A stretch of 64,000 nt of DNA from Dyella sp. RRB7 (GTDB taxonomy: Bacteria; Pseudomonadota; Gammaproteobacteria; Xanthomonadales; Rhodanobacteraceae), in assembly GCF_022761115.1 (NCBI RefSeq), contig NZ_JAKWJS010000007.1, positions 1-64,000 on the forward strand, in the 5' to 3' direction. Shown piece after piece: positions 1 to 64,000 of this stretch. The translations under genes were made by a program, and so were the position numbers. Position 1 is the stretch's first letter, and each line of letters begins with the position of its first letter. The notes beneath the pieces were generated by a model. That model did not search any database. It saw nothing but the letters and a program-made list of their open reading frames with translations, and had not been told where the DNA came from.

Positions 1-14
1 GGGGCTTTATCCCT

Positions 15-50
15 CAAACGCCTTCCCAGCCGGGAAGGCGTTTGTCTTTG
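15..50 (+). terminator. Intrinsic terminator-like hairpin of an upstream gene outside the window
   Basis: A perfect 13-bp stem (15-27 with 32-44, loop AGCC) is followed by a weak T-rich stretch (TCTTTG). It probably ends a plus-strand transcription unit that lies to the left of the window. The stem is perfect but the T-tract is interrupted, so efficiency is uncertain. Confidence 0.7.
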
Positions 51-140
51 CTCCTTTTGAAAATCGCGCTCCTGCGCAACGCGCGTTATCGCCTATGATG
101 CAAAGCGTCCTGGCCCGGCGTTCCGCGGAGCATCTCCCTC

Positions 141-824
141 GTGTTTGTCCATGTCGAAACCCGTCGTCGCAGTCATGTGCAATGGGCCACCGTGTTGCTG
201 GTGGTGCTGTGCGTGATCAGCTTCGTCGGGGTGGCCCTGATGCCGGCGCCGCAGCGCATGTCGATGTGGCTCGAATGGGGCACGGTGCCCGCGAATATCT
301 TTGATGCGAAGCAGCCGATCCTTCCGCAGCTGCATGATCCTTCGCTGTTGCGTCTGGCCACGGCGTTGTTCATCCATCTCGCCTGGCTGCACTTGCTGGG
401 CAATCTGCTGTTCCTGGTGATTTTCGGGCTTCCCGCTGAACGCGCCTTGGGTTCGCTGCGGTTTTTGCTGCTGTTTATGCTCGGCGGCATCATCGCGAAC
501 CTGGTCGGCGCCTTGTCATTGGCGGGCGTGCGCTCGCCGATCATCGGTTGCAGCGGCGCGGTCTCGGCCGTGCTGGGCGCGTATATCGCGCTATTCCCGC
601 GTGCACGCCTGGGCCTGGTATTGCCGCTCGGTCTTTATCTCGAATTTGTACGAGTGCCGGCGTTTCTGCTCATCGGCATCTGGGTGTTGCTGCAGCTGCT
701 CTTCACCTACGCAGGCCCGAGCTATGGCGCCGTGGTGTGGTGGACGCATATCGCGGGTTTCCTGTTCGGCGTGGTGTTCGCCTTGTTCTCGCGCGATGCG
801 ATTGCCAGGCGCCTGCGCGGGTAA
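141..824 (+). CDS. Rhomboid family intramembrane serine protease
   Basis: The 227-aa polytopic membrane protein has a rhomboid core: HxxxN at His84-Asn88 (HLLGN), the catalytic serine motif GCSG with Ser138, and the catalytic histidine His203 in WTHIAGFLFG. Rhomboids cleave transmembrane segments of membrane proteins inside the bilayer by a Ser-His dyad. About six hydrophobic segments are visible. The start is a GTG; a GGAG lies about 10 bases upstream, and the ATG at 151 is out of frame. A TATGAT box at 94-99 could be its -10, without a convincing -35. The next gene begins 9 bases downstream, so the two are probably cotranscribed. The substrate cannot be told from sequence. Confidence 0.9.
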   Translation: MFVHVETRRRSHVQWATVLLVVLCVISFVGVALMPAPQRMSMWLEWGTVPANIFDAKQPILPQLHDPSLLRLATALFIHLAWLHLLGNLLFLVIFGLPAERALGSLRFLLLFMLGGIIANLVGALSLAGVRSPIIGCSGAVSAVLGAYIALFPRARLGLVLPLGLYLEFVRVPAFLLIGIWVLLQLLFTYAGPSYGAVVWWTHIAGFLFGVVFALFSRDAIARRLRG

Positions 825-833
825 AATACGCGC

Positions 834-1160
834 ATGCGAACCAAGAAACTCTACAAGGTAACCTTCCTGCACCTGGGCAAGTGCTACGAGCTCTATGCCC
901 GGCACGTGGCATCCAGCAGTCTGTGGGGATTTACCGAAGTCGCCGAGCTGGTGTTCGAGCCGGTGGGTGAAGGCCTGCTGGTCGATCCGACCGAGGAACG
1001 CTTGCGCGAGGAATTCAAGGACACCCGCGTGCTGCACCTGCCGATGCAATCGGTGGTGCGCGTCGAGGAAGTCGAGAGCAAGGGCGCGCTGGTCATTCGC
1101 GATGCTGCGGACGGGCAGAAGATCACGCCCTTCCCGATGCCTCCGCGTGGACGTCAGTAG
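834..1160 (+). CDS. DUF1820 family protein
   Basis: This 108-aa soluble protein matches the DUF1820 family, which is common in gammaproteobacteria and has no assigned function. It begins MRTKKLYKVTFL and carries the characteristic GKCYELYA and SSLWGF stretches. No signal peptide or membrane segment is visible. It starts only 9 bases after the rhomboid stop codon, so it is likely the second gene of a two-gene unit. It converges with the minus-strand RMD1-like gene 14 bases downstream. The family assignment is from memory of its conserved sequence; the function is unknown. Confidence 0.8.
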   Translation: MRTKKLYKVTFLHLGKCYELYARHVASSSLWGFTEVAELVFEPVGEGLLVDPTEERLREEFKDTRVLHLPMQSVVRVEEVESKGALVIRDAADGQKITPFPMPPRGRQ

Positions 1161-1174
1161 CGATCCATGTAGCC

Positions 1175-2299
1175 TCAAACGTGGCGGATGACGGCGATGA
1201 CGATCTCCACCACGATCAGCAGGATGATGGCCAGTTCCATCAGTTCGCCGCGCTTGCTCGAGGCCTCCTCGTACAGCGCGGCATAGCTGTCGCGGATGAT
1301 CGCCAGCTTGCGATCCACCGCCTTGCTCACATGCGGCACGCGGAACAGCTCCAGCGCCGACGCATACACACGGGCCAGATAGACGTCCTCCGTCACCTGC
1401 AGTGCGTTGTCCACTTTCTCGGTGATCTCGGTGACTTCGGCCACTAGCGTGTACAGGCGCCGGGCGAGGTCGGCATAGCGGCGTGCCGCAAAGGGGCTGG
1501 CGACGTTGTGGGTGGCCTCGACCAGGTCGTACATGCGCGGCAATTCGTCGTCGAGCAGTTCGTCGTAGTAGCGCAGCTCCAATAGCTGGGCGTTGGCGAC
1601 CTCAAGGATGTCGACGACGTCCGAATCATCACGCGGCTCGTAGATGAACGCGCGGTCCCAGGTGAGCACCACCAGGTCGTCGGCATAGTAGGAAAAACGT
1701 TGCCGCAGCAGATCCTGCCGAGCCTGTTCGGACAACGGTCGCGATTCGCCGGACAGCAGTGGCACCAGGTCGACCTCCTCCGCCAGTGACGAGGTGGTGG
1801 TCACGCCGTCAAGCGCGTGTACCAGGCCCAGTAGATAGTCCTCGTGCAGTGGTGCCGAACTTGGCCGCGACAAGGCTGGGCGCATGATCTCCATGATCTG
1901 GGCCAGCAGCTGCGCCCACACCGGTGAACCCGACGCGATGCCCAGGGCCGCATCGACCGCGTTGACCTGTCCGGTAAAGTCCGCCCATGAAAGATCGTTG
2001 GCGGGCACGCGCACGGAGAAGGCCGCCACGCCGAACTCGTACAGGCGCGCCATCACGGTGGCCTGCAGCGATCGCCCGCCAATCTCCACCCGCACGGGTT
2101 CCAGCGTCAGCTCCACCGGGGGTTCGCCGAACGTCATCGCCTTGGGTGGTGCGCTGATCAGGCGACTGCGTGCCGCGGCCGTGTGCGCATGACGCGCCCA
2201 TAGCGATTCGACGGCAGCCAGATCGATGGCATCAGCGATGTCGACCAGGCGCATCGCGATCACGGCGGCCCGGTATACGTGAGGCTGCTTTCGTTCCAT
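1175..2299 (-). CDS. RMD1/DUF155 family protein, C-terminally anchored
   Basis: The 374-aa protein resembles the RMD1 (DUF155) family: a mixed alpha/beta N-terminal domain, an acidic middle with a long helical/coiled region (about 240-340), and a single C-terminal membrane segment rich in Ile/Val/Leu that ends in IRHV. Yeast relatives (RMD1, SIF2-like) are membrane tethered; bacterial members have no settled role. I chose the ATG at 2299 because AAGGA sits 8 bases upstream; an in-frame ATG at 2356 would add 19 poorly conserved, Arg/Glu-rich residues. The gene is monocistronic by position, convergent with DUF1820 and separated from the amidotransferase gene upstream. Confidence 0.75.
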   Translation of the reverse strand: MERKQPHVYRAAVIAMRLVDIADAIDLAAVESLWARHAHTAAARSRLISAPPKAMTFGEPPVELTLEPVRVEIGGRSLQATVMARLYEFGVAAFSVRVPANDLSWADFTGQVNAVDAALGIASGSPVWAQLLAQIMEIMRPALSRPSSAPLHEDYLLGLVHALDGVTTTSSLAEEVDLVPLLSGESRPLSEQARQDLLRQRFSYYADDLVVLTWDRAFIYEPRDDSDVVDILEVANAQLLELRYYDELLDDELPRMYDLVEATHNVASPFAARRYADLARRLYTLVAEVTEITEKVDNALQVTEDVYLARVYASALELFRVPHVSKAVDRKLAIIRDSYAALYEEASSKRGELMELAIILLIVVEIVIAVIRHV

Positions 2300-2388
2300 C
2301 CTGTCGGTCCTTTCCGGAGAGCGCGAAGCCTCGGTGGCTGCGCCCGGCGTGTCCATTCTAAGACTGCGCCATGACAGGTGCCGATCGA

Positions 2389-3111
2389 TCAGCCGGATGC
2401 CAGTCCGTGATGGCGGGAGAATTGCCGGAACAGCCGCCGCGCCAGTGGTGTCGGCGCCACTTGCCGGAAGGTGTGGTGCGGGTCGAAGCCCTCGCGCCGC
2501 ATGTCGTGATGCTTGCGATGGATATAGGCACGCATCACGTCGGCATTGAATTCGGGATGGAACTGCGCGCTCATCGCGTTGGACCCATAGCGCAGCAAGT
2601 GGTGCGGATCGCGCGCGGAACTGGCCAGCACGGTGGCGCCCTTGGGCACTTCCAGCACGCTCTGCTCATGCGTGGTGTGGGCGCGAAATTCCGGGGGCAG
2701 CCGGGCGGTGAGCGGGTCCGCCTTGGCCGCATCGAGCAGCCTGATCGGCACCGTGCCGATTTCACGGCCGCCCGGCAGGTAATCGACGCGTCCGCCCAGG
2801 GCATGCGCCATCAGCTGATGGCCATAGCAAATGCCGAACAGCGGCAATTCCAGGTCCATCGCATCGCGGATCCAGCCGGCCGTGCGCTCGCTCCACGCGG
2901 CGTGCTCGGTAACCATCGCGGCGGAACCAGTGATCAGGGCGCCGGCGACCTCGCCGGGCGGAGGCAAGGCCTCGCCCCATTCCACGTCCACGATGCGCAC
3001 GCGTTCCGGCGACAGCTGGGCGCCAAGGCGGAACCAGTGCGGAAAGTCGCCATGACGCGCGCGGATGGGAGCGGGTGCGCGGCCGGTGCGGATGATCAGG
3101 ACAGGCTTCAT
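2389..3111 (-). CDS. Class I glutamine amidotransferase (GMP synthase-like domain protein)
   Basis: This free-standing 240-aa class I glutamine amidotransferase domain has the nucleophile elbow FGICYGHQ (Cys95 by this start) and the partner QFHPE (His185, Glu187). The triad is therefore intact and it should hydrolyse glutamine to supply ammonia, or act on a related amide such as a gamma-glutamyl compound. Stand-alone members of this type are usually annotated GMP synthase-like; no synthetase domain adjoins it. An in-frame ATG at 3147 would add 12 residues and lies 10 bases after the GspE-like stop; neither start has a strong ribosome site. It is probably cotranscribed with the upstream ATPase gene, which gives no clue to its substrate. 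Confidence 0.85.
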   Translation of the reverse strand: MKPVLIIRTGRAPAPIRARHGDFPHWFRLGAQLSPERVRIVDVEWGEALPPPGEVAGALITGSAAMVTEHAAWSERTAGWIRDAMDLELPLFGICYGHQLMAHALGGRVDYLPGGREIGTVPIRLLDAAKADPLTARLPPEFRAHTTHEQSVLEVPKGATVLASSARDPHHLLRYGSNAMSAQFHPEFNADVMRAYIHRKHHDMRREGFDPHHTFRQVAPTPLARRLFRQFSRHHGLASG

Positions 3112-3156
3112 GCGATGGGACGACTTCTTCGTGCGGGTGGAATCCATGATGCGACG

Positions 3157-4968
3157 TCAGGCTGAACCGTGCTCGATCGGCGGTATCACGGTAAGCACTT
3201 CCTGCACCGTGGTGACGCCGCGCGCGACCTGCGCCGCCGCGGAAATGCGCAGCGGCCGCATGCCCTCGGCCAGCGCCGCGTGGCCGAAGTGGCTCAGGTC
3301 CAGCTGCGCGGAAATCAGGCCGCGCAGGCGCGACGACAGCTGCATCATCTCGTAGATGCCGGTGCGGCCCTTGAAGCCGGTGTTGCGGCATTCCAGGCAC
3401 CCATGGGGCTTGTAGACCTTGTCGGGCAGCGGCACGCTCCAGCCATGGGTCAGCGCCGTCCATTCGTGCGGATCCTGTTCGGTCTCCTGCTTGCAATACG
3501 GACACAGCGTGCGCAGCAGGCGCTGCGCCACCACTCCCGTGAGCGTGGACTGGATCAGGTAGTGCGGCACACCCAGGTCGAGCAGGCGGGTGACGGCGCT
3601 GGGCGCGTCGTTGGTATGCAGCGTCGACAACACCAAGTGGCCGGTGAGCGAGGCCTGCACCGCCATCTGCGCGGTTTCCAGGTCGCGGATCTCGCCGACC
3701 ATGATGATGTCCGGATCCTGGCGCAGCAGGGTGCGCACGCCGGCCGCGAAGTCCAGGTCGATCGCCGGCTGCACCTGCATCTGGTTGAACTCGGTCGAGA
3801 CCATTTCGATCGGGTCTTCCACCGTGCACACGTTGAGCTCGGGCGTGGCCAGGTGCTTGAGCGTGGAATACAGCGTGGTGGTCTTGCCCGAGCCGGTAGG
3901 ACCGGTGACCAGCACGATGCCGTGCGGACGTTCCACCATGGCGCGCCAGGCTTCGCCTTCGTCGGGGGAGAAGCCCAGCTGCGAGAAATCCTTGGCGACG
4001 ATATCCGGGTCGAAGATACGCATCACCACCTTCTCGCCGAAGGCGGTGGGCATGGTGGAAATGCGCAGCTCCACCTCGCGGCCCGAGGTGGAACGGGTCT
4101 TGATGCGGCCATCCTGCGGGCGGCGCTTCTCGGACACGTCCATGCGCGAAAGAATCTTGATGCGCGCGGTCACCGCCGTCATCACCGGCGGCGGCAGCTC
4201 GAACACCTTGTGCATCACGCCGTCGATGCGAAAGCGCATCTGGCCGGTTTCGCGGCGGGGCTCCAGGTGGATATCCGACGCACGCTGCTCGAAGGCGTAC
4301 TGCAGCAGCCAGTCGACGATGTGCACCACATGGCGGTCATCCGCCCCCACTTCGCCGCTCTTGCCCAGCTCCAGCAATTGCTCGAAGTTGAGAATGGCGG
4401 AGGAGTCGTAGCCCGAGCCCTTGGCGTCCTGCGCCAGCTGGATCGAGCGCTGGACGCCATAGAACTCCAGCAGGTAGCGGTTGATGTCCAGCGGGCTGGA
4501 CACCACGCGCTTGACGTCCCTGCGCAGCATCTGCGCCAGGTCGGCGGCCCAGGCGCCGTCGAACGGCTCGCAGGTGGCGAAGGTCACTTCGCCCGGCGCG
4601 GCGGCCACGGGAAGAATGCGGTGGCGCTCAGCGTAGGCGCGGCTCACCACCTGGGTGACCACGGCCGCGTTGATCTTCATCGGGTCGATCTTGAGGTACG
4701 GCAGCCCGGCCTGGCCGGCCAGCCAGGCGGTGAGGCCTTCCAGGCTCAGCGCGCGCCCGGGATCGCGCTGGTTGGGCAGTTGGGCATTGGCGATCAGCAC
4801 CAGCGGATGCAGCTCCGCCGTGCTGCGCCCGCTGCGCGAGCCCATGCGCACCTGCTTGGCGTCTTCCGCCAGCAGGTAACCCTCCACCACCAGGGTGGCG
4901 AGCAGTTCGTCCAGGGCCAGCCGGCCACGGCGGCCAAGCAGGGACGCGGATTGCGGTGATACAGCCAT
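3157..4968 (-). CDS. GspE/PilB family secretion ATPase, orphan
   Basis: The 603-aa protein has the full architecture of a type II secretion/type IV pilus assembly ATPase: an N-terminal MshEN-like domain (about 80-165), then the ATPase with Walker A GPTGSGKT (356-363), Walker B region IIMVGEIRD (about 421-429), a histidine box STLHTND, and the two zinc CxxC pairs (489/492 and 524/527). It would power assembly of a pseudopilus or pilus from the cytoplasmic face. No gspD, F, G or pil gene lies nearby, so it is an orphan copy. I chose ATG 4968 (GGGAG about 9 bases upstream) over ATG 4995. The glutamine amidotransferase gene follows. Confidence 0.9.
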   Translation of the reverse strand: MAVSPQSASLLGRRGRLALDELLATLVVEGYLLAEDAKQVRMGSRSGRSTAELHPLVLIANAQLPNQRDPGRALSLEGLTAWLAGQAGLPYLKIDPMKINAAVVTQVVSRAYAERHRILPVAAAPGEVTFATCEPFDGAWAADLAQMLRRDVKRVVSSPLDINRYLLEFYGVQRSIQLAQDAKGSGYDSSAILNFEQLLELGKSGEVGADDRHVVHIVDWLLQYAFEQRASDIHLEPRRETGQMRFRIDGVMHKVFELPPPVMTAVTARIKILSRMDVSEKRRPQDGRIKTRSTSGREVELRISTMPTAFGEKVVMRIFDPDIVAKDFSQLGFSPDEGEAWRAMVERPHGIVLVTGPTGSGKTTTLYSTLKHLATPELNVCTVEDPIEMVSTEFNQMQVQPAIDLDFAAGVRTLLRQDPDIIMVGEIRDLETAQMAVQASLTGHLVLSTLHTNDAPSAVTRLLDLGVPHYLIQSTLTGVVAQRLLRTLCPYCKQETEQDPHEWTALTHGWSVPLPDKVYKPHGCLECRNTGFKGRTGIYEMMQLSSRLRGLISAQLDLSHFGHAALAEGMRPLRISAAAQVARGVTTVQEVLTVIPPIEHGSA

Positions 4969-5030
4969 ACGGCAATCTCTCCCGAGGGGCTTCATCGCCC
5001 TGAAAATCCAGCGGCGAAAGCGGTCCCGGC

Positions 5031-5036
5031 TATACT
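5031..5036 (+). promoter_or_regulatory. Probable -10 box of the glyQS operon
   Basis: TATACT lies 31 bases before the glyQ start in the short divergent region between the GspE-like gene and glyQ. No good -35 hexamer is visible at 16-18 bases upstream, so only the -10 is supported. Confidence 0.4.
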
Positions 5037-5066
5037 AACCCGCTTTATCGAAGCCCACGGGAAGCC

Positions 5067-5974
<908 letters not shown>

Positions 5975-5978
<4 letters not shown>

Positions 5979-8125
5979 GCGCCGCCACCAAGCCGTTGCT
6001 GATCGAACTGGGCACGGAAGAACTGCCGCCCAAGGCGCTGGATGAACTGTCTGCCGCGTTCCTGCGCGGCGTGTGCGACGGCCTTGCCAAGCGTGGCGTG
6101 GAGGCGGCGCTGGATCAGGCGGCACGCTATGCGTCGCCGCGTCGTTTGGCCGTCCATATCCCCGCCGTCGCGGTGAACCAGCCGGAGCAGAGCGTGGAGC
6201 GCCGCGGCCCCGCCGTGAATGCCGCGCTCGATGCCAGTGGCCAGCCGAGCAAGGCACTGCAAGGTTTCGCGCAGTCGTGCGGCGTCACCGTGGAGCAGCT
6301 GGAAAAGCTCGAGACCGACAAGGGCTCGTGGTTCGTGTTCCGCGCGGTGAAGCCGGGCCAGCCCGTGGCGGCACTGCTGCCGGAGATCGTGGACGAAGCG
6401 CTCAAGGGCCTGCCCATCCCCAAGCCGATGCGCTGGGGCGACCACGACTACACCTTCGTGCGCCCGGTGCATTGGCTGGTGATGCTGCATGGCGCGGACA
6501 TCATTGACGGCCATGTGCTGGGGCTCTCTTCCGGCCGCCAGTCGCGCGGCCATCGCTTCATGCATCCGCAGCCGGTGCACGTGGCCGATGCGGACAGCTG
6601 GCTGGACGCGATGCGCGCCGCCAAGGTGCTGGCCGACCCGGCCGAGCGCCGCCAGAAGATTCGCGATGAAGTGGCGCGCGCGGCCAAGGAAACCGGTGGC
6701 GTGCCGCAGCTCGATGATGCGCTGCTGGACGAGATCGCCAACCTCACCGAATGGCCGGTGGCGATCGCCTGCCAGTTCGATCGCGAATTCCTCGCCGTGC
6801 CGCCCGAGGCGCTGGTCACCACCATGGAGACCAACCAGAAATTCGTGCCGGTGTTCGATGCGCAGGGCAAGCTCACCGAGCATTTCATCGGCGTGGCCAA
6901 CATCGAGAGCAGGCAGCCGTCGGAAATCCGCAAGGGCTACGAGCGTGTGATCCGCCCGCGTTTCGCCGACGCCAAGTTCTTCTGGGACGAAGACCTCAAG
7001 ACGCCGCTGGCCGGCTATCAGGACCAGCTCAAGCAGGTGACCTACCAGCAGGCGCTGGGCAGCCTGTGGGACAAGAGCGTGCGCGTGGCCGAACTGGCCC
7101 GCATCATCGCCAACCGCGTGGGCGTGGATGCCGGCGAAGCCACCCGGGCCGCCGCACTGAGCAAGTGCGACCTGCTCACCCGCATGGTCGGCGAATTCCC
7201 CGAGCTGCAGGGCGTGATGGGTCGCTACTACGCCGCGCAGCATGGCGAAACGGCGGAGGTGGCCGCTGCGCTGGACAGCTACTACCAGCCGCGCTTCGCC
7301 GGCGATGCCATTGCGGCCGGCAAGGTGGGCCGCGTGCTCGCCGTGGCCGATCGGCTGGACACGCTGGCCGGCATCTTCGCGGTAGGCCTCAAGCCCAGCG
7401 GCAACAAGGACCCGTTCGCGTTGCGCCGCGCCGCTCTGGGCCTGGCGCGCACCCTGGTCGAGGGCGGCCTGGAACTGGACCTGCGTGGCAGCTTCGTCGA
7501 AGCGCTGGAGCTGCTGCCGGAAGCCGCGTTGGCGGCGGGCCTCAAGCCGGGCAAGGACGGCAACGCGCCGGCGCTCGATGCCGGCAAGCGTCGCGCCACC
7601 CTGGTCGATGAGCTGTATGACTTCGTGCTCGAGCGCCTGCGCGGCTATTACGCCGAGCAGGGCTTCAGCGGCGAGCAGTTCGAGGCCGTGCTGGCCGTCT
7701 CGCCGGCCAGCCTGGTCGATTTCGATCGCCGCCTGCGTGCCGTGGCCGAGTTCGGCCGTCGTCCGGAAGCGTTGAGCCTGGCCGCCGCCAACAAGCGCGT
7801 GGCGAACATCCTGCGCAAGCAGGCGGAAGAAGCGGATGCACCGGTCGTCGGCACCACGGTCGACCCGACGCACTTCGAGGCCGATGCCGAGCGGGCGCTC
7901 GCTTCCGCGCTGGATGGCGCACGCGCCGATACGGCCGCGCCGTTGCGGCAGGGCGACTACGCCGCCGTGCTCACGCGCCTGGCCCAGCTGCAGGCGCCGG
8001 TGGATGCATTCTTCGACAGCGTGCTGGTCAATGCGGAGAACCCGGCGGTGCGCGCCAATCGCCTCGCCCTGCTGGGCCAGCTCAAGGCGCAGTTCGGCGC
8101 CATCGCCGATATCGCCCGCCTGTAA
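5975..8125 (+). CDS. glyS: Glycine--tRNA ligase beta subunit
   Basis: GlyS is the beta chain of the heterotetrameric glycyl-tRNA synthetase and carries the tRNA-binding domains. The 716-aa product begins with the conserved [15 protein letters not shown], contains the [11 protein letters not shown] segment and HD-like region, and ends with an anticodon-binding DALR-type domain ([10 protein letters not shown]...NRLALLGQL). Its length is normal (about 690-720). The start overlaps the glyQ stop as ATGA. A perfect hairpin terminator follows 22 bases after the stop. Confidence 0.98.
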
Positions 8126-8147
8126 CGTCCGGGCGCCAGCCCACAGC

Positions 8148-8180
8148 AAAACGGCAGCCCTCGGGCTGCCGTTTTATTTG
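8148..8180. terminator. Bidirectional terminator between glyS and the XRE regulator gene
   Basis: A perfect 13-bp stem (8148-8160 with 8163-8175, 2-base loop) starts in AAAA and ends in TTTT, so it offers a U-tract in both directions. It lies between the convergent glyS and XRE genes and can end both transcripts. Confidence 0.9.
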
Positions 8181-8196
8181 CGAAAAGGCCAAGGCC

Positions 8197-8763
8197 TCAG
8201 GCGACGGCCTGGCGGCCGCGCTTCACGCGCTCATGCAGGCGCTGGTTGAACGTCACCATGGCCGACGCATCGACATCCGTGCCGCCCGGGCCGAGGATCT
8301 CGTAGAGATCGGCCAGCATGTCGGCATTGTCGGCCAGGGTGAGCCGGCTTTCGGCCAGGTCCAGTTCCGACTGGAGGATGCGCAGCGCCGTGTTCAGGCG
8401 GTGCGGGTCCATGGCCATGCCGCTGGCGTGCAGCGTGTCGGCCGCGGTACGCAGCTTGGAACGGTGGCGATTGGCGGCGGCTTCGGCGTTCGGCAGTTCT
8501 TCGCCCGAGGCGATGGCGTCGGCCTGGATGGAGCCTTCGCCGGCAACCAGCCACACCAGGGAAATCCCCAGCGTCTTGGCCAGCGTGACGCAGCGCGCGC
8601 GCGAAGGATCGGTGTTGCCATCGCGCCAGCTGCGCACGACGCCCTCGGAGAAACCGCACATGCGGGCGATTTCGGTAACACTGCCCACGCGCTGGATCAG
8701 CACTTTGATGCGATCAGCGAAAGTACCCGATGACTCGATGGTCGAATTTTTCTGAATATTCAT
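8197..8763 (-). CDS. XRE-family helix-turn-helix regulator, phage-repressor-like
   Basis: The 188-aa protein has an N-terminal lambda-repressor-type HTH (about residues 28-62: SVTEIARMCGFSEGVVRSW, then DGNTDPSR) followed by LAKTLGISLVWLVAGEG, typical of XRE and CI-like regulators. The rest is helical and has no LexA/S24 peptidase Ser-Lys pair, so RecA-type autocleavage is not expected. The start at 8763 has AGGAAA 7 bases upstream; an earlier in-frame start (8817) lacks one. No phage genes surround it, so it is probably a chromosomal regulator; targets are unknown. It converges with glyS at a shared terminator. Confidence 0.8.
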   Translation of the reverse strand: MNIQKNSTIESSGTFADRIKVLIQRVGSVTEIARMCGFSEGVVRSWRDGNTDPSRARCVTLAKTLGISLVWLVAGEGSIQADAIASGEELPNAEAAANRHRSKLRTAADTLHASGMAMDPHRLNTALRILQSELDLAESRLTLADNADMLADLYEILGPGGTDVDASAMVTFNQRLHERVKRGRQAVA

Positions 8764-9421
8764 CGCAGTTTCCTGACGGATGGCGACAAGTTGTGGTGAG
8801 CGTGAACCGAAATTCAAATTCTAAGCGTCAAGTAATCGTTAAAAACGAGTTACATCCGCAGCATCTTTCTATCGGATTCGCAAGGATTTGGCGGTAGCGG
8901 CCCCGGGGAGCAACTTCTGCCGACTTCCAAGAACGCAATTGTCCTTGATTGGTCACCCGTATTTCGCTGCCTTGTTCAGCTGCCAGACAGGTAAATTGGG
9001 CTGGTGCCTCCTTTGGAACCAGTCACATACAGTCGTCCCGCGTCTGCCGCAGGGCACGTCCCCTGACCCTATGGCGCCCACTGTGCCGCAAGATACCATT
9101 CAATAAACTTACGACGGTCGCGCATGGCAGATCCTCCGCAGCATCTTTGCGGCCTGAAGTCGCGGCTGTCCGGTGGATGGGTCCGAACTTTCGCCTGGGG
9201 CAATGGAGCGCAGTGTGCTGCGACTTGGCGCTGCCGAACATTACGATCCGTTAATGTGCGGCGCGGACGTCATGAAATCGCCCCAGGGGCCGCGGCCGGG
9301 GCGATCCGTGGCGTGAGCGGAAGCCACGCCATGGTCATCATGCGTCTGCCTGCGCTGTTCCGAGCGCATGCATTTGGCCGTCCAAGCATCCCGTCGCATA
9401 CGCAAGCGCATGGCGCCAACT
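8764..9421. other. Long intergenic region without a supported gene
   Basis: About 660 bases separate the XRE start from the promoter of the lipoprotein gene. Short open frames on both strands lack ribosome sites and recognisable sequence, so I reject them. Visible structure: an AT-rich stretch at 8815-8850 that could hold the XRE promoter; a 14-base direct repeat (TCCGCAGCATCTTT) near 8855 and 9134; and a GC-rich hairpin 9277-9305 (ATCGCCCC with GGGGCGAT) without a T-tract. Confidence 0.5.
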
Positions 9422-9450
9422 TTTACAAGCCCTTACCTTTGGGCTATCCT
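9422..9450 (+). promoter_or_regulatory. Sigma-70-type promoter of the YbaY-like lipoprotein gene
   Basis: TTTACA (9422-9427) and TATCCT (9445-9450) are separated by exactly 17 bases. Transcription would start near 9457, giving an untranslated leader of about 80 bases before the start at 9537. Confidence 0.65.
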
Positions 9451-9536
9451 CAGAGCTTCCCCCGTGTAGAGTCGAGGCGTGTTGGGCGCCTGTTGGTTCT
9501 CGCGCTAAGCCCTGACAGTTGATAGAGGTTTCCCCC

Positions 9537-10403
9537 ATGCGCAGGTTGGTTTGGTCGCTGATGTCGGTCGCTGCACTGGCTCTTGCCGGTTGTGGCAATT
9601 CTTCCGATTCGTCCCAGAATGCCTCGCAGGGTGGCGAGTCGTCCGCTTCCGCAGGAGCTCCCGCCAAGGCCAATGCCGTCACCGGTTCGGTGACCGTGCG
9701 CGACGCCAACCAGCTTTCGGGCGATGCCAAGCTGGATATCACCCTGGTGGACGTGTCGGCCCCGGATGCACCGGCGCTGGCAACCAAGTCGATCAGCTCC
9801 GCCACTACCTTCCCGCAGTCGTTCGAGCTGGATTTCAATCCGACCGATATCGATCCGGCGGCAATCTATGTGGTGAAGGCGGTGGAGACCGACGGTGATC
9901 GCAAGTACACCATGCCGATCCAGGCGCCGGTGCTGACCAAGGGGGCGCCGAGCCAGGTGAGCATCCAGCTGGTGGCCGAGCAGACTCCGGGCGAGAAGGA
10001 ATTGGCTGCTTTTACCGCCGTCCAGAAGCAGATCGGTGGCATGAAGATCAGCAACGGCACCAAGCTGGAAGACAAGGTGTCGCGTGGCTGGCAGGTGTTC
10101 CGCGAAGCGGGTGAAGTGAAGTTCATCCGCGAAGAAGTGGATTACGGCGACAAGGGCTTCACCAGCACCGACTATGCCTACAAGGATGGCAAGCCGTGGG
10201 TGGTGGTGCAGCAGAAGAAGTCCAGCAAGGACGCCAAGCCCACCTCCACCGAGCGCGTGGCATGGGCGCAGGACGGCACGCTGGTGCTCAAGAAGAACGA
10301 AGCCGGTGGCAAGACCTCGACGCTGAGTGATGACGATGCGGCCAGCCTGCAGAAGCAGGCGCAGTCCATCCTCAGCCTGGCGACGGGCGGCAAGGGCAAG
10401 TAA
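9537..10403 (+). CDS. YbaY/YscW-family lipoprotein
   Basis: The 288-aa exported protein has a lipoprotein signal peptide with the lipobox LALAGC (Cys19), followed by a Ser/Ala/Gly-rich linker and a YbaY/YscW-type beta domain (about 45-150: VTGSVTVRDANQLSGDAKLDITLVDVS and similar). The remaining ~140 residues are a second, Lys-rich domain not present in short YbaY proteins. YbaY-like proteins resemble secretion pilotins and META-like domains, but no function is established. The ATG at 9537 is preferred (AGAGG about 7 bases upstream) over 9519. A 17-bp-spaced promoter lies upstream and a strong terminator downstream, so it is monocistronic. Confidence 0.8.
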   Translation: MRRLVWSLMSVAALALAGCGNSSDSSQNASQGGESSASAGAPAKANAVTGSVTVRDANQLSGDAKLDITLVDVSAPDAPALATKSISSATTFPQSFELDFNPTDIDPAAIYVVKAVETDGDRKYTMPIQAPVLTKGAPSQVSIQLVAEQTPGEKELAAFTAVQKQIGGMKISNGTKLEDKVSRGWQVFREAGEVKFIREEVDYGDKGFTSTDYAYKDGKPWVVVQQKKSSKDAKPTSTERVAWAQDGTLVLKKNEAGGKTSTLSDDDAASLQKQAQSILSLATGGKGK

Positions 10404-10433
10404 GCCCCCGCTTTCATCGCGCCTCCGGGCATG

Positions 10434-10467
10434 AAAAAAGCCGTCCGCTCACGCGGACGGCTTTTTT
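10434..10467. terminator. Strong bidirectional terminator
   Basis: A perfect 15-bp stem (10434-10448 with 10453-10467, loop TCAC) runs from AAAAAAGCC to GGCTTTTTT. It serves the lipoprotein gene on the plus strand and the convergent esterase gene on the minus strand. Confidence 0.95.
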
Positions 10468-10485
10468 GTTGGCGGCAGGGTGGCC

Positions 10486-12348
10486 TTAGAAGGCGTACTT
10501 CAGGCCCAGGTTGACGCTGTTGTACTTCTGGCTGTCGTCGCTGAAGCGGCCGCTATAACCCACCCAGCCGGACAGCACCGGGCTGAACTGGGCCGTCACA
10601 CCCACATCGCCGGTGCCCCAGGTCTTGTCCGGCGTGAAGCCAACCAGGCTGAAGCTGCCGGGCATGCTATTGAGGCCAGCGGTGATCTCGCGCGGATCCG
10701 CCTTGCTGTCGTGGTTCCAGGCAAGCTCGGCGTACGGCGAGAGCATCACGCTGCCGACCTGCCAGTGACCCTGCAGGCGCCAGCCGAGGGTGGAAACCAG
10801 CGAATCACGCTGCTGGTGGCTGAACCACATCGAGCTGCTGTCGCTGCCGCCTTCGCTGTAGCCGTCGACCTTCACCGTCTGCCACTCGACCGTGGCGAAC
10901 GGGCCGGCGCGCAGGGTGGAGACATCGAACCACCAGCCACCGGTGAAGCCGCCGCCCACGTGGTTGCCGTCGGCCTTGGCGTTTTCGGTGCGCAGGTCGG
11001 CGCCGATCTGGATGCGGCGCTCGATATCGGAGAAGTTGTCCTGGCCGAAGTCGACGTAGCCACCGATGTAGCCGCCGCCCTGGTGATAGGTGAGGTAGCC
11101 CAGGCCCGAGATATCCTGCAGCTTGTAGCCGCCGCCACCGGTGTAGTCGGCGTTGTGCTGGCCGATGTTCATGGCGATGCCGCCCGACAAATTGTCGTTG
11201 GCGCGCACGTCCGCGCCGATCGTCAGGTTGACATTGTTGCTGGTGGTGCGCGGCGAGCTGCTGCTGCCGTCGAAGGTCTGGTCGCCGTAGTCGACGTTGG
11301 CGAAGACGCGCGTGTCGCTGCCCTGGCCATCGGCCAGCATCTGGTCACGGATGGAGCGGTTCTGCGCGGAGATCGACGCCAGCGGCGCCTCGGCCAGCAG
11401 CGAGGCGTAGCCCGGTGCGTTGATGATGGACATGACGTACTGGCCCAGCATCACGTCGGCAGCCGTGGTCGGATGCACGCCGTCGGCGAACAGGTAGGTC
11501 TGGTTGGTGCCCGGGGCGTACGAAGAGGTATAGAGATTCCCGTTGCCGCTGCCGACCTGCGGCCCGCAGAGCAAGGAGTTGGAACCTGCACCGCAAGCCG
11601 GTTGGGTGACATTGGTGAAGCCGAACGCAGCCGGATGGGCCGCCACCTCGTCGATCAGCGCAAACGTGTTGACCGGGATGACGTTGAGGCCGTTGTTGCT
11701 GAGCTGGGCGATGCCGGACTGCAGCACGTTGTTGTAAATGATCGAGATCTGCGTGCCACCCGACTCGGCGGCCGCGCCGCCGGCGATGCTGTCGGGCGTC
11801 TTGCCGATGTCGGGCAGGTTGTATACCACCACGTACTTCGCCCCCGCTGCCTGCAGGCTGCCCAGCAACTTGACCTCGACCTGCGCGGCCGCCTCGGCGC
11901 CGGCAGCGATCGTATTGGCGTCGGTGTAGGCACCGGTGAGATAGAAAATATCGTTCGCACCGCCCCATACCTGGTAAAGCGTGCGCGGGTCAGCCTTGCC
12001 GCCGGTGGCGGCGAAGTACTGCTGGAACTGCTGCGGAATGTTCTCGATGGGCAGCGTGGTGGCGTTGTTGACGAAGCCGGCGCCACCGTAGGCGTAGTCG
12101 GTACCGCCCTGCAACGACGCCTGGATGTTGAAGCCCAGTGCCTTGGAGACATTCTCAACGGCGGTCGAGCCCGGGTTGGTGGTGAAGCGCTGCGGCTTCA
12201 GGCCAAGCATCAGCGAGACGTTGCCCGCGTCGCTGAGGCTGTCGCCAAACACCACGACGTTGTTGAACTGGGTGTCGGCGGCGAAAGCATGTGAGCCGAA
12301 CAGCAGTGATGCGGCGACGGCGCCGGCAAGCAGACGAATACGTGGCAT
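10486..12348 (-). CDS. Autotransporter with GDSL/SGNH esterase passenger (EstA-like)
   Basis: The 620-aa protein has a signal peptide ending AFA (about 1-23), then a GDSL-type lipase/esterase passenger: block I FGDSLSDAGN with Ser37, block II around 81-91, block III GGAND with Asn131, and block V DGVHPTT with Asp288/His291. The C-terminal ~280 residues form an autotransporter beta barrel ending in the classic terminal aromatic ...LKYAF. Such type Va proteins (Pseudomonas EstA) display an esterase on the outer membrane and are linked to rhamnolipid, motility and biofilm phenotypes. A 19-bp pseudo-palindrome sits about 41 bases before the start. It shares a terminator with the convergent lipoprotein gene. 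Confidence 0.93.
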   Translation of the reverse strand: MPRIRLLAGAVAASLLFGSHAFAADTQFNNVVVFGDSLSDAGNVSLMLGLKPQRFTTNPGSTAVENVSKALGFNIQASLQGGTDYAYGGAGFVNNATTLPIENIPQQFQQYFAATGGKADPRTLYQVWGGANDIFYLTGAYTDANTIAAGAEAAAQVEVKLLGSLQAAGAKYVVVYNLPDIGKTPDSIAGGAAAESGGTQISIIYNNVLQSGIAQLSNNGLNVIPVNTFALIDEVAAHPAAFGFTNVTQPACGAGSNSLLCGPQVGSGNGNLYTSSYAPGTNQTYLFADGVHPTTAADVMLGQYVMSIINAPGYASLLAEAPLASISAQNRSIRDQMLADGQGSDTRVFANVDYGDQTFDGSSSSPRTTSNNVNLTIGADVRANDNLSGGIAMNIGQHNADYTGGGGYKLQDISGLGYLTYHQGGGYIGGYVDFGQDNFSDIERRIQIGADLRTENAKADGNHVGGGFTGGWWFDVSTLRAGPFATVEWQTVKVDGYSEGGSDSSSMWFSHQQRDSLVSTLGWRLQGHWQVGSVMLSPYAELAWNHDSKADPREITAGLNSMPGSFSLVGFTPDKTWGTGDVGVTAQFSPVLSGWVGYSGRFSDDSQKYNSVNLGLKYAF

Positions 12349-12388
12349 GGTGAAAATGCTCCTGGGCCTTTGAGGCCAATTGTTATTA

Positions 12389-12407
12389 CTGCGTTACGGT
12401 AATGCAG
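12389..12407. promoter_or_regulatory. Pseudo-palindrome upstream of the esterase gene, candidate operator
   Basis: CTGCGTTAC-G-GTAATGCAG is a 9+1+9 inverted repeat with one mismatch. It sits next to an AT-rich TAATAACAATTG stretch that could contain the esterase promoter. No regulator is identified. Confidence 0.35.
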
Positions 12408-12482
12408 CCCGTACGTGAGCGCATGCTGCGCCGCACCGCGTTTCCCTTCGGGCTACGGCGGAAAGCGTCGATGGATAGGGAA

Positions 12483-12508
12483 GCACCGCCCCGGCAGCGG
12501 GGCGGTGC
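12483..12508 (-). terminator. GC-rich hairpin after tex
   Basis: A perfect 10-bp stem (12483-12492 with 12499-12508, 6-base loop) lies 22 bases after the tex stop codon on the minus strand. There is no T-tract, so it may stabilise the mRNA end rather than terminate on its own. Confidence 0.4.
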
Positions 12509-12529
12509 GTCGTGCCGCTGAGTGTGCGC

Positions 12530-14860
<2,331 letters not shown>

Positions 14861-14950
14861 GAGGCTGAAACGATTCCTGTGCGTTCGACAAAGCGGCACC
14901 TCGCCTGGCGGTGTGCCGAACCCCGGATGATAGCAAGTCGCTCCCAGGGC

Positions 14951-15679
14951 CTAGTCGCGGGCGGCCGGCGCCTGTTCAGGACGAAGCGTGAGATAGCCGG
15001 GGGCCTGCGCGGGCGCTTCCTCGTGATGGCCCTTGTAGGTGGTGGCAAGGCGGCGGTTGCGCGGCCAGTGTCGGGCATGCAGGGTGCGCGGATCGCCGGT
15101 GTGCGCAAAGGGCAGCACCACCAACGCCGGCCGCGGCGACAGGCGTGGCGATGGGCTCTGGTCGTGCGCTGGCTGCCAGAGGCTCACCGCGGCAAGCGTG
15201 GCCACGATGACGACGGCCAACATGATTGCCGCCGCGAGCCATCGGGTGGCCGGCATCGCGGCGCGTGATCCCGGTGCGACCGGCAAGGCGGGAGCCAACG
15301 TGTCCTCGGCGGGCGATTCGCTTCCGAGGGGATCGGGTGCCGCCACGCGGCGGACATCGCCGATGAAGCGATAGCCCAGGCTGTGGACAGTGGCGATATA
15401 GCGGGGATGGCCCGCGCAGTCGCCCAGCGCATGGCGCAGTTGCGAAATCGCACGCGTGAGTACGCCTGGCGTGACATGCCGATGGCCCCAGGCCGCATCG
15501 AGCAAATCATCTTTGCCGACGACATCTCCGGCCTGCTGTATCAGCGTGACGAGTACTGCGTAGGCCTTGGGCTCCACCGAGATATCTACCCCGGCGCGCG
15601 CGAGGCGATGTGCTCGCGGCTCAATGACGATGTCATCGCACTGATAAATCCAGCCGCTGTCAGGTTGGGACTGAGCCAT
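14951..15679 (-). CDS. CadC/ToxR-like winged-helix membrane regulator, C-terminally short
   Basis: The 242-aa protein begins with an OmpR/PhoB-type winged-helix DNA-binding domain (about 10-105: LTRAISQLRHALGD and YRFIGDV), then a Pro-rich linker and one membrane segment (about 148-169). After it comes PALVVLPFAHTGDP, the start of the periplasmic or TPR domain found in CadC-like one-component regulators. That domain normally runs 300 or more residues, but here the frame ends 41 residues later in Pro/Ala/Arg-rich, unrelated-looking sequence. It may be a truncated or decayed sensor. The start at 15679 has AAGG close upstream; 15748 is an alternative. No adjacent target gene is obvious. Confidence 0.7.
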   Translation of the reverse strand: MAQSQPDSGWIYQCDDIVIEPRAHRLARAGVDISVEPKAYAVLVTLIQQAGDVVGKDDLLDAAWGHRHVTPGVLTRAISQLRHALGDCAGHPRYIATVHSLGYRFIGDVRRVAAPDPLGSESPAEDTLAPALPVAPGSRAAMPATRWLAAAIMLAVVIVATLAAVSLWQPAHDQSPSPRLSPRPALVVLPFAHTGDPRTLHARHWPRNRRLATTYKGHHEEAPAQAPGYLTLRPEQAPAARD

Positions 15680-16017
15680 GACCTTGCCTGGTGGCGGCCC
15701 CCTGCGATCGCAAGCATGCGCTTTGCGCGATGCTCGCGCATCCGCCATAGGTCATAACGTCCGCTGTGTGCGCCAGGCGCGGGTGCGTGGCGTGCATAGT
15801 CCGCATGTCGCCGCCAGCGGCGAATTCATGAGTCATCCGGTCGATCATGGCGGTGATGGCATGTCGATCGGCACGTGTATTGATAGGTGGGCGCGAGCAG
15901 ACCGTGAAACGGATGTTGTGCGCGTGCCAGCGATGGGCGAGACGTGTGCCATCAGCGTCTCATCATCAGGTATCTCCTACACCTAATCACCGAAGCCGAA
16001 AGTTTCGGAGTGCGCGC
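15680..16017. other. Intergenic region without a supported gene
   Basis: About 340 bases between the CadC-like gene and the RDD terminator. Open frames here have no ribosome site or recognisable product. One short palindrome is visible at 15808-15823 (TCGCCGC-CA-GCGGCGA). Otherwise nothing is seen. Confidence 0.4.
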
Positions 16018-16053
16018 AAAAAAAAGCCGCGATGCATGGCTGCATCGCGGCTT
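16018..16053 (-). terminator. Intrinsic terminator of the GYF/RDD gene
   Basis: On the minus strand a perfect 13-bp stem (16041-16053 with 16024-16036) ends in a run of eight T (16018-16025, partly in the stem). It lies 17 bases after the stop codon of the RDD gene. Confidence 0.92.
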
Positions 16054-16069
16054 CGTCAGCGGATGTTTC

Positions 16070-16828
16070 TCAAGCGTTGAACGAGCCGTGGCCCGAATCG
16101 GTGCGCGGCTTGATGGGCTTGAGTTCGTCGGCGCGACCGTTGAGCACCAGGGTATGTGCGAGCAGGTCGTGAAGACCCTGTTTACGTTGCGTCCATGCCA
16201 CGGCGAGGTAGCACACGAATGGAATGAGGCCGGTGATGACATTGGTGAGACGCACTGCATTGCGCGCGGCGCTGCGACCGATGGTCAGCCCATGGCCCTG
16301 CAGGTCGGTAACGCGAAGGCGCAACGCGAGTTTGCCCGGCGTCGCCTGCCACTTGGAGCACTCGAACAGCGTGTAGTAGAGAAAGCCGATCACGGTCACC
16401 GCGATATTGGCGGCCTGGGTGGACTCGGCATAGTCGCGGATGGCGTTACTCACATCGGCGCCGGTCTGCAGCTGCGCCAGCATATGCTCGTAAGCGCCCA
16501 GGCCACCCATGGCGTAGAACACAATGGAAGAAGGCACCAGCAACAAGACCAGGTCGATCACCCACGCGCCGAAGCGCTGCCAGAAGCTGGCGTAGTCCAC
16601 GGCGACCGTGGCAGCGGCGGCTTGCGGCAGTGGCGGAATCGTCGCGGCGGAGGCCGGGCCCCGCTCGAGTTCTTGCGGGAACAGCGCCGACAGCGGCTGC
16701 CAATCGGCCATGCCCTCGTGCCAGCCCAGATCGTCAGCGCTTACCTGGCCGCTGCGCAGCCATTGGCGCACTTCTTCTTCCTTGTAAGGGCCATGTCGTT
16801 CGCCGTCCCGTCCGATCCAGACTTCCAT
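16070..16828 (-). CDS. GYF_2 and RDD domain membrane protein
   Basis: The 252-aa protein has an N-terminal GYF_2 domain (about 1-50: WIGRDGERHGPYKEEEVRQWL, with the Trp and Gly-Pro-Tyr signature), a Pro/Ala linker, then an RDD domain with three to four membrane segments (about 80-235: WQRFGAWVIDLVLLL with Arg-Asp, TPGKLALRLRV). RDD proteins are membrane proteins implicated in ion or small-molecule exchange; GYF domains bind Pro-rich peptides. The combination is common in Xanthomonadales but not assigned a role. GGAG is about 6 bases before the start. A clean terminator follows, so it appears monocistronic, downstream of mnmG in the opposite order. Confidence 0.88.
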   Translation of the reverse strand: MEVWIGRDGERHGPYKEEEVRQWLRSGQVSADDLGWHEGMADWQPLSALFPQELERGPASAATIPPLPQAAAATVAVDYASFWQRFGAWVIDLVLLLVPSSIVFYAMGGLGAYEHMLAQLQTGADVSNAIRDYAESTQAANIAVTVIGFLYYTLFECSKWQATPGKLALRLRVTDLQGHGLTIGRSAARNAVRLTNVITGLIPFVCYLAVAWTQRKQGLHDLLAHTLVLNGRADELKPIKPRTDSGHGSFNA

Positions 16829-16897
16829 CGTATGCTCCGAGGTGTTCTTTCAGGCGAGCATCATGCCATGCGGCTGCAACGTCTTGGCGTCTGCGAT

Positions 16898-18775
16898 TCA
16901 CGCCGCGTCGCGGCGCTTGAGGTGGACCAGCAGCAGCGAGATGGCCGCCGGCGTCACCCCACTGATGCGCGCCGCCTGGCCGATGGTTTCCGGTTGCACG
17001 CGCTTGAGCTTGAGCAGTACCTCGGATGAAAGGCCGCGCACCTTGTCGTAGTCGAAGCTGCCGGGGATGGCGGTCTGCTCATGCCGACGCTGGCGCTCGA
17101 TCTCCTCGCGCTGGCGCTCCAGGTAGCCGGCGTACTTGGTCTGTACCTCGACCTGGGCGGCCACGTTCTCGTCATCCACCGCCGGGCCGATGCCGTCCAC
17201 CGAGGTCAGCATCGCGTAATCCAGCTCCGGGCGACGCAGTAGGTCGAGCGCATTGGTCTCGCGGCTCAGGGTGATGCCGAGCTGGCGTTCGATGGTGGCG
17301 CCCAGTGCGTTGGCCGGGGCGGCCCACAGGGCGCCGAGACGCTGCGTCTCGCGCTCCACCGCATCGCGCTTGGCGCGCAGCGCGTCGTAACGCGACTGCG
17401 GCACCACGCCCAGCCGATGGCCGGTTTCGGTGAGGCGCAGGTCGGCGTTGTCTTCGCGCAGATGCAGGCGGTACTCGGCGCGCGAGGTGAACATGCGATA
17501 GGGCTCGATGGTGCCGTTGCTGGTGAGGTCGTCGATCAGCACGCCGATATAGGCCTCGTCGCGGCGCGGATACCATGGCGCCTCGCCCTTGACCGCCAGC
17601 GCGGCGTTGAGGCCGGCGATCAGGCCTTGCGCGCCAGCTTCCTCATAACCGGTGGTGCCGTTGATCTGGCCAGCGAAGTACAGGCCGGGAATGCTCTTGG
17701 TCTCCAGCCACGGATGCAGTCCACGCGGATCGAAATAGTCGTATTCGATGGCATAGCCCGGGCGCGTGATGTGCGCGTGCTCGAAGCCCTTGATCGAGCG
17801 CACCAGCGCCAGTTGCACGTCATACGGCAACGAGGTGGAGATGCCGTTGGGGTAGATCTCGAATGTGTCCAGACCCTCGGGCTCGATGAAGATCTGGTGC
17901 GAGTTCTTTTCGGCGAAGCGCACCACCTTGTCCTCGATCGAGGGGCAATAGCGTGGGCCGATGCCTTCGATCTGCCCGCTGTACAGCGGCGAGCGGTCGA
18001 GCGAGCCGCGAATCAGCTCATGGGTGTGCTCGCTGGTATGGGTGATCCAGCAGCTCACCTGGCGCGGATGCTCATCGCGCGAGCCCAGGTAGGAGAACAC
18101 CGGGGCGGGATCGTCGCCGGGCTGTTCCTCCAGATCGCTGAAATCGATGCTGCGCAGGTCGATGCGTGGCGGCGTGCCGGTCTTCAGGCGGTCAGCTGCC
18201 ACCGGCAGTTCGCGTAGTTTCTGGGCGAGCGTGCTTGCCGGCGGATCACTGGCCCGGCCGCCCGCATACTGCGCCGGGCCGATATGGATCTTGCCGGCCA
18301 GGAAGGTGCCGGCGGTCAGCACCACGGCGCGGGCATGGAAGGCCAGGCCCATCTGGGTCACCACGCCGGTCACGCGTCCCCCTTCCAGGATCAGGTCGTC
18401 CACGGCCTGCTGGAAAAGCTCCAGGTTCGGCTGGGTTTCCACCATCCGGCGAATGGCCGCCTTGTACAGCGAGCGATCGGCCTGGCAGCGAGTGGCGCGT
18501 ACGGCCGGCCCCTTGGAGGCGTTGAGCGTGCGCCACTGGATGCCCGCCCGATCGGCGGCGTGAGCCATGGCCCCGCCCAGGGCGTCGATTTCCTTGACCA
18601 GATGACCCTTGCCGATGCCACCGATGGCCGGGTTGCAGCTCATCTGGCCGATCGTCTCGATGTTGTGGCTCAGCAGCAGGGTGCGAGCGCCCGTGCGCGC
18701 CGAGGCCAGGGCGGCCTCGGTGCCGGCATGGCCGCCGCCGATCACGATGACGTCGTAGGTTGTGGGATGGAACAT
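16898..18775 (-). CDS. mnmG: tRNA uridine-5-carboxymethylaminomethyl(34) synthesis enzyme MnmG
   Basis: MnmG (GidA) with MnmE installs the cmnm5 group on U34 of tRNAs that read split codon boxes, using FAD and methylene-tetrahydrofolate. The 625-aa product has the FAD Rossmann motif [12 protein letters not shown] near its start, the signature [23 protein letters not shown], the conserved cysteine in YCPSIEDK, and the C-terminal helical MnmE-interaction domain. Its length is normal. The start has a weak ribosome site. mnmE is not in the window. A probable small RNA gene runs divergently from its 5' region. Confidence 0.98.
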
Positions 18776-18848
18776 GGAACTGCCCCGAACGCGCAGGAAT
18801 GGACCCTATAGGTCGCTTATGGTAACCCCTGTCAGGTCTCCAGGCCGG

Positions 18849-18863
18849 TGGCACGCTTCCTGC
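18849..18863 (+). promoter_or_regulatory. Sigma-54-like promoter of a candidate small RNA
   Basis: TGGCACG-CTTC-CTGC matches the -24/-12 consensus TGGCACG-N4-TTGC with one change; GG (18850-18851) and GC (18862-18863) are 10 bases apart, as required. Transcription would start near 18875. No TGTCCG-type enhancer motif is seen upstream. Confidence 0.45.
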
Positions 18864-18874
18864 TTCAAACCTGG

Positions 18875-18991
18875 CGCACTTTCCACGGGCAGAAGCAGCG
18901 CGATAACGCGCGCCGAGGTCGAACGACAGGGGTTCGATCGTGTGCCGGGAGAGGAAGCGAGACGGCGCCCCTTGGGGCGCCGTCGTTTTTT
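18875..18991 (+). ncRNA. Candidate small RNA divergent from mnmG
   Basis: A strong plus-strand terminator at 18961-18991 has no upstream protein gene, since mnmG points the other way. That implies a non-coding transcript of about 117 bases if it starts from the sigma-54-like promoter at 18849, or longer if it starts near 18810. The sequence is rich in potential helices: GCGCG-ATAA-CGCGC (18898-18911), CTGCTTC with GAAGCAG (18860-18866, 18892-18898) and a 10-bp pairing of 18824-18833 with 18925-18934. No open frame with a ribosome site fits. I do not recognise the family; SRP, 6S and tmRNA signatures are absent. Confidence 0.5.
18961..18991 (+). terminator. Strong intrinsic terminator on the plus strand
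   Basis: A perfect 11-bp GC-rich stem (18961-18971 with 18974-18984, loop TT) is followed by GTTTTTT. It has a U-tract only on the plus strand, so it ends a transcript coming from the mnmG 5' side. Confidence 0.92.
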
Positions 18992-19036
18992 CTAGGCCGG
19001 GTAAGGTGCCAGGGGCAAACCAGAGCCTGGATAAGA

Positions 19037-19099
19037 TCTGGCGCCCGGCGGTCTCAGGAACAGGGGGAATCCAGGATGACCGTGTTGCCGGGCGCCAGA
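19037..19099. repeat. 13-bp perfect inverted repeat with 37-base spacer
   Basis: TCTGGCGCCCGGC (19037-19049) pairs perfectly with 19087-19099, with an inner GGTC/GACC pair extending the structure. It lies in the otherwise empty 18992-19340 stretch between the small RNA terminator and the next small gene. A second short stem (GTGCC/GGCAC, 19198-19214) is the only other structure seen there. No T-tract follows on either strand. Confidence 0.6.
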
Positions 19100-19340
19100 A
19101 ACCGTGAATACGTGTCGCTGGCAGCAGACTTTGCTGCGCGTTCGAGTGGGATATTTGCGCCTTGCGCGTGAACGTGAAGTGACTAAAACGCTCGTTTGTG
19201 CCGAGTCTTGGCACCTGCTGACGCGCAGCGTCATTCCGTGACCGATGCCAGTGGCGAGTGTGATGCAGATCACATTGCTGGCATGGGCATTGCTTCTGTC
19301 TGCAGTGCCAGCCAAGGCAATCGTTTGGGGGACTCACGTC

Positions 19341-19526
19341 ATGGATCTCAGTTTCGATTTCCAACCGGTTTACCAGCACCACGATCTGCTGATCGAGCTT
19401 GGTCGCGTCGAGATGGCCATGGAGCATCTTGAAGAACGCAGCGAGAACGAGCGGCAGGCCTTGCGCCCACGCCTGCTCTCGCGCCTGAGCCGGCTGCGTG
19501 ACGAGCTGCAACACCTCGCGATCTGA
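19341..19526 (+). CDS. Small helical hypothetical protein, 61 aa
   Basis: A 61-aa frame begins MDLSFDFQPVYQHHDLL and continues as one charged amphipathic helix (IELGRVEMAMEHLEER..RLSRLRDELQHLA), which looks like a coiled-coil dimer rather than random sequence. GGGGGA lies 9 bases upstream of the ATG. An extension to 19245 would add a hydrophobic segment (ITLLAWALLLSAVPAKA), which could be a signal or anchor, so the true start is uncertain. No family is recognised. It stands alone between the mnmG region and the pepN 3' end. Confidence 0.5.
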   Translation: MDLSFDFQPVYQHHDLLIELGRVEMAMEHLEERSENERQALRPRLLSRLSRLRDELQHLAI

Positions 19527-19576
19527 GCTCGTGCACGCAGCCGCGTTGGCAGTAGCAGCGGCACAAGTCAAGGACG

Positions 19577-19598
19577 TATGGACGGCCAAACGTCCATA
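19577..19598. promoter_or_regulatory. Palindrome resembling tandem 8-bp met boxes
   Basis: TATGGACG-GCCAAA-CGTCCATA is a perfect 8-bp inverted repeat. Read as tandem octamers, GGACGGCC-AAACGTCC resembles two degenerate copies of AGACGTCT (MetJ-type boxes). A near copy occurs at 35132. It lies downstream of genes on both sides, so a regulatory role is unproven. Confidence 0.3.
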
Positions 19599-19744
19599 AG
19601 CACACACGGATGGCGCGAGGGGTTATCTCGTCTTCCGCGGAATGACAGTACGTCCAGCTGCCATTCCCTCCCGGTCACGTCTTACGCCCGGGTGCCCCGT
19701 CTCAAGGACGGGATGCACTCGGGTGTCTTTCTGGATGACGGCGA

Positions 19745-22402
19745 TCAGTCGTGCAGCATGCTCTGCACGATTTCGGTGAGATTGCGCGACAACCCGGCCT
19801 GGCCGGCCAGCGTGGCGATGGCCGCCCTGGCGGCGGCGCGGCGCATGGGCTCAAGGCGCTGCCAGCCGTTGAGTGCGGTGGCGAGTCGCGCGGCAACCTG
19901 CGGGTTGATCGCGTCGAGCTGGCCGAGGCGCTCGGCCAGCAGCCGGTAGCCGCTGCCGTCCGCGCGATGGAAGCCATCGGGGTTGTTGCGCGCCCAGGCG
20001 CCGAACAGCGAGTTCACGCGGTTGGGGTTCTTGAGGGTGAAGGCCGCATCGGCTTCCAAAGCATGCACGCGGTCGAGCACCAGCTCGCCCGGCAGCTGTG
20101 TCTGCACCGAGAACCACTTGTCCATCGCCAACGGGTTGTCCGCGTAGCGCTGGCGGAAGTGGACCAATGCCGCGGCCGCCTGCGGCGCGTTCTCGCGCAC
20201 CAGCACGGCCAGCGCGGCCAGGCGATCGGTCATGCTGGGGGCGTTGTCGTATTGCAGCGTGGCGAGCGAGTGCGCGGCCCACGGATCGATGCGCGCCAGC
20301 AGCTCCAGCACCCGCCGCTTGAGTCGGCGGCGTGCCTGGCTGGTGGCATCCAGTTCCAGGCTGGTATGCGCCGCGAGCGCTTCGTAGCGCTGGTACAGCG
20401 CCTCGCGGCCGATGCGCAGCGCCAGGTGTTCCTGCAATTGCTGGCGCAGGGCGTGCACCAGCGAGGGATCGACCAGGCGTTCGCGCTCGGACAATTCGAT
20501 CTCGCCCGGCGGCGTCAGCAGGTCGGCGAGCAACGCGGCATCCAGCGTCGTCTCGGCAAACAGCGCTTCCAGCGCGTTGCACCACGCATCCAGCGCATCG
20601 GTGGCGTCACCGTCGCGCAGGTTGTCGAAGGCACGCGCGGCCAACTGCTGGCCGGCTTCCCAGCGGTTGAAGCCGTCCACGTCGTGACGCAGCAGCAGGG
20701 CCAGGTCGGCGGGCGCATAATCGCATTCGAGGATCACCGGTGCGGAAAAACCGCGCAGCAGCGAAGGCACGGGCGCATCGCCCACCTGCTGGAAGACGAA
20801 GGACTGCTCGGCCCGGTCCAGCACCACCACGCGTTCCAGCGCACTGGCATCGGTGCCGGCTTCACCGGCGAGGTGCAGCGGAATCATGTGGCCGGCACGG
20901 TCGAACAACGCCAGCTTGACCGGAATCGGCAGGGGCTGCTTGTGCGGCTGGCTGGCGGTGGGTGGCGTGTGCTGCGACAGCGTGAGCGTGTAGGTGCGGT
21001 GCGTGGCGTCGTAGTGACCGTGTGCGGTCAAGCGCGGCGTGCCCGCCTGGGCGTACCAGGCGAGATAAGGCATCAGGTCGACCCGGTTGGCGTCGCCCAG
21101 TGCACGCAGGAAATCCTCCAGCGTGGCGGCGTGGCCATCGTGTCGCGAGAAATACAGGTCCATGCCGCGGCGGAAACCTTCGCGCCCCAGCCGGCCGGCC
21201 ACCATGCGCACCAGTTCCGAGCCTTTTTCGTAGACGGTGGCGGTGTAGAAGTTGTTGATCTCGCTGTACTGCGCGGGGCGCACCGGATGCGCGAGCGGAC
21301 CGGCATCCTCGGGGAATTGCGCGCGACGCAGCAAGGCCACGTCCTCGATGCGCTTGAGCGGCGCCGAGTTCATGTCGGCCGAGAACTGCTGCTCGCGGAA
21401 GACGGTGAGGCCTTCCTTCAACGAGAGCTGAAACCAGTCGCGGCAGGTGACGCGGTTGCCGCTCCAGTTGTGGAAATACTCGTGCGCCACCACCGCCTCG
21501 ACCGCGCGGTATTCGTCGTCGGTGGTGGAGTCGGCGTCGGCCAGCAGGTACTTCGCGTTGAAGATATTGAGGCCCTTGTTCTCCATCGCGCCCATGTTGA
21601 AGTCATGCGTGGCGACCACGTGGAACACGTCAAGGTCGTACTCGCGGCCATAGGTGTCCTCGTCCCAGCGCATGGAGCGTTCCAGCGCATCCATCGCATA
21701 GCCGCAGCGGCCGATGGCATCGGGCTCGGCCCAGATCACCAGCTTCACCGCGCGGCCCGTGTTGGTGACGTAGTCGCGCTCGATCTTCTGCAAGCGGCCC
21801 GCGACCAGCGCGAACAGGTAGCTGGGCTTGGGATGCGGGTCGACGAAGCGCGCCCAGTGGCGGCCGTGGTCCAGCTCGCCGTGGCCGTCCGGGTTGCCGC
21901 CGGCCAGCAGCACCGGGAAACGCTCGCGGTCGGCATTGAGGGTGACGGTGTAGCTGGCCAGTACGTCGGGGCGGTCGGGGAAGAAGGTGATGTGGCGAAA
22001 GCCCTGGGCTTCGCACTGGGTCAGCAGGAAACCGCTTTCCCGCTTGCCGGACAGGTACAGGCCTTCCAGCGCGGTGTTGGCGGCCGGCTGCACGCGCACC
22101 CGCGTCTCCAGCACGCTGCCGTCGCGCGCGCCATCCACTTCCAGCACGCTGTCCGCATAACGCCAGGCGCCTTCGGGCAGGGGCTGGCCGTCCAGGCTGA
22201 TCGACAACAGCTTCAGGCCCTCGCCATCGAGCCGCAGCGGCTCCTGCTGCGCGGGGTCGCGTCGCAGATGCAGGCGTGAGGTCACGTCGGTGGTGTCGAT
22301 ACCCAGATCGAACGCCAGCTCGACCTGGGTCACGCGCCAGGCGGGGGCGCGATAGTCGCTGAGCCGGATCAGGGCAGGGGAGGCGTCGCTACGAGTCGTC
22401 AT
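19745..22402 (-). CDS. pepN: Aminopeptidase N
   Basis: PepN is a cytoplasmic M1-family zinc metallopeptidase that removes N-terminal residues from peptides in the last step of protein turnover. The 885-aa protein has the exopeptidase motif GAMEN (271-275), the zinc site HEYFH (307-311) with Glu330 in LKEGLTVFRE, and the full four-domain length of the E. coli-type enzyme (870-890). No signal peptide is visible. The gene is flanked by divergent galM-like and apparently monocistronic. Confidence 0.97.
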   Translation of the reverse strand: MTTRSDASPALIRLSDYRAPAWRVTQVELAFDLGIDTTDVTSRLHLRRDPAQQEPLRLDGEGLKLLSISLDGQPLPEGAWRYADSVLEVDGARDGSVLETRVRVQPAANTALEGLYLSGKRESGFLLTQCEAQGFRHITFFPDRPDVLASYTVTLNADRERFPVLLAGGNPDGHGELDHGRHWARFVDPHPKPSYLFALVAGRLQKIERDYVTNTGRAVKLVIWAEPDAIGRCGYAMDALERSMRWDEDTYGREYDLDVFHVVATHDFNMGAMENKGLNIFNAKYLLADADSTTDDEYRAVEAVVAHEYFHNWSGNRVTCRDWFQLSLKEGLTVFREQQFSADMNSAPLKRIEDVALLRRAQFPEDAGPLAHPVRPAQYSEINNFYTATVYEKGSELVRMVAGRLGREGFRRGMDLYFSRHDGHAATLEDFLRALGDANRVDLMPYLAWYAQAGTPRLTAHGHYDATHRTYTLTLSQHTPPTASQPHKQPLPIPVKLALFDRAGHMIPLHLAGEAGTDASALERVVVLDRAEQSFVFQQVGDAPVPSLLRGFSAPVILECDYAPADLALLLRHDVDGFNRWEAGQQLAARAFDNLRDGDATDALDAWCNALEALFAETTLDAALLADLLTPPGEIELSERERLVDPSLVHALRQQLQEHLALRIGREALYQRYEALAAHTSLELDATSQARRRLKRRVLELLARIDPWAAHSLATLQYDNAPSMTDRLAALAVLVRENAPQAAAALVHFRQRYADNPLAMDKWFSVQTQLPGELVLDRVHALEADAAFTLKNPNRVNSLFGAWARNNPDGFHRADGSGYRLLAERLGQLDAINPQVAARLATALNGWQRLEPMRRAAARAAIATLAGQAGLSRNLTEIVQSMLHD

Positions 22403-22468
22403 CGGGACAGCTATGGGTGGTGGAACCGGTCAGGCTAACATGCGGCCCTTTCCAGGCAGGACAAGTCG

Positions 22469-23473
22469 ATGGCGGATTACCTTGCGGAACGGGCCCGGCT
22501 GGGCGGCCACGAACTGGCCGTGCTGACCGACTTGGCGCGCGGCCGCCGCGTGCGGATCGCCCGGCGCGGCGCCACGCTGCTCAATTTCGAGCTGCCCGCG
22601 CGCGATGGCGTGCGGGATATCGCCGACGGCTACCGCGATGCCGGCGAGTTGGACAGCCGGCCCAGCTCGCGCTTTGCCGTGATGGTGCCGTTCGCCAACC
22701 GCATTGCCGATGCCCGCTATGCCTTCGATGGCCAGACCTACGACCTGCAGCCCGGGGTGGAGGGTGCCCAGCGCGCCGCCCGCCACGGCTTTGTGCGCGG
22801 CGTGGATTTCGACATCGCGGCCCTGGCGGCGGACGGGGAGGCGGCGCGCGTCACCTTCGTCACCCAGGCGATTCGTCCGGACGTCCACCCGGGCTACCCC
22901 TTCGCCATCGATCTGGCCGTGACCTATACGCTGGACGCCCATGGACTTTCGCTGGAAGCGAGCATGCGCAACGTGGGTGAGCATGCGGCGCCATGCTTCT
23001 TTGGCTGGCACCCGTATTTCCGCCTGGGCGAGTCGCCCATCGACAGCTGGGAACTGCAAATTCCCGCCGCCACGCTGGTGCATACCGATGCGGACTTCAT
23101 CCCATTGGCGGGCGCGGCGGCCCATGTGCCGATGGCGCGCGAACCGGCGCTGGATTTCCGCCAGGCCCAGCCCATCGGCGTGCGCCAGCTCAATCACGCC
23201 TACGCCGACCTGCGTTGCGATGCCGATGGCCGTGCGCGTACGCGCCTGCGCGATCCGGCCAGCGGGCTGGCCATCGCGGTGTGGCAGCGCTCCGGTGTGA
23301 TGCTGGCCTTTACCGCCGACACGGTGACGCGCGATGTGCGCCGCGCCGTGGCGCTGGAGCCGATGGAAAGCTGGGCCGATGCCTTCAACCGGCCGGACTG
23401 CGCCGCCGCGATCCGGCTGGAGCCGGGTGCCGAGCGGCGCTTCCTGTGCGGCGTGGAGATCACTGCCGCATGA
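22469..23473 (+). CDS. Aldose 1-epimerase family protein
   Basis: The 334-aa protein is a galactose mutarotase-like beta-sandwich enzyme that interconverts alpha and beta anomers of hexoses. Supporting segments are VPFANRIADARY, AARHGFVRG (first catalytic His region), FFGWHPYFRL, and the C-terminal EPMESWADAFNRPD, which holds the base-like acidic residue. AGGA is about 8 bases before the ATG. Its stop overlaps the next gene as ATGA, so the two are translationally coupled although functionally unrelated. Whether the substrate is galactose, glucose or a hexose-6-phosphate cannot be said. Confidence 0.85.
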   Translation: MADYLAERARLGGHELAVLTDLARGRRVRIARRGATLLNFELPARDGVRDIADGYRDAGELDSRPSSRFAVMVPFANRIADARYAFDGQTYDLQPGVEGAQRAARHGFVRGVDFDIAALAADGEAARVTFVTQAIRPDVHPGYPFAIDLAVTYTLDAHGLSLEASMRNVGEHAAPCFFGWHPYFRLGESPIDSWELQIPAATLVHTDADFIPLAGAAAHVPMAREPALDFRQAQPIGVRQLNHAYADLRCDADGRARTRLRDPASGLAIAVWQRSGVMLAFTADTVTRDVRRAVALEPMESWADAFNRPDCAAAIRLEPGAERRFLCGVEITAA

Positions 23474-24435
23474 ATGCCCCCGTGAATCCGGCCGCGTTGC
23501 CCAGCTTCGGCCAGGTCCAGGACGCCGCGGCGCGCATCGCGCCCTACGCCGTGGTGACGCCGGTGCTGCGCAGCGGCGTGCTCAATGCATTGAGCGGCGC
23601 GGACCTTCACTTCAAGTGCGAGAACCTGCAACGCGGCGGCGCCTTCAAGTTTCGTGGCGCCTGCAACGCGGTGTGGTCGATGGACGATGAGCAGGCGGCG
23701 CGCGGCGTGGTCACCCATTCGTCCGGCAACCATGGCAATGCGCTGGCGCTGGCGGCGGCCACGCGTGGCATTGCCGCGCACGTGATCGTGCCCGAGGGCG
23801 CCGTGCGCACCAAGCTGGAGGCGATCGAGCGCGCCGGCGCCATCCTGCACCGCTGCGAGGCGACCCAGGCCGCGCGCGAAGCCAAGGCCGAGGAAGTACG
23901 TCGCGCCACCGGCGCGGAGCTGGTGCATCCCTACGCCGATACGCGCGTGATGGCCGGCCAGGGCACCGCCGCGCTGGAACTGCTGCAGCAAGCGGATGGG
24001 CTTGATGCGCTGATCACGCCGATTGGCGGCGGCGGGCTGGCCTCGGGCTGCGCCATCGCCGCGCATGGCGTGGCGCCGCAGCTGGCGCTGTATGGCGCCG
24101 AGCCCACCGGCGCCGACGACGCGGCGCGATCGCTGGCGGCAGGTCATCGGGTGGGGCCGTTCGTGGCCAATACCCTCTGCGATGGCTTGCGCACGCTGAT
24201 CGGCGAAACCAATTTCGAGGCGTTGCGCATGCATCGCGTCGAGGCGATCACGGTGACCGACGAGGAAACCATCGCCGCGATGCGCCTGCTGTGGAACGAG
24301 CTGAAGCTGGTGGTGGAGCCATCCAGCGCCACCGTGCTGGCGGCGGTGCTCAAGCGCCCGGAGCGCTTCAAGGGCCGGCGCGTGGGGCTGGTGCTGACCG
24401 GCGGCAATGTCGATATCGATGCGCTGCCATGGTGA
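23470..24435 (+). CDS. PLP-dependent serine/threonine ammonia-lyase or racemase family
   Basis: The 321-aa fold-type II PLP enzyme lacks a regulatory ACT domain. The Schiff-base lysine is Lys60 in GGAFKFRG, the substrate loop is SSGNHGNALA, and the phosphate-binding loop is IGGGGLASG. Family members deaminate Thr/Ser to 2-oxo acids, racemise serine, or act on hydroxyaspartate; the sequence does not decide. It is distinct from the 521-aa biosynthetic IlvA elsewhere in the window. The ATG start overlaps the epimerase stop (ATGA); frames extending further upstream run through the epimerase gene and are not real. Confidence 0.85.
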   Translation: MNAPVNPAALPSFGQVQDAAARIAPYAVVTPVLRSGVLNALSGADLHFKCENLQRGGAFKFRGACNAVWSMDDEQAARGVVTHSSGNHGNALALAAATRGIAAHVIVPEGAVRTKLEAIERAGAILHRCEATQAAREAKAEEVRRATGAELVHPYADTRVMAGQGTAALELLQQADGLDALITPIGGGGLASGCAIAAHGVAPQLALYGAEPTGADDAARSLAAGHRVGPFVANTLCDGLRTLIGETNFEALRMHRVEAITVTDEETIAAMRLLWNELKLVVEPSSATVLAAVLKRPERFKGRRVGLVLTGGNVDIDALPW

Positions 24436-24533
24436 GCCGTCCCGCCGGATGGTGGCGAGACCGGTCCGTGTAATCGCGCGCCATCCGCCGGGCAGCAAGG
24501 CACAATGGGCGCCCGACATCGCGAAGCCATGCC

Positions 24534-25106
24534 ATGACCGCCGCCCGCCGTAATCGCTGCCCCTGGGGCGAGAGTCCCGACATGCACGACTACCACGACA
24601 CCGAGTGGGGCACGCCGCTGCACGACGATCGCGCGCTGTTCGAGTTCCTCTGCCTGGAAGGCGCACAGGCCGGTCTTTCGTGGCGCACCGTGCTGCTCAA
24701 GCGCAACAACTACCGGCGCGCGTTCCATCAGTTCGATATCGCCAAGGTCGCGGCCATGAAGGACCGCGAGCTGGAGCAGCTGCTGCTCGATCCGGGCATC
24801 ATCCGCAACCGGCTCAAGGTGTACGCCACGCGCGACAACGCCGTCGCCGCCCTCAAGGTCATCGACGAATTCGACAGCCTGGATCGCTACCTGTGGTCGT
24901 TCGTCGACGGCCAGCCCATCCGCAACCGCTGGAGCGGGCAAGGCGACGTGCCTGCCAGCACGCCGCTATCGGATCGCATGAGCAAGGAACTGAAAAAGCG
25001 CGGCTTCCGCTTCGTGGGCACCACCATCTGCTACGCCTTCATGCAGGCGACCGGCATGGTCAACGACCATGTGGTGGGTTGTTTCAGGCACAAGGCCGTG
25101 GGTTGA
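24534..25106 (+). CDS. tag: DNA-3-methyladenine glycosylase I
   Basis: Tag excises 3-methyladenine from alkylated DNA, starting base-excision repair. The 190-aa protein has the conserved CPWG near the N terminus, YHDTEWGTPLHDD, FLCLEGAQAGLSW, and the C-terminal MVNDHVVGCFRH; the N-terminal Cys and C-terminal His/Cys form the family's zinc snap. Its length is normal (about 187-195). It follows the ammonia-lyase by 98 bases and is followed by a dispersed palindrome. Confidence 0.96.
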   Translation: MTAARRNRCPWGESPDMHDYHDTEWGTPLHDDRALFEFLCLEGAQAGLSWRTVLLKRNNYRRAFHQFDIAKVAAMKDRELEQLLLDPGIIRNRLKVYATRDNAVAALKVIDEFDSLDRYLWSFVDGQPIRNRWSGQGDVPASTPLSDRMSKELKKRGFRFVGTTICYAFMQATGMVNDHVVGCFRHKAVG

Positions 25107-25140
25107 TGGCACGGCGCGGGAACAGGCCATAGAGCGTCGC

Positions 25141-25162
25141 CATTCCCGCTTTCGCGGGGATG
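25141..25162. repeat. Dispersed CGTCATTCCCGC-type palindrome (copy 1)
   Basis: CATTCCCGC (25141-25149) and GCGGGGATG (25154-25162) flank TTTC; outer CGTC/GACG remnants are present. It lies between the convergent tag and bioC ends. Related copies occur at 28826, 43324, 45215, 47291 and, degenerate, 19629. Confidence 0.75.
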
Positions 25163-25183
25163 ACGTGTAGCGCGTCGCGGGAT

Positions 25184-26065
25184 TCAACGGCGCCGCGAAC
25201 CCCGCAGGCTATCGACCGAAAAGCTGGCGATTTCGCCGCCGCCGGCCACGCGGCGCGACTGCCCGTGCGGCGGACCCCAGGCGTGCGCGGTCACCACTTC
25301 CCAGGTGGCGGGAATACGGCCGTCCACGCGCATGGTTTCGTAGGCGGCGAGCATGCGCTGGTAGTGACGCTTGCCCAGCAGGTGACGCTCGCGCGCATTG
25401 TCGGCGTTGGTGGCGCCCAGGCCTTGCAGTTCCTTCAGCAGCAGGCGCGGCTCGCTATAGGTGAGCGTGTAGCGGTCCACATCCAGTACGGGGTCGCGCA
25501 GGCCGGCGTTGATCATCGCGTCGCCCAGGTCGTGCATGTCCAGGAAGCGGCTCACGTGCGGCTGTTGGTCGGCTTCCGCCCAGGCCGCACGAAGTTCCTT
25601 CAGCGTGTCCGGCCCGAAAGTGGAGAACACCAGCAGGCCGCCGGGCTTGAGCACGCGCACGCATTCGCCGAACAGCGCGGGCAGGTCGTCGATCCACTGG
25701 AAGCAGAGGTTGGAGTGCAGCACGTCGACGCTGTGATCGGGCAGCGGCAAGGCGGTGGCATCGGCGCATACGCGCTGGAACGGCTTGAGCCAGCTGATGT
25801 GCTTTCTGGCCGCGCGCAACATCGGCAGCGCCAGATCCATCGCAATCACCTGCGCCTTCGGGTAGCGCTTGCGCAGCAGCGCGGTGCCGCGGCCGGTGCC
25901 GGCGCCCACATCGATCACGCGCGCCGGGGCGTCGAGATAGAAACCCAGGCGATCGAGCAGCAGCGATTGCACTTCCTGCTGCAGGGCGTCGTGTTGCTCG
26001 TAGGTGTTCGCCGCGCGGCCGAAGTTGCGGCGCACCTGGCGCCGGTCGAAATGCGATTCGCTCAT
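25184..26065 (-). CDS. bioC: Malonyl-[acyl-carrier protein] O-methyltransferase BioC
   Basis: BioC methylates malonyl-ACP to start pimeloyl synthesis on the fatty acid machinery. The 293-aa protein begins RRQVRRNFGRAANTYEQHDALQQEV, the BioC N-terminal signature, then the SAM motif VIDVGAGTGRGTALL, DVLHSNLCFQWIDD and VLKPGGLLVFSTFGPDTLKELR, all typical. Its ATG overlaps the bioH stop by 4 bases (ATGA). It is the last gene of the bioB-bioF-trhO-bioH-bioC block and pairs functionally with BioH. Confidence 0.95.
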   Translation of the reverse strand: MSESHFDRRQVRRNFGRAANTYEQHDALQQEVQSLLLDRLGFYLDAPARVIDVGAGTGRGTALLRKRYPKAQVIAMDLALPMLRAARKHISWLKPFQRVCADATALPLPDHSVDVLHSNLCFQWIDDLPALFGECVRVLKPGGLLVFSTFGPDTLKELRAAWAEADQQPHVSRFLDMHDLGDAMINAGLRDPVLDVDRYTLTYSEPRLLLKELQGLGATNADNARERHLLGKRHYQRMLAAYETMRVDGRIPATWEVVTAHAWGPPHGQSRRVAGGGEIASFSVDSLRGSRRR

Positions 26066-26832
26066 CGAAACGTGTCCAGCAGCGGCGCCAGCGTATCGGC
26101 CACCACATCGGCATAGCCGAAGAACGGTGCATGACCGGCGTGCGCAATCTCGTGGTAGGTGCCGTCGCTGCGCTCGGCCGACCAGGCCATGGCGGGCGGC
26201 GGCACCAGCCGATCGCGATGACCGGCGAGCCACATGCTGGGCACCGCAAGCGAAGGAAGGTCGGCGCGCCGGTCGGTGTTTTCCAGGATGCGGATGCCTT
26301 CCTGCAACACGCGCAGATCCGGCTCGCCGCGCGTGAACACCAGCTCACGCAGATGGCGAAGCTCGGCACGCGGGTCGGGGCTGCCCATCGCCTCAAGCGC
26401 CATGAAGCGCTCCAGCGTGGCGTGGTAATCGGTTTCCAGGTCGGTGGCGAGCTGGCGCACCAGCTTGGGATCGGCGCCGTGGGGCCAGCTCTCGTCGCGA
26501 GCGAACTTCGGCGTGCCGCACAGCACGGCCAGGCCGCGCGCGTGCTGGGGGTGCTCCAATGCCGCGGTGAGCGCGATCAATCCGCCCAGCGACCAGCCCA
26601 GCCACAGTGCGGGCGGCGTCATGCGCGCAATGGCTTCGGCGCAGGCCGACGGTTCCAGCGGCAGCGTGCTGTCGCGCGAATAGCCGTGGCCGGGCAGGTC
26701 TACCACGTGCAGGGTGCAACGATCAGCCAGGGCGCTGACCAGTGGTTCCATCATGCCGCCATGCATGGCCCAGCCATGCAGCACCACCATGGGAATCGGG
26801 CCGTGGCCGTGGGTTTCGATGTGGAGACTCAC
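26062..26832 (-). CDS. bioH: Pimeloyl-[acyl-carrier protein] methyl ester esterase BioH
   Basis: BioH is a cytoplasmic alpha/beta hydrolase that removes the methyl group from pimeloyl-ACP methyl ester, ending chain elongation for biotin. The 256-aa protein shows the nucleophile elbow GWSLGG (Ser81), Asp207 in AGHRDRLVP and His234 in [20 protein letters not shown] near the N terminus is the BioH oxyanion region. It overlaps trhO upstream and bioC downstream by 4 bases each, so the three are one translationally coupled unit. Confidence 0.95.
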
Positions 26833-27587
26833 CGATCCTTCTCCCCGCCGGGGGGAAGCGGCGCGGGTGCGAGGCTCTTGTCGACCGCACCACGCTCATC
26901 GAACACGAAGCAGTCGCCGCGCCAGTGCGCGCCGCCGGTTTCCTCGAAATACTTCAGGATGCCGCCTTCCAGCTGATAGACGTGCTCGATGCCGATGTCC
27001 TGCATGTGCAGCGCCGCCTTTTCGCAGCGAATGCCGCCGGTGCAGTACGACACCACCGTCTTGCCTGCGTAACGCGCGCGGTCGGCGGCAATCGCCTGGG
27101 GAAACTCGGTGAAGCTGCTCAAGCGATAGTCCACCGCATCGTGGAACAGGCCCACGTCGGTTTCGTAGTCGTTGCGCGTATCCAGCAGCACCACGTCGCG
27201 GCCATGGTCATCGTGGCCTTGCGCCAGCCAGCGCTGCAGCGTGCGCGGCGCCACCGCGGGTGCGCGGGCGCCCTCCGGACGAACGGCCGGCATGCGCATG
27301 GTGATGATCTCTTTCTTCAGGCGCACCCGCATGCGCCCGAACGGCACCTGCTCGGACAGCGACACCTTCGGCTCCAGCCCGGCGAAGCGCGGGTCGGTGC
27401 GCAGCCAGTCCATGAAGGTCTCGATGGGCTCGCGCGGTCCGGCCAGGAACAGGTTGATGCCCTCGGGCGCGAGCAGGATGGTGCCCTTCAGCGCCAGCGC
27501 CAGGCAGCGCTCGAGCACGCGTTCGCGCAGCGCGGGCAGGTCGTCCAGGCTGACGAAGCGGTAGGCGGAAAGATTGATGATCGACAT
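26829..27587 (-). CDS. trhO: tRNA uridine(34) hydroxylase, rhodanese family
   Basis: TrhO (YceA) uses oxygen to form 5-hydroxyuridine at U34 of certain tRNAs. The 252-aa protein has an N-terminal ferredoxin-like acylphosphatase fold ([18 protein letters not shown]), then a rhodanese domain with [10 protein letters not shown] and the active-site loop [12 protein letters not shown] (Cys182, Cys188). The stop overlaps bioH by 4 bases and bioF lies 27 bases upstream, so it sits inside the biotin operon despite having no biotin role. It is somewhat shorter than enterobacterial YceA, which has an extra Cys-rich C terminus. Confidence 0.9.
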
Positions 27588-27614
27588 GGGAAGGCAGGTA
27601 CGGCGAGGCCGCCA

Positions 27615-28796
27615 TTATACGGGGCGTGCCGCGAGGGCCCCGGCGAGGGCCTCCAGCAGGCGGTCCACGTGGGCTTCCTCATGGGCGGCGGACAGCGTGA
27701 TGCGCAGCCGTGCCTTGCCCTGCGGCACGGTGGGTGGACGGATCGCGGTGACCAGCAGGCCCTGCCGTTCCAGCGCCGCCGAGGCATCGAGCGCGGCCTG
27801 CGCATCGCCCAGCAACACAGGCTGGATGGCGGTGGGCGAGGGCATCAGCGGCAGGCCGAGCTGGGCGGCGCCCTGGCGGAAGCGGGCGATCAGCGCGTTG
27901 AGCTTGTCGCGGCGCCAGCCTTCCGTCTGCGCCAGCCGCACCGCCGCCAGCGTGGCGGCGGCCAGCGCCGGGGGCATGGCGGTGGTGTAGATATAGGTGC
28001 GCGCCGATTGCACCAGGCCGTCGATCAGCTCGGCCGGGCCGGCCACGAAGGCGCCGCTGCAGCCCAGCGCCTTGCCCAGCGTGGCCATCAGCACGGGTAC
28101 GTCGTCCTGATCGAGGCCGGCGGCGTTGACGCTGCCGGCCCCGTGTTGCCCGAGCACGCCCAGCCCGTGGGCGTCGTCCACCATGAAGGTGGCGCTTTCG
28201 CGCCGGCATAGGGCGGCGAGTTCGGGCAAGGGCGCGATATCGCCATCCATGCTGAAGACGCCGTCGGTGGCCAGCAGCGCGGCGGCCTCGCGGCGGCTGG
28301 CGAGCTGGCGCGCGGCGGCGGCCACGTCGGCGTGCGGGTAGCGCTTGAGTTCGGCGCCGGCCAGTTGCGCGCCATCGATCAGGCAGGCGTGGTTGAGCTT
28401 GTCCTGCACGCACAGGTCGTCGCGCTGCAGCAGCGCCTGCATCACGCCGAGGTTGGCCATGTAGCCGGTGGAGAACAGCAGCGCGCGCTCGCGCCCGGTC
28501 CACGCGGCCAGCGCCTCTTCCAGCGCGGCATGGGCGGTGCGGTGGCCGCCGATCAGGTGCGCCGAGCCGCTGCCCACGCCGTCGCTGTCGGCCGCCTGCT
28601 TGAGCGCGGCGACCAGCTGGGGATGCTGGGCGAGGCCGAGATAGTCATTGCTGCAGAACGCCAGCAGGCGACGCGCCTCGCGTTCCACCCAGGGGCCGTC
28701 GACGCGCTCGACCGTGCGCAGGCGGCGCCACAGGCCGGCCCGCGCTCGTTCCGCATTGTGCCTGGCGAGTCGCTCAGTGAGTGAGGGGCGTGTCAT
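27615..28796 (-). CDS. bioF: 8-amino-7-oxononanoate synthase
   Basis: BioF condenses pimeloyl-ACP with L-alanine, releasing CO2, to give KAPA, the first ring precursor of biotin. The 393-aa fold-type I PLP enzyme has Lys242 in TLGKALGCSG, the cofactor site VDDAHGLGVLG, and SAHLIGGHRTAH, all at family positions. A dispersed palindrome lies between it and bioB (80-base gap), and trhO follows after 27 bases. Confidence 0.96.
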   Translation of the reverse strand: MTRPSLTERLARHNAERARAGLWRRLRTVERVDGPWVEREARRLLAFCSNDYLGLAQHPQLVAALKQAADSDGVGSGSAHLIGGHRTAHAALEEALAAWTGRERALLFSTGYMANLGVMQALLQRDDLCVQDKLNHACLIDGAQLAGAELKRYPHADVAAAARQLASRREAAALLATDGVFSMDGDIAPLPELAALCRRESATFMVDDAHGLGVLGQHGAGSVNAAGLDQDDVPVLMATLGKALGCSGAFVAGPAELIDGLVQSARTYIYTTAMPPALAAATLAAVRLAQTEGWRRDKLNALIARFRQGAAQLGLPLMPSPTAIQPVLLGDAQAALDASAALERQGLLVTAIRPPTVPQGKARLRITLSAAHEEAHVDRLLEALAGALAARPV

Positions 28797-28825
28797 GGAT
28801 AGCTATCGCGAAGTCCCTCATCGTC

Positions 28826-28852
28826 CGTCGTTCCCGCTTCGCGGGAATGACG
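28826..28852. repeat. Dispersed CGTCATTCCCGC-type palindrome (copy 2)
   Basis: CGTCGTTCCCGC-TTC-GCGGGAATGACG is a 12-bp inverted repeat with one mismatch, located in the bioB-bioF gap. In the mRNA it could form a stable hairpin that changes the relative yield of the two genes. Confidence 0.8.
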
Positions 28853-28876
28853 GGGGTGAAGTGTCATTTCAGGCGT

Positions 28877-29917
28877 TCAAGCCGCCGCGCTGCAACCGCA
28901 GCCGTTGCCACAACTGGCGGCCTCGGCCTCCAGGATGTCGGCGTGCACGGTGCCGGCTTCTTCCACCACTTCCAGCGGATGCAGGTCGAGCCGGGCGAAC
29001 AGCTGGCGGTCGTGCTCGACGTCCGGGTTGCCGGTGGTCAGCAGCTTCTCGCCGTAGAAGATCGAATTGGCGCCGGCGAAGAAACACAGCGCCTGCACCG
29101 CGTCGTCCATCTGCTGGCGGCCGGCGGACAGGCGCACCATCGAGGCCGGCATCAGGATGCGCGCCACCGCAATGGTGCGCACGAATTCGAACGGGTCCAG
29201 TGCCTGCACGCCGTTGAGCGGGGTGCCTTCCACCTGCACCAGCTGGTTGATCGGCACCGATTCGGGGTGCTCGGGCAGCGTGGCCAGCGTCTGCAGCAGG
29301 CCGGCGCGCTGGTCGCGCGTTTCGCCCATGCCCACGATGCCGCCGCAGCAGGTTTTCAGGCCGGCCTCGCGCACATGGCCCAGCGTGTCCAGGCGATCCT
29401 GGTACTGGCGGGTGTGGATGATCTCGCCGTAGAACTCCGGCGCCGTATCCAGGTTGTGGTTGTAGTAGTCCAGGCCGGCCTGCTTGAGGGTGGTGGCCTG
29501 CTCGCCGTTGAGCATGCCCAGGGTGGCGCAGGTTTCCAGGCCCAGGCCCTTCACCGCGCGCACGATCTCGGCCACCTTGACCACGTCGCGGTCTTTCGGG
29601 CTGCGCCACGCCGCGCCCATGCAGAAGCGGCTGGCGCCGGCGTTCTTGGCCGCCTGCGCACGTGCTACTACCGCCTCCACGCTCATCAGCTTCTGCGCCG
29701 CCACGCCGGTGTCGTAGCGCGCGGCCTGCGGGCAATAGGCGCAGTCCTCGGGGCAGCCACCGGTCTTGATCGACAGCAGGGTGGATACCTGCACCGCATT
29801 CGGGTCGTGGTGCTCGCGATGCGCCGAGTGCGCGCGGTGCAGCAGCTCGTTGAACGGCAGGGCGAACAGCGCGGCAACTTCGGCGCGGGTCCAGTCATGA
29901 CGGATCGGATGGGCCAT
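28877..29917 (-). CDS. bioB: Biotin synthase
   Basis: BioB is a radical SAM enzyme that inserts sulfur into dethiobiotin. The 346-aa protein has the SAM cluster CPEDCAYC (Cys55, Cys59, Cys62), the [2Fe-2S] ligand region [18 protein letters not shown] and [15 protein letters not shown] start at ATG 29917; longer frames run into the divergent promoter region. The C terminus carries a Cys-rich tail (CGNGCGCS), seen in several Xanthomonadales. It is the first gene of the cluster and is preceded by a BirA-like operator overlapping a consensus -35 box. Confidence 0.98.
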
Positions 29918-29969
29918 GGCGACAGCTCTGGGGTGGGGAAAGCGCGACAGTGTGGCAGGGCCTCTTTGC

Positions 29970-30003
29970 TTGTCAACTTTGAACGTTACGCCGTGGTTGA
30001 CGA
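29970..30003 (-). promoter_or_regulatory. Candidate BirA operator overlapping the bioB promoter
   Basis: TTGTCAACT-N16-GGTTGACGA resembles the BirA operator of proteobacteria (TTGTAAACC-N14/15-GGTTTACAA), with 9-bp arms and a slightly longer spacer. On the minus strand a perfect -35 TTGACA (29976-29971) lies inside the operator, 53 bases before bioB, with only a weak -10 (about CACACT) downstream. On the plus strand the same element contains TTGACG. Confidence 0.5.
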
Positions 30004-30061
30004 TGCGCAAACGTATGGCTGCCGCTACCATCGGGGCATCCACTCCGGAGGAGTCGTTGGC

Positions 30062-30268
30062 ATGAGTACGGGACAGGGCAGTGGCGGCAATGTGCTCGCC
30101 GCCATCTGCAGTTTCTTTATCCCCGGCCTGGGGCAGCTGGTGCAGGGGCGCTTCTGGATTGCGCTGGTGATGTTCGTGCTTGCCGCCATCCTGTGGATCG
30201 TCTGGCTGGGCTGGATCATCCATCTGTGGTCGATCCTCGACGCCGCGTTGTTCAAGCCCAAGACCTGA
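30062..30268 (+). CDS. Small TM2-like membrane protein
   Basis: The 68-aa protein has two hydrophobic segments (about 10-25 and 31-58). The stretch [28 protein letters not shown] resembles TM2-domain or YqaE-like small membrane proteins, with the Pro-Gly-hairpin GLGQL. GGAGGAG is 9 bases upstream of the ATG, a strong ribosome site. It is divergent from bioB and followed after 16 bases by comF, so the two may be cotranscribed. The function is unknown. Confidence 0.8.
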
Positions 30269-30284
30269 ATCGAGGTTGCCGCGC

Positions 30285-31004
30285 ATGGACGCGCTCGCCT
30301 GGTGGTCGGCGGCAGCTATCACACTGCAACGCTTCGTCCTGCCGCTGCACTGCCTGCTGTGTGGCGGCCCCGGCGACGACGGACTCGACCTCTGCCGCGA
30401 CTGCGCCGCGGAATTGCCACGCAACCGCAGCTGCTGCGCGCGCTGCGCCTTGCCGCTGGCCGTGCCGGCCGCGCTCTGCGGCCAGTGCCAGCGCCACCCG
30501 CCACCGTGGGACGCGGCTTGGGTGCCGTTTCGCTACGCCTGGCCGCTGGATCGGCTGGAATCCCGCTTCAAGTTCGGCGCCGACCTGGCCGCCGGGCGGG
30601 TGCTGGCGGCGCTGTGGCGGCGCGAGCTGGCGGCGGATCATCCGCAGCTGCTGGTGCCCCTGCCCCTGCACCCGGCGCGCCTGCGCCAGCGTGGCTACAA
30701 CCAGGCGCTGGAACTGGCCCGGCCAGTGGCGCGCACGCTGCAGGTGCCCGTGCGCCACGACCTGCTGCTGCGCACCCGGGCCACCAAGGCGCAGACCGAG
30801 CTGGGCGCCATCGCGCGCCGCCGCAACGTGCGCGGCGCCTTTGCGGCGAAGCCGGGCGTGGCGTGGCCCGGGCACGTGGCTTTGCTCGACGATGTGATGA
30901 CCACGGGCGCCACGCTGGCCGAATGCGCCCGCGTGCTGCGGCGTGCGGGGGTAAGGCGCATCGATGTGTGGGCGCTGGCGCGCGCGCCGATGTCGCGCGC
31001 TTAG
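30285..31004 (+). CDS. comF: ComF family protein (phosphoribosyltransferase fold)
   Basis: ComF proteins support natural transformation, probably handling incoming single-stranded DNA with a helicase and DprA. The 239-aa protein has an N-terminal double zinc finger (CLLC, CRDC, CARC, CGQC) and a type I phosphoribosyltransferase fold with the PRPP loop [16 protein letters not shown] near the C terminus. [16 protein letters not shown] is also typical. Its position 3' of bioH/bioB is common in gammaproteobacteria (the E. coli GntX neighbourhood). It converges with the PIN-like gene. Confidence 0.92.
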
Positions 31005-31008
31005 CGAG

Positions 31009-31560
31009 CTAGCACGGTGATGGCGCCGCCACGCCAGCGGCGACCCACTGCTGCATCTTGCCGCGCCACAGCCGCCGGCAGCTACGTACAACGGTGCCGT
31101 CGGGCCGGCGATAGTGTTCGATCCAGGCATCGCTTTCGGCTTCGACCTTGCAGCCGCTGCGTGAAGCCCCCGGCCCGGCCAGCACCGGCGCCAGGCATCG
31201 CAGCGCCCGGCGCATGTCCCGCACGCTTCCGCTGCCAAACTGGAAAATGAAGAGTGCCGGGCAACGGGCCAGGGGAAAGCGTTGCTCGTCCAGGAAACAG
31301 GGGTCGCAGGTCAGCAGTACGAAGCCGTGGGCCAATGCGTGGTCGGCATGCACCTCGCCGGGTCGGCCCAGCAGGCCGGCATCGGCCGCGGACTCGATCT
31401 CGGCGCCCGCCGAACGCAACAGTTCCACGGCGCGGATCGGGAAGTTCTCGTCGGCGTAGAAGCGGGGCGCCGGCAGCGCGTGCTCGTGGACTGCCGTGGG
31501 GCAGCCGCCCGCGGCGTCCTGCACAGGAGTTTCAAAGGGGTCTTCAAATTCGCGCCACAT
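31009..31560 (-). CDS. DUF5615/PIN-like family protein with extensions
   Basis: The 183-aa protein has a core resembling DUF5615 PIN-like proteins: FYADENFPIRAVELLRSAG and the later LLTCDPCFLDEQRFPL, with conserved acidic residues as in Mut7-C/PIN nucleases. Typical members are about 110 aa and pair with a DUF433 antitoxin-like partner; here there are about 30 extra residues before and 60 after, and no partner gene. The C terminus (RRPDGTVVRSCRRLWRGK) is Arg-rich. The start may be ATG 31560 or ATG 31605. Family call moderate; function unknown. Confidence 0.6.
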   Translation of the reverse strand: MWREFEDPFETPVQDAAGGCPTAVHEHALPAPRFYADENFPIRAVELLRSAGAEIESAADAGLLGRPGEVHADHALAHGFVLLTCDPCFLDEQRFPLARCPALFIFQFGSGSVRDMRRALRCLAPVLAGPGASRSGCKVEAESDAWIEHYRRPDGTVVRSCRRLWRGKMQQWVAAGVAAPSPC

Positions 31561-31810
31561 GGGTCCGCTTGACTCCCTTCGGTCGTGTTGAACGACAGGG
31601 CTCATTCCTTGAGCGCATGGGCCCTACCATCCATGAGACAGGCGTGGCCTGGTGATGACACGGCGCGGCGCTCCCCGCGACTTCTACCGCCGTCGTGGTG
31701 GGCGGCGCAATATAGCCTTTGGTCCATGTGGCGTATTCACGGGGCACAAGGGTTGGGTGCAGCATGTTGCTCCCGACCCGGCAACGGTCCATCACACGAG
31801 GAGACCTCCC

Positions 31811-32161
31811 ATGTTGAACTGGCCTGACTATCGCAAGGAACTTCTTGGTCGCATTGGCGAGATCGGCAAGCTGAGTCCGGACACGGTGGCTGGCCACCAG
31901 ACCCTGTCCAAGGCGGGCCAGAAAACCGGTCACCTGGATGCCAAGACGCGGGAGCTGATTGCATTGGCGGTGGCAGTGACCACGCGTTGCGATGGCTGCA
32001 TCACCGTGCATGCCGCCGAGGCGCTGAAGCATGGCGCCTCCCACGATGAAATTGCCGAGGCCCTGGGTGTCGCCGTGGCGCTCAACGCGGGCGCGGCGTT
32101 GGTGTATTCCGCCCGCGTGATGGATGCCGTCGGTGCCTACGAGGGCAGCAAGCCCGCCTGA
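31811..32161 (+). CDS. Carboxymuconolactone decarboxylase / AhpD-like protein
   Basis: The 116-aa protein belongs to the AhpD-like superfamily. It has the redox motif CDGC (Cys60, Cys63) followed by His67 in ITVHAAEALKHGAS, the hallmark of alkylhydroperoxidase-type members that use a Cys pair and a proton-relay His. It probably forms hexamers and detoxifies peroxides or acts as an adaptor reductase. GAGGAGA is about 8 bases upstream. It stands alone, with no ahpC nearby. Confidence 0.9.
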   Translation: MLNWPDYRKELLGRIGEIGKLSPDTVAGHQTLSKAGQKTGHLDAKTRELIALAVAVTTRCDGCITVHAAEALKHGASHDEIAEALGVAVALNAGAALVYSARVMDAVGAYEGSKPA

Positions 32162-32303
32162 GCATCAAACGAAAGGGGGAAACGTTGGGAGCGTTTCCCC
32201 GCGCGTCACGGCTGCAAGCCATTTTCAGTACTCGCCATGGCCTGCACTACGGAATCTTCATCGGGCATGGCCAACGATGGCTGGTCCGCATGAGGGATAC
32301 CGC

Positions 32304-33512
32304 ATGTCAAAAAACAAGCAACGCGCCATTTCGCCCCGCTACCGTGCACAGGCATTGATCGAGCGCCGCAACAGGAAGATGGCGCGTTCGGCCCACGCCT
32401 ACGTGCGTGGCAATACCGGGCAGTTCTATGCCTGGCTTGCCGGCCCGGACGCGCCGCAACTGCCCAGCGGCCCGGCCATCTGGATCTGCGGCGATTGCCA
32501 CGTCGGCAACATGGGGCCCGTGGCCGATGACCAGGGCCACGTGCAGATACAGATACGCGATTTCGACCAGGCCACCATCAGCAACCCCGCCTACGACCTG
32601 ATTCGACTCGCCCTCTCGCTGGCCATGGCGGCACGCGGGTCGGATCTGCCGGGCATCACCACGGCCAAGATGCTGGAAGCCATGCTCGACGGTTACGAAA
32701 ACGCGTTTCCCGAGGTGGATGAACCCGAGCCGGCCATGCCCGGCGCCATCAAGCTGGTGATGAAGCGCGCCTTGCGACGCGGCTGGAAGGCCCTGGCGCG
32801 CGAACGCATCCACGATATCGAACCGACGCTTCCGCTGGGCGCCGAGTTCTGGCCATTGACCGTCAAGGAGGACAAGGCCATCGACGCGCTTTTCCGCGAT
32901 GAGCAGCTGCGCGAACTGGCCACGCAGCTTCGACATCGCAAATCGACCGGCGAGGTCAAGGTGCTGGATGCCGCCTACTGGCGCAAAGGCTGCAGCTCGC
33001 TGGGGCGATTGCGCTATGCGGTGCTGCTGGATGTCGATGGCGACATGGTCGAAGGCGACGATCTCTGCCTGATCGACATCAAGGAGGCCGCCGCCTCCGT
33101 GGCCCCGCGTGCGGATGGCGTGCGCTTGCCGCGCGATCATGCGCAACGCGTGGTGGCTGCCGCGCGCCAGTTGTCGCCCGCGCTGGGAAACCGCATGCTG
33201 GCCATGCGCCTGCTCGACAAGCCGGTATTCGTCCGCGAGCTGCTGCCGCAGGATCTCAAGATCGACATCGTCAAGCTGAGCCGGAAGCAGGCCACAAAGG
33301 CCGCGGCATTTCTCGCCCATGTGCTGGGCAGGGCACACTCCCGGCAGATGGATGCCGCCACGCGCCAGCGCTGGCGCAACGAGCTTCAACGCAACCACAT
33401 GCGAACGCTGGACGCCCCTTCGTGGCTGTGGCGCGCCGTCACCGGCCTGCTGTCGATGCACGAGCGCGACTATCTCGACCATTGCAGGCTCTATGTGGGC
33501 GGCAGCGCCTGA
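32304..33512 (+). CDS. DUF2252 family protein (kinase-like fold)
   Basis: The 402-aa protein matches DUF2252: RGNTGQFYAWL, ICGDCHVGNMG, QIQIRDFDQATISNPAYDLIRLA and FVRELLPQDLKID. GDCHVGN and DFD resemble the catalytic loop and metal-binding Asp of aminoglycoside phosphotransferase/protein kinase-like folds, so a small-molecule kinase role is possible but not shown. AGGGA lies about 6 bases before the ATG. It is separated by about 140 bases from the AhpD-like gene and followed by the sigma-54-type regulatory region of the S33 hydrolase. Confidence 0.85.
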   Translation: MSKNKQRAISPRYRAQALIERRNRKMARSAHAYVRGNTGQFYAWLAGPDAPQLPSGPAIWICGDCHVGNMGPVADDQGHVQIQIRDFDQATISNPAYDLIRLALSLAMAARGSDLPGITTAKMLEAMLDGYENAFPEVDEPEPAMPGAIKLVMKRALRRGWKALARERIHDIEPTLPLGAEFWPLTVKEDKAIDALFRDEQLRELATQLRHRKSTGEVKVLDAAYWRKGCSSLGRLRYAVLLDVDGDMVEGDDLCLIDIKEAAASVAPRADGVRLPRDHAQRVVAAARQLSPALGNRMLAMRLLDKPVFVRELLPQDLKIDIVKLSRKQATKAAAFLAHVLGRAHSRQMDAATRQRWRNELQRNHMRTLDAPSWLWRAVTGLLSMHERDYLDHCRLYVGGSA

Positions 33513-33538
33513 GGCCGTTGGCCGGACGTCCGCGTCCC

Positions 33539-33550
33539 TGTCCGCGGACA
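33539..33550. promoter_or_regulatory. TGTCCGCGGACA palindrome, probable enhancer-binding-protein site
   Basis: A perfect 12-bp palindrome is centred 86 bp upstream of the -12 GC of the sigma-54 promoter at 33617. A second palindrome, CGGACGTCCG (33523-33532), lies just upstream. The same element at 35449 stands at the same distance (87 bp) from another sigma-54 promoter. Confidence 0.65.
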
Positions 33551-33616
33551 CGGGGACGAGCGGAGGGTCGGAGAGCAAGTGGCTGAAATCATTCGGCTCG
33601 ATCGCGCCGCCGTGGC

Positions 33617-33632
33617 TGGCACGCCGCTTGCC
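33617..33632 (+). promoter_or_regulatory. Sigma-54 promoter of the S33 hydrolase gene
   Basis: TGGCACG-CCGC-TTGCC matches the -24/-12 consensus exactly; GG (33618-33619) and GC (33630-33631) are 10 bases apart. Transcription would start near 33643, leaving about 70 bases before the start codon. Confidence 0.75.
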
Positions 33633-33713
33633 ATCGTCTGGTGACGCGGCCCGGTGTTCACGCGTGTCCACCGGGTGCCGCCCTTGCAGGACAACCCAGC
33701 CAGGAGAACTTCG

Positions 33714-34898
33714 TTGAGCATGTTTCGCACCCCTCTTGTTTTGCTGCTGACGCTGGGCGTCGGCGTGACCACTGCCCATGCGGCCACCGATCCCGCGGTG
33801 GCATCGAGTGCCGCGGCGCCGGCGGTGCAGGGCAAGCCGGGGTTGATGTCGCGCGAGGATGTCACCCGCATACTGGACAGCAATCGCAAGATCGTCACCG
33901 CGCAAGGCGTCGACGAGAGGATCAAGCTGCGCATTGGCGGCATCGACCAGTGGCTGTCCATCCGCGGCAAGGATCGGCGCAACCCGATCCTGTTGTTCCT
34001 GCATGGTGGCCCCGCCTCGCCGGCCATGCCCGAGGCCTACACCTTCCAGACGCCCTGGGAGGATTATTTCACCGTGGTGCAATGGGATCAGCGCGGCGCC
34101 GGCAAAACCTATGCCGCCAACACCGAACAGGCGATGGCGCCCGGCATGACGGTGCAGGGCATGACCGACGATGCGGCCGAGGTCGTGCAATACCTGCGGC
34201 AACACTACGCCAAGCAGAAGATCTTCCTGCTGGGACACTCCTGGGGCTCGGTACTGGGCGTGCAACTGGCGCAGCGGCACCCGGAGTGGTTCTACGCCTA
34301 TATCTCGGTCGGCCAGGTGGTGAACGGCCGGCGCAATGAGGAGCTTGGCTATGCCTTCGCCCTGCGCGAGGCGACGGCGCAGGGCAACGAGGCGGCTGTG
34401 CGTGAACTCAAGGCCATGGCGCCGTATCCCGGGACTTCGCTCACGCTCGATCGCGTCGGCACGCGCAGCAAATGGGAGATGTATTACGGCGGCCTGGCCT
34501 ATGGCCGCCAGGACTATCAGTTCGAAGACGATGCCGAGTCGCTGTCACCCGATTACAGCAAGGCCGACCTCGCGGCGATCGGCAAAGGCAGCCTCTTCTC
34601 GCTCGAGCACCTGCTGCAACCCTTGCTGGCGGTCGACTTCGACAAGGTCACGCATTTCGATTGCCCGGTGATCGTGTATGTGGGGCAGCACGATTACACC
34701 ACCGCGCACGAGTTGGCTGAGAAGTGGTTCGACGATATCCAGGCCCCGTCGAAGCGGCTGGTGTCCTTCGCCGATTCGGCGCACATGATGATGCAGGAGC
34801 AGCCGGGACGGTTCCTGGTGCATCTGGTGGATGATGCGTTGCCGCTGGCGCAGAAGGTGGGGGATGCGGCGCCGGCGGAAGTTACGCGGGATCGGTAG
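33714..34898 (+). CDS. Exported S33-family alpha/beta hydrolase (prolyl aminopeptidase-like)
   Basis: The 394-aa protein has a cleavable signal peptide (about 3-24, ending AHA). The alpha/beta hydrolase core has the oxyanion motif FLHGGPASP, the nucleophile GHSWGS, the acid in VGQHDYTT and a C-terminal DSAHMMMQEQP, as in proline iminopeptidase-like S33 enzymes. It is probably periplasmic and acts on small peptides or esters. The start is uncertain: TTG 33714 has AGGAGA about 6 bases upstream, ATG 33720 has it at 12; both give nearly the same protein. A sigma-54 promoter with an upstream palindrome precedes it, an unusual control for this family. Confidence 0.85.
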   Translation: MSMFRTPLVLLLTLGVGVTTAHAATDPAVASSAAAPAVQGKPGLMSREDVTRILDSNRKIVTAQGVDERIKLRIGGIDQWLSIRGKDRRNPILLFLHGGPASPAMPEAYTFQTPWEDYFTVVQWDQRGAGKTYAANTEQAMAPGMTVQGMTDDAAEVVQYLRQHYAKQKIFLLGHSWGSVLGVQLAQRHPEWFYAYISVGQVVNGRRNEELGYAFALREATAQGNEAAVRELKAMAPYPGTSLTLDRVGTRSKWEMYYGGLAYGRQDYQFEDDAESLSPDYSKADLAAIGKGSLFSLEHLLQPLLAVDFDKVTHFDCPVIVYVGQHDYTTAHELAEKWFDDIQAPSKRLVSFADSAHMMMQEQPGRFLVHLVDDALPLAQKVGDAAPAEVTRDR

Positions 34899-34920
34899 TT
34901 TGTCGGGGATTTTGGTTGTG

Positions 34921-34973
34921 GCGTTGTCGCCAGGTTGCCGCCCGCCGCATAGGCGGCAACCTGGCGATAACGC
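34921..34973. repeat. 22-bp nearly perfect stem-loop
   Basis: Bases 34921-34942 pair with 34952-34973 with only one G-T wobble, around a 9-base loop. It begins 23 bases after the hydrolase stop. There is no T-tract, so it is not a standard terminator; it may be a mRNA-end structure or remnant of a palindromic element. The rest of 34974-35131 shows nothing. Confidence 0.7.
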
Positions 34974-35131
34974 TCAGGAACAGGGGCCGCCCCCAACGCG
35001 AAAAAAGACCAGCGTCAAAACCACCGATCCCGGCCAGCACACTACGGTATCCCCGCAGATGCACTGCACAGCGTGGCAAGCCTCAAGCAGGCATCGTGGC
35101 CCACATATGCCGGCCACGAGCGTAAACTCCA

Positions 35132-35152
35132 TATGGACGTCCAAACGTCATA
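35132..35152. promoter_or_regulatory. Second met-box-like palindrome
   Basis: TATGGACG-TCCAAA-CGTC-ATA is a near copy of the element at 19577, one base shorter. It lies just after the stop of the 51-aa peptide gene on the minus strand, followed (minus strand, upstream side) by a T-rich stretch (TTTTTTA). A terminator role is possible. Confidence 0.3.
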
Positions 35153-35165
35153 AAAAACAGTTCAG

Positions 35166-35321
35166 TCAGCCAGCCGAACTCACCGAAGCCGCCACCGGCG
35201 CATGGCTGGCCACCGAAGCGGCCACGTTCACATTCGACGTCACCATCGCACCAAAGGTCAGCAGGCAAACCAGCAGGCAGGCGGCGAAAAGGCTCTGCAG
35301 GATCAGGGTTTCGAATTTCAT
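35166..35321 (-). CDS. 51-aa membrane or secreted peptide under sigma-54 control
   Basis: A 51-aa peptide begins MKFETLILQSLFAACLL and has one hydrophobic segment (about 6-27) followed by a small-residue tail of Ala, Val and Ser (VNVAASVASHAPVAASVSSAG). GGAGAA lies 7 bases upstream of the ATG, and a consensus sigma-54 promoter is 46 bases upstream, which together make it a convincing gene. It could be a signal-anchored peptide or a precursor cleaved to a short secreted tail. No family is recognised. It is convergent with the S33 hydrolase gene, whose promoter is built the same way. Confidence 0.65.
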   Translation of the reverse strand: MKFETLILQSLFAACLLVCLLTFGAMVTSNVNVAASVASHAPVAASVSSAG

Positions 35322-35366
35322 GGTCGTTCTCCGTAAGCAGGTTGAGTAGCTTTCGATGGATATGTG

Positions 35367-35381
35367 GCAAGGCGCGTGCCA
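35367..35381 (-). promoter_or_regulatory. Sigma-54 promoter of the 51-aa peptide gene
   Basis: On the minus strand, TTGGCACG-CGCC-TTGCCA matches the -24/-12 consensus exactly. The start point would be near 35355, 34 bases before the ATG. Its spacing and flanks closely resemble the promoter at 33617. Confidence 0.75.
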
Positions 35382-35448
35382 ACCGCCCATATGCCTCGCA
35401 GGCCGCATTCCCAAGCCATTTCCTCGCATGCTCGACAAGATCGCCGAT

Positions 35449-35507
35449 TGTCCGCGGACGGCGCCTGCGGTCATCCGGACAAGCCCGGACAGCCGGCGCG
35501 GTGTCCG
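35449..35507. promoter_or_regulatory. Cluster of TGTCCG/CGGACA sites, probable enhancer
   Basis: TGTCCGCGGACG (35449-35460, 11 of 12 bases of the palindrome) is centred 87 bp from the -12 GC of the sigma-54 promoter at 35367. Further half sites follow: CGGACA at 35476 and 35486, and TGTCCG at 35502, the last two forming an inverted pair. The rest of the 35322-35623 gap holds nothing else recognisable. Confidence 0.6.
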
Positions 35508-35623
35508 CGATGTGACGGAAGCGGCGCTTGCGCCCGACACGGTTAAACGACACTCTCGGTAGGTCCACTGTTGGCTCGAAATGGACGTTTGCTGTCCAGC
35601 CGCAACGCACCGGGAGTGCAGCC

Positions 35624-35929
35624 ATGAGCGAATCCAAAACCGCCGACCGGCTCGAACTGGTCTCCATCGATCTCTCCCAGGCGGAAACGTCAGCGCAGCT
35701 GCAGGTTCTGCTCGCCGATTCACTGGGTTTTCCGGGCTGGTACGGGCATAACTGGGATGCGTTCTGGGACGCCATCACTGGCCTGGTGGCCATGCCGCGT
35801 CGCGTACTGCTGATCGGTTGGGCCGCATTCCAGGCCCGCTTGCCGGAAGACGCGCGGATCATGAAGCAGACCCTGGACGACATGGCCGCGGAGTTTCCTG
35901 CCCTCGCGGCCAAGGTGGTCTATCGGTAG
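35624..35929 (+). CDS. Barstar family protein (RNase inhibitor-like)
   Basis: The 101-aa protein has the barstar fold signature: LVSIDLSQAETSAQLQVLLADSLGFPGWYGHNWDAFWDAITGL, where GFPxxYGxNWDAFWD is the barnase-binding helix/loop. Barstars neutralise barnase-type ribonucleases. No barnase-like gene is adjacent, so it is either a solitary immunity protein, acts on a distant RNase, or has another regulatory role, as many chromosomal barstars may. GGGAG is about 7 bases before the ATG. It converges with the serine hydrolase gene. Confidence 0.9.
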   Translation: MSESKTADRLELVSIDLSQAETSAQLQVLLADSLGFPGWYGHNWDAFWDAITGLVAMPRRVLLIGWAAFQARLPEDARIMKQTLDDMAAEFPALAAKVVYR

Positions 35930-35971
35930 TGCCGCGCTATTCGTGTGCATGAAGCCATCCGTTGTTTCCGG

Positions 35972-37402
35972 TTACCGCGGTGCCTGATGTAGCGCAGCGA
36001 CCGCCTGGGCGACGACGTCGCCGATGCCGGTACCACCGTTGACGCTGATGCCAAGGCGAACAACCACCAGCCGCTCGGACGGTACGATGATGATGTACTG
36101 ACCGAACGCACCGCGGGCATAGAACATGTCTCTCGGCAATTGCGGCAGGCCCCACGGCGCATCCCAGACAGGTATGGCGCCCTCGTTCACCAGGTTGGTC
36201 CAGAAGCCCGCGCCATAGCCGGTCTTCAGGGTTTGGGAATGGCTGTAGGCGACCCATCCCTCGGGAAGCATGCGCTGGCCGTTGGCCACGCCATCATCGA
36301 GATAGAGCTGTCCGAACCGGGCGAAATCCCGCGCGGAGGCATAGACGTGGCTTGAGCCGACCGGCGTTCCGGCCAGATCGGTTTCCATGAGGGTGTGGTG
36401 CATTCCAAGCGGCGCGAATAGCTGGTCGCGCATGAAACGCTCTGAAGCCACGGCGTCGGTGGCGCCCGCCGCATCCATGGCGATGCGGGCAAGCAGTACA
36501 TAGCTGAGATTGCTATAGGCCCATGCGGTGCCCGGGGAATGAACGAGCGGTATCGTGGTCGCGTAACGCGCCATGTCGTTCTTCAGGAAGAACATGCGCG
36601 ACATCGGGTTGAGGGGCCCATTGGTTTCATCGAACGGCAGTCCGCTGTCCATGCGCAGCAGTTGATCGATGGTGATGGCATGGCGCGGATCGTTCGGCGT
36701 CTTCCATGCCGCGATCGGCGCGACCTGATCGATTCGCAGTTTGCCTTGGCGAACGAGCACGCCGATCAACGCGTTGGTGATCGACTTCGATAGCGAATGA
36801 CCCCAGATCGGCGTCTCCGGCCCGTAACCGTCGGCGTAACGCTCGGCGATGAGCTTGCCGTCGTGCAGAATAACGACCGCCTTGGTCAGCCGATGCGTGG
36901 TGGCGTCCGGTTCCGAGAAGGCGAGATCAAGGGCGCGGCGCAATGCCGGATCCTGGGGTTCCACCACGCCGGGCTCGGGAAGTGCGCCGGCATTCGCATC
37001 CGCCTGCAAACCATCCGCATCGGGCACGCTGGCATCGTCGTGCACCAACACGCATCCCAGGCCTTCCCGGTACACGGCGCGGGCGGCAAATGCGCCAAGC
37101 ACGGTGGTGCGTACTTCCCGGTTGCCAGGGTCGACGTGAAAGCGCATGGCCCAACCCAGGCTGCGCATATTGGGTAGCTGTTCTTCCCGGAAGATCCGCA
37201 CCGGATCGACATGCGAAACGAATGCCGCGCCGCAAAGCGAGCGGCTGACCGAGTTCGTGGCGACCTGGACCAGGTCGCGACCAGACAGCTTTATGAAAAC
37301 CACCAGCCCGATCGCTATCAGCGCCAGCACCGCGCAGATGACCTTGCTGACTCGCGAAATCATGCGGCTTTTTTCCAGCACGTCCTTGGTGTCCCGCCCC
37401 AT
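35972..37402 (-). CDS. SxxK serine hydrolase (class C beta-lactamase/EstB/NylB-like), membrane anchored
   Basis: The 476-aa protein has one N-terminal membrane segment (about 19-39), then a periplasmic domain. The catalytic SxxK is Ser203-Lys206 in HSLSKS and the second motif YSN is Tyr296-Asn298. The FYARGAFGQY stretch near the C terminus is typical of 6-aminohexanoate-dimer hydrolase and EstB-like esterases. It is likely an esterase or amidase rather than a resistance lactamase. The ~120 residues before the catalytic domain form an extra N-terminal region common in this subgroup. Substrate unknown. Confidence 0.87.
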   Translation of the reverse strand: MGRDTKDVLEKSRMISRVSKVICAVLALIAIGLVVFIKLSGRDLVQVATNSVSRSLCGAAFVSHVDPVRIFREEQLPNMRSLGWAMRFHVDPGNREVRTTVLGAFAARAVYREGLGCVLVHDDASVPDADGLQADANAGALPEPGVVEPQDPALRRALDLAFSEPDATTHRLTKAVVILHDGKLIAERYADGYGPETPIWGHSLSKSITNALIGVLVRQGKLRIDQVAPIAAWKTPNDPRHAITIDQLLRMDSGLPFDETNGPLNPMSRMFFLKNDMARYATTIPLVHSPGTAWAYSNLSYVLLARIAMDAAGATDAVASERFMRDQLFAPLGMHHTLMETDLAGTPVGSSHVYASARDFARFGQLYLDDGVANGQRMLPEGWVAYSHSQTLKTGYGAGFWTNLVNEGAIPVWDAPWGLPQLPRDMFYARGAFGQYIIIVPSERLVVVRLGISVNGGTGIGDVVAQAVAALHQAPR

Positions 37403-37707
37403 CGGTGATCCTCAAGCAGTCGTTGGCATGGCCCGCACTCTGCGTCAGAGTCGCCTGGCGCGCCAACCAGAGGTGACGAATGGCACCGGATCAGTGACGA
37501 GTTGTGGCCCCATGGGGGCCGACGGACTCACCAGCAGCGCTTCCTTCACGGCGCGGAAGATCTCGGCCAGGCTTGCCGGTTTCGGGGCGAAGGCAGACCT
37601 CTGGTCATTGGCAGCACCGACAAAGCGGCTCGCAGGTGGTGTCCAGTCTCAATCCTTGCGCGGCGATTGTTCGGGCTATCCTGATGACTCCGGAGTGGAG
37701 ACTTTCC
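37403..37707. other. Intergenic region without a supported gene
   Basis: About 300 bases divergent between the serine hydrolase and the reductase. TTGCGC (near 37657) and GGGCTATCCT (37674-37683) may mark a promoter for the reductase but the spacing is short (about 15). Open frames crossing it lack start signals. Confidence 0.35.
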
Positions 37708-38238
37708 ATGGCCAAGCTTGTCTTCGGATTGAACCAGTCTCTGGATGGCTACGTCGATCACTTGGCGTTCGCGCCTGATCCGTCGCTCTTTCGCCACTTC
37801 ATAGAGCAAGTGCGCGACCTGGCGGGCAGTGTGTACGGTCGCCGCATGTACGAGGTCATGCGTTATTGGGACGAAGACTCTCCTGAGTGGGGCGCGGAGG
37901 AACGCGACTTCGCGGCGGCGTGGCGGAGCCAGCCGAAATGGGTCGTATCGCACTCGCTGAAGTCAGTCGGCCCGAATGCCACCCTTGTCGCCGATGACAT
38001 CGAGGCGGTAATACGGGGGCTGAAGGCCGAGCTCACTGGAGAGATCGAAGTCGCCGGACCAGAGCTGGCGGGAAGCCTGACCGATCTCGGTCTCATCGAT
38101 GAGTATCGTCTCTATCTGCACCCCGTTGTGCTTGGCCACGGCAAGCCATTCTTCGCCGGGCCTCGGCCACCGCTTCGCCTTGTGGCCAGCGATTTAATCG
38201 GCGAGGGCGTGATTAGGTTGACGTACGTTCCCGCTTGA
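37708..38238 (+). CDS. RibD C-terminal domain / dihydrofolate reductase-like protein
   Basis: The 176-aa protein is of the stand-alone RibD-C (DHFR-like) family. It begins MAKLVFGLNQSLDGYVDH, contains GRRMYEVMRYW, and ends with EYRLYLHPVVLGHGKPFF, all family hallmarks. Such proteins bind NADPH and probably reduce an unknown pterin or flavin-like compound; YyaP/YwjB are relatives. GGAG lies about 7-8 bases upstream of ATG 37708; ATG 37684 is an alternative. It borders the cassette-like array, whose first repeat starts 43 bases after its stop. Confidence 0.88.
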   Translation: MAKLVFGLNQSLDGYVDHLAFAPDPSLFRHFIEQVRDLAGSVYGRRMYEVMRYWDEDSPEWGAEERDFAAAWRSQPKWVVSHSLKSVGPNATLVADDIEAVIRGLKAELTGEIEVAGPELAGSLTDLGLIDEYRLYLHPVVLGHGKPFFAGPRPPLRLVASDLIGEGVIRLTYVPA

Positions 38239-38280
38239 TTGCGTGATGGGCTCGACGGATGACGCCGACGCATCGACGCA

Positions 38281-38388
38281 TAAGGTCCGGATTGGATTGT
38301 GGATTCAGGCTGTCGTTGCAACACAAAAGGCTGAGCGAGCAGCAGAGTGTTGCAACGGCAGGCTGAATCCTCAGTCGGAAGCGGACAC
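38281..38388 (-). repeat. Cassette repeat 6, split by a 24-bp-arm palindrome
   Basis: The two halves of the array repeat, AAGGTCCG (38282-38289) and TCGGAAGCGGACAC (38375-38388), are separated by 85 bases. These contain an inverted repeat of 38301-38324 with 38347-38370 (22 of 24 pairs) around a 22-base loop. Both arms contain GTTGCAAC. In the other five copies the halves are adjacent. It is the last repeat in the coding direction of the array. Confidence 0.65.
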
Positions 38389-38396
38389 AATCACTG

Positions 38397-38624
38397 CTAG
38401 CCGTGGAAAAGGATGGCCAGAAGTACCAGTCCCGCAAGAAGAGTCGCCGCCTGGGAGGTAAATAAGGTCCAACCAATGACGGGCCGCTCCCTGCAGAGAC
38501 GCTTATTGATGGCTATCGCTCCCATATCGGCGCCCCAGAGCTTTCTGAAACGAAAAACCACCGAGTTGCTATAGCTACCCGTAACCGCGATTAGAACGAG
38601 CACCACCATACGAACTGCGTGCAT
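38397..38624 (-). CDS. Array gene A: small membrane protein
   Basis: The 75-aa protein has two hydrophobic segments (about 3-20 and 50-72) with a basic loop (FRFRKLWG, NKRLCRERP) between them. I take ATG 38624, with GGAG about 6 bases upstream; a GTG at 38669 would add 15 residues and run into the preceding repeat. No family is recognised. Base and codon use are AT-richer than in the flanking genes. It is followed directly by the split repeat and preceded by repeat 1. Confidence 0.6.
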   Translation of the reverse strand: MHAVRMVVLVLIAVTGSYSNSVVFRFRKLWGADMGAIAINKRLCRERPVIGWTLFTSQAATLLAGLVLLAILFHG

Positions 38625-38678
38625 ACCCACTCCGATTGAAATTGGCGATACCTGCTGGCGTTGCTTCACGCTTCAGTC

Positions 38679-38705
38679 GTCCGCTCCGGGTCGGAAGCAG
38701 ACATT
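38679..38705 (-). repeat. Cassette repeat 1
   Basis: GTCCGCTCCGGGTCGGAAGCAGACATT on the plus strand; inverted GTCCGCT/AGCAGAC arms. It sits inside a wider hairpin, TTCAGTCG (38672-38679) with CGACTGAA (38712-38719). It starts 18 bases after the stop codon of gene B. Confidence 0.75.
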
Positions 38706-38723
38706 TGCTGCCGACTGAAACGG

Positions 38724-39065
38724 CTAGCTTTCGGTCTTCGTACGACGGGTCGGCACTATCAAATCAACTATCGGCTCAAGGACTATTTCCGGGAAAGTCT
38801 CGGCAATTGCCTCTCGCATAAGCTCCCCGGCCTCCGTATCGAGCGTATCCACCAAGAACGCGCTCTCCCGGGAGGCTTCATTCGGCCACTGAGCGTAGCT
38901 GTACCAGATATCGTCCGGACCTCGGTGCAGCCTTGAACCAAGCGAACCGTATCGATACAGATAGAGCTCGGAGATACGCGTCCAGGCCTCGATGAACTGA
39001 GCTTCCATTCCTGGATGCAATCGCCACCGATAAATTGCAGCAAAGCCAGCGAGGGATTCTTTCAT
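38724..39065 (-). CDS. Array gene B: antibiotic biosynthesis monooxygenase-like (ABM) domain protein
   Basis: The 113-aa protein looks like a dimeric alpha+beta barrel of the ABM type: FAAIYRWRLHPGMEAQFIEAWTR, SRLHRGPDDIWYSYAQWPNEASRESAF, as in many small putative monooxygenases or quinol-like oxidases. The ATG at 39065 has AAGGGA about 9 bases upstream; ATG 39074 has it too close. No signal peptide. Codon use is AT-richer than the genome. It is bounded by repeat 2 upstream and repeat 1 after its stop. Confidence 0.65.
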   Translation of the reverse strand: MKESLAGFAAIYRWRLHPGMEAQFIEAWTRISELYLYRYGSLGSRLHRGPDDIWYSYAQWPNEASRESAFLVDTLDTEAGELMREAIAETFPEIVLEPIVDLIVPTRRTKTES

Positions 39066-39087
39066 TGGCCGCATTCCCTTTCATTGC

Positions 39088-39119
39088 TTAGGTCCGCTCC
39101 GGGTCGGTAGCGGACCTTA
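39088..39119 (-). repeat. Cassette repeat 2
   Basis: TTAGGTCCGCT-CCGGGTCGGT-AGCGGACCTTA (plus strand), the most symmetrical copy, with one mismatch in 11-bp arms. It begins 2 bases after the stop codon of gene C. Confidence 0.8.
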
Positions 39120-39121
39120 CG

Positions 39122-39610
39122 TTACCAAACGATTAGAGAGCCCATGGGCCATCTTCCGTCCCAGCCACATGGAAACTTCCCAGCCTCGTACACACGAAGA
39201 AGATGCAGAAAGAAGCTCGGGCGCCCTTGGCAGTCTCCGTACTCGTATTCCATGATTGCGAACAGAATGTCCCAGCTTACGGAATCAACAAAGCCTCGCG
39301 GGAATCCCCTCGATTCCGCAAAGCTTGCCCATTTTCCGCCAGCCAGAACCGAAACCGCGCTGGCCTTGGCTTCTCGGGCAACGTCATTCCAACCGTGATA
39401 CCTGTCGCAATAGTTCCCGTGAAGAAAGCCCGTGAGGCGGTTACTTGCCGCCAATTGGATGTCTTGCCAGGTCTCCAATGGACACTGCGCTAGCGCTTGC
39501 TGCCAATCTGGGGTTTGAACAACCTGGAAAGGGATGTCCACGACGGCCGAGCCTCCGACTTGGCCAAACCAGTTGATAGCATCAAGACGTTCCTTCAGCC
39601 CCTGATCCAT
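39122..39610 (-). CDS. Array gene C: hypothetical protein, 162 aa
   Basis: The 162-aa soluble protein has no recognised domain. It is rich in Trp and aromatic residues, and its C terminus (FFLHLLRVYEAGKFPCGWDGRWPMGSLIVW) has the look of small hypothetical or immunity-like proteins that end in CGWxGxWPxGxL. GAGGAC is about 7 bases before the ATG. Base use is AT-richer than the flanks. The gene is framed by repeat 3 upstream and repeat 2 directly after its stop, which is the unit structure of the array. Confidence 0.7.
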   Translation of the reverse strand: MDQGLKERLDAINWFGQVGGSAVVDIPFQVVQTPDWQQALAQCPLETWQDIQLAASNRLTGFLHGNYCDRYHGWNDVAREAKASAVSVLAGGKWASFAESRGFPRGFVDSVSWDILFAIMEYEYGDCQGRPSFFLHLLRVYEAGKFPCGWDGRWPMGSLIVW

Positions 39611-39652
39611 GTCCCGTCCTCAATGCTTCGCCAACCATGATGTTCGCGTCGA

Positions 39653-39684
39653 TTTGGTCCGCTACGGGTCGCAAGCGGACGCTT
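39653..39684 (-). repeat. Cassette repeat 3
   Basis: TTTGGTCCGCT-ACGGGTCGCA-AGCGGACGCTT on the plus strand, GTCCGCT/AGCGGAC arms perfect. It begins 8 bases after the stop of gene D. Confidence 0.78.
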
Positions 39685-39692
39685 GCCTTCTG

Positions 39693-40241
39693 TTAACCGC
39701 CCAACGCTCCCAGCTCTTCAGCCCACATCGATCCCTCGGCGAGTGCTTGAGGATCACGCGCCTCCAAGAGCCTCCGTAGCGCGACCGTCGACTCCGGGGT
39801 TACGGCTCCATCCAGAAAGCCATCTGGCCCACCGGCTGCCAGTGCAGCTTCGACCAGCTGCCGATAGCACAGAAGAACTTCGGACATCGTCCAAACGTCC
39901 CTGTTGATGTAGCAAGGACGGAATCCAGCATCATGGTTCAAGTAGTAGACCGCACCCGCCGGGCTAACGGCGATCGAATCCCCCGAGCCATTTGAGCCAA
40001 TGACGTAATAGCAGAGGAGATCGGCGTCATCCAATCGCCAGATTTGAGCGACAGTAGGGAGCACTCCGTTCTTTGGCGGGGTGAAATCAAGGAAGGGGGC
40101 AGCGGATGCGGGAAGACCGACCTCACCTAGAAAAGCCTTTGCCTCAGAGGGAACAGGGAGACCCTCAAAGACCGCCGAAGAGAAGATCACCAACTTTTCC
40201 CCGGCTTCTCTCCAGGCATCCATAAGTTGATACGGCTCCAT
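39693..40241 (-). CDS. Array gene D: SUKH-4-like (SMI1/KNR4) immunity protein
   Basis: The 182-aa protein resembles the SUKH-4 branch of the SMI1/KNR4 superfamily: GLPVPSEAKAFLGEVGLPASAAPFLDF near the N terminus, YYVIGSNGSGDSIAVSPAGAVYYLNHD in the middle, and a C-terminal helix with MSEVLLCYRQLVEAAL. SUKH proteins are often immunity proteins against contact-dependent nuclease toxins. No toxin gene is in the array. I take ATG 40241 (AAGGGG about 8 bases upstream); in-frame starts at 40259 and 40274 are possible. It is framed by repeats 4 and 3. Confidence 0.65.
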   Translation of the reverse strand: MEPYQLMDAWREAGEKLVIFSSAVFEGLPVPSEAKAFLGEVGLPASAAPFLDFTPPKNGVLPTVAQIWRLDDADLLCYYVIGSNGSGDSIAVSPAGAVYYLNHDAGFRPCYINRDVWTMSEVLLCYRQLVEAALAAGGPDGFLDGAVTPESTVALRRLLEARDPQALAEGSMWAEELGALGG

Positions 40242-40289
40242 CCCCCTCACCCCTTGCATCCAGTTGCGTAGCAAAGTGCCACGTTCGCC

Positions 40290-40320
40290 TTAGGTGCGCT
40301 ATGGGTCGGAAGCAGACATT
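40290..40320 (-). repeat. Cassette repeat 4
   Basis: TTAGGTGCGCTATGGGTCGGAAGCAGACATT on the plus strand. One arm has a change (GTGCGCT), so the hairpin is weaker. It begins 8 bases after the stop of gene E. Confidence 0.75.
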
Positions 40321-40328
40321 TCCCTTCA

Positions 40329-40619
40329 TCACGTCACGGCAAGCAATATCCCGATCGCTACGCCGAGGGCGGCCAGTACTTGCCACCACCAAGCGCGCGC
40401 CCAGCAACGAACCGCAGCGATACCTGGCAATAGCATCGAAAGAAACATCACGGCGACCACTGGAACAACTAAAGGAAGCCACTCGCCGTGTGTCTGATCG
40501 GTGTCTGCCGGCAAAAATAGCTCCTTGGTCGAGCGCACCAACACCCAAAGAAGTGGAGCTGCCGCAACGAACTCTATCCACCCTAGGAACCTTAAGACTC
40601 CGCGCAAGCGCCACACCAT
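40329..40619 (-). CDS. Array gene E: small membrane protein
   Basis: The 96-aa protein has about three hydrophobic segments (about 8-27, 46-66, 76-95), separated by short charged loops (RSTKELFLPADTDQTHGEW). AGGAG lies about 7 bases before the ATG, so translation is well supported. No family is recognised. Base use is AT-richer than the flanks. It is framed by repeats 5 and 4. Confidence 0.65.
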   Translation of the reverse strand: MVWRLRGVLRFLGWIEFVAAAPLLWVLVRSTKELFLPADTDQTHGEWLPLVVPVVAVMFLSMLLPGIAAVRCWARAWWWQVLAALGVAIGILLAVT

Positions 40620-40654
40620 TCTTTAGCTCCTAGGTCGTTAGCAACAAGCACTTC

Positions 40655-40680
40655 TAAGGTCCGCTACGGGTCGGAAGCAG
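40655..40680 (-). repeat. Cassette repeat 5
   Basis: TAAGGTCCGCTACGGGTCGGAAGCAG on the plus strand, slightly truncated at its 3' side relative to other copies. It follows the decayed reading frame at 40681-40868. Confidence 0.72.
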
Positions 40681-40868
40681 CCCTCTCCATGCTACCCCCG
40701 ACACCGCAACGGGCATCGAGCCGCCAGTCTTCCGCCGGCCAGAGTATCGCCTGCGCAACCATCACATGTTCACCGTAGAAGGTTGCCGCTGGAGAGCCGG
40801 TACCCGAGATCCAGCGCCAGGAAAACGCGGAGGCAGAACTCAGCATCGTCCTTGCCCCACAGCAGGTA
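40681..40868 (-). pseudogene. Decayed coding remnant before repeat 5
   Basis: After the methyltransferase stop the minus strand holds protein-like fragments in two frames: WGKDDAEFCLRVFLALDLGYR in one and FYGEHVMVAQAILWPAEDW in another, joined by a likely frameshift and without a start codon. Because repeat 5 follows, this may be the dead remains of a sixth array gene. Parent family not recognised; the evidence is only compositional. Confidence 0.3.
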
Positions 40869-41711
40869 CTAACGCCGTGTCGCCAGCACGCCATCCAGCG
40901 CCAGTTGTGCCTTGAAGCCTGCCTTTTCCAGGCGCTTGGCCACTTCGCGCGGGACGTCGCGGTCGCTGGTGAGCTTGTTGGGGCTGCCGGTGTAATGGAA
41001 CATGCGGCCGCCACGGCGAAGCACGCGCGCCAGCTGGTCATAGAACGCCTGCGAGTACAGCTCGCCGGCGATGCCGAAACGTGGTGGGTCGTGCAGCAGC
41101 GCGTCGACCGAGGCATCGGCGACTTCCGTGATTGCCTGTGACACGTCGGCATGGGTGAGCTGCAGGCGATCGCCGCTGGCGGGCGCGTCGGGATCGGGCG
41201 ACCACGGGTTGAGCGTGCGCAACCACAACACGTCCGGGTTCTTCTCGAACGAGTGGATGCGTGCCACGCCGGCCTCCAGGCAGCAGGCCGCGAAATAGCC
41301 CAGCCCGCCGCAGGTATCCAGCAACACCTTGCCGCGCGGCTCCACCAGCGCCACCTTGCGGCGCGCATCCTCGAACGGTGATGCCTTGGCCGTGGGCAAC
41401 ATCTTGATGCCGTCGATCTCGAAGGTGGGCGCGCCCCACTCGGTGGGCACCAGCTTGATCAGCGAGCCGGAGAAGCGCGATGCCGGCGCAAACTCATCGC
41501 CATCCCAGTAATAGATGGTGCGGTCTTTCAGCTTGTGCGGATACGGATAGCGCTCGCCCTTCCAATGCCAGTCGTCCGCCTGCAACGAGGCGCTGCCGCT
41601 TGAACGCTCCAGATCCAGCGAGCCAGTCCATGCGGTAGCGCCGCCCTGGTGCGCGGCCAGTAGCGCCTCTGCGACCGGGCGTGTGAGCAGGGGGCCGGAA
41701 TAATGCGACAC
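40869..41711 (-). CDS. Class I SAM-dependent methyltransferase
   Basis: The 280-aa protein has a Rossmann methyltransferase core with motif I LLDTCGGLGYFAACC, acidic motif FEKN, and a DPPRFG motif IV (about 208-213), which resembles RNA or spermidine-synthase-like methyltransferases. The N-terminal ~110 residues form a separate beta-rich part (WTGSLDLERSS, YYWDGDEFAP). The start is a GTG with GGAG about 10 bases upstream. It marks the right edge of the AT-rich array and lies 62 bases from ubiA, with which it may be cotranscribed. Substrate unknown. Confidence 0.82.
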   Translation of the reverse strand: MSHYSGPLLTRPVAEALLAAHQGGATAWTGSLDLERSSGSASLQADDWHWKGERYPYPHKLKDRTIYYWDGDEFAPASRFSGSLIKLVPTEWGAPTFEIDGIKMLPTAKASPFEDARRKVALVEPRGKVLLDTCGGLGYFAACCLEAGVARIHSFEKNPDVLWLRTLNPWSPDPDAPASGDRLQLTHADVSQAITEVADASVDALLHDPPRFGIAGELYSQAFYDQLARVLRRGGRMFHYTGSPNKLTSDRDVPREVAKRLEKAGFKAQLALDGVLATRR

Positions 41712-41773
41712 GGCGGATCATCTCCAGGAATGGCGGGCGAGAACGAGTGTGAGGATGATCCGGCCGTGAGGGC

Positions 41774-42799
41774 TCAGCGCATCGCCAGGGCCAGCACGAT
41801 GCCGATCCACAGCGCCATGCCCAGCCAGTTGTTGTTGCGGAAGGCCCACAGGCAGGCATCGCGGGCACGCGCGCGCATGCGCCACAGCTGCCAGCCGAAC
41901 AGGCCGGCGGCCACCAGCAGGCTCAGCCAGTAGGGCCAGCCGAGCGCGCTGCGCTGGCCTACGAACAACATGGCCAGCAGGAAGGTGGCCATGAGAATGC
42001 CGATGATCGGCAGGTCCGCATCGCCGAACAGGATGGCGGTGGACTTGGCGCCGGCCTTGAGATCGTCGTCGCGGTCCACCATGGCGTATTCGGTGTCGTA
42101 GACCACCGACCACAGGATATTGGCGATAAACAGCAGCCAGCCCACCGGCGGCACGCTATGGGATACGGCGGCGAACGCCATCGGAATCGACCAGCCGAAC
42201 GCCGCGCCAAGTACCACCTGCGGCAGGTTCGTGTAGCGCTTGGTGAACGGGTAGATCGCCGCCAGCGCGGCGCCGCCGAAGGACAGCCAGATGGTCAGCT
42301 TGTTGGTGAACAGCACCAGCACGAACGAAAACACCAGCAGGCTGGCGAATACGATCAGCGCCTCGCGCGGGCTCACGCGCCCGGCCGCAATGGGGCGGCC
42401 GGCGGTGCGTGCCACCTGCGGGTCGAGCTTGCGGTCGGCGTAGTCGTTGATGGCGCAGCCGGCGGCGCGCATCGAGAACACGCCCAGCGTAAAGATCACC
42501 AGCAGCTTTACCGGCGGGAAATCCCCCGCGGCCAGCCACAGCGCCCACCAGGTGGGCCACAACAGCAGCAGGGCGCCAATGGGGCGATCCATGCGCGTCA
42601 GCACGAGATAATCGCGCACCTTGCCGCGATAAGGCGCCGGCAGCCTCTGCAGCAGCCAGTCGAGCACGCGCGTGGCACGGGTGGAACTGTCCGCCGGCTG
42701 GGCGGCGGCGGGCGATTTGGCCGGACCGGCCGGCCGCGGGCGTGCCGCCGTGGCCGGGGACAGGGTGCGCCTCTGGCGCTTGCGGGAGGAAGGAGCCAT
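41774..42799 (-). CDS. ubiA: 4-hydroxybenzoate polyprenyltransferase
   Basis: UbiA joins the polyprenyl chain to 4-hydroxybenzoate in the membrane, the second step of ubiquinone synthesis. The 341-aa protein has the two Asp-rich Mg/diphosphate motifs, NDYADRKLD and DTEYAMVDRDDD, and about eight membrane segments. It carries a basic, Pro/Ala-rich N-terminal extension of about 45 residues not seen in E. coli UbiA (290 aa); a later start inside it cannot be excluded, but no better ribosome site is seen. Confidence 0.96.
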   Translation of the reverse strand: MAPSSRKRQRRTLSPATAARPRPAGPAKSPAAAQPADSSTRATRVLDWLLQRLPAPYRGKVRDYLVLTRMDRPIGALLLLWPTWWALWLAAGDFPPVKLLVIFTLGVFSMRAAGCAINDYADRKLDPQVARTAGRPIAAGRVSPREALIVFASLLVFSFVLVLFTNKLTIWLSFGGAALAAIYPFTKRYTNLPQVVLGAAFGWSIPMAFAAVSHSVPPVGWLLFIANILWSVVYDTEYAMVDRDDDLKAGAKSTAILFGDADLPIIGILMATFLLAMLFVGQRSALGWPYWLSLLVAAGLFGWQLWRMRARARDACLWAFRNNNWLGMALWIGIVLALAMR

Positions 42800-42931
42800 C
42801 GTGCGAGTTTAGCGTGGCACGCCATGGCCGGTGGCGTGACCTGGCGCCGATTTACGCTGCCGGCGCTGTCGCAGCCCGGTCATAAAGCGCCCTAAACTGG
42901 ACAACCGTTACGCCGCACGGAGAACCGAGCC

Positions 42932-43309
42932 ATGCCCAAGGCACTGAGCCATATCGCCCTGATCGTTGCCAACCCGACGCGCAGCGCGGACCTGTTGACC
43001 GGTGTATTCGACGATGCGCGCCTGTTGCACGGCGAGAACCCCACCGATTCGCATCCCGAGGCCAGCGTGCAGATAGGCGGGACGACCTTCGTGCTGGTAC
43101 GCGGCAACGGTCCGGCCATGCGCAACGGCGACCACATCGCCTTCGCCGTCAGCAAGGCCGAGCAGCTGGCCTGCGCCCGGCGCATGGACGCGCTGGCGCT
43201 GGACTACCAGATGGCGCGCAACGACACGGCGCTGTATTTCAGCGACTACGACAACCATGTGTTCGAGTTGGAGGTGGTCGAAGAGGGTGACGCGGGAGAG
43301 CTTGGATAG
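42932..43309 (+). CDS. VOC family metalloenzyme, FosX-like
   Basis: The 125-aa protein has the vicinal oxygen chelate fold with metal ligands His7 (LSHIAL), His68 (GDHIAF) and Glu112 (DNHVFELEV), and the pattern ALYFSDYDNHVFEL typical of FosX/FosA fosfomycin-inactivating enzymes. FosX uses Mn and water to open the fosfomycin epoxide. Related chromosomal VOC proteins without that activity exist, so the drug link is inference. It stands alone, divergent from ubiA. Confidence 0.75.
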   Translation: MPKALSHIALIVANPTRSADLLTGVFDDARLLHGENPTDSHPEASVQIGGTTFVLVRGNGPAMRNGDHIAFAVSKAEQLACARRMDALALDYQMARNDTALYFSDYDNHVFELEVVEEGDAGELG

Positions 43310-43323
43310 CCGACCTGGACCGT

Positions 43324-43351
43324 CGTCATCCCTGCGTTCGCAGGGATGACG
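43324..43351. repeat. Dispersed CGTCAT-type palindrome (copy 3)
   Basis: CGTCATCCCTGC-GTTC-GCAGGGATGACG, a perfect 12-bp inverted repeat between the convergent FosX-like gene and ilvA. Confidence 0.85.
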
Positions 43352-43380
43352 GAGAGGGCGGGGGAACGGAGGGAAAAACA

Positions 43381-44946
43381 TCACCCCCGCAACAACAACC
43401 GATACGCCGAATTCTCGCTCTCGTCGCGGAACGGATAGCCCAGCGTATCGAGAAAGGCCTGGAACAGCGCGCGCTCGTCATGCGGTACCTGGATGCCGAC
43501 CAGGATGCGGCCGTAGTCCGCGCCCTGGTTGCGATAGTGGAACAGGCTGATGTTCCAGTCCGGATGCATGTGCCCTAGGAAGCGGGTGAGCGCACCCGGG
43601 CGTTCGGGAAACTCGAAGCGGTACAGCAGTTCATCGCGGGCCAGCGGCGAGCTGCCGCCGATCATATGGCGCAGGTGTTGCTTGGCCAGTTCGTCGTCGG
43701 TGAGATCGAGCACGCCAAAGCCGTGCGTACGGAAAGCGTTGATAAGCGTGTCGCGCTCGTCGCGCCGCGTGGTCTGCACGCCCACGAAGATATGCGCCTC
43801 GGCGGCGTTGCCGATGCGGTAGTTGAATTCGGTGATGCTGCGTTGGTCCAGTGCGGCGCAGAAGCGGCGGAAGCTGCCGCGCTCTTCCGGAATGGTGACG
43901 GCGAACACCGCCTCGCGCTGCTCGCCCACTTCGGCGCGTTCGGCCACGAAGCGCAGGCGGTCGAAATTGAGGTTGGCGCCGGACACGATGGCGACCATCG
44001 GTTCGGCGGTTGCGCCGTGCTCGGCCACGTATTGCTTCAGGCCCGCCAGCGCCAGCGCGCCCGCGGGCTCCGGCACGCTGCGCGTGTCCTGGAACACATC
44101 GCGAATGGCTGCGCAAATCGCATCAGTGTCCACCCTCAGCATCGCATCGACATGCTGGCGGCAAAGCTCGAAGGTAAGGTCGCCCACGCGTTTCACCGCC
44201 GTGCCGTCGGCGAACAAGCCCACTTCGGCAAGCGTCACGGGCGACCCCGCCTCAAGCGAACATGCCATGGCGTCGGAGTCGCAGGTCTGCACGCCGATCA
44301 CCTTCACCTCGGGGCGCAGCGCCTTGATATAGCCGGCGACGCCGGCGAGCAGGCCTCCGCCGCCCACCGGCACGAACACCGCATGCAACGGGCCAGGGTG
44401 CTGGCGCAGGATCTCCATGCCCACCGTGGCCTGGCCCGCGATCACCGCCGGGTCGTCGAACGGATGCACGAAGGTGTAGCCATGTTCGGCCTGCAGCTGG
44501 GCGGCCGCGGCCTGGGCATCGCTATAGGAATCGCCGGACAGCACCACCTCCACCTGCGCGCCACCGAAGCGGCGCACCGCATCCACCTTCACCTGCGGCG
44601 CCGTCACCGGCATCACGATGATCGCGCGGATGCCCAGCCGGGCGGCGGCCAGCGCCACGCCCTGCGCATGGTTGCCGGCCGAGGCCGCGATAACGCCGCG
44701 CGCACGCTGCGCGGCATCGAGACCGATCATGCGGTTGTAGGCGCCGCGCAACTTGAACGAGAACACCGGCTGCTGGTCCTCGCGCTTCAGCAACACTTGC
44801 TGGCCCAGCCGCGCGGAGAGCAGCGCCGCGGCATCCAGCGCCGTCTCGCGCGCTACGTCATAGACCCGCGCGCCTACCGTTTGCCGCAGCAGCTCGTGCG
44901 CACTGAAGCCGGCGGCGGCATCGGCGTGTTCGGCCAGTGCATTCAT
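43381..44946 (-). CDS. ilvA: Threonine ammonia-lyase, biosynthetic
   Basis: IlvA deaminates threonine to 2-oxobutanoate, the entry to isoleucine. The 521-aa protein has the PLP Lys65 in FSFKLRGAY, SAGNHAQGVA, GGGGLLAG, and two C-terminal ACT-like regulatory repeats (about 335-505) that bind isoleucine and valine, so it is the feedback-regulated biosynthetic type. Its ATG overlaps the ilvM stop by 4 bases. It is the distal gene of the leu-ilv block, and is followed by a dispersed palindrome. Confidence 0.97.
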   Translation of the reverse strand: MNALAEHADAAAGFSAHELLRQTVGARVYDVARETALDAAALLSARLGQQVLLKREDQQPVFSFKLRGAYNRMIGLDAAQRARGVIAASAGNHAQGVALAAARLGIRAIIVMPVTAPQVKVDAVRRFGGAQVEVVLSGDSYSDAQAAAAQLQAEHGYTFVHPFDDPAVIAGQATVGMEILRQHPGPLHAVFVPVGGGGLLAGVAGYIKALRPEVKVIGVQTCDSDAMACSLEAGSPVTLAEVGLFADGTAVKRVGDLTFELCRQHVDAMLRVDTDAICAAIRDVFQDTRSVPEPAGALALAGLKQYVAEHGATAEPMVAIVSGANLNFDRLRFVAERAEVGEQREAVFAVTIPEERGSFRRFCAALDQRSITEFNYRIGNAAEAHIFVGVQTTRRDERDTLINAFRTHGFGVLDLTDDELAKQHLRHMIGGSSPLARDELLYRFEFPERPGALTRFLGHMHPDWNISLFHYRNQGADYGRILVGIQVPHDERALFQAFLDTLGYPFRDESENSAYRLLLRG

Positions 44947-45188
44947 GGAGTGGCGCTGGCGGGGTGGCTGACCTCGATGACGTCGACCAGCTTGCGTGTC
45001 TGCTTGATGATCTGCTCCACCGTTTCATCGGCGCCATGCATCACCAGGGTCAGCTGCGACACATCCGGGTCCTGCGTGGCGGCGACGGTCAGCGTATCGA
45101 TGTTGCAGTGGCGCGCGGCGAACAGGCCGGCCACGCGCATCAACGCGCCCGATTCGTTCTGCAGCAGGATGGATAGCGTGTGTTTCAT
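44943..45188 (-). CDS. ilvM: Acetolactate synthase small subunit (ACT domain)
   Basis: The 81-aa protein is a single ACT domain (HTLSILLQNESGALMRVAGLFAARHCNIDTLTV), the size of IlvM, the regulatory subunit of acetolactate synthase II. GGAG lies about 7 bases upstream of the ATG at 45188; a longer frame to 45269 has no support. The stop overlaps ilvA (ATGA), and the gene follows ilvG after 58 bases containing a palindrome. Together with IlvG it forms the holoenzyme. Confidence 0.93.
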   Translation of the reverse strand: MKHTLSILLQNESGALMRVAGLFAARHCNIDTLTVAATQDPDVSQLTLVMHGADETVEQIIKQTRKLVDVIEVSHPASATP

Positions 45189-45214
45189 GGTGGTACTCCG
45201 TAACCCTGGGCACG

Positions 45215-45241
45215 CGTCATCCCAGCTTTCGCTGGACGACG
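45215..45241. repeat. Dispersed CGTCAT-type palindrome (copy 4, degenerate)
   Basis: CGTCATCCCAGC-TTTC-GCTGGACGACG sits in the short ilvG-ilvM gap. In the mRNA it forms a hairpin between two genes whose products must be made in balance. Confidence 0.65.
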
Positions 45242-45246
45242 GTTGG

Positions 45247-47118
45247 TTAGAACATGTCGGACGCGGCATCCGCGGACGCCGCCGGCAGCACCCGCGACGG
45301 AATGAAATCGCCGGTGATCATCTGCGCATACGTCGCGCCGGGCCCCACCATCGGATACACGCCGGCATCGGGATCGATCATCACCTCAAGGAAGGCAGGA
45401 CCCTCGAAGGCGATGAAGTCGGCGATGGTGTCCGCCAGATCCTCCTTGCGCTCCAGCCGCTTGGCCCACTCGAAACCATCGGCTTGCGCGGCCTTGATGA
45501 AATCCTTCTTGTGCAGGCTCTTGTCGGACGAGGCGAAGCGGCCGCGGAAAAACAGCTTCTGCCACTGCCGCACCATGCCGTCGCCGATGTTGTTGAGCAC
45601 CACCACTTTCACCGGCAGGTTGTAGGTGGTGACGGTTTCCAGCTCGCCCAGGTTCATGCGGATACTGGCGTCGCCGTCGATATCGATGACCACCGCGTCG
45701 CGCCGCGCGAACTGCGCGCCGATGGCGGCCGGCAGGCCGAAACCCATGGTGCCCATCGAGCCGGAAGTGAGCCAATGGCGCGGTTCGCGGAAATCGAAGT
45801 ACTGCGCCGCCCACATCTGGTGCTGGCCGACGCCGGTGCTGATCACCGCGCGGCCCTGCGTGTGGCGGTTGATCGCCTCGATCACCGCCTGCGGCTGGAT
45901 CAACGCGCTGTCGCGGTCGTAGTTCAGCGCGTGCGTGCTCTTGAGCGCGGCGATATGCGCATGCCAGTCGGCAAAGCGCTGCCCGGCCCCGGCATGCAGG
46001 CCATGGCGCATGCCGTACTGCTGCAGGCGCGACAAGGTACGATCGAGGTCGCCGTGGTGATGCCAGTGCACCGACTTCACCTTGCCGATCTCGGCCGGAT
46101 CGATATCGATCTGCGCGATGAAGCGCGCGTTGGGCGCGAAGCGGTCCGGCACGCTGGCCACGCGATCGTCGAAGCGCGCGCCCAGCGCCAGCAGGAAGTC
46201 GCAGTCGTCCACGGCGTAGTTGGCGTAGGCGGTGCCGTGCATGCCCAGCATGTGCAGCGCCAGCGGTTCGGTGGTGTCGACCGCGCCGATGCCCATCAGC
46301 GTGGTGGTGACCGGCAGGCCGAACTGCTGCACGAAGGCGCGCAGCGTGGTGGCCGCCTCGGCGGCGATGACGCCGCCGCCGGCGTAGATGAGCGGGCGCC
46401 TGGCCTTGGCCAGCGCGTCGAAGAAGGCGGCGCATTGGGCGTCGTCCAGCCGCGCGTGCTCGATGGCATGCTGGCGCGCGCGATAACCCGGGATGGGCAG
46501 GCGCCCCTCACCGGCGAAGGTGAGCGAGGTGTTCTGTACGTCCTTGGGAATATCCACCACCACCGGGCCGGGCCGCCCGCTGCGCGCGATCTCGAACGCG
46601 GTGCGCAGGGTCACTTCCAGTCGGGTGGGATCGGTAAGCAGGAACACATGCTTGGCGCAGGCGCTCATGATGTTGCTGACGGCGGCTTCCTGAAAGGCAT
46701 CGCTGCCCAGCGCCGCCGTGGGCACCTGGCCGCAGATCACCACCATCGGCACCGAATCGGCCATGGCATCGCGTACCGGCGTGACCATGTTGGTAGCGCC
46801 CGGGCCGGAGGTGACGATGGCCACGCCCACCTTGCCCGAGGCACGCGCATAGCCTGCCGCCATGAAGCCCGCGCCCTGTTCATTGGCCGGCACGATCAGC
46901 GGCATCGGTTCGCCGCCCACCGGTGACAGATGCGTGGCGTTGAAACGGAATACCGCGTCGTACACCGGCAGGATGGCACCGCCCGAATAACCGAACAGCA
47001 CGTCGACGCCTTCATCGGCAAGTACCTGCACCACGATTTCCGCGCCGCTCATGGCCTGGCCGGCGAGCGGGTGAGTGGCGGCCGGAGCGGATATCTCCCT
47101 TTGCAGTGGCACGTTCAC
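45247..47118 (-). CDS. ilvG: Acetolactate synthase large subunit
   Basis: IlvG is the ThDP- and FAD-dependent catalytic subunit that makes acetolactate or acetohydroxybutyrate, the first common step for Val/Leu/Ile. The product has GVDVLFGYSGGAILPVYDA with the catalytic Glu region, TSGPGATNMVTPVRDA, and a C-terminal ThDP motif around IDGDASIRMNLGELETV. I take the GTG at 47118 (623 aa); the ATG at 47052 aligns with the first residue of E. coli IlvG and would give 601 aa. A still longer frame to 47265 crosses a palindrome and is unlikely. It is the large partner of IlvM. Confidence 0.95.
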   Translation of the reverse strand: MNVPLQREISAPAATHPLAGQAMSGAEIVVQVLADEGVDVLFGYSGGAILPVYDAVFRFNATHLSPVGGEPMPLIVPANEQGAGFMAAGYARASGKVGVAIVTSGPGATNMVTPVRDAMADSVPMVVICGQVPTAALGSDAFQEAAVSNIMSACAKHVFLLTDPTRLEVTLRTAFEIARSGRPGPVVVDIPKDVQNTSLTFAGEGRLPIPGYRARQHAIEHARLDDAQCAAFFDALAKARRPLIYAGGGVIAAEAATTLRAFVQQFGLPVTTTLMGIGAVDTTEPLALHMLGMHGTAYANYAVDDCDFLLALGARFDDRVASVPDRFAPNARFIAQIDIDPAEIGKVKSVHWHHHGDLDRTLSRLQQYGMRHGLHAGAGQRFADWHAHIAALKSTHALNYDRDSALIQPQAVIEAINRHTQGRAVISTGVGQHQMWAAQYFDFREPRHWLTSGSMGTMGFGLPAAIGAQFARRDAVVIDIDGDASIRMNLGELETVTTYNLPVKVVVLNNIGDGMVRQWQKLFFRGRFASSDKSLHKKDFIKAAQADGFEWAKRLERKEDLADTIADFIAFEGPAFLEVMIDPDAGVYPMVGPGATYAQMITGDFIPSRVLPAASADAASDMF

Positions 47119-47290
47119 GGTTCTCGGATTTCCCTTGGATTCGCCGCACGCGCGGCGGGTCGAAAGTCGTGTTGGAAAACTCCCTCCCTTGCCTGGGCAA
47201 GAGAGGGCCGGTGAGGGGGAAAGCGTGTGGCGGGATAAGCGCCCCTCGTAAAGCGAAACAAACACGGCGAGTGAAGCTGCCCTCCGGACT

Positions 47291-47313
47291 CGTCATCCCC
47301 GCGAAAGCGGGGA
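47291..47313. repeat. Dispersed CGTCAT-type palindrome (copy 5, half-degenerate)
   Basis: CGTCATCCCCGC-GAAA-GCGGGGA lies in the 254-base ilvC-ilvG gap. The gap is the largest in the leu-ilv block and otherwise holds no gene; a secondary promoter for ilvGMA could be here but no clear hexamers are visible. Confidence 0.65.
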
Positions 47314-47372
47314 CCCAGTGCCTTTGGGGGGTATCGGAACGTTCAACGACGGACCGAACATCCCGTGTCGAA

Positions 47373-48392
47373 TCAGCCCACCTTTTTCAACGGCTCGGCC
47401 GCCGGCTTCGGCGCATTGGCCTGCAGCCACGGCATGCGTGCGCGCAGCTTGGCGCCCACCTGTTCCACCGGATGCTCCAGGTCGGCCTGCTTGAACTTCT
47501 TGTAGTTCGGCAGGCCGGCGTTGTACTCGGCGATCCAGTTGCGCGCGAAGGTGCCGTCCTGGATGTCCTTGAGCACGTCCTTCATGCGCGCCTTGGTGCC
47601 GGCGTCGATCACGCGCGGGCCGCTCACGTAGTCGCCGTACTGCGCGGTTTCGGAGACGAATTCCAGCATGCGCGCGATGCCGCCTTCGTAGAACAGGTCC
47701 ACGATCAGCTTCAGTTCGTGCAGCACTTCGTAGTACGCGATTTCCGGCTGGTAGCCGGCTTCCACCAGCGTTTCGAAGCCGGCCTGCACCAGCGAGCTGG
47801 CGCCGCCGCACAGCACGGCCTGCTCGCCGAACAGGTCGGTTTCGGTCTCTTCCTTGAAGTCGGTCTTGATCAGCAGCGCGCGGCCGCCGCCGATGCCGTC
47901 GGCATAGGCCCTGGCCTTGGCCTCGGCGTGGCCGCTGACGTCCTGGTGCACCGCCCAGATGGAGGGCACGCCGCGGCCGATTTCATATTCGCGACGCACC
48001 AGCGCGCCCGGGCCCTTCGGCGCCACCAGGATCACGTCGATGTCCTTGCGCGGCTCGATCTGCTTGAAGTGCACGTTGAAGCCGTGCGCGAACAGCAGCG
48101 CGGCGCCGGGCTTGATGTTGGGCTCGATGCTTTCCTTGTACAGCTTGGGCTGCACCATGTCGGGCGTGAGCACGGCGACCAGGTCGGCGTCCTTCACCGC
48201 CTCGCCCGGCTCGGCCACGGTGAAGCCTTCGGCGCGTGCCTTCTCCCACGAGGGGCCGCCCTTGCGCAGGCCCACCACGACATCGAGACCGGAGTCGCGC
48301 AGGTTGAGGGCGTGGGCGCGGCCCTGGCTGCCATAGCCGAGTACGGCGATGCGGGCCTTGGCGAGGGTGTCGTTCGAGGTCTGGGTGCTCAT
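47373..48392 (-). CDS. ilvC: Ketol-acid reductoisomerase
   Basis: IlvC uses NADPH and Mg to isomerise and reduce acetolactate and acetohydroxybutyrate. The 339-aa protein is the class I (short) form, with the Rossmann motif [40 protein letters not shown] and the Mg site region. Longer forward frames run into ilvD. The start (ATG 48392) overlaps the ilvD stop by 4 bases, so translation is coupled. Confidence 0.98.
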
Positions 48393-50098
48393 GCGGTAAC
48401 TCCTGCGGTTGTGTCTTCGCTGACGTGGTGGGAAGCGGAAGCGTGGTGAGAGGTGTTGGGATGCGTGGTGGCGCCATCGGAGGCGGAACCCACCAGGCGT
48501 GCGTACTTGGCCAGCGCACCCCGCGTGACCTTGGGTGCCGGCGGCTGCCAGTTGGCGCGACGGGTGACCAGGTCGGCGTCGGTGCTGATCTGGCGGGTGT
48601 CGGCGTCGATGCGGATGCGATCGCCATCGCGCAGCAAGGCGATGGGGCCGCCGCGCGCGGCCTCGGGTGCGATATGGCCGACCATGTAGCCATGGGTGGC
48701 GCCGGAGAAGCGGCCATCGGTGATCAACGCGACGTCGTCGCCCAGGCCACGACCGACCAGCGCGGCGGTGACGCCGAGCATTTCGCGCATGCCGGGACCG
48801 CCGGCGGGGCCTTCGTTGCGGATGACGATGACGTCGCCCTTCTCGATGCTGCCGCCCTGCACGGCGGCGAAGGCCTGCTCCTCGCTCTCGAACACGCGGG
48901 CGCGGCCCTCGAAATGGTTGGCGCCCTTGGCGAGCTTGAGGATGCAGCCTTCCGGCGCGATGTTGCCGTACAGGATGGAATAGCCGCCGCGCGGCTTCAG
49001 CGGCGCGCTGATCGGATGCACCACATCCTGCTGCCCGGCACGCGGTGCGGCGGCGGCTTCCTCGAACAGGCTGCGGCCGGTGACGGTAGGGGCATCGTCG
49101 AGCATGCCCGCGGCGATCAGCTCTTGCGCGACGCGCGCACTGCCGCCGGCGCCGAACAGTTCGACGGCGGTATAGCGGCCGCCGGGCAACAGGTCGGCGA
49201 TCACCGGCGTGTGCTTGGAGGCCGGCTCGAAATCCTCCAGCGTCCATGGCACGCCCGCTTCGCGGGCAATGGCCAGCAGGTGCAGCACGGCATTGGTGGA
49301 GCCGGCCGTGGCCGCCACCATGCGCGCGGCATTGCGGAACGAGGTGGTGGTGAGCATGGCGCGCGGCGTGCGCTCGTTCTTCAGGCACTCCATCACCAGC
49401 TCGCCGCAGCGACGCGCCGCCGCGGCCTTGGCCGGATGCGTGGCCGGAATATCGTTGAAGCCCAGCGGCGACAGGCCCAGCGTGGACAGCACCATCGCCA
49501 TGGTGTTGGCGGTGAACTGGCCGCCGCAGGCACCGGCGCCGGGACAGGCATCGCGCTCGACCGAGGTGAGTTCGGCGTTGTCGATCTTGCCCGCGCCATA
49601 GGCACCCACGGCCTCGAACACCTGCTGGATGGTGATGGGATGGTTGTCGTGCATGCCATGCGCGATGGTGCCGCCGTATAGGGCGACACTGGGGATGTCC
49701 AGGCGCGCCATGGCCATCGCGGCGGCGGGAATGGTCTTGTCGCAGCCGCACAGCACCACCATCGCGTCCAGGCAATGGCCGTCGACGGCCAGCTCGATCG
49801 AGTCGGTGATCACCTCGCGGCTGATCAGCGAGGCGCGCATGCCCGGCGTGCCCATGGCGATGCCATCGGTAACGGCGATGGTGTTGAACTCCACCGGCGT
49901 GCCGCCCGCCGCGCGAATGCCTTCGGCCACGTGCTCGGCCAGCTCGCGCAGGTTGAGGTTGCACGGGCTCACGTTCGACCAGGTGTGCACCACGGCCACC
50001 AGCGGCTTGGCGATGGCGTCGTCGTCCATGCCGGTGGCACGAAGCATCGAGCGCGCGGGCGCGCGGTCGGGGCCGGTCTTGATCAGGTCACTGCGCAT
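48389..50098 (-). CDS. ilvD: Dihydroxy-acid dehydratase
   Basis: IlvD dehydrates dihydroxy-isovalerate and dihydroxy-methylvalerate to the 2-oxo acids. The 569-aa Fe-S enzyme has likely cluster ligands Cys46 (VSPCN), Cys119 (LCGCDK) and Cys191 (GACGGQF). The C-terminal tail is His/Ser/Thr-rich beyond the catalytic domain. Its stop overlaps ilvC by 4 bases. It is separated from leuB by 90 bases holding one perfect GC hairpin. Confidence 0.97.
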
Positions 50099-50134
50099 GG
50101 TGTTTCCGTCGTGAATGGGTAATTGCCGTGGCTT

Positions 50135-50156
50135 CCTCCCCTGTATGCAGGGGAGG
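50135..50156. repeat. 9-bp perfect hairpin between leuB and ilvD
   Basis: CCTCCCCTG (50135-50143) pairs with CAGGGGAGG (50148-50156) around TATG. No T-tract on either strand. It sits in the only sizeable gap between the leu and ilvDC parts of the operon and may set the mRNA level there. Confidence 0.55.
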
Positions 50157-50188
50157 GGCCAGGGGCGAGTGGTCGTTGACGCTGGGGT

Positions 50189-51286
50189 TCATCCGCAGGC
50201 CCGTCCCCAGCGCAGGAACGCCGCCGCATTGCAGGCATGCTCGTCGAGCGAAGCGAGTACGGCGTCCAGCACCTCGCGCGTGCCGGCCTGGCCACCGATA
50301 TCGCGGGTGCGAGGGCCGTGCTCGATCACCTCGGCCACGGCCGCTTCCACCGCCGTCGCTTCCTGTTCCAGCCCCAGCGAATGACGCAGCAACAGCGCAG
50401 CCGACAGGATCGCCCCGGTCGGATTGGCCGCGCCCTGGCCGGCGATGTCCGGCGCCGAACCATGGATCGGTTCGTACAGGCCCGCCTTGCCCTGGCCCAG
50501 CGAGGCCGAGGGCAACAGGCCCAGCGAGCCCGCCAGCGCGGCGGCTTCGTCGGTGAGGATGTCGCCGAACAGGTTCTCGGTCACCACCACGTCGTAGCGC
50601 GAGGGCTGGGTGAGCAGCAGCATCGCCATCGAATCGACCAGCTGGTGCTCCAGCTTCACGTCCGGGTACTCGGCGGCAATGCGCTGCACCGTGCTGCGCC
50701 ACAGGCGCGAGGTTTCCAGCACGTTGGCCTTGTCCACCGAGGTGACGTGGCGGCGGCGCTCGCGCGCCAGGTCAAACGCGCGGCGCGTGACCCGTTCCAC
50801 CTCGGCCACGGTGTACTTGCACTCGTCGGTGGCGGTGTCGAGGGTGCGCGTCTTGGCGCCGAAGTAGGCGCCGCCGGTGAGTTCGCGCACGAACAGCACG
50901 TCGACGTTCTTCAGCTTCTCGTTCTTCAGCGGCGACAGCGAGGCCAGCGCGGGATGCACCTGCAGCGGGCGCAGGTTGGCGTACACGCCCAGCGCGGCGC
51001 GCAGCGCCAGCAGGCCCTGTTCCGGGCGCACCGGCGCATTCGGATCGGACCATTTCGGCCCGCCCACCGCGCCGAGCAGCACGGCATCGGCGGCCTTGCA
51101 GGCGCCCAGCGATGCCGCCGGCAGCGGCTCGCCGGTGGCGTCGATGGCGCAGCCGCCGATCAGGTGTTCCTCGAAATGGAAACTGTGGTCGAAGTGCGCG
51201 GCGACCGCGTCGAGCACGGCGACGGCCGCCGCGGTGACCTCGGGGCCGACGCCATCGCCGGGCAGGGTGACGATATGCGCTCTCAT
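50189..51286 (-). CDS. leuB: 3-isopropylmalate dehydrogenase
   Basis: LeuB oxidises 3-isopropylmalate with NAD to the leucine 2-oxo acid precursor. The 365-aa protein has [10 protein letters not shown] at the N terminus, [20 protein letters not shown], the metal-binding [17 protein letters not shown], and [19 protein letters not shown], all hallmark LeuB segments. Its ATG overlaps the leuD stop by 4 bases. Confidence 0.98.
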
Positions 51287-51867
51287 GCGGCTTTCTCCGT
51301 GCGGTGTTCGTAAGCGGTGATGGCCTCGGCGTGCTGCAGCAGGTAGCCGAGCTGATCGACGCCATGCAGCAGGCAATGGCGTGCGAAGGGTTCCAGCTGG
51401 AAGTGGATGCGGCCGCCATCGGGCAGCGCGATGTACTGCTCGCGCACGTCGATGGTCAGTTCGATGCCCGGGTGTTCCAGCAGCCAGCGGTGTTCGGCGG
51501 CATCCAGCACGATGGCGAGCAGGCCGTTCTTCAGCGCGTTGTTGCGGAAGATGTCGGCGATCTCGCTGCACAGCACCGCCTGGATGCCGTAGTCGAGCAG
51601 CGCCCACGGCGCGTGCTCGCGCGACGAGCCGCAACCGAAGTTGCGCCCGGCGACCAGGATGGCGCAACCCTGCGCCTGCGGCTGGTTGAGCGGAAACGCC
51701 GGGTTGTCGCCGCCGTCGGCCTGGTAGCGCCAGTCGTTGAAGCACAGCTTGCCCAGGCCGGCGCGCTGGGTGGTGGTGAGGAAGCGCGCCGGGATGATGC
51801 GGTCGGTGTCGATATTCTCGTCCGGCAGCACGGCCGTGCGGGAGTGCAGGCGGGTGATGGGCTTCAT
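51283..51867 (-). CDS. leuD: 3-isopropylmalate dehydratase small subunit
   Basis: LeuD is the swivelling small subunit that completes isopropylmalate isomerase with LeuC. The 194-aa product has [11 protein letters not shown] near the N terminus, [17 protein letters not shown], and [17 protein letters not shown], all conserved. Length is normal (about 190-215). It overlaps leuC upstream and leuB downstream by 4 bases each. Confidence 0.97.
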
Positions 51868-53276
51868 GCGGCGACCTCCGTCATGTACTCGCGCGGATCG
51901 GCGATGCGACCGGCCAAGGCCGATGCGGCGGCCGTGGCCGGGCTGGCCAGCACGGTGCGCGCGCCCTTGCCCTGGCGGCCTTCGAAATTGCGGTTGGATG
52001 TGCTCACCACCAGCTGCCCGGGCTGTGCCAGGTCGCCGTTCATGGCAATGCACATGGAGCAGCCCGGCACGCGCCACTCGGCGCCGGCCGCGGTGAACAC
52101 GTGATGCAGGCCTTCGCGCTCCGCGTCGCGGCGCACCGCTTCGGAACCCGGCACCACCAGCATGCGCACGCCGTTGGCCACGCGGCGTCCGCGCAGCACG
52201 CGCGCCGCTTCGCGCAGATCCGACAGGCGCGAGTTGGTGCAGCTGCCGACAAACACCACGTCCACCGGGGTGCCCTGCATCGGCTTGCCCGCTTCGGCGC
52301 GCATGTAGTCGAGCGCTCGCTTCTCCTGTGCGTTGCGTGCGGCGGGCACCGGCGTATCCATGGCGATGGCCATGCCCGGATGGGTGCCGTAGGTCACCGT
52401 GGGGCGCACCTTGCCGGCGTCGATGCGCACTTCGCGGTCGTAGCTGGCGCCTGCATCGGTGCGCAGCGACCGCCAGCGCTGCACGGCAGCGTCCCATGCG
52501 GCGCCCTGCGGCACGCGCGGGCGGCCCTTGAGCCAGGCGAAGGTGGTGTCGTCGGGGGCGATCAGGCCGGCGCGGGCGCCCGCCTCGATCGACATGTTGC
52601 ACACCGTCATGCGCTCATCCATCGACATCGCCTCGATGGCGTCGCCGCGGTACTCGATGACGTAGCCGGTGCCGCCATCCACGCCGATCTCGCCGATGAT
52701 GTGCAGGATCAGGTCCTTGGCGCCGACGCCCGCCGGCAGCTGGCCATCCACATGGATCGCCAGCGTCCTGGGCTTGCGTTGCAGCAGGCATTGCGTGGCC
52801 ATCACGTGGCCCACCTCGGTGGTGCCGATGCCGAACGCCAGCGCGCCGAAGGCACCGTGCGTGGAGGTGTGGCTGTCGCCGCACACGATGGTCATGCCGG
52901 GCTGGGTGGCGCCGAGCTCCGGGCCGATCACGTGCACGATGCCGCGGTCGTCGCTGTCCCAGCCGTGTAGCTCCACGCCGAACTCGCGGCAGTTGGTTTC
53001 CAGCTGCGCCACCTGCGCCTTCGCCTCGGCGTTGGCGTAGGGGCGTTCGCCATCGGCGCCGGCCGGCAGGGTGGGCGTGGAATGGTCCAGCGTGGCCAGC
53101 ATGCGATCGGGGCGGCGCAGCTTCAGGCCGCGCTCGCGCAGTTCGCTGAAGGCCTGCGGCGAGGTGACTTCGTGTACCAGGTGCAGGTCGACATAGAGAA
53201 TCGCCGGCGTGTCGGTGCTCTCGGGCGCCACCACGTGCGCGTCCCATACCTTCTCGAATAGCGTCTTGGCGCTCAT
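51864..53276 (-). CDS. leuC: 3-isopropylmalate dehydratase large subunit
   Basis: LeuC is the aconitase-type catalytic subunit that isomerises 2- to 3-isopropylmalate. The 470-aa protein has the [4Fe-4S] ligands in VGSCTNSR and CSMC (PGCSMCIAM), the substrate segment [21 protein letters not shown] and the [10 protein letters not shown] motif. The start (ATG 53276) overlaps the ilvE stop; longer frames to 53390 lie inside ilvE and are not used. Overlaps leuD downstream. Confidence 0.98.
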
Positions 53277-54273
53277 GCGGTGGCCCCCACCGTGGCGGAC
53301 TGCTGGTGAGACGTGCGGCCATGGGTGGCCGCCTTGTGATCTTCGTGGTCGGGGGCGACCGCATCGGATACCGGCGTGAGCCAGCCCCACCGGTCGGCGG
53401 TGGTGCCATCGAACAGGCCGAAGAACGCCTTCTGCAGCGCACGCGTGACATCGCCAGGACGACCCGCGCCCACCTGCTTGCGATCCACCGAACGCACCGG
53501 CGTGATCTCGGCGGCGGTGCCGGTCATGAAGATCTCGTCGGCGCTGTACAGCGCTTCGCGCGGCAGGTCGCGTTCCTCCACCGCGATACCCAGCTCGCCG
53601 GCCAGGGTGATCACCGATTCGCGTGTGATGCCGGCCAGGATGCCCGCGCTGGTGGGCGGCGTGAGCAGCTTGCCGTTCTTCACCAGGAACAGGTTTTCAC
53701 CCGCGCCTTCGCTGAGCAGGCCGTTGTGGCCCAGCGCGATGCCTTCGGCGTAGCCGCCGCGGCGCGCTTCCAGCGCGATCAGCTGGCTGGAAAGATAATT
53801 GCCGCCGGCCTTGGCCCAGCTGGGAATGGTATTGGGTGCCGGCCGATGCCACGAGGACACGCACACATCCGCGCCATGCTCGATCGCATCGCCCAGGTAC
53901 GCACCCCACTCCAGCGCCATGATCGCCACGTCCACCGGCGAGTCGCCCTTGGGCAGCACGCCCAGGCCGCCCGCGCCGCGGAACACGATCGGGCGCACGT
54001 AAGCCGACTTCATGCGGTTGGCGCGAATGACTTCGTGGCAGGCCGCGTTGATCTCTTCCTCGCTGTAGCCGATGTCGATCTCGTACACGCGAGCCGATTC
54101 GAACAGGCGGCGCGTGTGGTCGGCGAGGCGGAAATAGGCCGGGCCCTGCGGGGTGGCGTAGACACGCTCGCCCTCGAATACCGAGGAGCCGTAGTGCAGG
54201 GCGTGGGTGCTGACGTGGACCGTGGCCTCGGTCCAGGGTTTGATCTGGCCGTTGTGCCAGAGGAATGGCGTGG

Positions 54274-54277
<4 letters not shown>
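53273..54277 (-). CDS. ilvE: Branched-chain amino acid aminotransferase
   Basis: IlvE makes Leu, Ile and Val from their 2-oxo acids using glutamate. The 334-aa fold-type IV PLP enzyme has the Schiff-base Lys156 in [22 protein letters not shown], and the [10 protein letters not shown] loop. It carries about 28 extra residues at the C terminus (Asp/His/Ala/Thr-rich) relative to the 306-aa E. coli protein. It overlaps leuA upstream and leuC downstream by 4 bases (ATGA), so it is locked between leu genes. Confidence 0.97.
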
Positions 54278-55932
<1,655 letters not shown>

Positions 55933-55967
55933 CACTTAGCTCCGCTGTGTGCGTCGCCGAAGGCAAT

Positions 55968-56002
55968 AAAAAAACCCCGCATCCGTGTCCGGGTGCGGGG
56001 TT
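55968..56002 (-). terminator. Attenuator terminator of the leu-ilv operon
   Basis: On the minus strand AACCCCGCA (56002-55994) pairs with TGCGGGGTT (55981-55973), with an inner CCG/CGG stem, followed by seven T (55974-55968). It lies 41-75 bases before the leuA start. The 5' arm can instead pair with GGTGCGGG at the end of the leader peptide frame (56060-56053), an antiterminator. Confidence 0.92.
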
Positions 56003-56048
56003 CTTTAGGTGGTATCAGGTTGGTTTTGCTTTACCTGGACACACGCCC

Positions 56049-56186
56049 TCAGCCCGCACCTCCGTTGGTAATAAGGAGTACGAGTACAAGGGCAAGAAGG
56101 AGGTTGTTGCGGAGTCGCAGCGCGCCGGCGACCGTCGTGAGACGGATCGGTTCGGCAATGCGATCGTGGCTGTTGCGCTGCGACAT
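56049..56186 (-). CDS. leuL: Leu/Val/Ile-rich leader peptide of the leu-ilv operon
   Basis: A 45-residue frame contains the run LLLALVLVLLI (residues 29-39) written in CTC, CTT, GTA and ATT, codons that this genome otherwise avoids for CTG, GTG and ATC. Its last codons form the antiterminator strand GGTGCGGG. Slow decoding when charged Leu, Val or Ile tRNA is low leaves that strand free to pair with the terminator 5' arm (55999-55992) and spares transcription; a ribosome reaching the stop covers it and lets the terminator form. The ATG has no clear ribosome site and lies 2-3 bases after the predicted transcription start. Confidence 0.85.
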   Translation of the reverse strand: MSQRNSHDRIAEPIRLTTVAGALRLRNNLLLALVLVLLITNGGAG

Positions 56187-56194
56187 GCAACGGA

Positions 56195-56223
56195 CCGTAA
56201 CGGGGGTTGCAAGGGCTTGTCAA
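56195..56223 (-). promoter_or_regulatory. Promoter of the leu-ilv operon
   Basis: A perfect TTGACA (56223-56218) and a weaker TTACGG (56200-56195) are 17 bases apart on the minus strand. An A/T-rich tract just upstream (56224-56250) could be an UP element. The predicted start near 56188 makes the leader frame almost leaderless. Confidence 0.65.
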
Positions 56224-56320
56224 CAGTTTCTTTTGAAATTTTTAAGATCGCGCGTGGCGGCGCACATTCGGACGTCCAGATGGCCAGATGCCTCCTGACG
56301 CGCCGCGCACACGCGAACGG

Positions 56321-56938
56321 CTAGTCGGTCTCAAGCTCCTTCAGATAGAGCGCAAGGGCGCGCCGCAGCTGGGTTTGCGCGGCCTGCCGAAGGGCTGCGG
56401 GTTGCTCGTTTTGCAGCGCCACGGCGGCTTTCATCAACTGCTGCACCACCATCGCGGCGGGCCGCAGGTCACCCGCCGCCAGCCCCGGAGCATGGATGGC
56501 GAGGATCTGGCAAAGGTAATCGCGCATTCGCTGACGTATGGTGCGACCCAGCATGGATGGCACGGAGCCACCGGCCTCGACCAATACCACGAACGACGGG
56601 TGCTGCTTGCGATAGTCGGCGAAGGCACGGATGAGCCGCGCCGAAAGTTCTTCCGTGTTCCAGCCCGGTGTCTGCGCGACCAGGCGCTCCATGCGCGCGT
56701 AGAGTGCTTCGGCATGGTCGGCGATCAGCGCTCCGGCGAGCGCCTCCTTGGTCGGGAAGAACTGATACAGCGAGCCGATCGAAGCCCCGGCCCTGGCTGC
56801 CACCTCGGTCATGGTGGTGGCGTCGTAGCCTTTTTCGACGAAGCACGCCGAGGCTGCCGCAAGCAGTGCCGCCACGCGTTCGTGGCCGCGCTGGCGCTGG
56901 GGCGAGCGACCGCCACGGCTTGAAATACGTGAGGACAT
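56321..56938 (-). CDS. TetR family transcriptional regulator
   Basis: The 205-aa protein has a TetR HTH (about residues 20-66: ERVAALLAAASACFVEKGYDATTMTEVAARAGASIGSLYQFFPTKEAL) and a helical ligand-binding domain. It probably represses itself and the divergent hydrolase gene, since an 18-bp palindrome lies just upstream. The ATG at 56938 has GGAG at about 9 bases; ATG 56944 is two codons earlier with too short a spacing. The inducer is not predictable. Confidence 0.9.
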   Translation of the reverse strand: MSSRISSRGGRSPQRQRGHERVAALLAAASACFVEKGYDATTMTEVAARAGASIGSLYQFFPTKEALAGALIADHAEALYARMERLVAQTPGWNTEELSARLIRAFADYRKQHPSFVVLVEAGGSVPSMLGRTIRQRMRDYLCQILAIHAPGLAAGDLRPAAMVVQQLMKAAVALQNEQPAALRQAAQTQLRRALALYLKELETD

Positions 56939-56953
56939 CCTCATAAACTCCAA

Positions 56954-56971
56954 TGTGAGGATGGCCTCACA
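56954..56971. promoter_or_regulatory. Palindromic operator of the TetR gene
   Basis: TGTGAGG-ATGG-CCTCACA is a perfect 7+4+7 inverted repeat 16 bases before the TetR start; a further CCTCAT/TGAGG half-pair lies on its left. It is in the divergent region shared with the isochorismatase-like gene. Confidence 0.7.
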
Positions 56972-57112
56972 TAAATGATGCTGTCGGGTTGCCGCCATGG
57001 TAGGACATATCGCCAGCCTGGCCGGCGCAGCCACGACGCTTTTACTTTCACGCTGGCGTGCGGGCAAGCCCGGTGGTGGCTCGCTCGGCGCCTTTCCTTG
57101 CGGAGCACGACC

Positions 57113-57685
57113 ATGGAAAAGCTGGACCCCCGTAGCACGGCCCTGGTGTTGATCGACCTGCAGAAGGGTATTGGCCCCTATGCCGCCGGCCCGCACAGCG
57201 CCGACGAGGTTTATGAGCGCGCGGGTCGCCTGGCCGCCCGTTTCCGCGAGCTCGGCGCGCCGGTAGTGCTGGTGCGCGTGGGCTGGTCCGCCGATGGCCG
57301 CGACATGTTGCACCCGCTGGCGGACAACATGCCGCCCAGCGGCGGCAGCCTCCCGGCCAACTGGCTGGAATATGCCGACCAGCTGAACGTGGCCGAGGGA
57401 GACATCCACATCATCAAGCACCAGTGGGGTGCCTTCTACGGCACCGAGCTGGAGCTGCAGCTGCGCCGCCGCGGCATCACCCAGATCGTGCTGGGCGGCA
57501 TCTCCACCAACATCGGCGTCGAGTCCACCGCGCGCAACGCATTCGAGCTGGGCTTCAACCAGGTGCTGGTGGAAGATGCGATGAGCTCGTCGGATGCCGC
57601 CCATCACCGCTTCGCGGTCGAAAACATCTTCCCGCGCCTGGGCCGCGTGCGCTCGACCGGGCAGGTGCTGCAAATGCTCGCTTGA
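57113..57685 (+). CDS. Isochorismatase-like hydrolase lacking the catalytic cysteine
   Basis: The 190-aa protein has the isochorismatase fold with Asp15 (LIDLQ) and Lys102 (IKHQW), two of the catalytic triad. Where nicotinamidase-type members have Cys it has Gly135 in GGISTNIGVESTAR. True isochorismatases also do without a catalytic Cys, so it may act on isochorismate-like vinyl ethers or be inactive toward amides. GGAG is about 8 bases before the ATG. The divergent TetR gene is its likely repressor. A hairpin follows. Confidence 0.85.
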   Translation: MEKLDPRSTALVLIDLQKGIGPYAAGPHSADEVYERAGRLAARFRELGAPVVLVRVGWSADGRDMLHPLADNMPPSGGSLPANWLEYADQLNVAEGDIHIIKHQWGAFYGTELELQLRRRGITQIVLGGISTNIGVESTARNAFELGFNQVLVEDAMSSSDAAHHRFAVENIFPRLGRVRSTGQVLQMLA

Positions 57686-57702
57686 GCGGCGATGGCCCTC
57701 CG

Positions 57703-57727
57703 ACCCGATGGCATCACGCCATCGGGT
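57703..57727. terminator. Hairpin at the convergent ends of the hydrolase gene and thrC
   Basis: ACCCGATGGC (57703-57712) pairs perfectly with 57718-57727 around ATCAC. The thrC stop codon lies in its loop. There is no T-tract, so termination is not certain. Confidence 0.45.
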
Positions 57728-59024
57728 GCAGCAACCAGCGTTTCAGTGCGTCGTTCTCGGCGGCCAGCGGTTCGGCGTTCGCCGGACGCTGAAGCATGGC
57801 CTGCAACGCAGCAGGCACTTCGACGCGTCGGCCAATCAGCGGTTCCACCACGCTGTCGAACTTGGCCGGATGGGCGGTCGCCACCACCGCCCAGGGCAGG
57901 CCGGTGGCACCCATGGTGTCGAGCACGTGTACGGCGGTGGCCGTGTGCGGGCAGAACAGTTCGCCATGTTCGCTGGCATGACGCACGATGGTGTCGCGGA
58001 TGGTGTCGTCGTCCACGCTGCTGGCCTGCAGTTGCAGGCGTAGCTCGTGGTCGTGCGGAAAGGTCCAGCGCAGGCGTTCGAAATTGCTGGGCGCGCCTAC
58101 GTCCATCGCATTGGCCAGGGTGGGGATGGCCGGGCGCGGCGTGTACGGGTCGCCATCGAAGTAATCGCTGAGCGTCGCGTTGGCGTTGCAGGCCAGGCGG
58201 ATATCGCCGACCGGCAGGCCCATCTCGCGTACCCACACGCAGGCCAGCGCGTTGCCCAGGTTGCCGGTGGGCACGATGAAGTTGAGCGGCGTCCGATGCC
58301 GACGCCACCAGCCCAGCGCGGCGTGCGCGTAGTAGCTCATCTGCGGCAGCAGGCGGCCCAGGCTGATGCTGTTGGCCGAGGACAGCGGCCGCCGCGCCTG
58401 CAACGCGGCGTCGCCGAGCGCCGACTTCACCATGCGCTGGCAATCGTCGAAGCTGCCGGCCACGCGCAGCGCCTGCACGTTGTCGCCGAAACAGCCCAGC
58501 TGATGCGCCTGGCGCGGCGATACGCGGCCATCGGGATACAGGATCACCACGCGCACGCCGGGCTGGCGATGGAACGCGGCCGCCACCGCCGCGCCGGTGT
58601 CGCCCGAGGTCGCCACCAGGATGGTCACGGGGGGCGCATCGGCTGGCCGGATACGCCGGAAACACGCTGCCAGGAAGCGCGCGCCGACATCCTTGAAGGC
58701 GGCGCTCGGCCCGTGGAACAGCTCCAGCACGGAGCCATCGGCGTGGTGCGCCAGCGGCCGCAGCGGCACCTCGAAGTCGAGCGCCTCGCGGCAGATCGCC
58801 GGCAGCTCGGCGGCCAGCGCGGTGCCCTTGAAGAACGGCGTGAGCAGGGCGGTGGCGGTATCGGCCAGCGAGCCGCGTGGATCGAAGGCGGCGGCATCGA
58901 GCCGGGGCAGGGCCTCGGGCACGTAGAGCCCGCCGTCCGGGGCGAGGCCGGCGGCAATCACTTGATCGATGGATGCGGCATGCTGGCCACTGCGCGTACT
59001 GCGGTAATGCAGCGGCTCACTCAT
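57714..59024 (-). CDS. thrC: Threonine synthase
   Basis: ThrC converts O-phosphohomoserine to threonine. The 436-aa PLP enzyme has Lys111 in [26 protein letters not shown], and [15 protein letters not shown], as in the E. coli-type enzyme (428 aa). The ATG overlaps the thrB stop by 4 bases. It is the last gene of hom-thrB-thrC. Confidence 0.97.
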
Positions 59025-59995
59025 GCCGCCGCCTCCGCGACCAGCGTGGCGGCCGGTCCGTTGATGGGCGATACCAGGGCGTCGCTGGCCAGGCCTTCCG
59101 CGGCGAAGGCGGCCACCATCGCGGCAGCGGCCTGCTGGGCTTGCTCGCGTCGCTCGTACCAGCCGAACACGCTGGGGCCGCCTCCGGAAATGCTGGCGCC
59201 CAGCGCGTGGTGGTCCAGCGCCGCCTGCTTGACCCGGGCGAAGCCGGGTATCAACGGGGCGCGGCGGGGTTCCACCAGCACGTCCTTGAGGCCTTCGCGC
59301 ACCAGCGTGGCGTCGCCGCGCTGGCACCCGGTGAGCATCAGCGCGAGGTTGGCGTGTTGCGCCACCACGTCGTGCAGTGCGAAGCCGCCGGCCAACACCG
59401 CGCGCGACTCGCGCGTCTCCAGCACCACGTGCGGATGCACCACCGCGCAGTGCCAGGCTTCGGGCACCGGCAGTTGCAGCAGGCGGTCGCGCGTGGCCAG
59501 CACCAGGCCGCCCAGCAGCATCGGCCCGACGTTGTCGCCATGGCGGCTGCCGCTGGCAACGGCCTCGCCGTCGAGCGCGAAGCCATACAGTGCCTCGCGC
59601 GGCAGCGGGCGTTCGAGCAGCGCATTGGCGGCTACCAGGGCGGCCACGCAGGATGCGGCCGAGCCACCCATGCCCGAACCCAGCGCGATGCCCTTGTGCA
59701 GCTCCAGCTCGAAACCATGCCGCAGGCCCAGCGCGCGACGCAGCGAGAGCAGCGCCGCCCCGGCGGTGTTGCGGCTGGCCTCCAGCGGCAGGTCGGTGAC
59801 GCAGCCGTGGATGGCGGCGATGCGCACGGTGGGCTCGTCGATGCGCCGCACCAAGGCGCGATCGCCGGCACCGGCCACGGTGTGGCCGAGAATGTCGAAG
59901 CCCACGGCCACGTTGCCCACGCTGGCATAGGACATGGCCTGGGCGCTCACTAGTCGTTGCGGTTCGGTCATGGGATCGGCCAGTCGTGCATTCAT
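59021..59995 (-). CDS. thrB: Homoserine kinase
   Basis: ThrB phosphorylates homoserine. The 324-aa GHMP-family kinase has the ATP loop [15 protein letters not shown]-terminal [14 protein letters not shown] and the C-terminal [14 protein letters not shown]. Its start overlaps the hom stop (TGATG) and its stop overlaps thrC (ATGA), so the three are translationally coupled. Confidence 0.97.
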
Positions 59996-61143
59996 CAGCG
60001 TACCTCCAGCGATTCGGCGATGCGCAGCAGATCGGAGAATACGCCGGCAGCGGTTACCTCTGGCCCGGCACCCGGGCCCTGCACCAGCATGGGGTTGTCG
60101 CGGTAGCGATGCGTGGTGAATTGCACGATGTTATCGGTAAGGCGGCTATGCGCAAACGGATGCGCCGCCGGCAGCACGGCCAGTCGCACGCTGGCATGGC
60201 CGTGCGCGTCGAGGCTGGCGACATGGCGCAGCACGCTGCCCTGGGTCTGGGCACGGGCCACGTGGCGCGCCATCGGTCCGTCGAGCAGGTGCAGCTGGGC
60301 CATGGCGTCCTCGGCGGACAGCGCGGCCAGTTCCGGCGGCACCAGGCTTTGCACCTCCACGTCTTCCAGCGACAGCGACCAGCCAGCCTCGCGCGCCAGG
60401 ATCACCAGCTTGCGCGCCACGTCGAGGCCGGAAAGATCGTCGCGCGGATCGGGTTCGGTGTAGCCCAGCGCATGGGCCTCGCGCACCAGCGCGGAGAACG
60501 GCCGGCCGCCGTCGTGGCGATGGCACAGCCAGGCCAGCGTGCCGGAGAACATACCCTCGACCGTGAGCAGTTGATCGCCGGTATCGAGCAGGTCGCGCAG
60601 CGTCTGCACCACCGGCAGGCCGGCGCACACCGTCGCCTCGTAACGGAAGCGCGAACCGCCGCCGCAGGCGGCGCGAATGGCCTGCAGGCGCGACAGCGGG
60701 CCGCTGCCGGCGAGCTTGTTGGGCGTCACCACGTGCAGGCCGGCCACCAGCCATTCGGCGTAACGCGAGGCCACCACGTCGCTGGCGCTGCAGTCGATCA
60801 ACAGGGCGTGGCGGCCATCATTGCCGCGGACGTGAGCGGCGAACTCGTCGAGGTTGCTGGGGCGCCAGGTTTGCGCGCTGTCGTGGCGGCCGTTGAGCTC
60901 CGGGTCGTCGGCATCCAGCCACATGCGGCGGCTGGCGGCGACACCGCAGAGTTTCAGGTTCAGTCCGGCACGCGCCAGCCGGGGCTGCGCGGTGCGCAAC
61001 TGGTCGAGCAGGGCGCTGCCGACACGGCCGGGACCGATCAGGCCCACGGCGAGCACGCGCTGGCGTGCGGTGACCGTCGGCAGCGCCACGGCATGCGGTG
61101 GCAGCGACGGTTGTTCGGCGAGTGGAGATGCAGCAAGGTTCAC
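59995..61143 (-). CDS. hom: Homoserine dehydrogenase, stand-alone
   Basis: The 382-aa enzyme reduces aspartate semialdehyde to homoserine. It has [17 protein letters not shown] (NAD(P) motif), VTPNKLAGS, and [21 protein letters not shown], and it resembles the C-terminal dehydrogenase half of bifunctional ThrA/MetL, but there is no aspartokinase half and no C-terminal ACT domain. Feedback by threonine through an ACT domain is therefore not expected; control falls to the leader. It starts with GTG and a strong AGGAGG 6 bases upstream. Confidence 0.95.
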
Positions 61144-61195
61144 GGTGGCCTCCTAGGTCGGGGCCCGTGCTCGCTGGCGGACGTCGGAGTGTGCA

Positions 61196-61223
61196 CCGGC
61201 CCGCCTCATCGAGGGCGGGGCCG
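61196..61223 (-). promoter_or_regulatory. GC-rich hairpin in the thr leader, candidate attenuator stem
   Basis: On the minus strand CGGCC..CGCC..TC (61223-61211) pairs with GA.GGCG.GGCCGG (61207-61196), with two bulged C. It lies between the leader stop and hom. No U-tract follows, so termination, if any, would need Rho or pausing. Confidence 0.5.
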
Positions 61224-61238
61224 TTTGCGTTGAGAAAC

Positions 61239-61352
61239 TTATTCGCGCACGGAAACCCACCCCGACCCGGTGGTAATAGTGGTCGTGGTGGTGGTGGCGA
61301 CGGAGCCGGCATGCAGCGTCACGCACCCGGCAATGACCGGGTTATGCAACAT
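61239..61352 (-). CDS. thrL: Thr/Ile-rich leader peptide of the hom-thrBC operon
   Basis: A 37-residue frame holds the run ATTTTTTITTGSG (residues 19-31), eight Thr and one Ile in ten positions, just as in the E. coli thr leader (TTITTTITITTGNGAG). Such runs sense charged Thr and Ile tRNA. I take ATG 61352 because the predicted start of transcription is near 61379; longer in-frame ATGs lie at or before it. There is no clear ribosome site. Confidence 0.85.
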   Translation of the reverse strand: MLHNPVIAGCVTLHAGSVATTTTTTITTGSGWVSVRE

Positions 61353-61385
61353 GCGTGCTGGCGCGAATGACGGCGACATGGCCCG

Positions 61386-61415
61386 ACCATAGGTCGATTG
61401 CTGCGCCGCAGTCAA
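61386..61415 (-). promoter_or_regulatory. Promoter of the hom-thrBC operon
   Basis: TTGACT (61415-61410) and TATGGT (61391-61386) are 18 bases apart on the minus strand. Transcription would start near 61379. Confidence 0.6.
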
Positions 61416-61553
61416 CAGGTACATTTGAAACTTTGGCCATCCGACGACCCGGCCATCTGGCTGCAGGAGCGCACCCTGTGCGCGACAAGCCGACGGAGCG
61501 GTAACGACATCACTCCGTGGTCGCGCACAGGCTGCGCTTCTACAGGGGGTTGC

Positions 61554-63551
61554 CTAGTGCGACAGGTCGATGGCGTAGACGGCCGTGCCGTCGCCGTTGT
61601 CCTTGAGCTGGCGGATGTCGTTCAGGCCGGCCTCGCGCGCCACGTCCAGCTTGCCGGCGGCGCCCTTGAACACCACCTCGCCATGGGTCTTCAGCGGCGC
61701 GAAGTGCCAGGACGCTTTCGGCAGATCCTTCGCCTCGATGGTCCGCTGGCGCTGCAGCCACCTGGCAAGGATTTCGCGGGCGCCATCGGGCGCGGCCAGC
61801 ACGATGTTCTTGCCGTCCAGGCCGGGGAAGTTGCCGCCGCCGCTGGCGCGGTAGTTATTGGTGGCCACGATGAACTGCTGCTGCGGCGTCACCGGCTTGC
61901 CCTTGTAGGCCAGCCTGGCGATGCGCTGGCCCACCGGCTTGGACAGGTCGATGACGTAGCTGAGGTCGCCCTGGATCTGGTCGAAGTTGAAGCCGGGGTA
62001 GCGGTCGTTGACCAGGGGCTGCTCGCCGTCCTTGCCGGGGTCGATCTGGTTGAAGCGTTCGGCGGATTTCTCCAGCCATGCCTTGAGGCCGGCGCCATCC
62101 ACCTTCACCGCGGCGAGCGTGTTGGGATAGAAGTACAGGTCGGCGGCGCTGCGCAGGGTGAGCGGGCCGGGGACCACATCGGTGTAGTCGTCGGGGCCGC
62201 CAAAGCCGGTGCGGAACGCGGCGGCCGCCGACAGCACCGGCAGGTTCGCCAGTTCCGGATGCTGCTTGGGCAGTTCGCTCTGCACGTAGTCGCGCATGGC
62301 GGCATTGATCGGCGCCAGCGCGCTCATGTTGCCTTCGTCGGCGAAGTAGCTGCTCATGTGCACGCGGGTCTGGCCGATCGGCGTGTTCACGTAGGCCACC
62401 GCCGCCTCATGCGCCTGCGCCACCAGCGGGGCGATGGCCGGATCGGCCGGCACGCATTCGTTCTTCTTCGGGCAGATCGGACGCACTTCGCTGTGCGTCT
62501 GGCTGTCGTCGATCACCCAGCGGCCGTCCTTGCGCTGCAGGGCCAGATCGATCACGCCCAGGTCCTTGCCGAAGAAGCCGCCCATCACGGCGGGCTTGCC
62601 GCGCACGAAGCCGCGCTCGGCATCCACGTCCTGCATGCCCTTGTAATGGGGGCCAGGGAATTCGGTATGCGAGTGGCCAAGCAGCAGCACATCGATGCCG
62701 GGGACGCCGGCCAGGTACCAGCCGCCGTTTTCCATCGCCGGCGTATAGGGGTCGGTATTGAGGCCGCCATGCAGCACGGCGACGATCAGGTCGGGGTGCT
62801 GGGCTTCCAGTTCGGGCAGGTATTTCTGCGCCGCCTCGACCACGCCGGTGACGGTGACCTTGCCGGCGAGGTTCTGCTTGTCCCACTCCAGGATCGGCGG
62901 CGGGGTGAAGCCGATGATGCCTACCTTCAGCGGCACGCTATGCGTGCTGCCGTCGGGCTCGGTCACGCTGATGTCCTTTTGCACCACGGCCCACGGCTTG
63001 AAGATCGGCGCCCCGTCGCGGGTGCTCAATACATTGGACAGCACCAGCGGGAAGTGCGGGCCGGCGCAACGGTCGCTATGGCCGCCGTCCACGTTCATCG
63101 GCGTGCCGGTGACCTGGGAGAGGAAACCCAGGCCGTAGTTGAACTCGTGGTTGCCGGCGGTGCCGCCGTCGTAGCCCAGTGCGTCCATGGCGCGGTAGAT
63201 GCCCAGTTCTTCGCCGCAGCCCACCGGCTTCACCTGGGCCTGGTAGTCGGCCAGCACGCTGCCCTGGATGGTGTCGCCGCTGTCGAACAGGAAGCTGTTG
63301 GCGTACTGCTGGCGGGCGCGGCGGATCAGCGTGGCGGTGCGCTCGTAGCCCACCGAATCGTCCTCGCGCTGCTTGTAGTAGTCGTAGCTGAGCACGTTGG
63401 AGTGGACATCGGTGGTTTCCAGGATGGCTACCTGGGCGTGGCTGCCATCCGGCAAGGTGGCGTGCTTGGGCGTCTGGCTGGCGCAGCCGGCCAGGACGGC
63501 TGCGGCCAGGGCGGCAAGGGGAAGCAGGCGAGGGGTCATGCGTCGATCCAT
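61554..63551 (-). CDS. cpdB: 2',3'-cyclic-nucleotide 2'-phosphodiesterase/3'-nucleotidase (lipoprotein)
   Basis: CpdB-type enzymes hydrolyse 2',3'-cyclic nucleotides and 3'-nucleotides outside the cytoplasm so that nucleosides can be taken up. The 665-aa protein has a lipoprotein signal with LAGC, the calcineurin-like metal motifs ETTDVHSN, GNHEFN, and LLGHSHTEF, and a C-terminal 5'-nucleotidase domain. The lipobox suggests it is membrane bound, unlike the soluble E. coli enzyme. ATG 63551 and 63539 are both possible starts. Confidence 0.93.
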   Translation of the reverse strand: MDRRMTPRLLPLAALAAAVLAGCASQTPKHATLPDGSHAQVAILETTDVHSNVLSYDYYKQREDDSVGYERTATLIRRARQQYANSFLFDSGDTIQGSVLADYQAQVKPVGCGEELGIYRAMDALGYDGGTAGNHEFNYGLGFLSQVTGTPMNVDGGHSDRCAGPHFPLVLSNVLSTRDGAPIFKPWAVVQKDISVTEPDGSTHSVPLKVGIIGFTPPPILEWDKQNLAGKVTVTGVVEAAQKYLPELEAQHPDLIVAVLHGGLNTDPYTPAMENGGWYLAGVPGIDVLLLGHSHTEFPGPHYKGMQDVDAERGFVRGKPAVMGGFFGKDLGVIDLALQRKDGRWVIDDSQTHSEVRPICPKKNECVPADPAIAPLVAQAHEAAVAYVNTPIGQTRVHMSSYFADEGNMSALAPINAAMRDYVQSELPKQHPELANLPVLSAAAAFRTGFGGPDDYTDVVPGPLTLRSAADLYFYPNTLAAVKVDGAGLKAWLEKSAERFNQIDPGKDGEQPLVNDRYPGFNFDQIQGDLSYVIDLSKPVGQRIARLAYKGKPVTPQQQFIVATNNYRASGGGNFPGLDGKNIVLAAPDGAREILARWLQRQRTIEAKDLPKASWHFAPLKTHGEVVFKGAAGKLDVAREAGLNDIRQLKDNGDGTAVYAIDLSH

Positions 63552-63729
63552 GGTTTGGCGTGCAAGGGACGCAAGCTAGCAGATCGGCATGTCGGCTTGC
63601 CGGCGAAACCCCGGCTGAACCGCTTGGCACCGCCGTTTGGCCGTTGCCGGCCATTGTGTCTGTGACGCCGGCAAGTCCGTAGAATTGCGCCACGATGACA
63701 TCCGGGCCAAACAGGGGGCCTCTCCGTTT

Positions 63730-64000
63730 ATGCCACGACAACCGCTACGGTTCGTGCGGAAAAGTGCGGCATGGCTATGCGCGGCAGGATTCTTCCTGTT
63801 CTGCATAAGCATGACCGCGTTGCGCGAGCCCGATGTGCTGCAACAGGCTTTCGTGATCGCCCTGATGGTGTGCGCCTTCGGCGTGCTGCTGTTTGCCTTT
63901 GCCCGACCGGCCACGGCGCTGGTGGTGAGCGGGGGACTGTTCCTCGGGCTGAACTTCCTGTCGGTGCTCAAGCTGCGCTATCTCGATTCGCCGCTGATGC
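63730..64000 (+). CDS. N terminus of a membrane protein, probably LTA synthase/phosphoglycerol transferase-like sulfatase (partial)
   Basis: An open frame from ATG 63730 runs to the window edge (90 codons). It has three hydrophobic segments (about 13-30, 41-56, 61-80) followed by LKLRYLDSPLM. That last stretch resembles the segment before the periplasmic alkaline-phosphatase-like domain of LtaS/MdoB-type enzymes (K.RYL..PLMP.D). The catalytic domain lies outside the window, so the call is tentative. It is divergent from cpdB. Confidence 0.5.
   Translation, partial: MPRQPLRFVRKSAAWLCAAGFFLFCISMTALREPDVLQQAFVIALMVCAFGVLLFAFARPATALVVSGGLFLGLNFLSVLKLRYLDSPLM

Follow-up and report, generated by a model that had tools for sequence, protein, structure and literature searches.

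The window analysed here, a stretch of 64,000 nucleotides of Dyella sp. RRB7 DNA, carries two sigma-54 -24/-12 elements, each with a palindrome upstream. The first element (TGGCACGCCGCTTGC, plus strand, 33617..33631) precedes an exported alpha/beta hydrolase of S33 or proline-iminopeptidase-like type (33720..34898, plus strand) that has a signal-like N-terminus. The second (TGGCACGCGCCTTGC, minus strand, 35381-35367, that is 35367..35381) precedes a 51-codon ORF (35166..35321, minus strand) for a predicted single-helix membrane micropeptide (MKFETLILQSLFAACLLVCLLTFGAM...; peptide 1), which is supported by family conservation. Both elements show the ten-base separation of GG and GC dinucleotides, in a TGGCAC-N5-TTGC context. 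The putative enhancer, or regulator site, of the hydrolase promoter is the palindrome TGTCCGCGGACA (33539..33550) and that of the peptide promoter is TGTCCGCGGACG (35449..35460), which has one mismatch. Both pairs described in the original prediction are thus present in the window, and the palindrome centres that it placed 86 and 87 bp from the -12 GC lie at 85.5-86.5 and 86.5-87.5 bp. Extra half sites had been claimed beside each palindrome; three exact TGTCC/GGACA copies do occur upstream of the peptide promoter (35477..35506, at 35477, 35487 and 35502), whereas the first palindrome is flanked by one-base variants only (CGTCC/GGACG at 33524, 33527, 33533 and 33554, within 33524..33558). Peptide-1 promoters have in common a conserved block between palindrome and -24 (GGAAATGGCTTGGGAATGCGGCCT, here on the minus strand at 35400..35423), a conserved 5' leader (TTGCCATATATCC..CGAAAGC) and, in 9 of 21 cases, TGCGG at the fixed position -26.

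The hydrolase (33723-34898) matches the Pfam families Abhydrolase_1 (2.3e-18) and Hydrolase_4 (S33; 2.1e-17), above cut-off, and does not reach the prolyl aminopeptidase equivalog (47.8 vs 259.75). A terminator-like hairpin with a T run lies at the stop codon of the peptide ORF (35159..35180, minus strand), which suggests a monocistronic transcript; such hairpins are consensus matches only, and 3 were found in the region against 1.3 expected.

Pairing of palindrome and promoter

Neither element is enriched in the window by itself. With up to two mismatches, the promoter has 43 loose matches vs 42.1 in shuffles and the palindrome has 5 vs 5.3; the signal is the pairing of the two. Exact TGTCCGCGGACA occurs five times in the genome, four times with TGGC-N7-TTGC starting 78-79 bp downstream, and the one-mismatch copy in the window stands at the same distance ahead of such an element. 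Given the density of TGGC-N7-TTGC in the window (11 in 64 kb, both strands), four such pairings in five have a chance probability of about 7e-14, which is a rough figure because the offset was picked after the data had been seen. A reversed-pattern control gave no match in the source genome. The pcm-tolC locus of this genome has a palindrome upstream but lacks a canonical -24/-12 element.

The paired pattern recurs in 189 of 233 family genomes, compared with single matches to the reversed control in four (G007, G024, G078 and G125). The prediction of one enhancer site shared within a regulon that relatives retain is therefore borne out: the same site stands at the same distance from several sigma-54 promoters. 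In an order-wide scan, the exact pattern is present in 109 of 125 family genomes and 10 of 273 outside the family (counted as rows), where the reversed control matched 4 of 273. A family-specific system was considered and dropped; other families, above all group f2 (presumably Xanthomonadaceae), also have the regulator discussed below. In members of f2 the palindrome is present, but the -12 box frequently terminates in CTGC or GTGC, so the exact pattern misses these promoters. Most members of lineages g4, g5 and g21 have the regulator without the exact paired pattern, and their sampled adaptor genes retain sigma-54 elements and half sites, arranged differently. The conserved sites point to a sigma-54 regulon of Rhodanobacteraceae, including Dyella, Rhodanobacter, Frateuria, Luteibacter and kin, and its core operon shows this type of control in further families of the order.

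Spacing between the elements is quantized. Of 78 named adaptor promoters fetched, 77 could be scored (the truncated L276 was left out); all 77 contain both elements (GTCCNNGGAC with TGGC-N7-[TCG]TGC), and their spacing classes of 45-46, 56-57 and 65-69 lie about one helical turn apart. Spacings of 55-58 or 64-70 likewise occur in a sample of 147 rows and spacings of 59-63 in none of them; these rows were chosen rather than random (the first hits from 30 genomes, every hit from 26 selected genomes and further hits from the genus) and represent 144 distinct sites (the two L075 rows duplicate L182 and L183, and L058 is two overlapping palindromes). Within 80 bp upstream of the palindromes in these rows, exact TGTCC/GGACA half sites number 282 vs 22.1 expected from base shuffles, an enrichment of about 13-fold. 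Half sites are also abundant over 33 adaptor upstream regions (132 vs 16.5), most of which belong to lineages that lack the exact paired pattern; five of 38 loci were excluded where no start was found, and the 33 include L319, a second, distant adaptor match of G235 that has neither element.

Export operon and candidate activator

The core member of the regulon lies outside the window and is an operon for an adaptor and FtsX permeases, followed by genes for a sigma-54 response regulator and a histidine kinase. Pfam domains in the operon are HlyD (adaptor), MacB_PCD plus FtsX (permease) and DUF885. With its HlyD-type adaptor, MacB_PCD/FtsX permease (one of eight permease ORFs tested) and ATPase, the operon has a MacAB-type make-up. 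The adaptor scores 126 against a cut-off of 94.9 for RND_mfp and 58.9 vs 342 bits for the MacA equivalog, and neither permease (47.5) nor ATPase (216.8) reaches the MacB equivalog at 966 bits; the ATPase is LolD-like, with DarD as its best NCBIfam score. Further targets recognized by their promoters are the exported S33 hydrolase, a DUF4440 protein, TolC (tolC or pcm-tolC lies downstream of the promoter in three sampled rows) and the small-peptide family.

The candidate activator is the NtrC-type response regulator encoded with the kinase behind this operon (G000:C18:64433-65767). Its Response_reg (REC), Sigma54_activat and Fis-type HTH (HTH_8) domains all exceed Pfam gathering scores, and it reaches the NCBIfam cut-off of none of the 25 named models listed, including AtoC, PEP_resp_reg, NtrC, ZraR, GlrR and PspF; its best scores are 353.5 vs 714 for AtoC and 334 vs 502.6 for the PEP-CTERM regulator. 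The regulator gene begins 184 bp after the DUF885 gene in the source genome and might therefore be transcribed from a promoter of its own. The kinase has HAMP, PAS and HATPase domains, and hydropathy of its first 95 residues, with peaks near residues 11-31 and 50-81, predicts two membrane helices with only a short loop between them. Matches to the regulator occur in 211 of the 233 genomes of the family and in 258 of 398 across the order. Sequence evidence indicates that this regulator, linked to the export operon and to a predicted short-loop kinase, is the likely activator of the regulon.

Another sigma-54 activator might use the sites instead, either PilR, whose half sites contain TGTC, or the paralogue at G000:C1:622 kb, in which case the export-linked regulator would have other targets. 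The genome has seven strong enhancer-binding protein (EBP) genes, the linked regulator and six others; one of these is the paralogue, which has its own exporter, is 45% identical to the regulator, helix-turn-helix included, and has GGACA and GTCC near its own sigma-54 promoter. A paired-pattern hit is still present in 11 (G004, G010, G017, G080, G113, G129, G132, G136, G177, G218 and G220) of the 20 genomes listed as having no regulator match. Ten of these 11 are drafts, but G017 is a single contig, 99% complete, and lacks the adaptor as well as the regulator. The paralogue's exporter promoter has no palindrome. In 57 of the 63 genomes compared, the gene for the export-linked regulator has a paired site 5-31 kb upstream (a single candidate site was picked by eye in each genome, and only genomes with tabulated positions were counted); that site is the promoter of the MacA-like adaptor/FtsX-permease operon, and at least two half sites occur in 31 of the 33 adaptor upstream regions, most of them distant. 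Control by another activator is therefore unlikely, and the export-linked regulator is the preferred candidate.

Predicted single-helix micropeptides

Peptide 1 looks like a membrane micropeptide rather than a secreted signal because its shortest members, of 27-28 residues, are bare hydrophobic helices; where tails are longer, they vary. Members without tails speak against a secreted signal peptide in the case of peptide 1; of the two products originally proposed, the exported hydrolase stands and the 51-residue peptide is more probably a membrane peptide than a secreted one. Some relatives have more than one peptide-1 gene (e.g., G067, G100 and G160). Peptide-1 genes of L128, L129, L137, L139 and L174 and the first peptides of L146 and L148 were missed by the automated search and added by eye, and the peptide-1 row L106 is doubtful. 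A paralogue, peptide 2, has a helix predicted at residues 3-29 and a tail, conserved in most members, that often reads Cys-x-Leu-Pro-Pro-Asp-Gly-Val-x-Cys; two spaced Cys follow residue 30 in 24 of 30 members. Given this conserved tail, a secreted signal is conceivable for the peptide-2 subfamily. Conservation common to both subfamilies resides in the helix, where M1, E4, L11 and M26 are invariant in 25 hand-chosen sequences (in a separate count by alignment column, the pattern used for selection itself dictated K2 and E4) and E4-L8-L11-C15-C19-M26 form a conserved face. Neither peptide of the source genome has a Pfam or NCBIfam match.

The small transcripts could mainly be sigma-54-dependent regulatory RNAs with secondary ORFs, as the short transcript predicted from promoter to terminator-like hairpin and the conserved 5' leader of peptide-1 promoters would allow. 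This reading is improbable: peptide conservation is position-specific across genera and, among 49 sequences, mean pairwise differences are 8.18, 5.47 and 9.17 for codon positions 1, 2 and 3, so position 2 is the most constrained, although the signal is modest. Least probable is the peptide-processing or signalling pair of the original prediction, in which the S33 hydrolase processes a secreted 51-residue peptide; co-regulation and proximity in the window favour it and the Cys-bearing peptide-2 tail could be a periplasmic or exported loop, but the two promoters lie on separate contigs or 323-832 kb apart in the four other genus genomes with both classified (G044, G045, G049 and G055), tail-less 28-residue peptide-1 members leave no conserved secreted part to process, and the conservation common to both subfamilies sits in the helix.

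Single-helix small membrane proteins such as AcrZ, MgtS and KdpF are similar in size (~27-50 residues), in having one membrane helix and in co-expression with a transporter, which is predicted here. The present family differs in its sigma-54 control, its lack of database matches and its several peptide-1 genes in some relatives. We tentatively suggest that the recurring output of the regulon besides the FtsX-type exporter is a self-multiplying set of 27-73 residue micropeptides that act through one membrane helix, docking on permeases or kinase and tuning pump or signal, and that new paralogues at further palindrome promoters extend the response.

Proposed mechanism and significance

The explanation that we consider well favoured is that both window promoters belong to a Rhodanobacteraceae sigma-54 regulon run by the export-linked regulator. 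The kinase would sense envelope stress or a membrane-active compound, perhaps via the permeases, by analogy with Bce-type kinases. The phosphorylated regulator would bind the TGTCC half sites and the palindrome, sites that are recognized by conservation, and contact sigma-54 polymerase over a loop whose length classes differ by about one helical turn and which often contains an IHF-like site at adaptor and peptide-2 promoters. Judging from promoter conservation, it would switch on the exporter, TolC in some species, the periplasmic or exported enzymes (S33 hydrolase, DUF885 and DUF4440) and the multiplying micropeptide family. The conserved helix face suggests that the micropeptides act on a partner within the membrane, for which the permeases and the kinase are the best candidates. 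A regulon that switches on an export pump and one-helix membrane proteins probably serves cell-envelope defence.

Parts of this system resemble known ones. Like NtrC/AtoC-type response regulators, the candidate activator has the domain order REC-AAA+-Fis HTH and is associated with sigma-54 promoters, upstream palindromic enhancers and, in many promoters, an IHF-like site in the loop; it differs in falling below named NCBIfam cut-offs and in a TGTCC half site and target set that were not found described. Bce-type transporter and two-component detoxification modules, known from Firmicutes, also associate an FtsX-type permease operon with a response regulator and its kinase, whose outer loop is short there and predicted to be short here; the present activator is of sigma-54 type, and the system additionally comprises an adaptor, TolC, peptidase-like enzymes and micropeptides. 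MacAB-TolC exporters and the darobactin exporter DarBCD also combine an HlyD adaptor, a MacB_PCD/FtsX permease and a LolD-like ATPase, whereas permease and ATPase are separate proteins here and scores fall below those of DarBCD (ATPase 260.7 bits vs a DarD cut-off of 375; adaptor 76.5 vs 450 for DarC). Sigma-54 promoters of gammaproteobacteria are enriched for ABC antimicrobial-peptide permeases (COG0577) according to the available part of one study (PMC12316311), which names no EBP site or regulon of the present kind in that part; the terms Dyella, Rhodanobacter, Xanthomonadales, MacA and MacB are absent from it. Literature searches at the level of titles and abstract openings found no description of the motif or regulon, in agreement with the suggestion that it is undescribed, and the sole paper containing the motif string concerns a human gene.

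No sigma-54 EBP regulon of this kind was found described in these bacteria. If the proposal is correct, a site, a candidate activator and a list of targets are now available for an envelope-defence circuit, together with a family of very short membrane proteins that was detected here only via a common promoter. Spacing classes one helical turn apart would constitute a natural experiment in the contact between an enhancer-binding protein and sigma-54 polymerase. Should the kinase be coupled to the permeases, the system would be a Bce-like module run by sigma-54.

Sigma-54 promoters paired with a palindrome

The window belongs to a 4.08-Mb Dyella genome (family Rhodanobacteraceae, order Lysobacterales), and reading of its sequence confirmed the two -24/-12 elements of the original prediction, at 33617-33631 (+) and 35381-35367 (-), with their palindromes at 33539-33550 and 35449-35460. 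Downstream of the plus-strand promoter is a gene (33720-34898, +) for an S33-type alpha/beta hydrolase by Pfam, predicted to be exported; downstream of the minus-strand promoter is a 51-codon ORF (peptide 1; 35321-35166, -) with a terminator-like hairpin at its end. The region is flanked by genes for a DUF2252 protein (32124-33512, +) and a beta-lactamase-fold serine hydrolase (37402-35972, -), and a Barstar-family gene (35624-35926, +; Pfam 3.2e-18) adjoins the peptide promoter upstream on the opposite strand.

Within the window, loose matches to the single elements, promoter or palindrome, are about as frequent as in shuffled sequence; the pairing of the two exceeds chance, unlike either element alone. 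The palindrome TGTCCGCGGACA has five copies genome-wide, and TGGC-N7-TTGC begins 78-79 bp past the palindrome start at four of these and at a one-mismatch copy in the window. With the window's own motif density, and an offset read off the data, four in five has a chance probability near 7e-14. The genome contains 15 copies of TGGCACG-N4-TTGC and two of its reversed pattern, and a palindrome accompanies five of the 15. The five paired promoters precede genes for the S33 hydrolase, peptide 1, peptide 2 (immediately before trmL), a DUF4440 protein and an adaptor operon.

The pairing also recurs beyond this genome, as expected of the regulon originally proposed: when relatives were scanned for GTCCGCGGAC-N53..83-TGGC-N7-TTGC, it turned up in 189 of the 233 genomes of the family, representing 23 of 26 genera, with reversed-control matches in 4 of the 233. 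A wider sample gave 119 of 398 order genomes (109/125 in the family, 10/273 outside, the latter against four reversed-control matches), and the outside figure understates how far this kind of control occurs there. In the upstream regions of 33 adaptor genes, most of them from lineages without that exact pattern, there are 132 TGTCC/GGACA half sites against 16.5 expected, with at least two in 31; TGGC-N7-TTGC is present in 20 and TGGC-N7-NTGC in 12 of the other 13. Among 23 loci from family f2 (probably Xanthomonadaceae) and other families, five f2 members have an exact palindrome 53-56 bp ahead of the -24. The -12 box of f2 adaptor promoters (e.g., loci L297, L299-L302, L307) often ends CTGC or GTGC, not TTGC, so that strict sigma-54 pattern scans miss them. 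Given the half sites, sigma-54 elements and f2 palindromes at distant adaptors, control of this core operon is probably older than the family, and its exact form alone is family-typical.

Targets and promoter architecture

Target genes were read in a chosen sample of 147 entries (144 distinct sites). Behind the promoter were the adaptor operon (42), peptide 2 (30), peptide-1 genes (26: 21 by script, one doubtful, and five by eye), S33 hydrolases (16), permeases (11), DUF4440 proteins (3), TolC (2), pcm-tolC (1) and a weakly matching DUF885 protein (1; 22% identity), with other or unknown genes in 15, some probably by chance. In the Dyella sp. RRB7 genome (G000), an exact palindrome without canonical -24/-12 lies upstream of pcm-tolC (G000:C19:96795-96806; L040:4796-4807), and the full promoter is present at pcm-tolC or tolC in three relatives (L066, L149, L157).

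The original reading of the S33 hydrolase and peptide 1 as a functional pair was not supported. Both promoters were classified in four further genomes of this genus: in G044 they occupy separate contigs, and in G045, G049 and G055 the distances between them are about 552, 832 and 323 kb. Their nearness in the window is probably accidental.

Gaps between palindrome core and TGGC were 55-58 bp in 17 entries, 64-70 in 128, and 76 and 80 in one each, with none at 59-63; in 77 named adaptor promoters they were 45-46 (2), 56-57 (7) and 65-69 (68). The spacing classes are about 11 bp, or one helical turn, apart. This claim stands on the empty bins and not on a fitted period, which the simple periodicity score (0.88-0.90 for periods 10.5-12 in the named adaptor set; peak at 12 on the 147 entries) leaves unfixed because most sites fall in one class.

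The IHF consensus is WATCAANNNNTTR. With at most one mismatch, the loop held an IHF-like match in 60% of 30 peptide-2 and 52% of 42 adaptor promoters (shuffles 3-4%), in 25% of 16 S33 promoters (1%), in only 5% of 21 peptide-1 promoters (1%) and in 0 of 11 permease promoters (4%). Peptide-1 promoters have a common block between palindrome and -24 (35400-35423 in the window), which forms a perfect inverted repeat, AAAACCGCAT-N4-ATGCGGTTTT, in one relative (G075:C33:207354) and a near-perfect one in another (G299); it is possibly a second regulator's site, where other promoters hold the IHF-like site.

The core operon and its linked regulator

On contig C18 of G000, the paired promoter precedes genes for an HlyD-type adaptor (closest named relatives Dyella, at most 95% identity), an ATPase, eight FtsX/MacB-type permease-like ORFs (one pair found by open reading frame alone; Pfam run on one of the eight) and a DUF885 protein. 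An NtrC-type sigma-54 response regulator (G000:C18:64433-65767) begins 184 bp beyond the DUF885 gene, followed by a 104-codon ORF and a kinase. The regulator was found in 211 of the 233 genomes of the family and, across the order, in 258 of 398, and a paired site lies 5-31 kb upstream of it on the same contig and strand in 57 of 63 genomes comparable by position; in the remaining six the two are on different contigs. Counter to this link, 11 of 20 genomes listed without a regulator match have a pattern match; 10 of the 11 are drafts. The eleventh, G017, is a single contig and lacks the adaptor too; of its two pattern matches, at least one looks like chance (L071, gap 57, then an unidentified ORF). 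From the upstream linkage, with the half sites and palindromes of distant lineages, the regulator next to the core operon is the strongest candidate for the activator and would bind these sites. A paralogous adaptor/ATPase/permease/sigma-54 regulator/kinase set occurs at G000:C1:616000-630000 (L039); the palindrome is absent from its promoter, TGGCACGGGGATTGC.

A literature search of titles and opening parts of abstracts found no paper on the motif or regulon. Passages of a 2025 survey (PMC12316311) report sigma-54 promoters enriched at COG0577 permeases in gammaproteobacteria, so the general sigma-54/permease link is already known; a site, an activator or a peptide family of the present kind does not appear in those passages.

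Micropeptides and a proposed membrane response

Peptide-1 members have 28-52 residues and peptide-2 members 27-73; seven micropeptides of 27-28 residues are the hydrophobic segment alone. In an alignment of 25 sequences chosen by hand, M1, E4, L11 and M26 never vary and K2, L8 and C19 hardly vary, and these residues plus C15 would share one helix face. Per-pair differences at codon positions 1/2/3 (8.18/5.47/9.17) suggest a modest coding signal. Neither peptide of this genome matches Pfam or NCBIfam. In the predicted model of its peptide 2, residues 3-29 form a helix of good confidence and the tail is modelled with low confidence (mean pLDDT 68). Two cysteines surround LPPDGV in 24 of 30 peptide-2 tails, so the tail may have a periplasmic role. 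Tandem predicted membrane micropeptide ORFs (27 aa, then 62-63 aa) precede trmL at L146 and L148, and at L128, L129, L139, L162 and L174 another gene, with products that vary between genomes, could be co-transcribed behind the peptide-1 gene.

In the first 95 residues of the kinase, hydropathy rises to peaks around positions 11-31 and 50-81, which suggests a short outer loop. Bce-type kinases have a short outer loop and sense through a transporter. A membrane-active compound or pump activity could trigger the kinase, upon which the regulator would switch on the exporter, enzymes and micropeptides, and the micropeptides may work inside the membrane, on the pump or the kinase.
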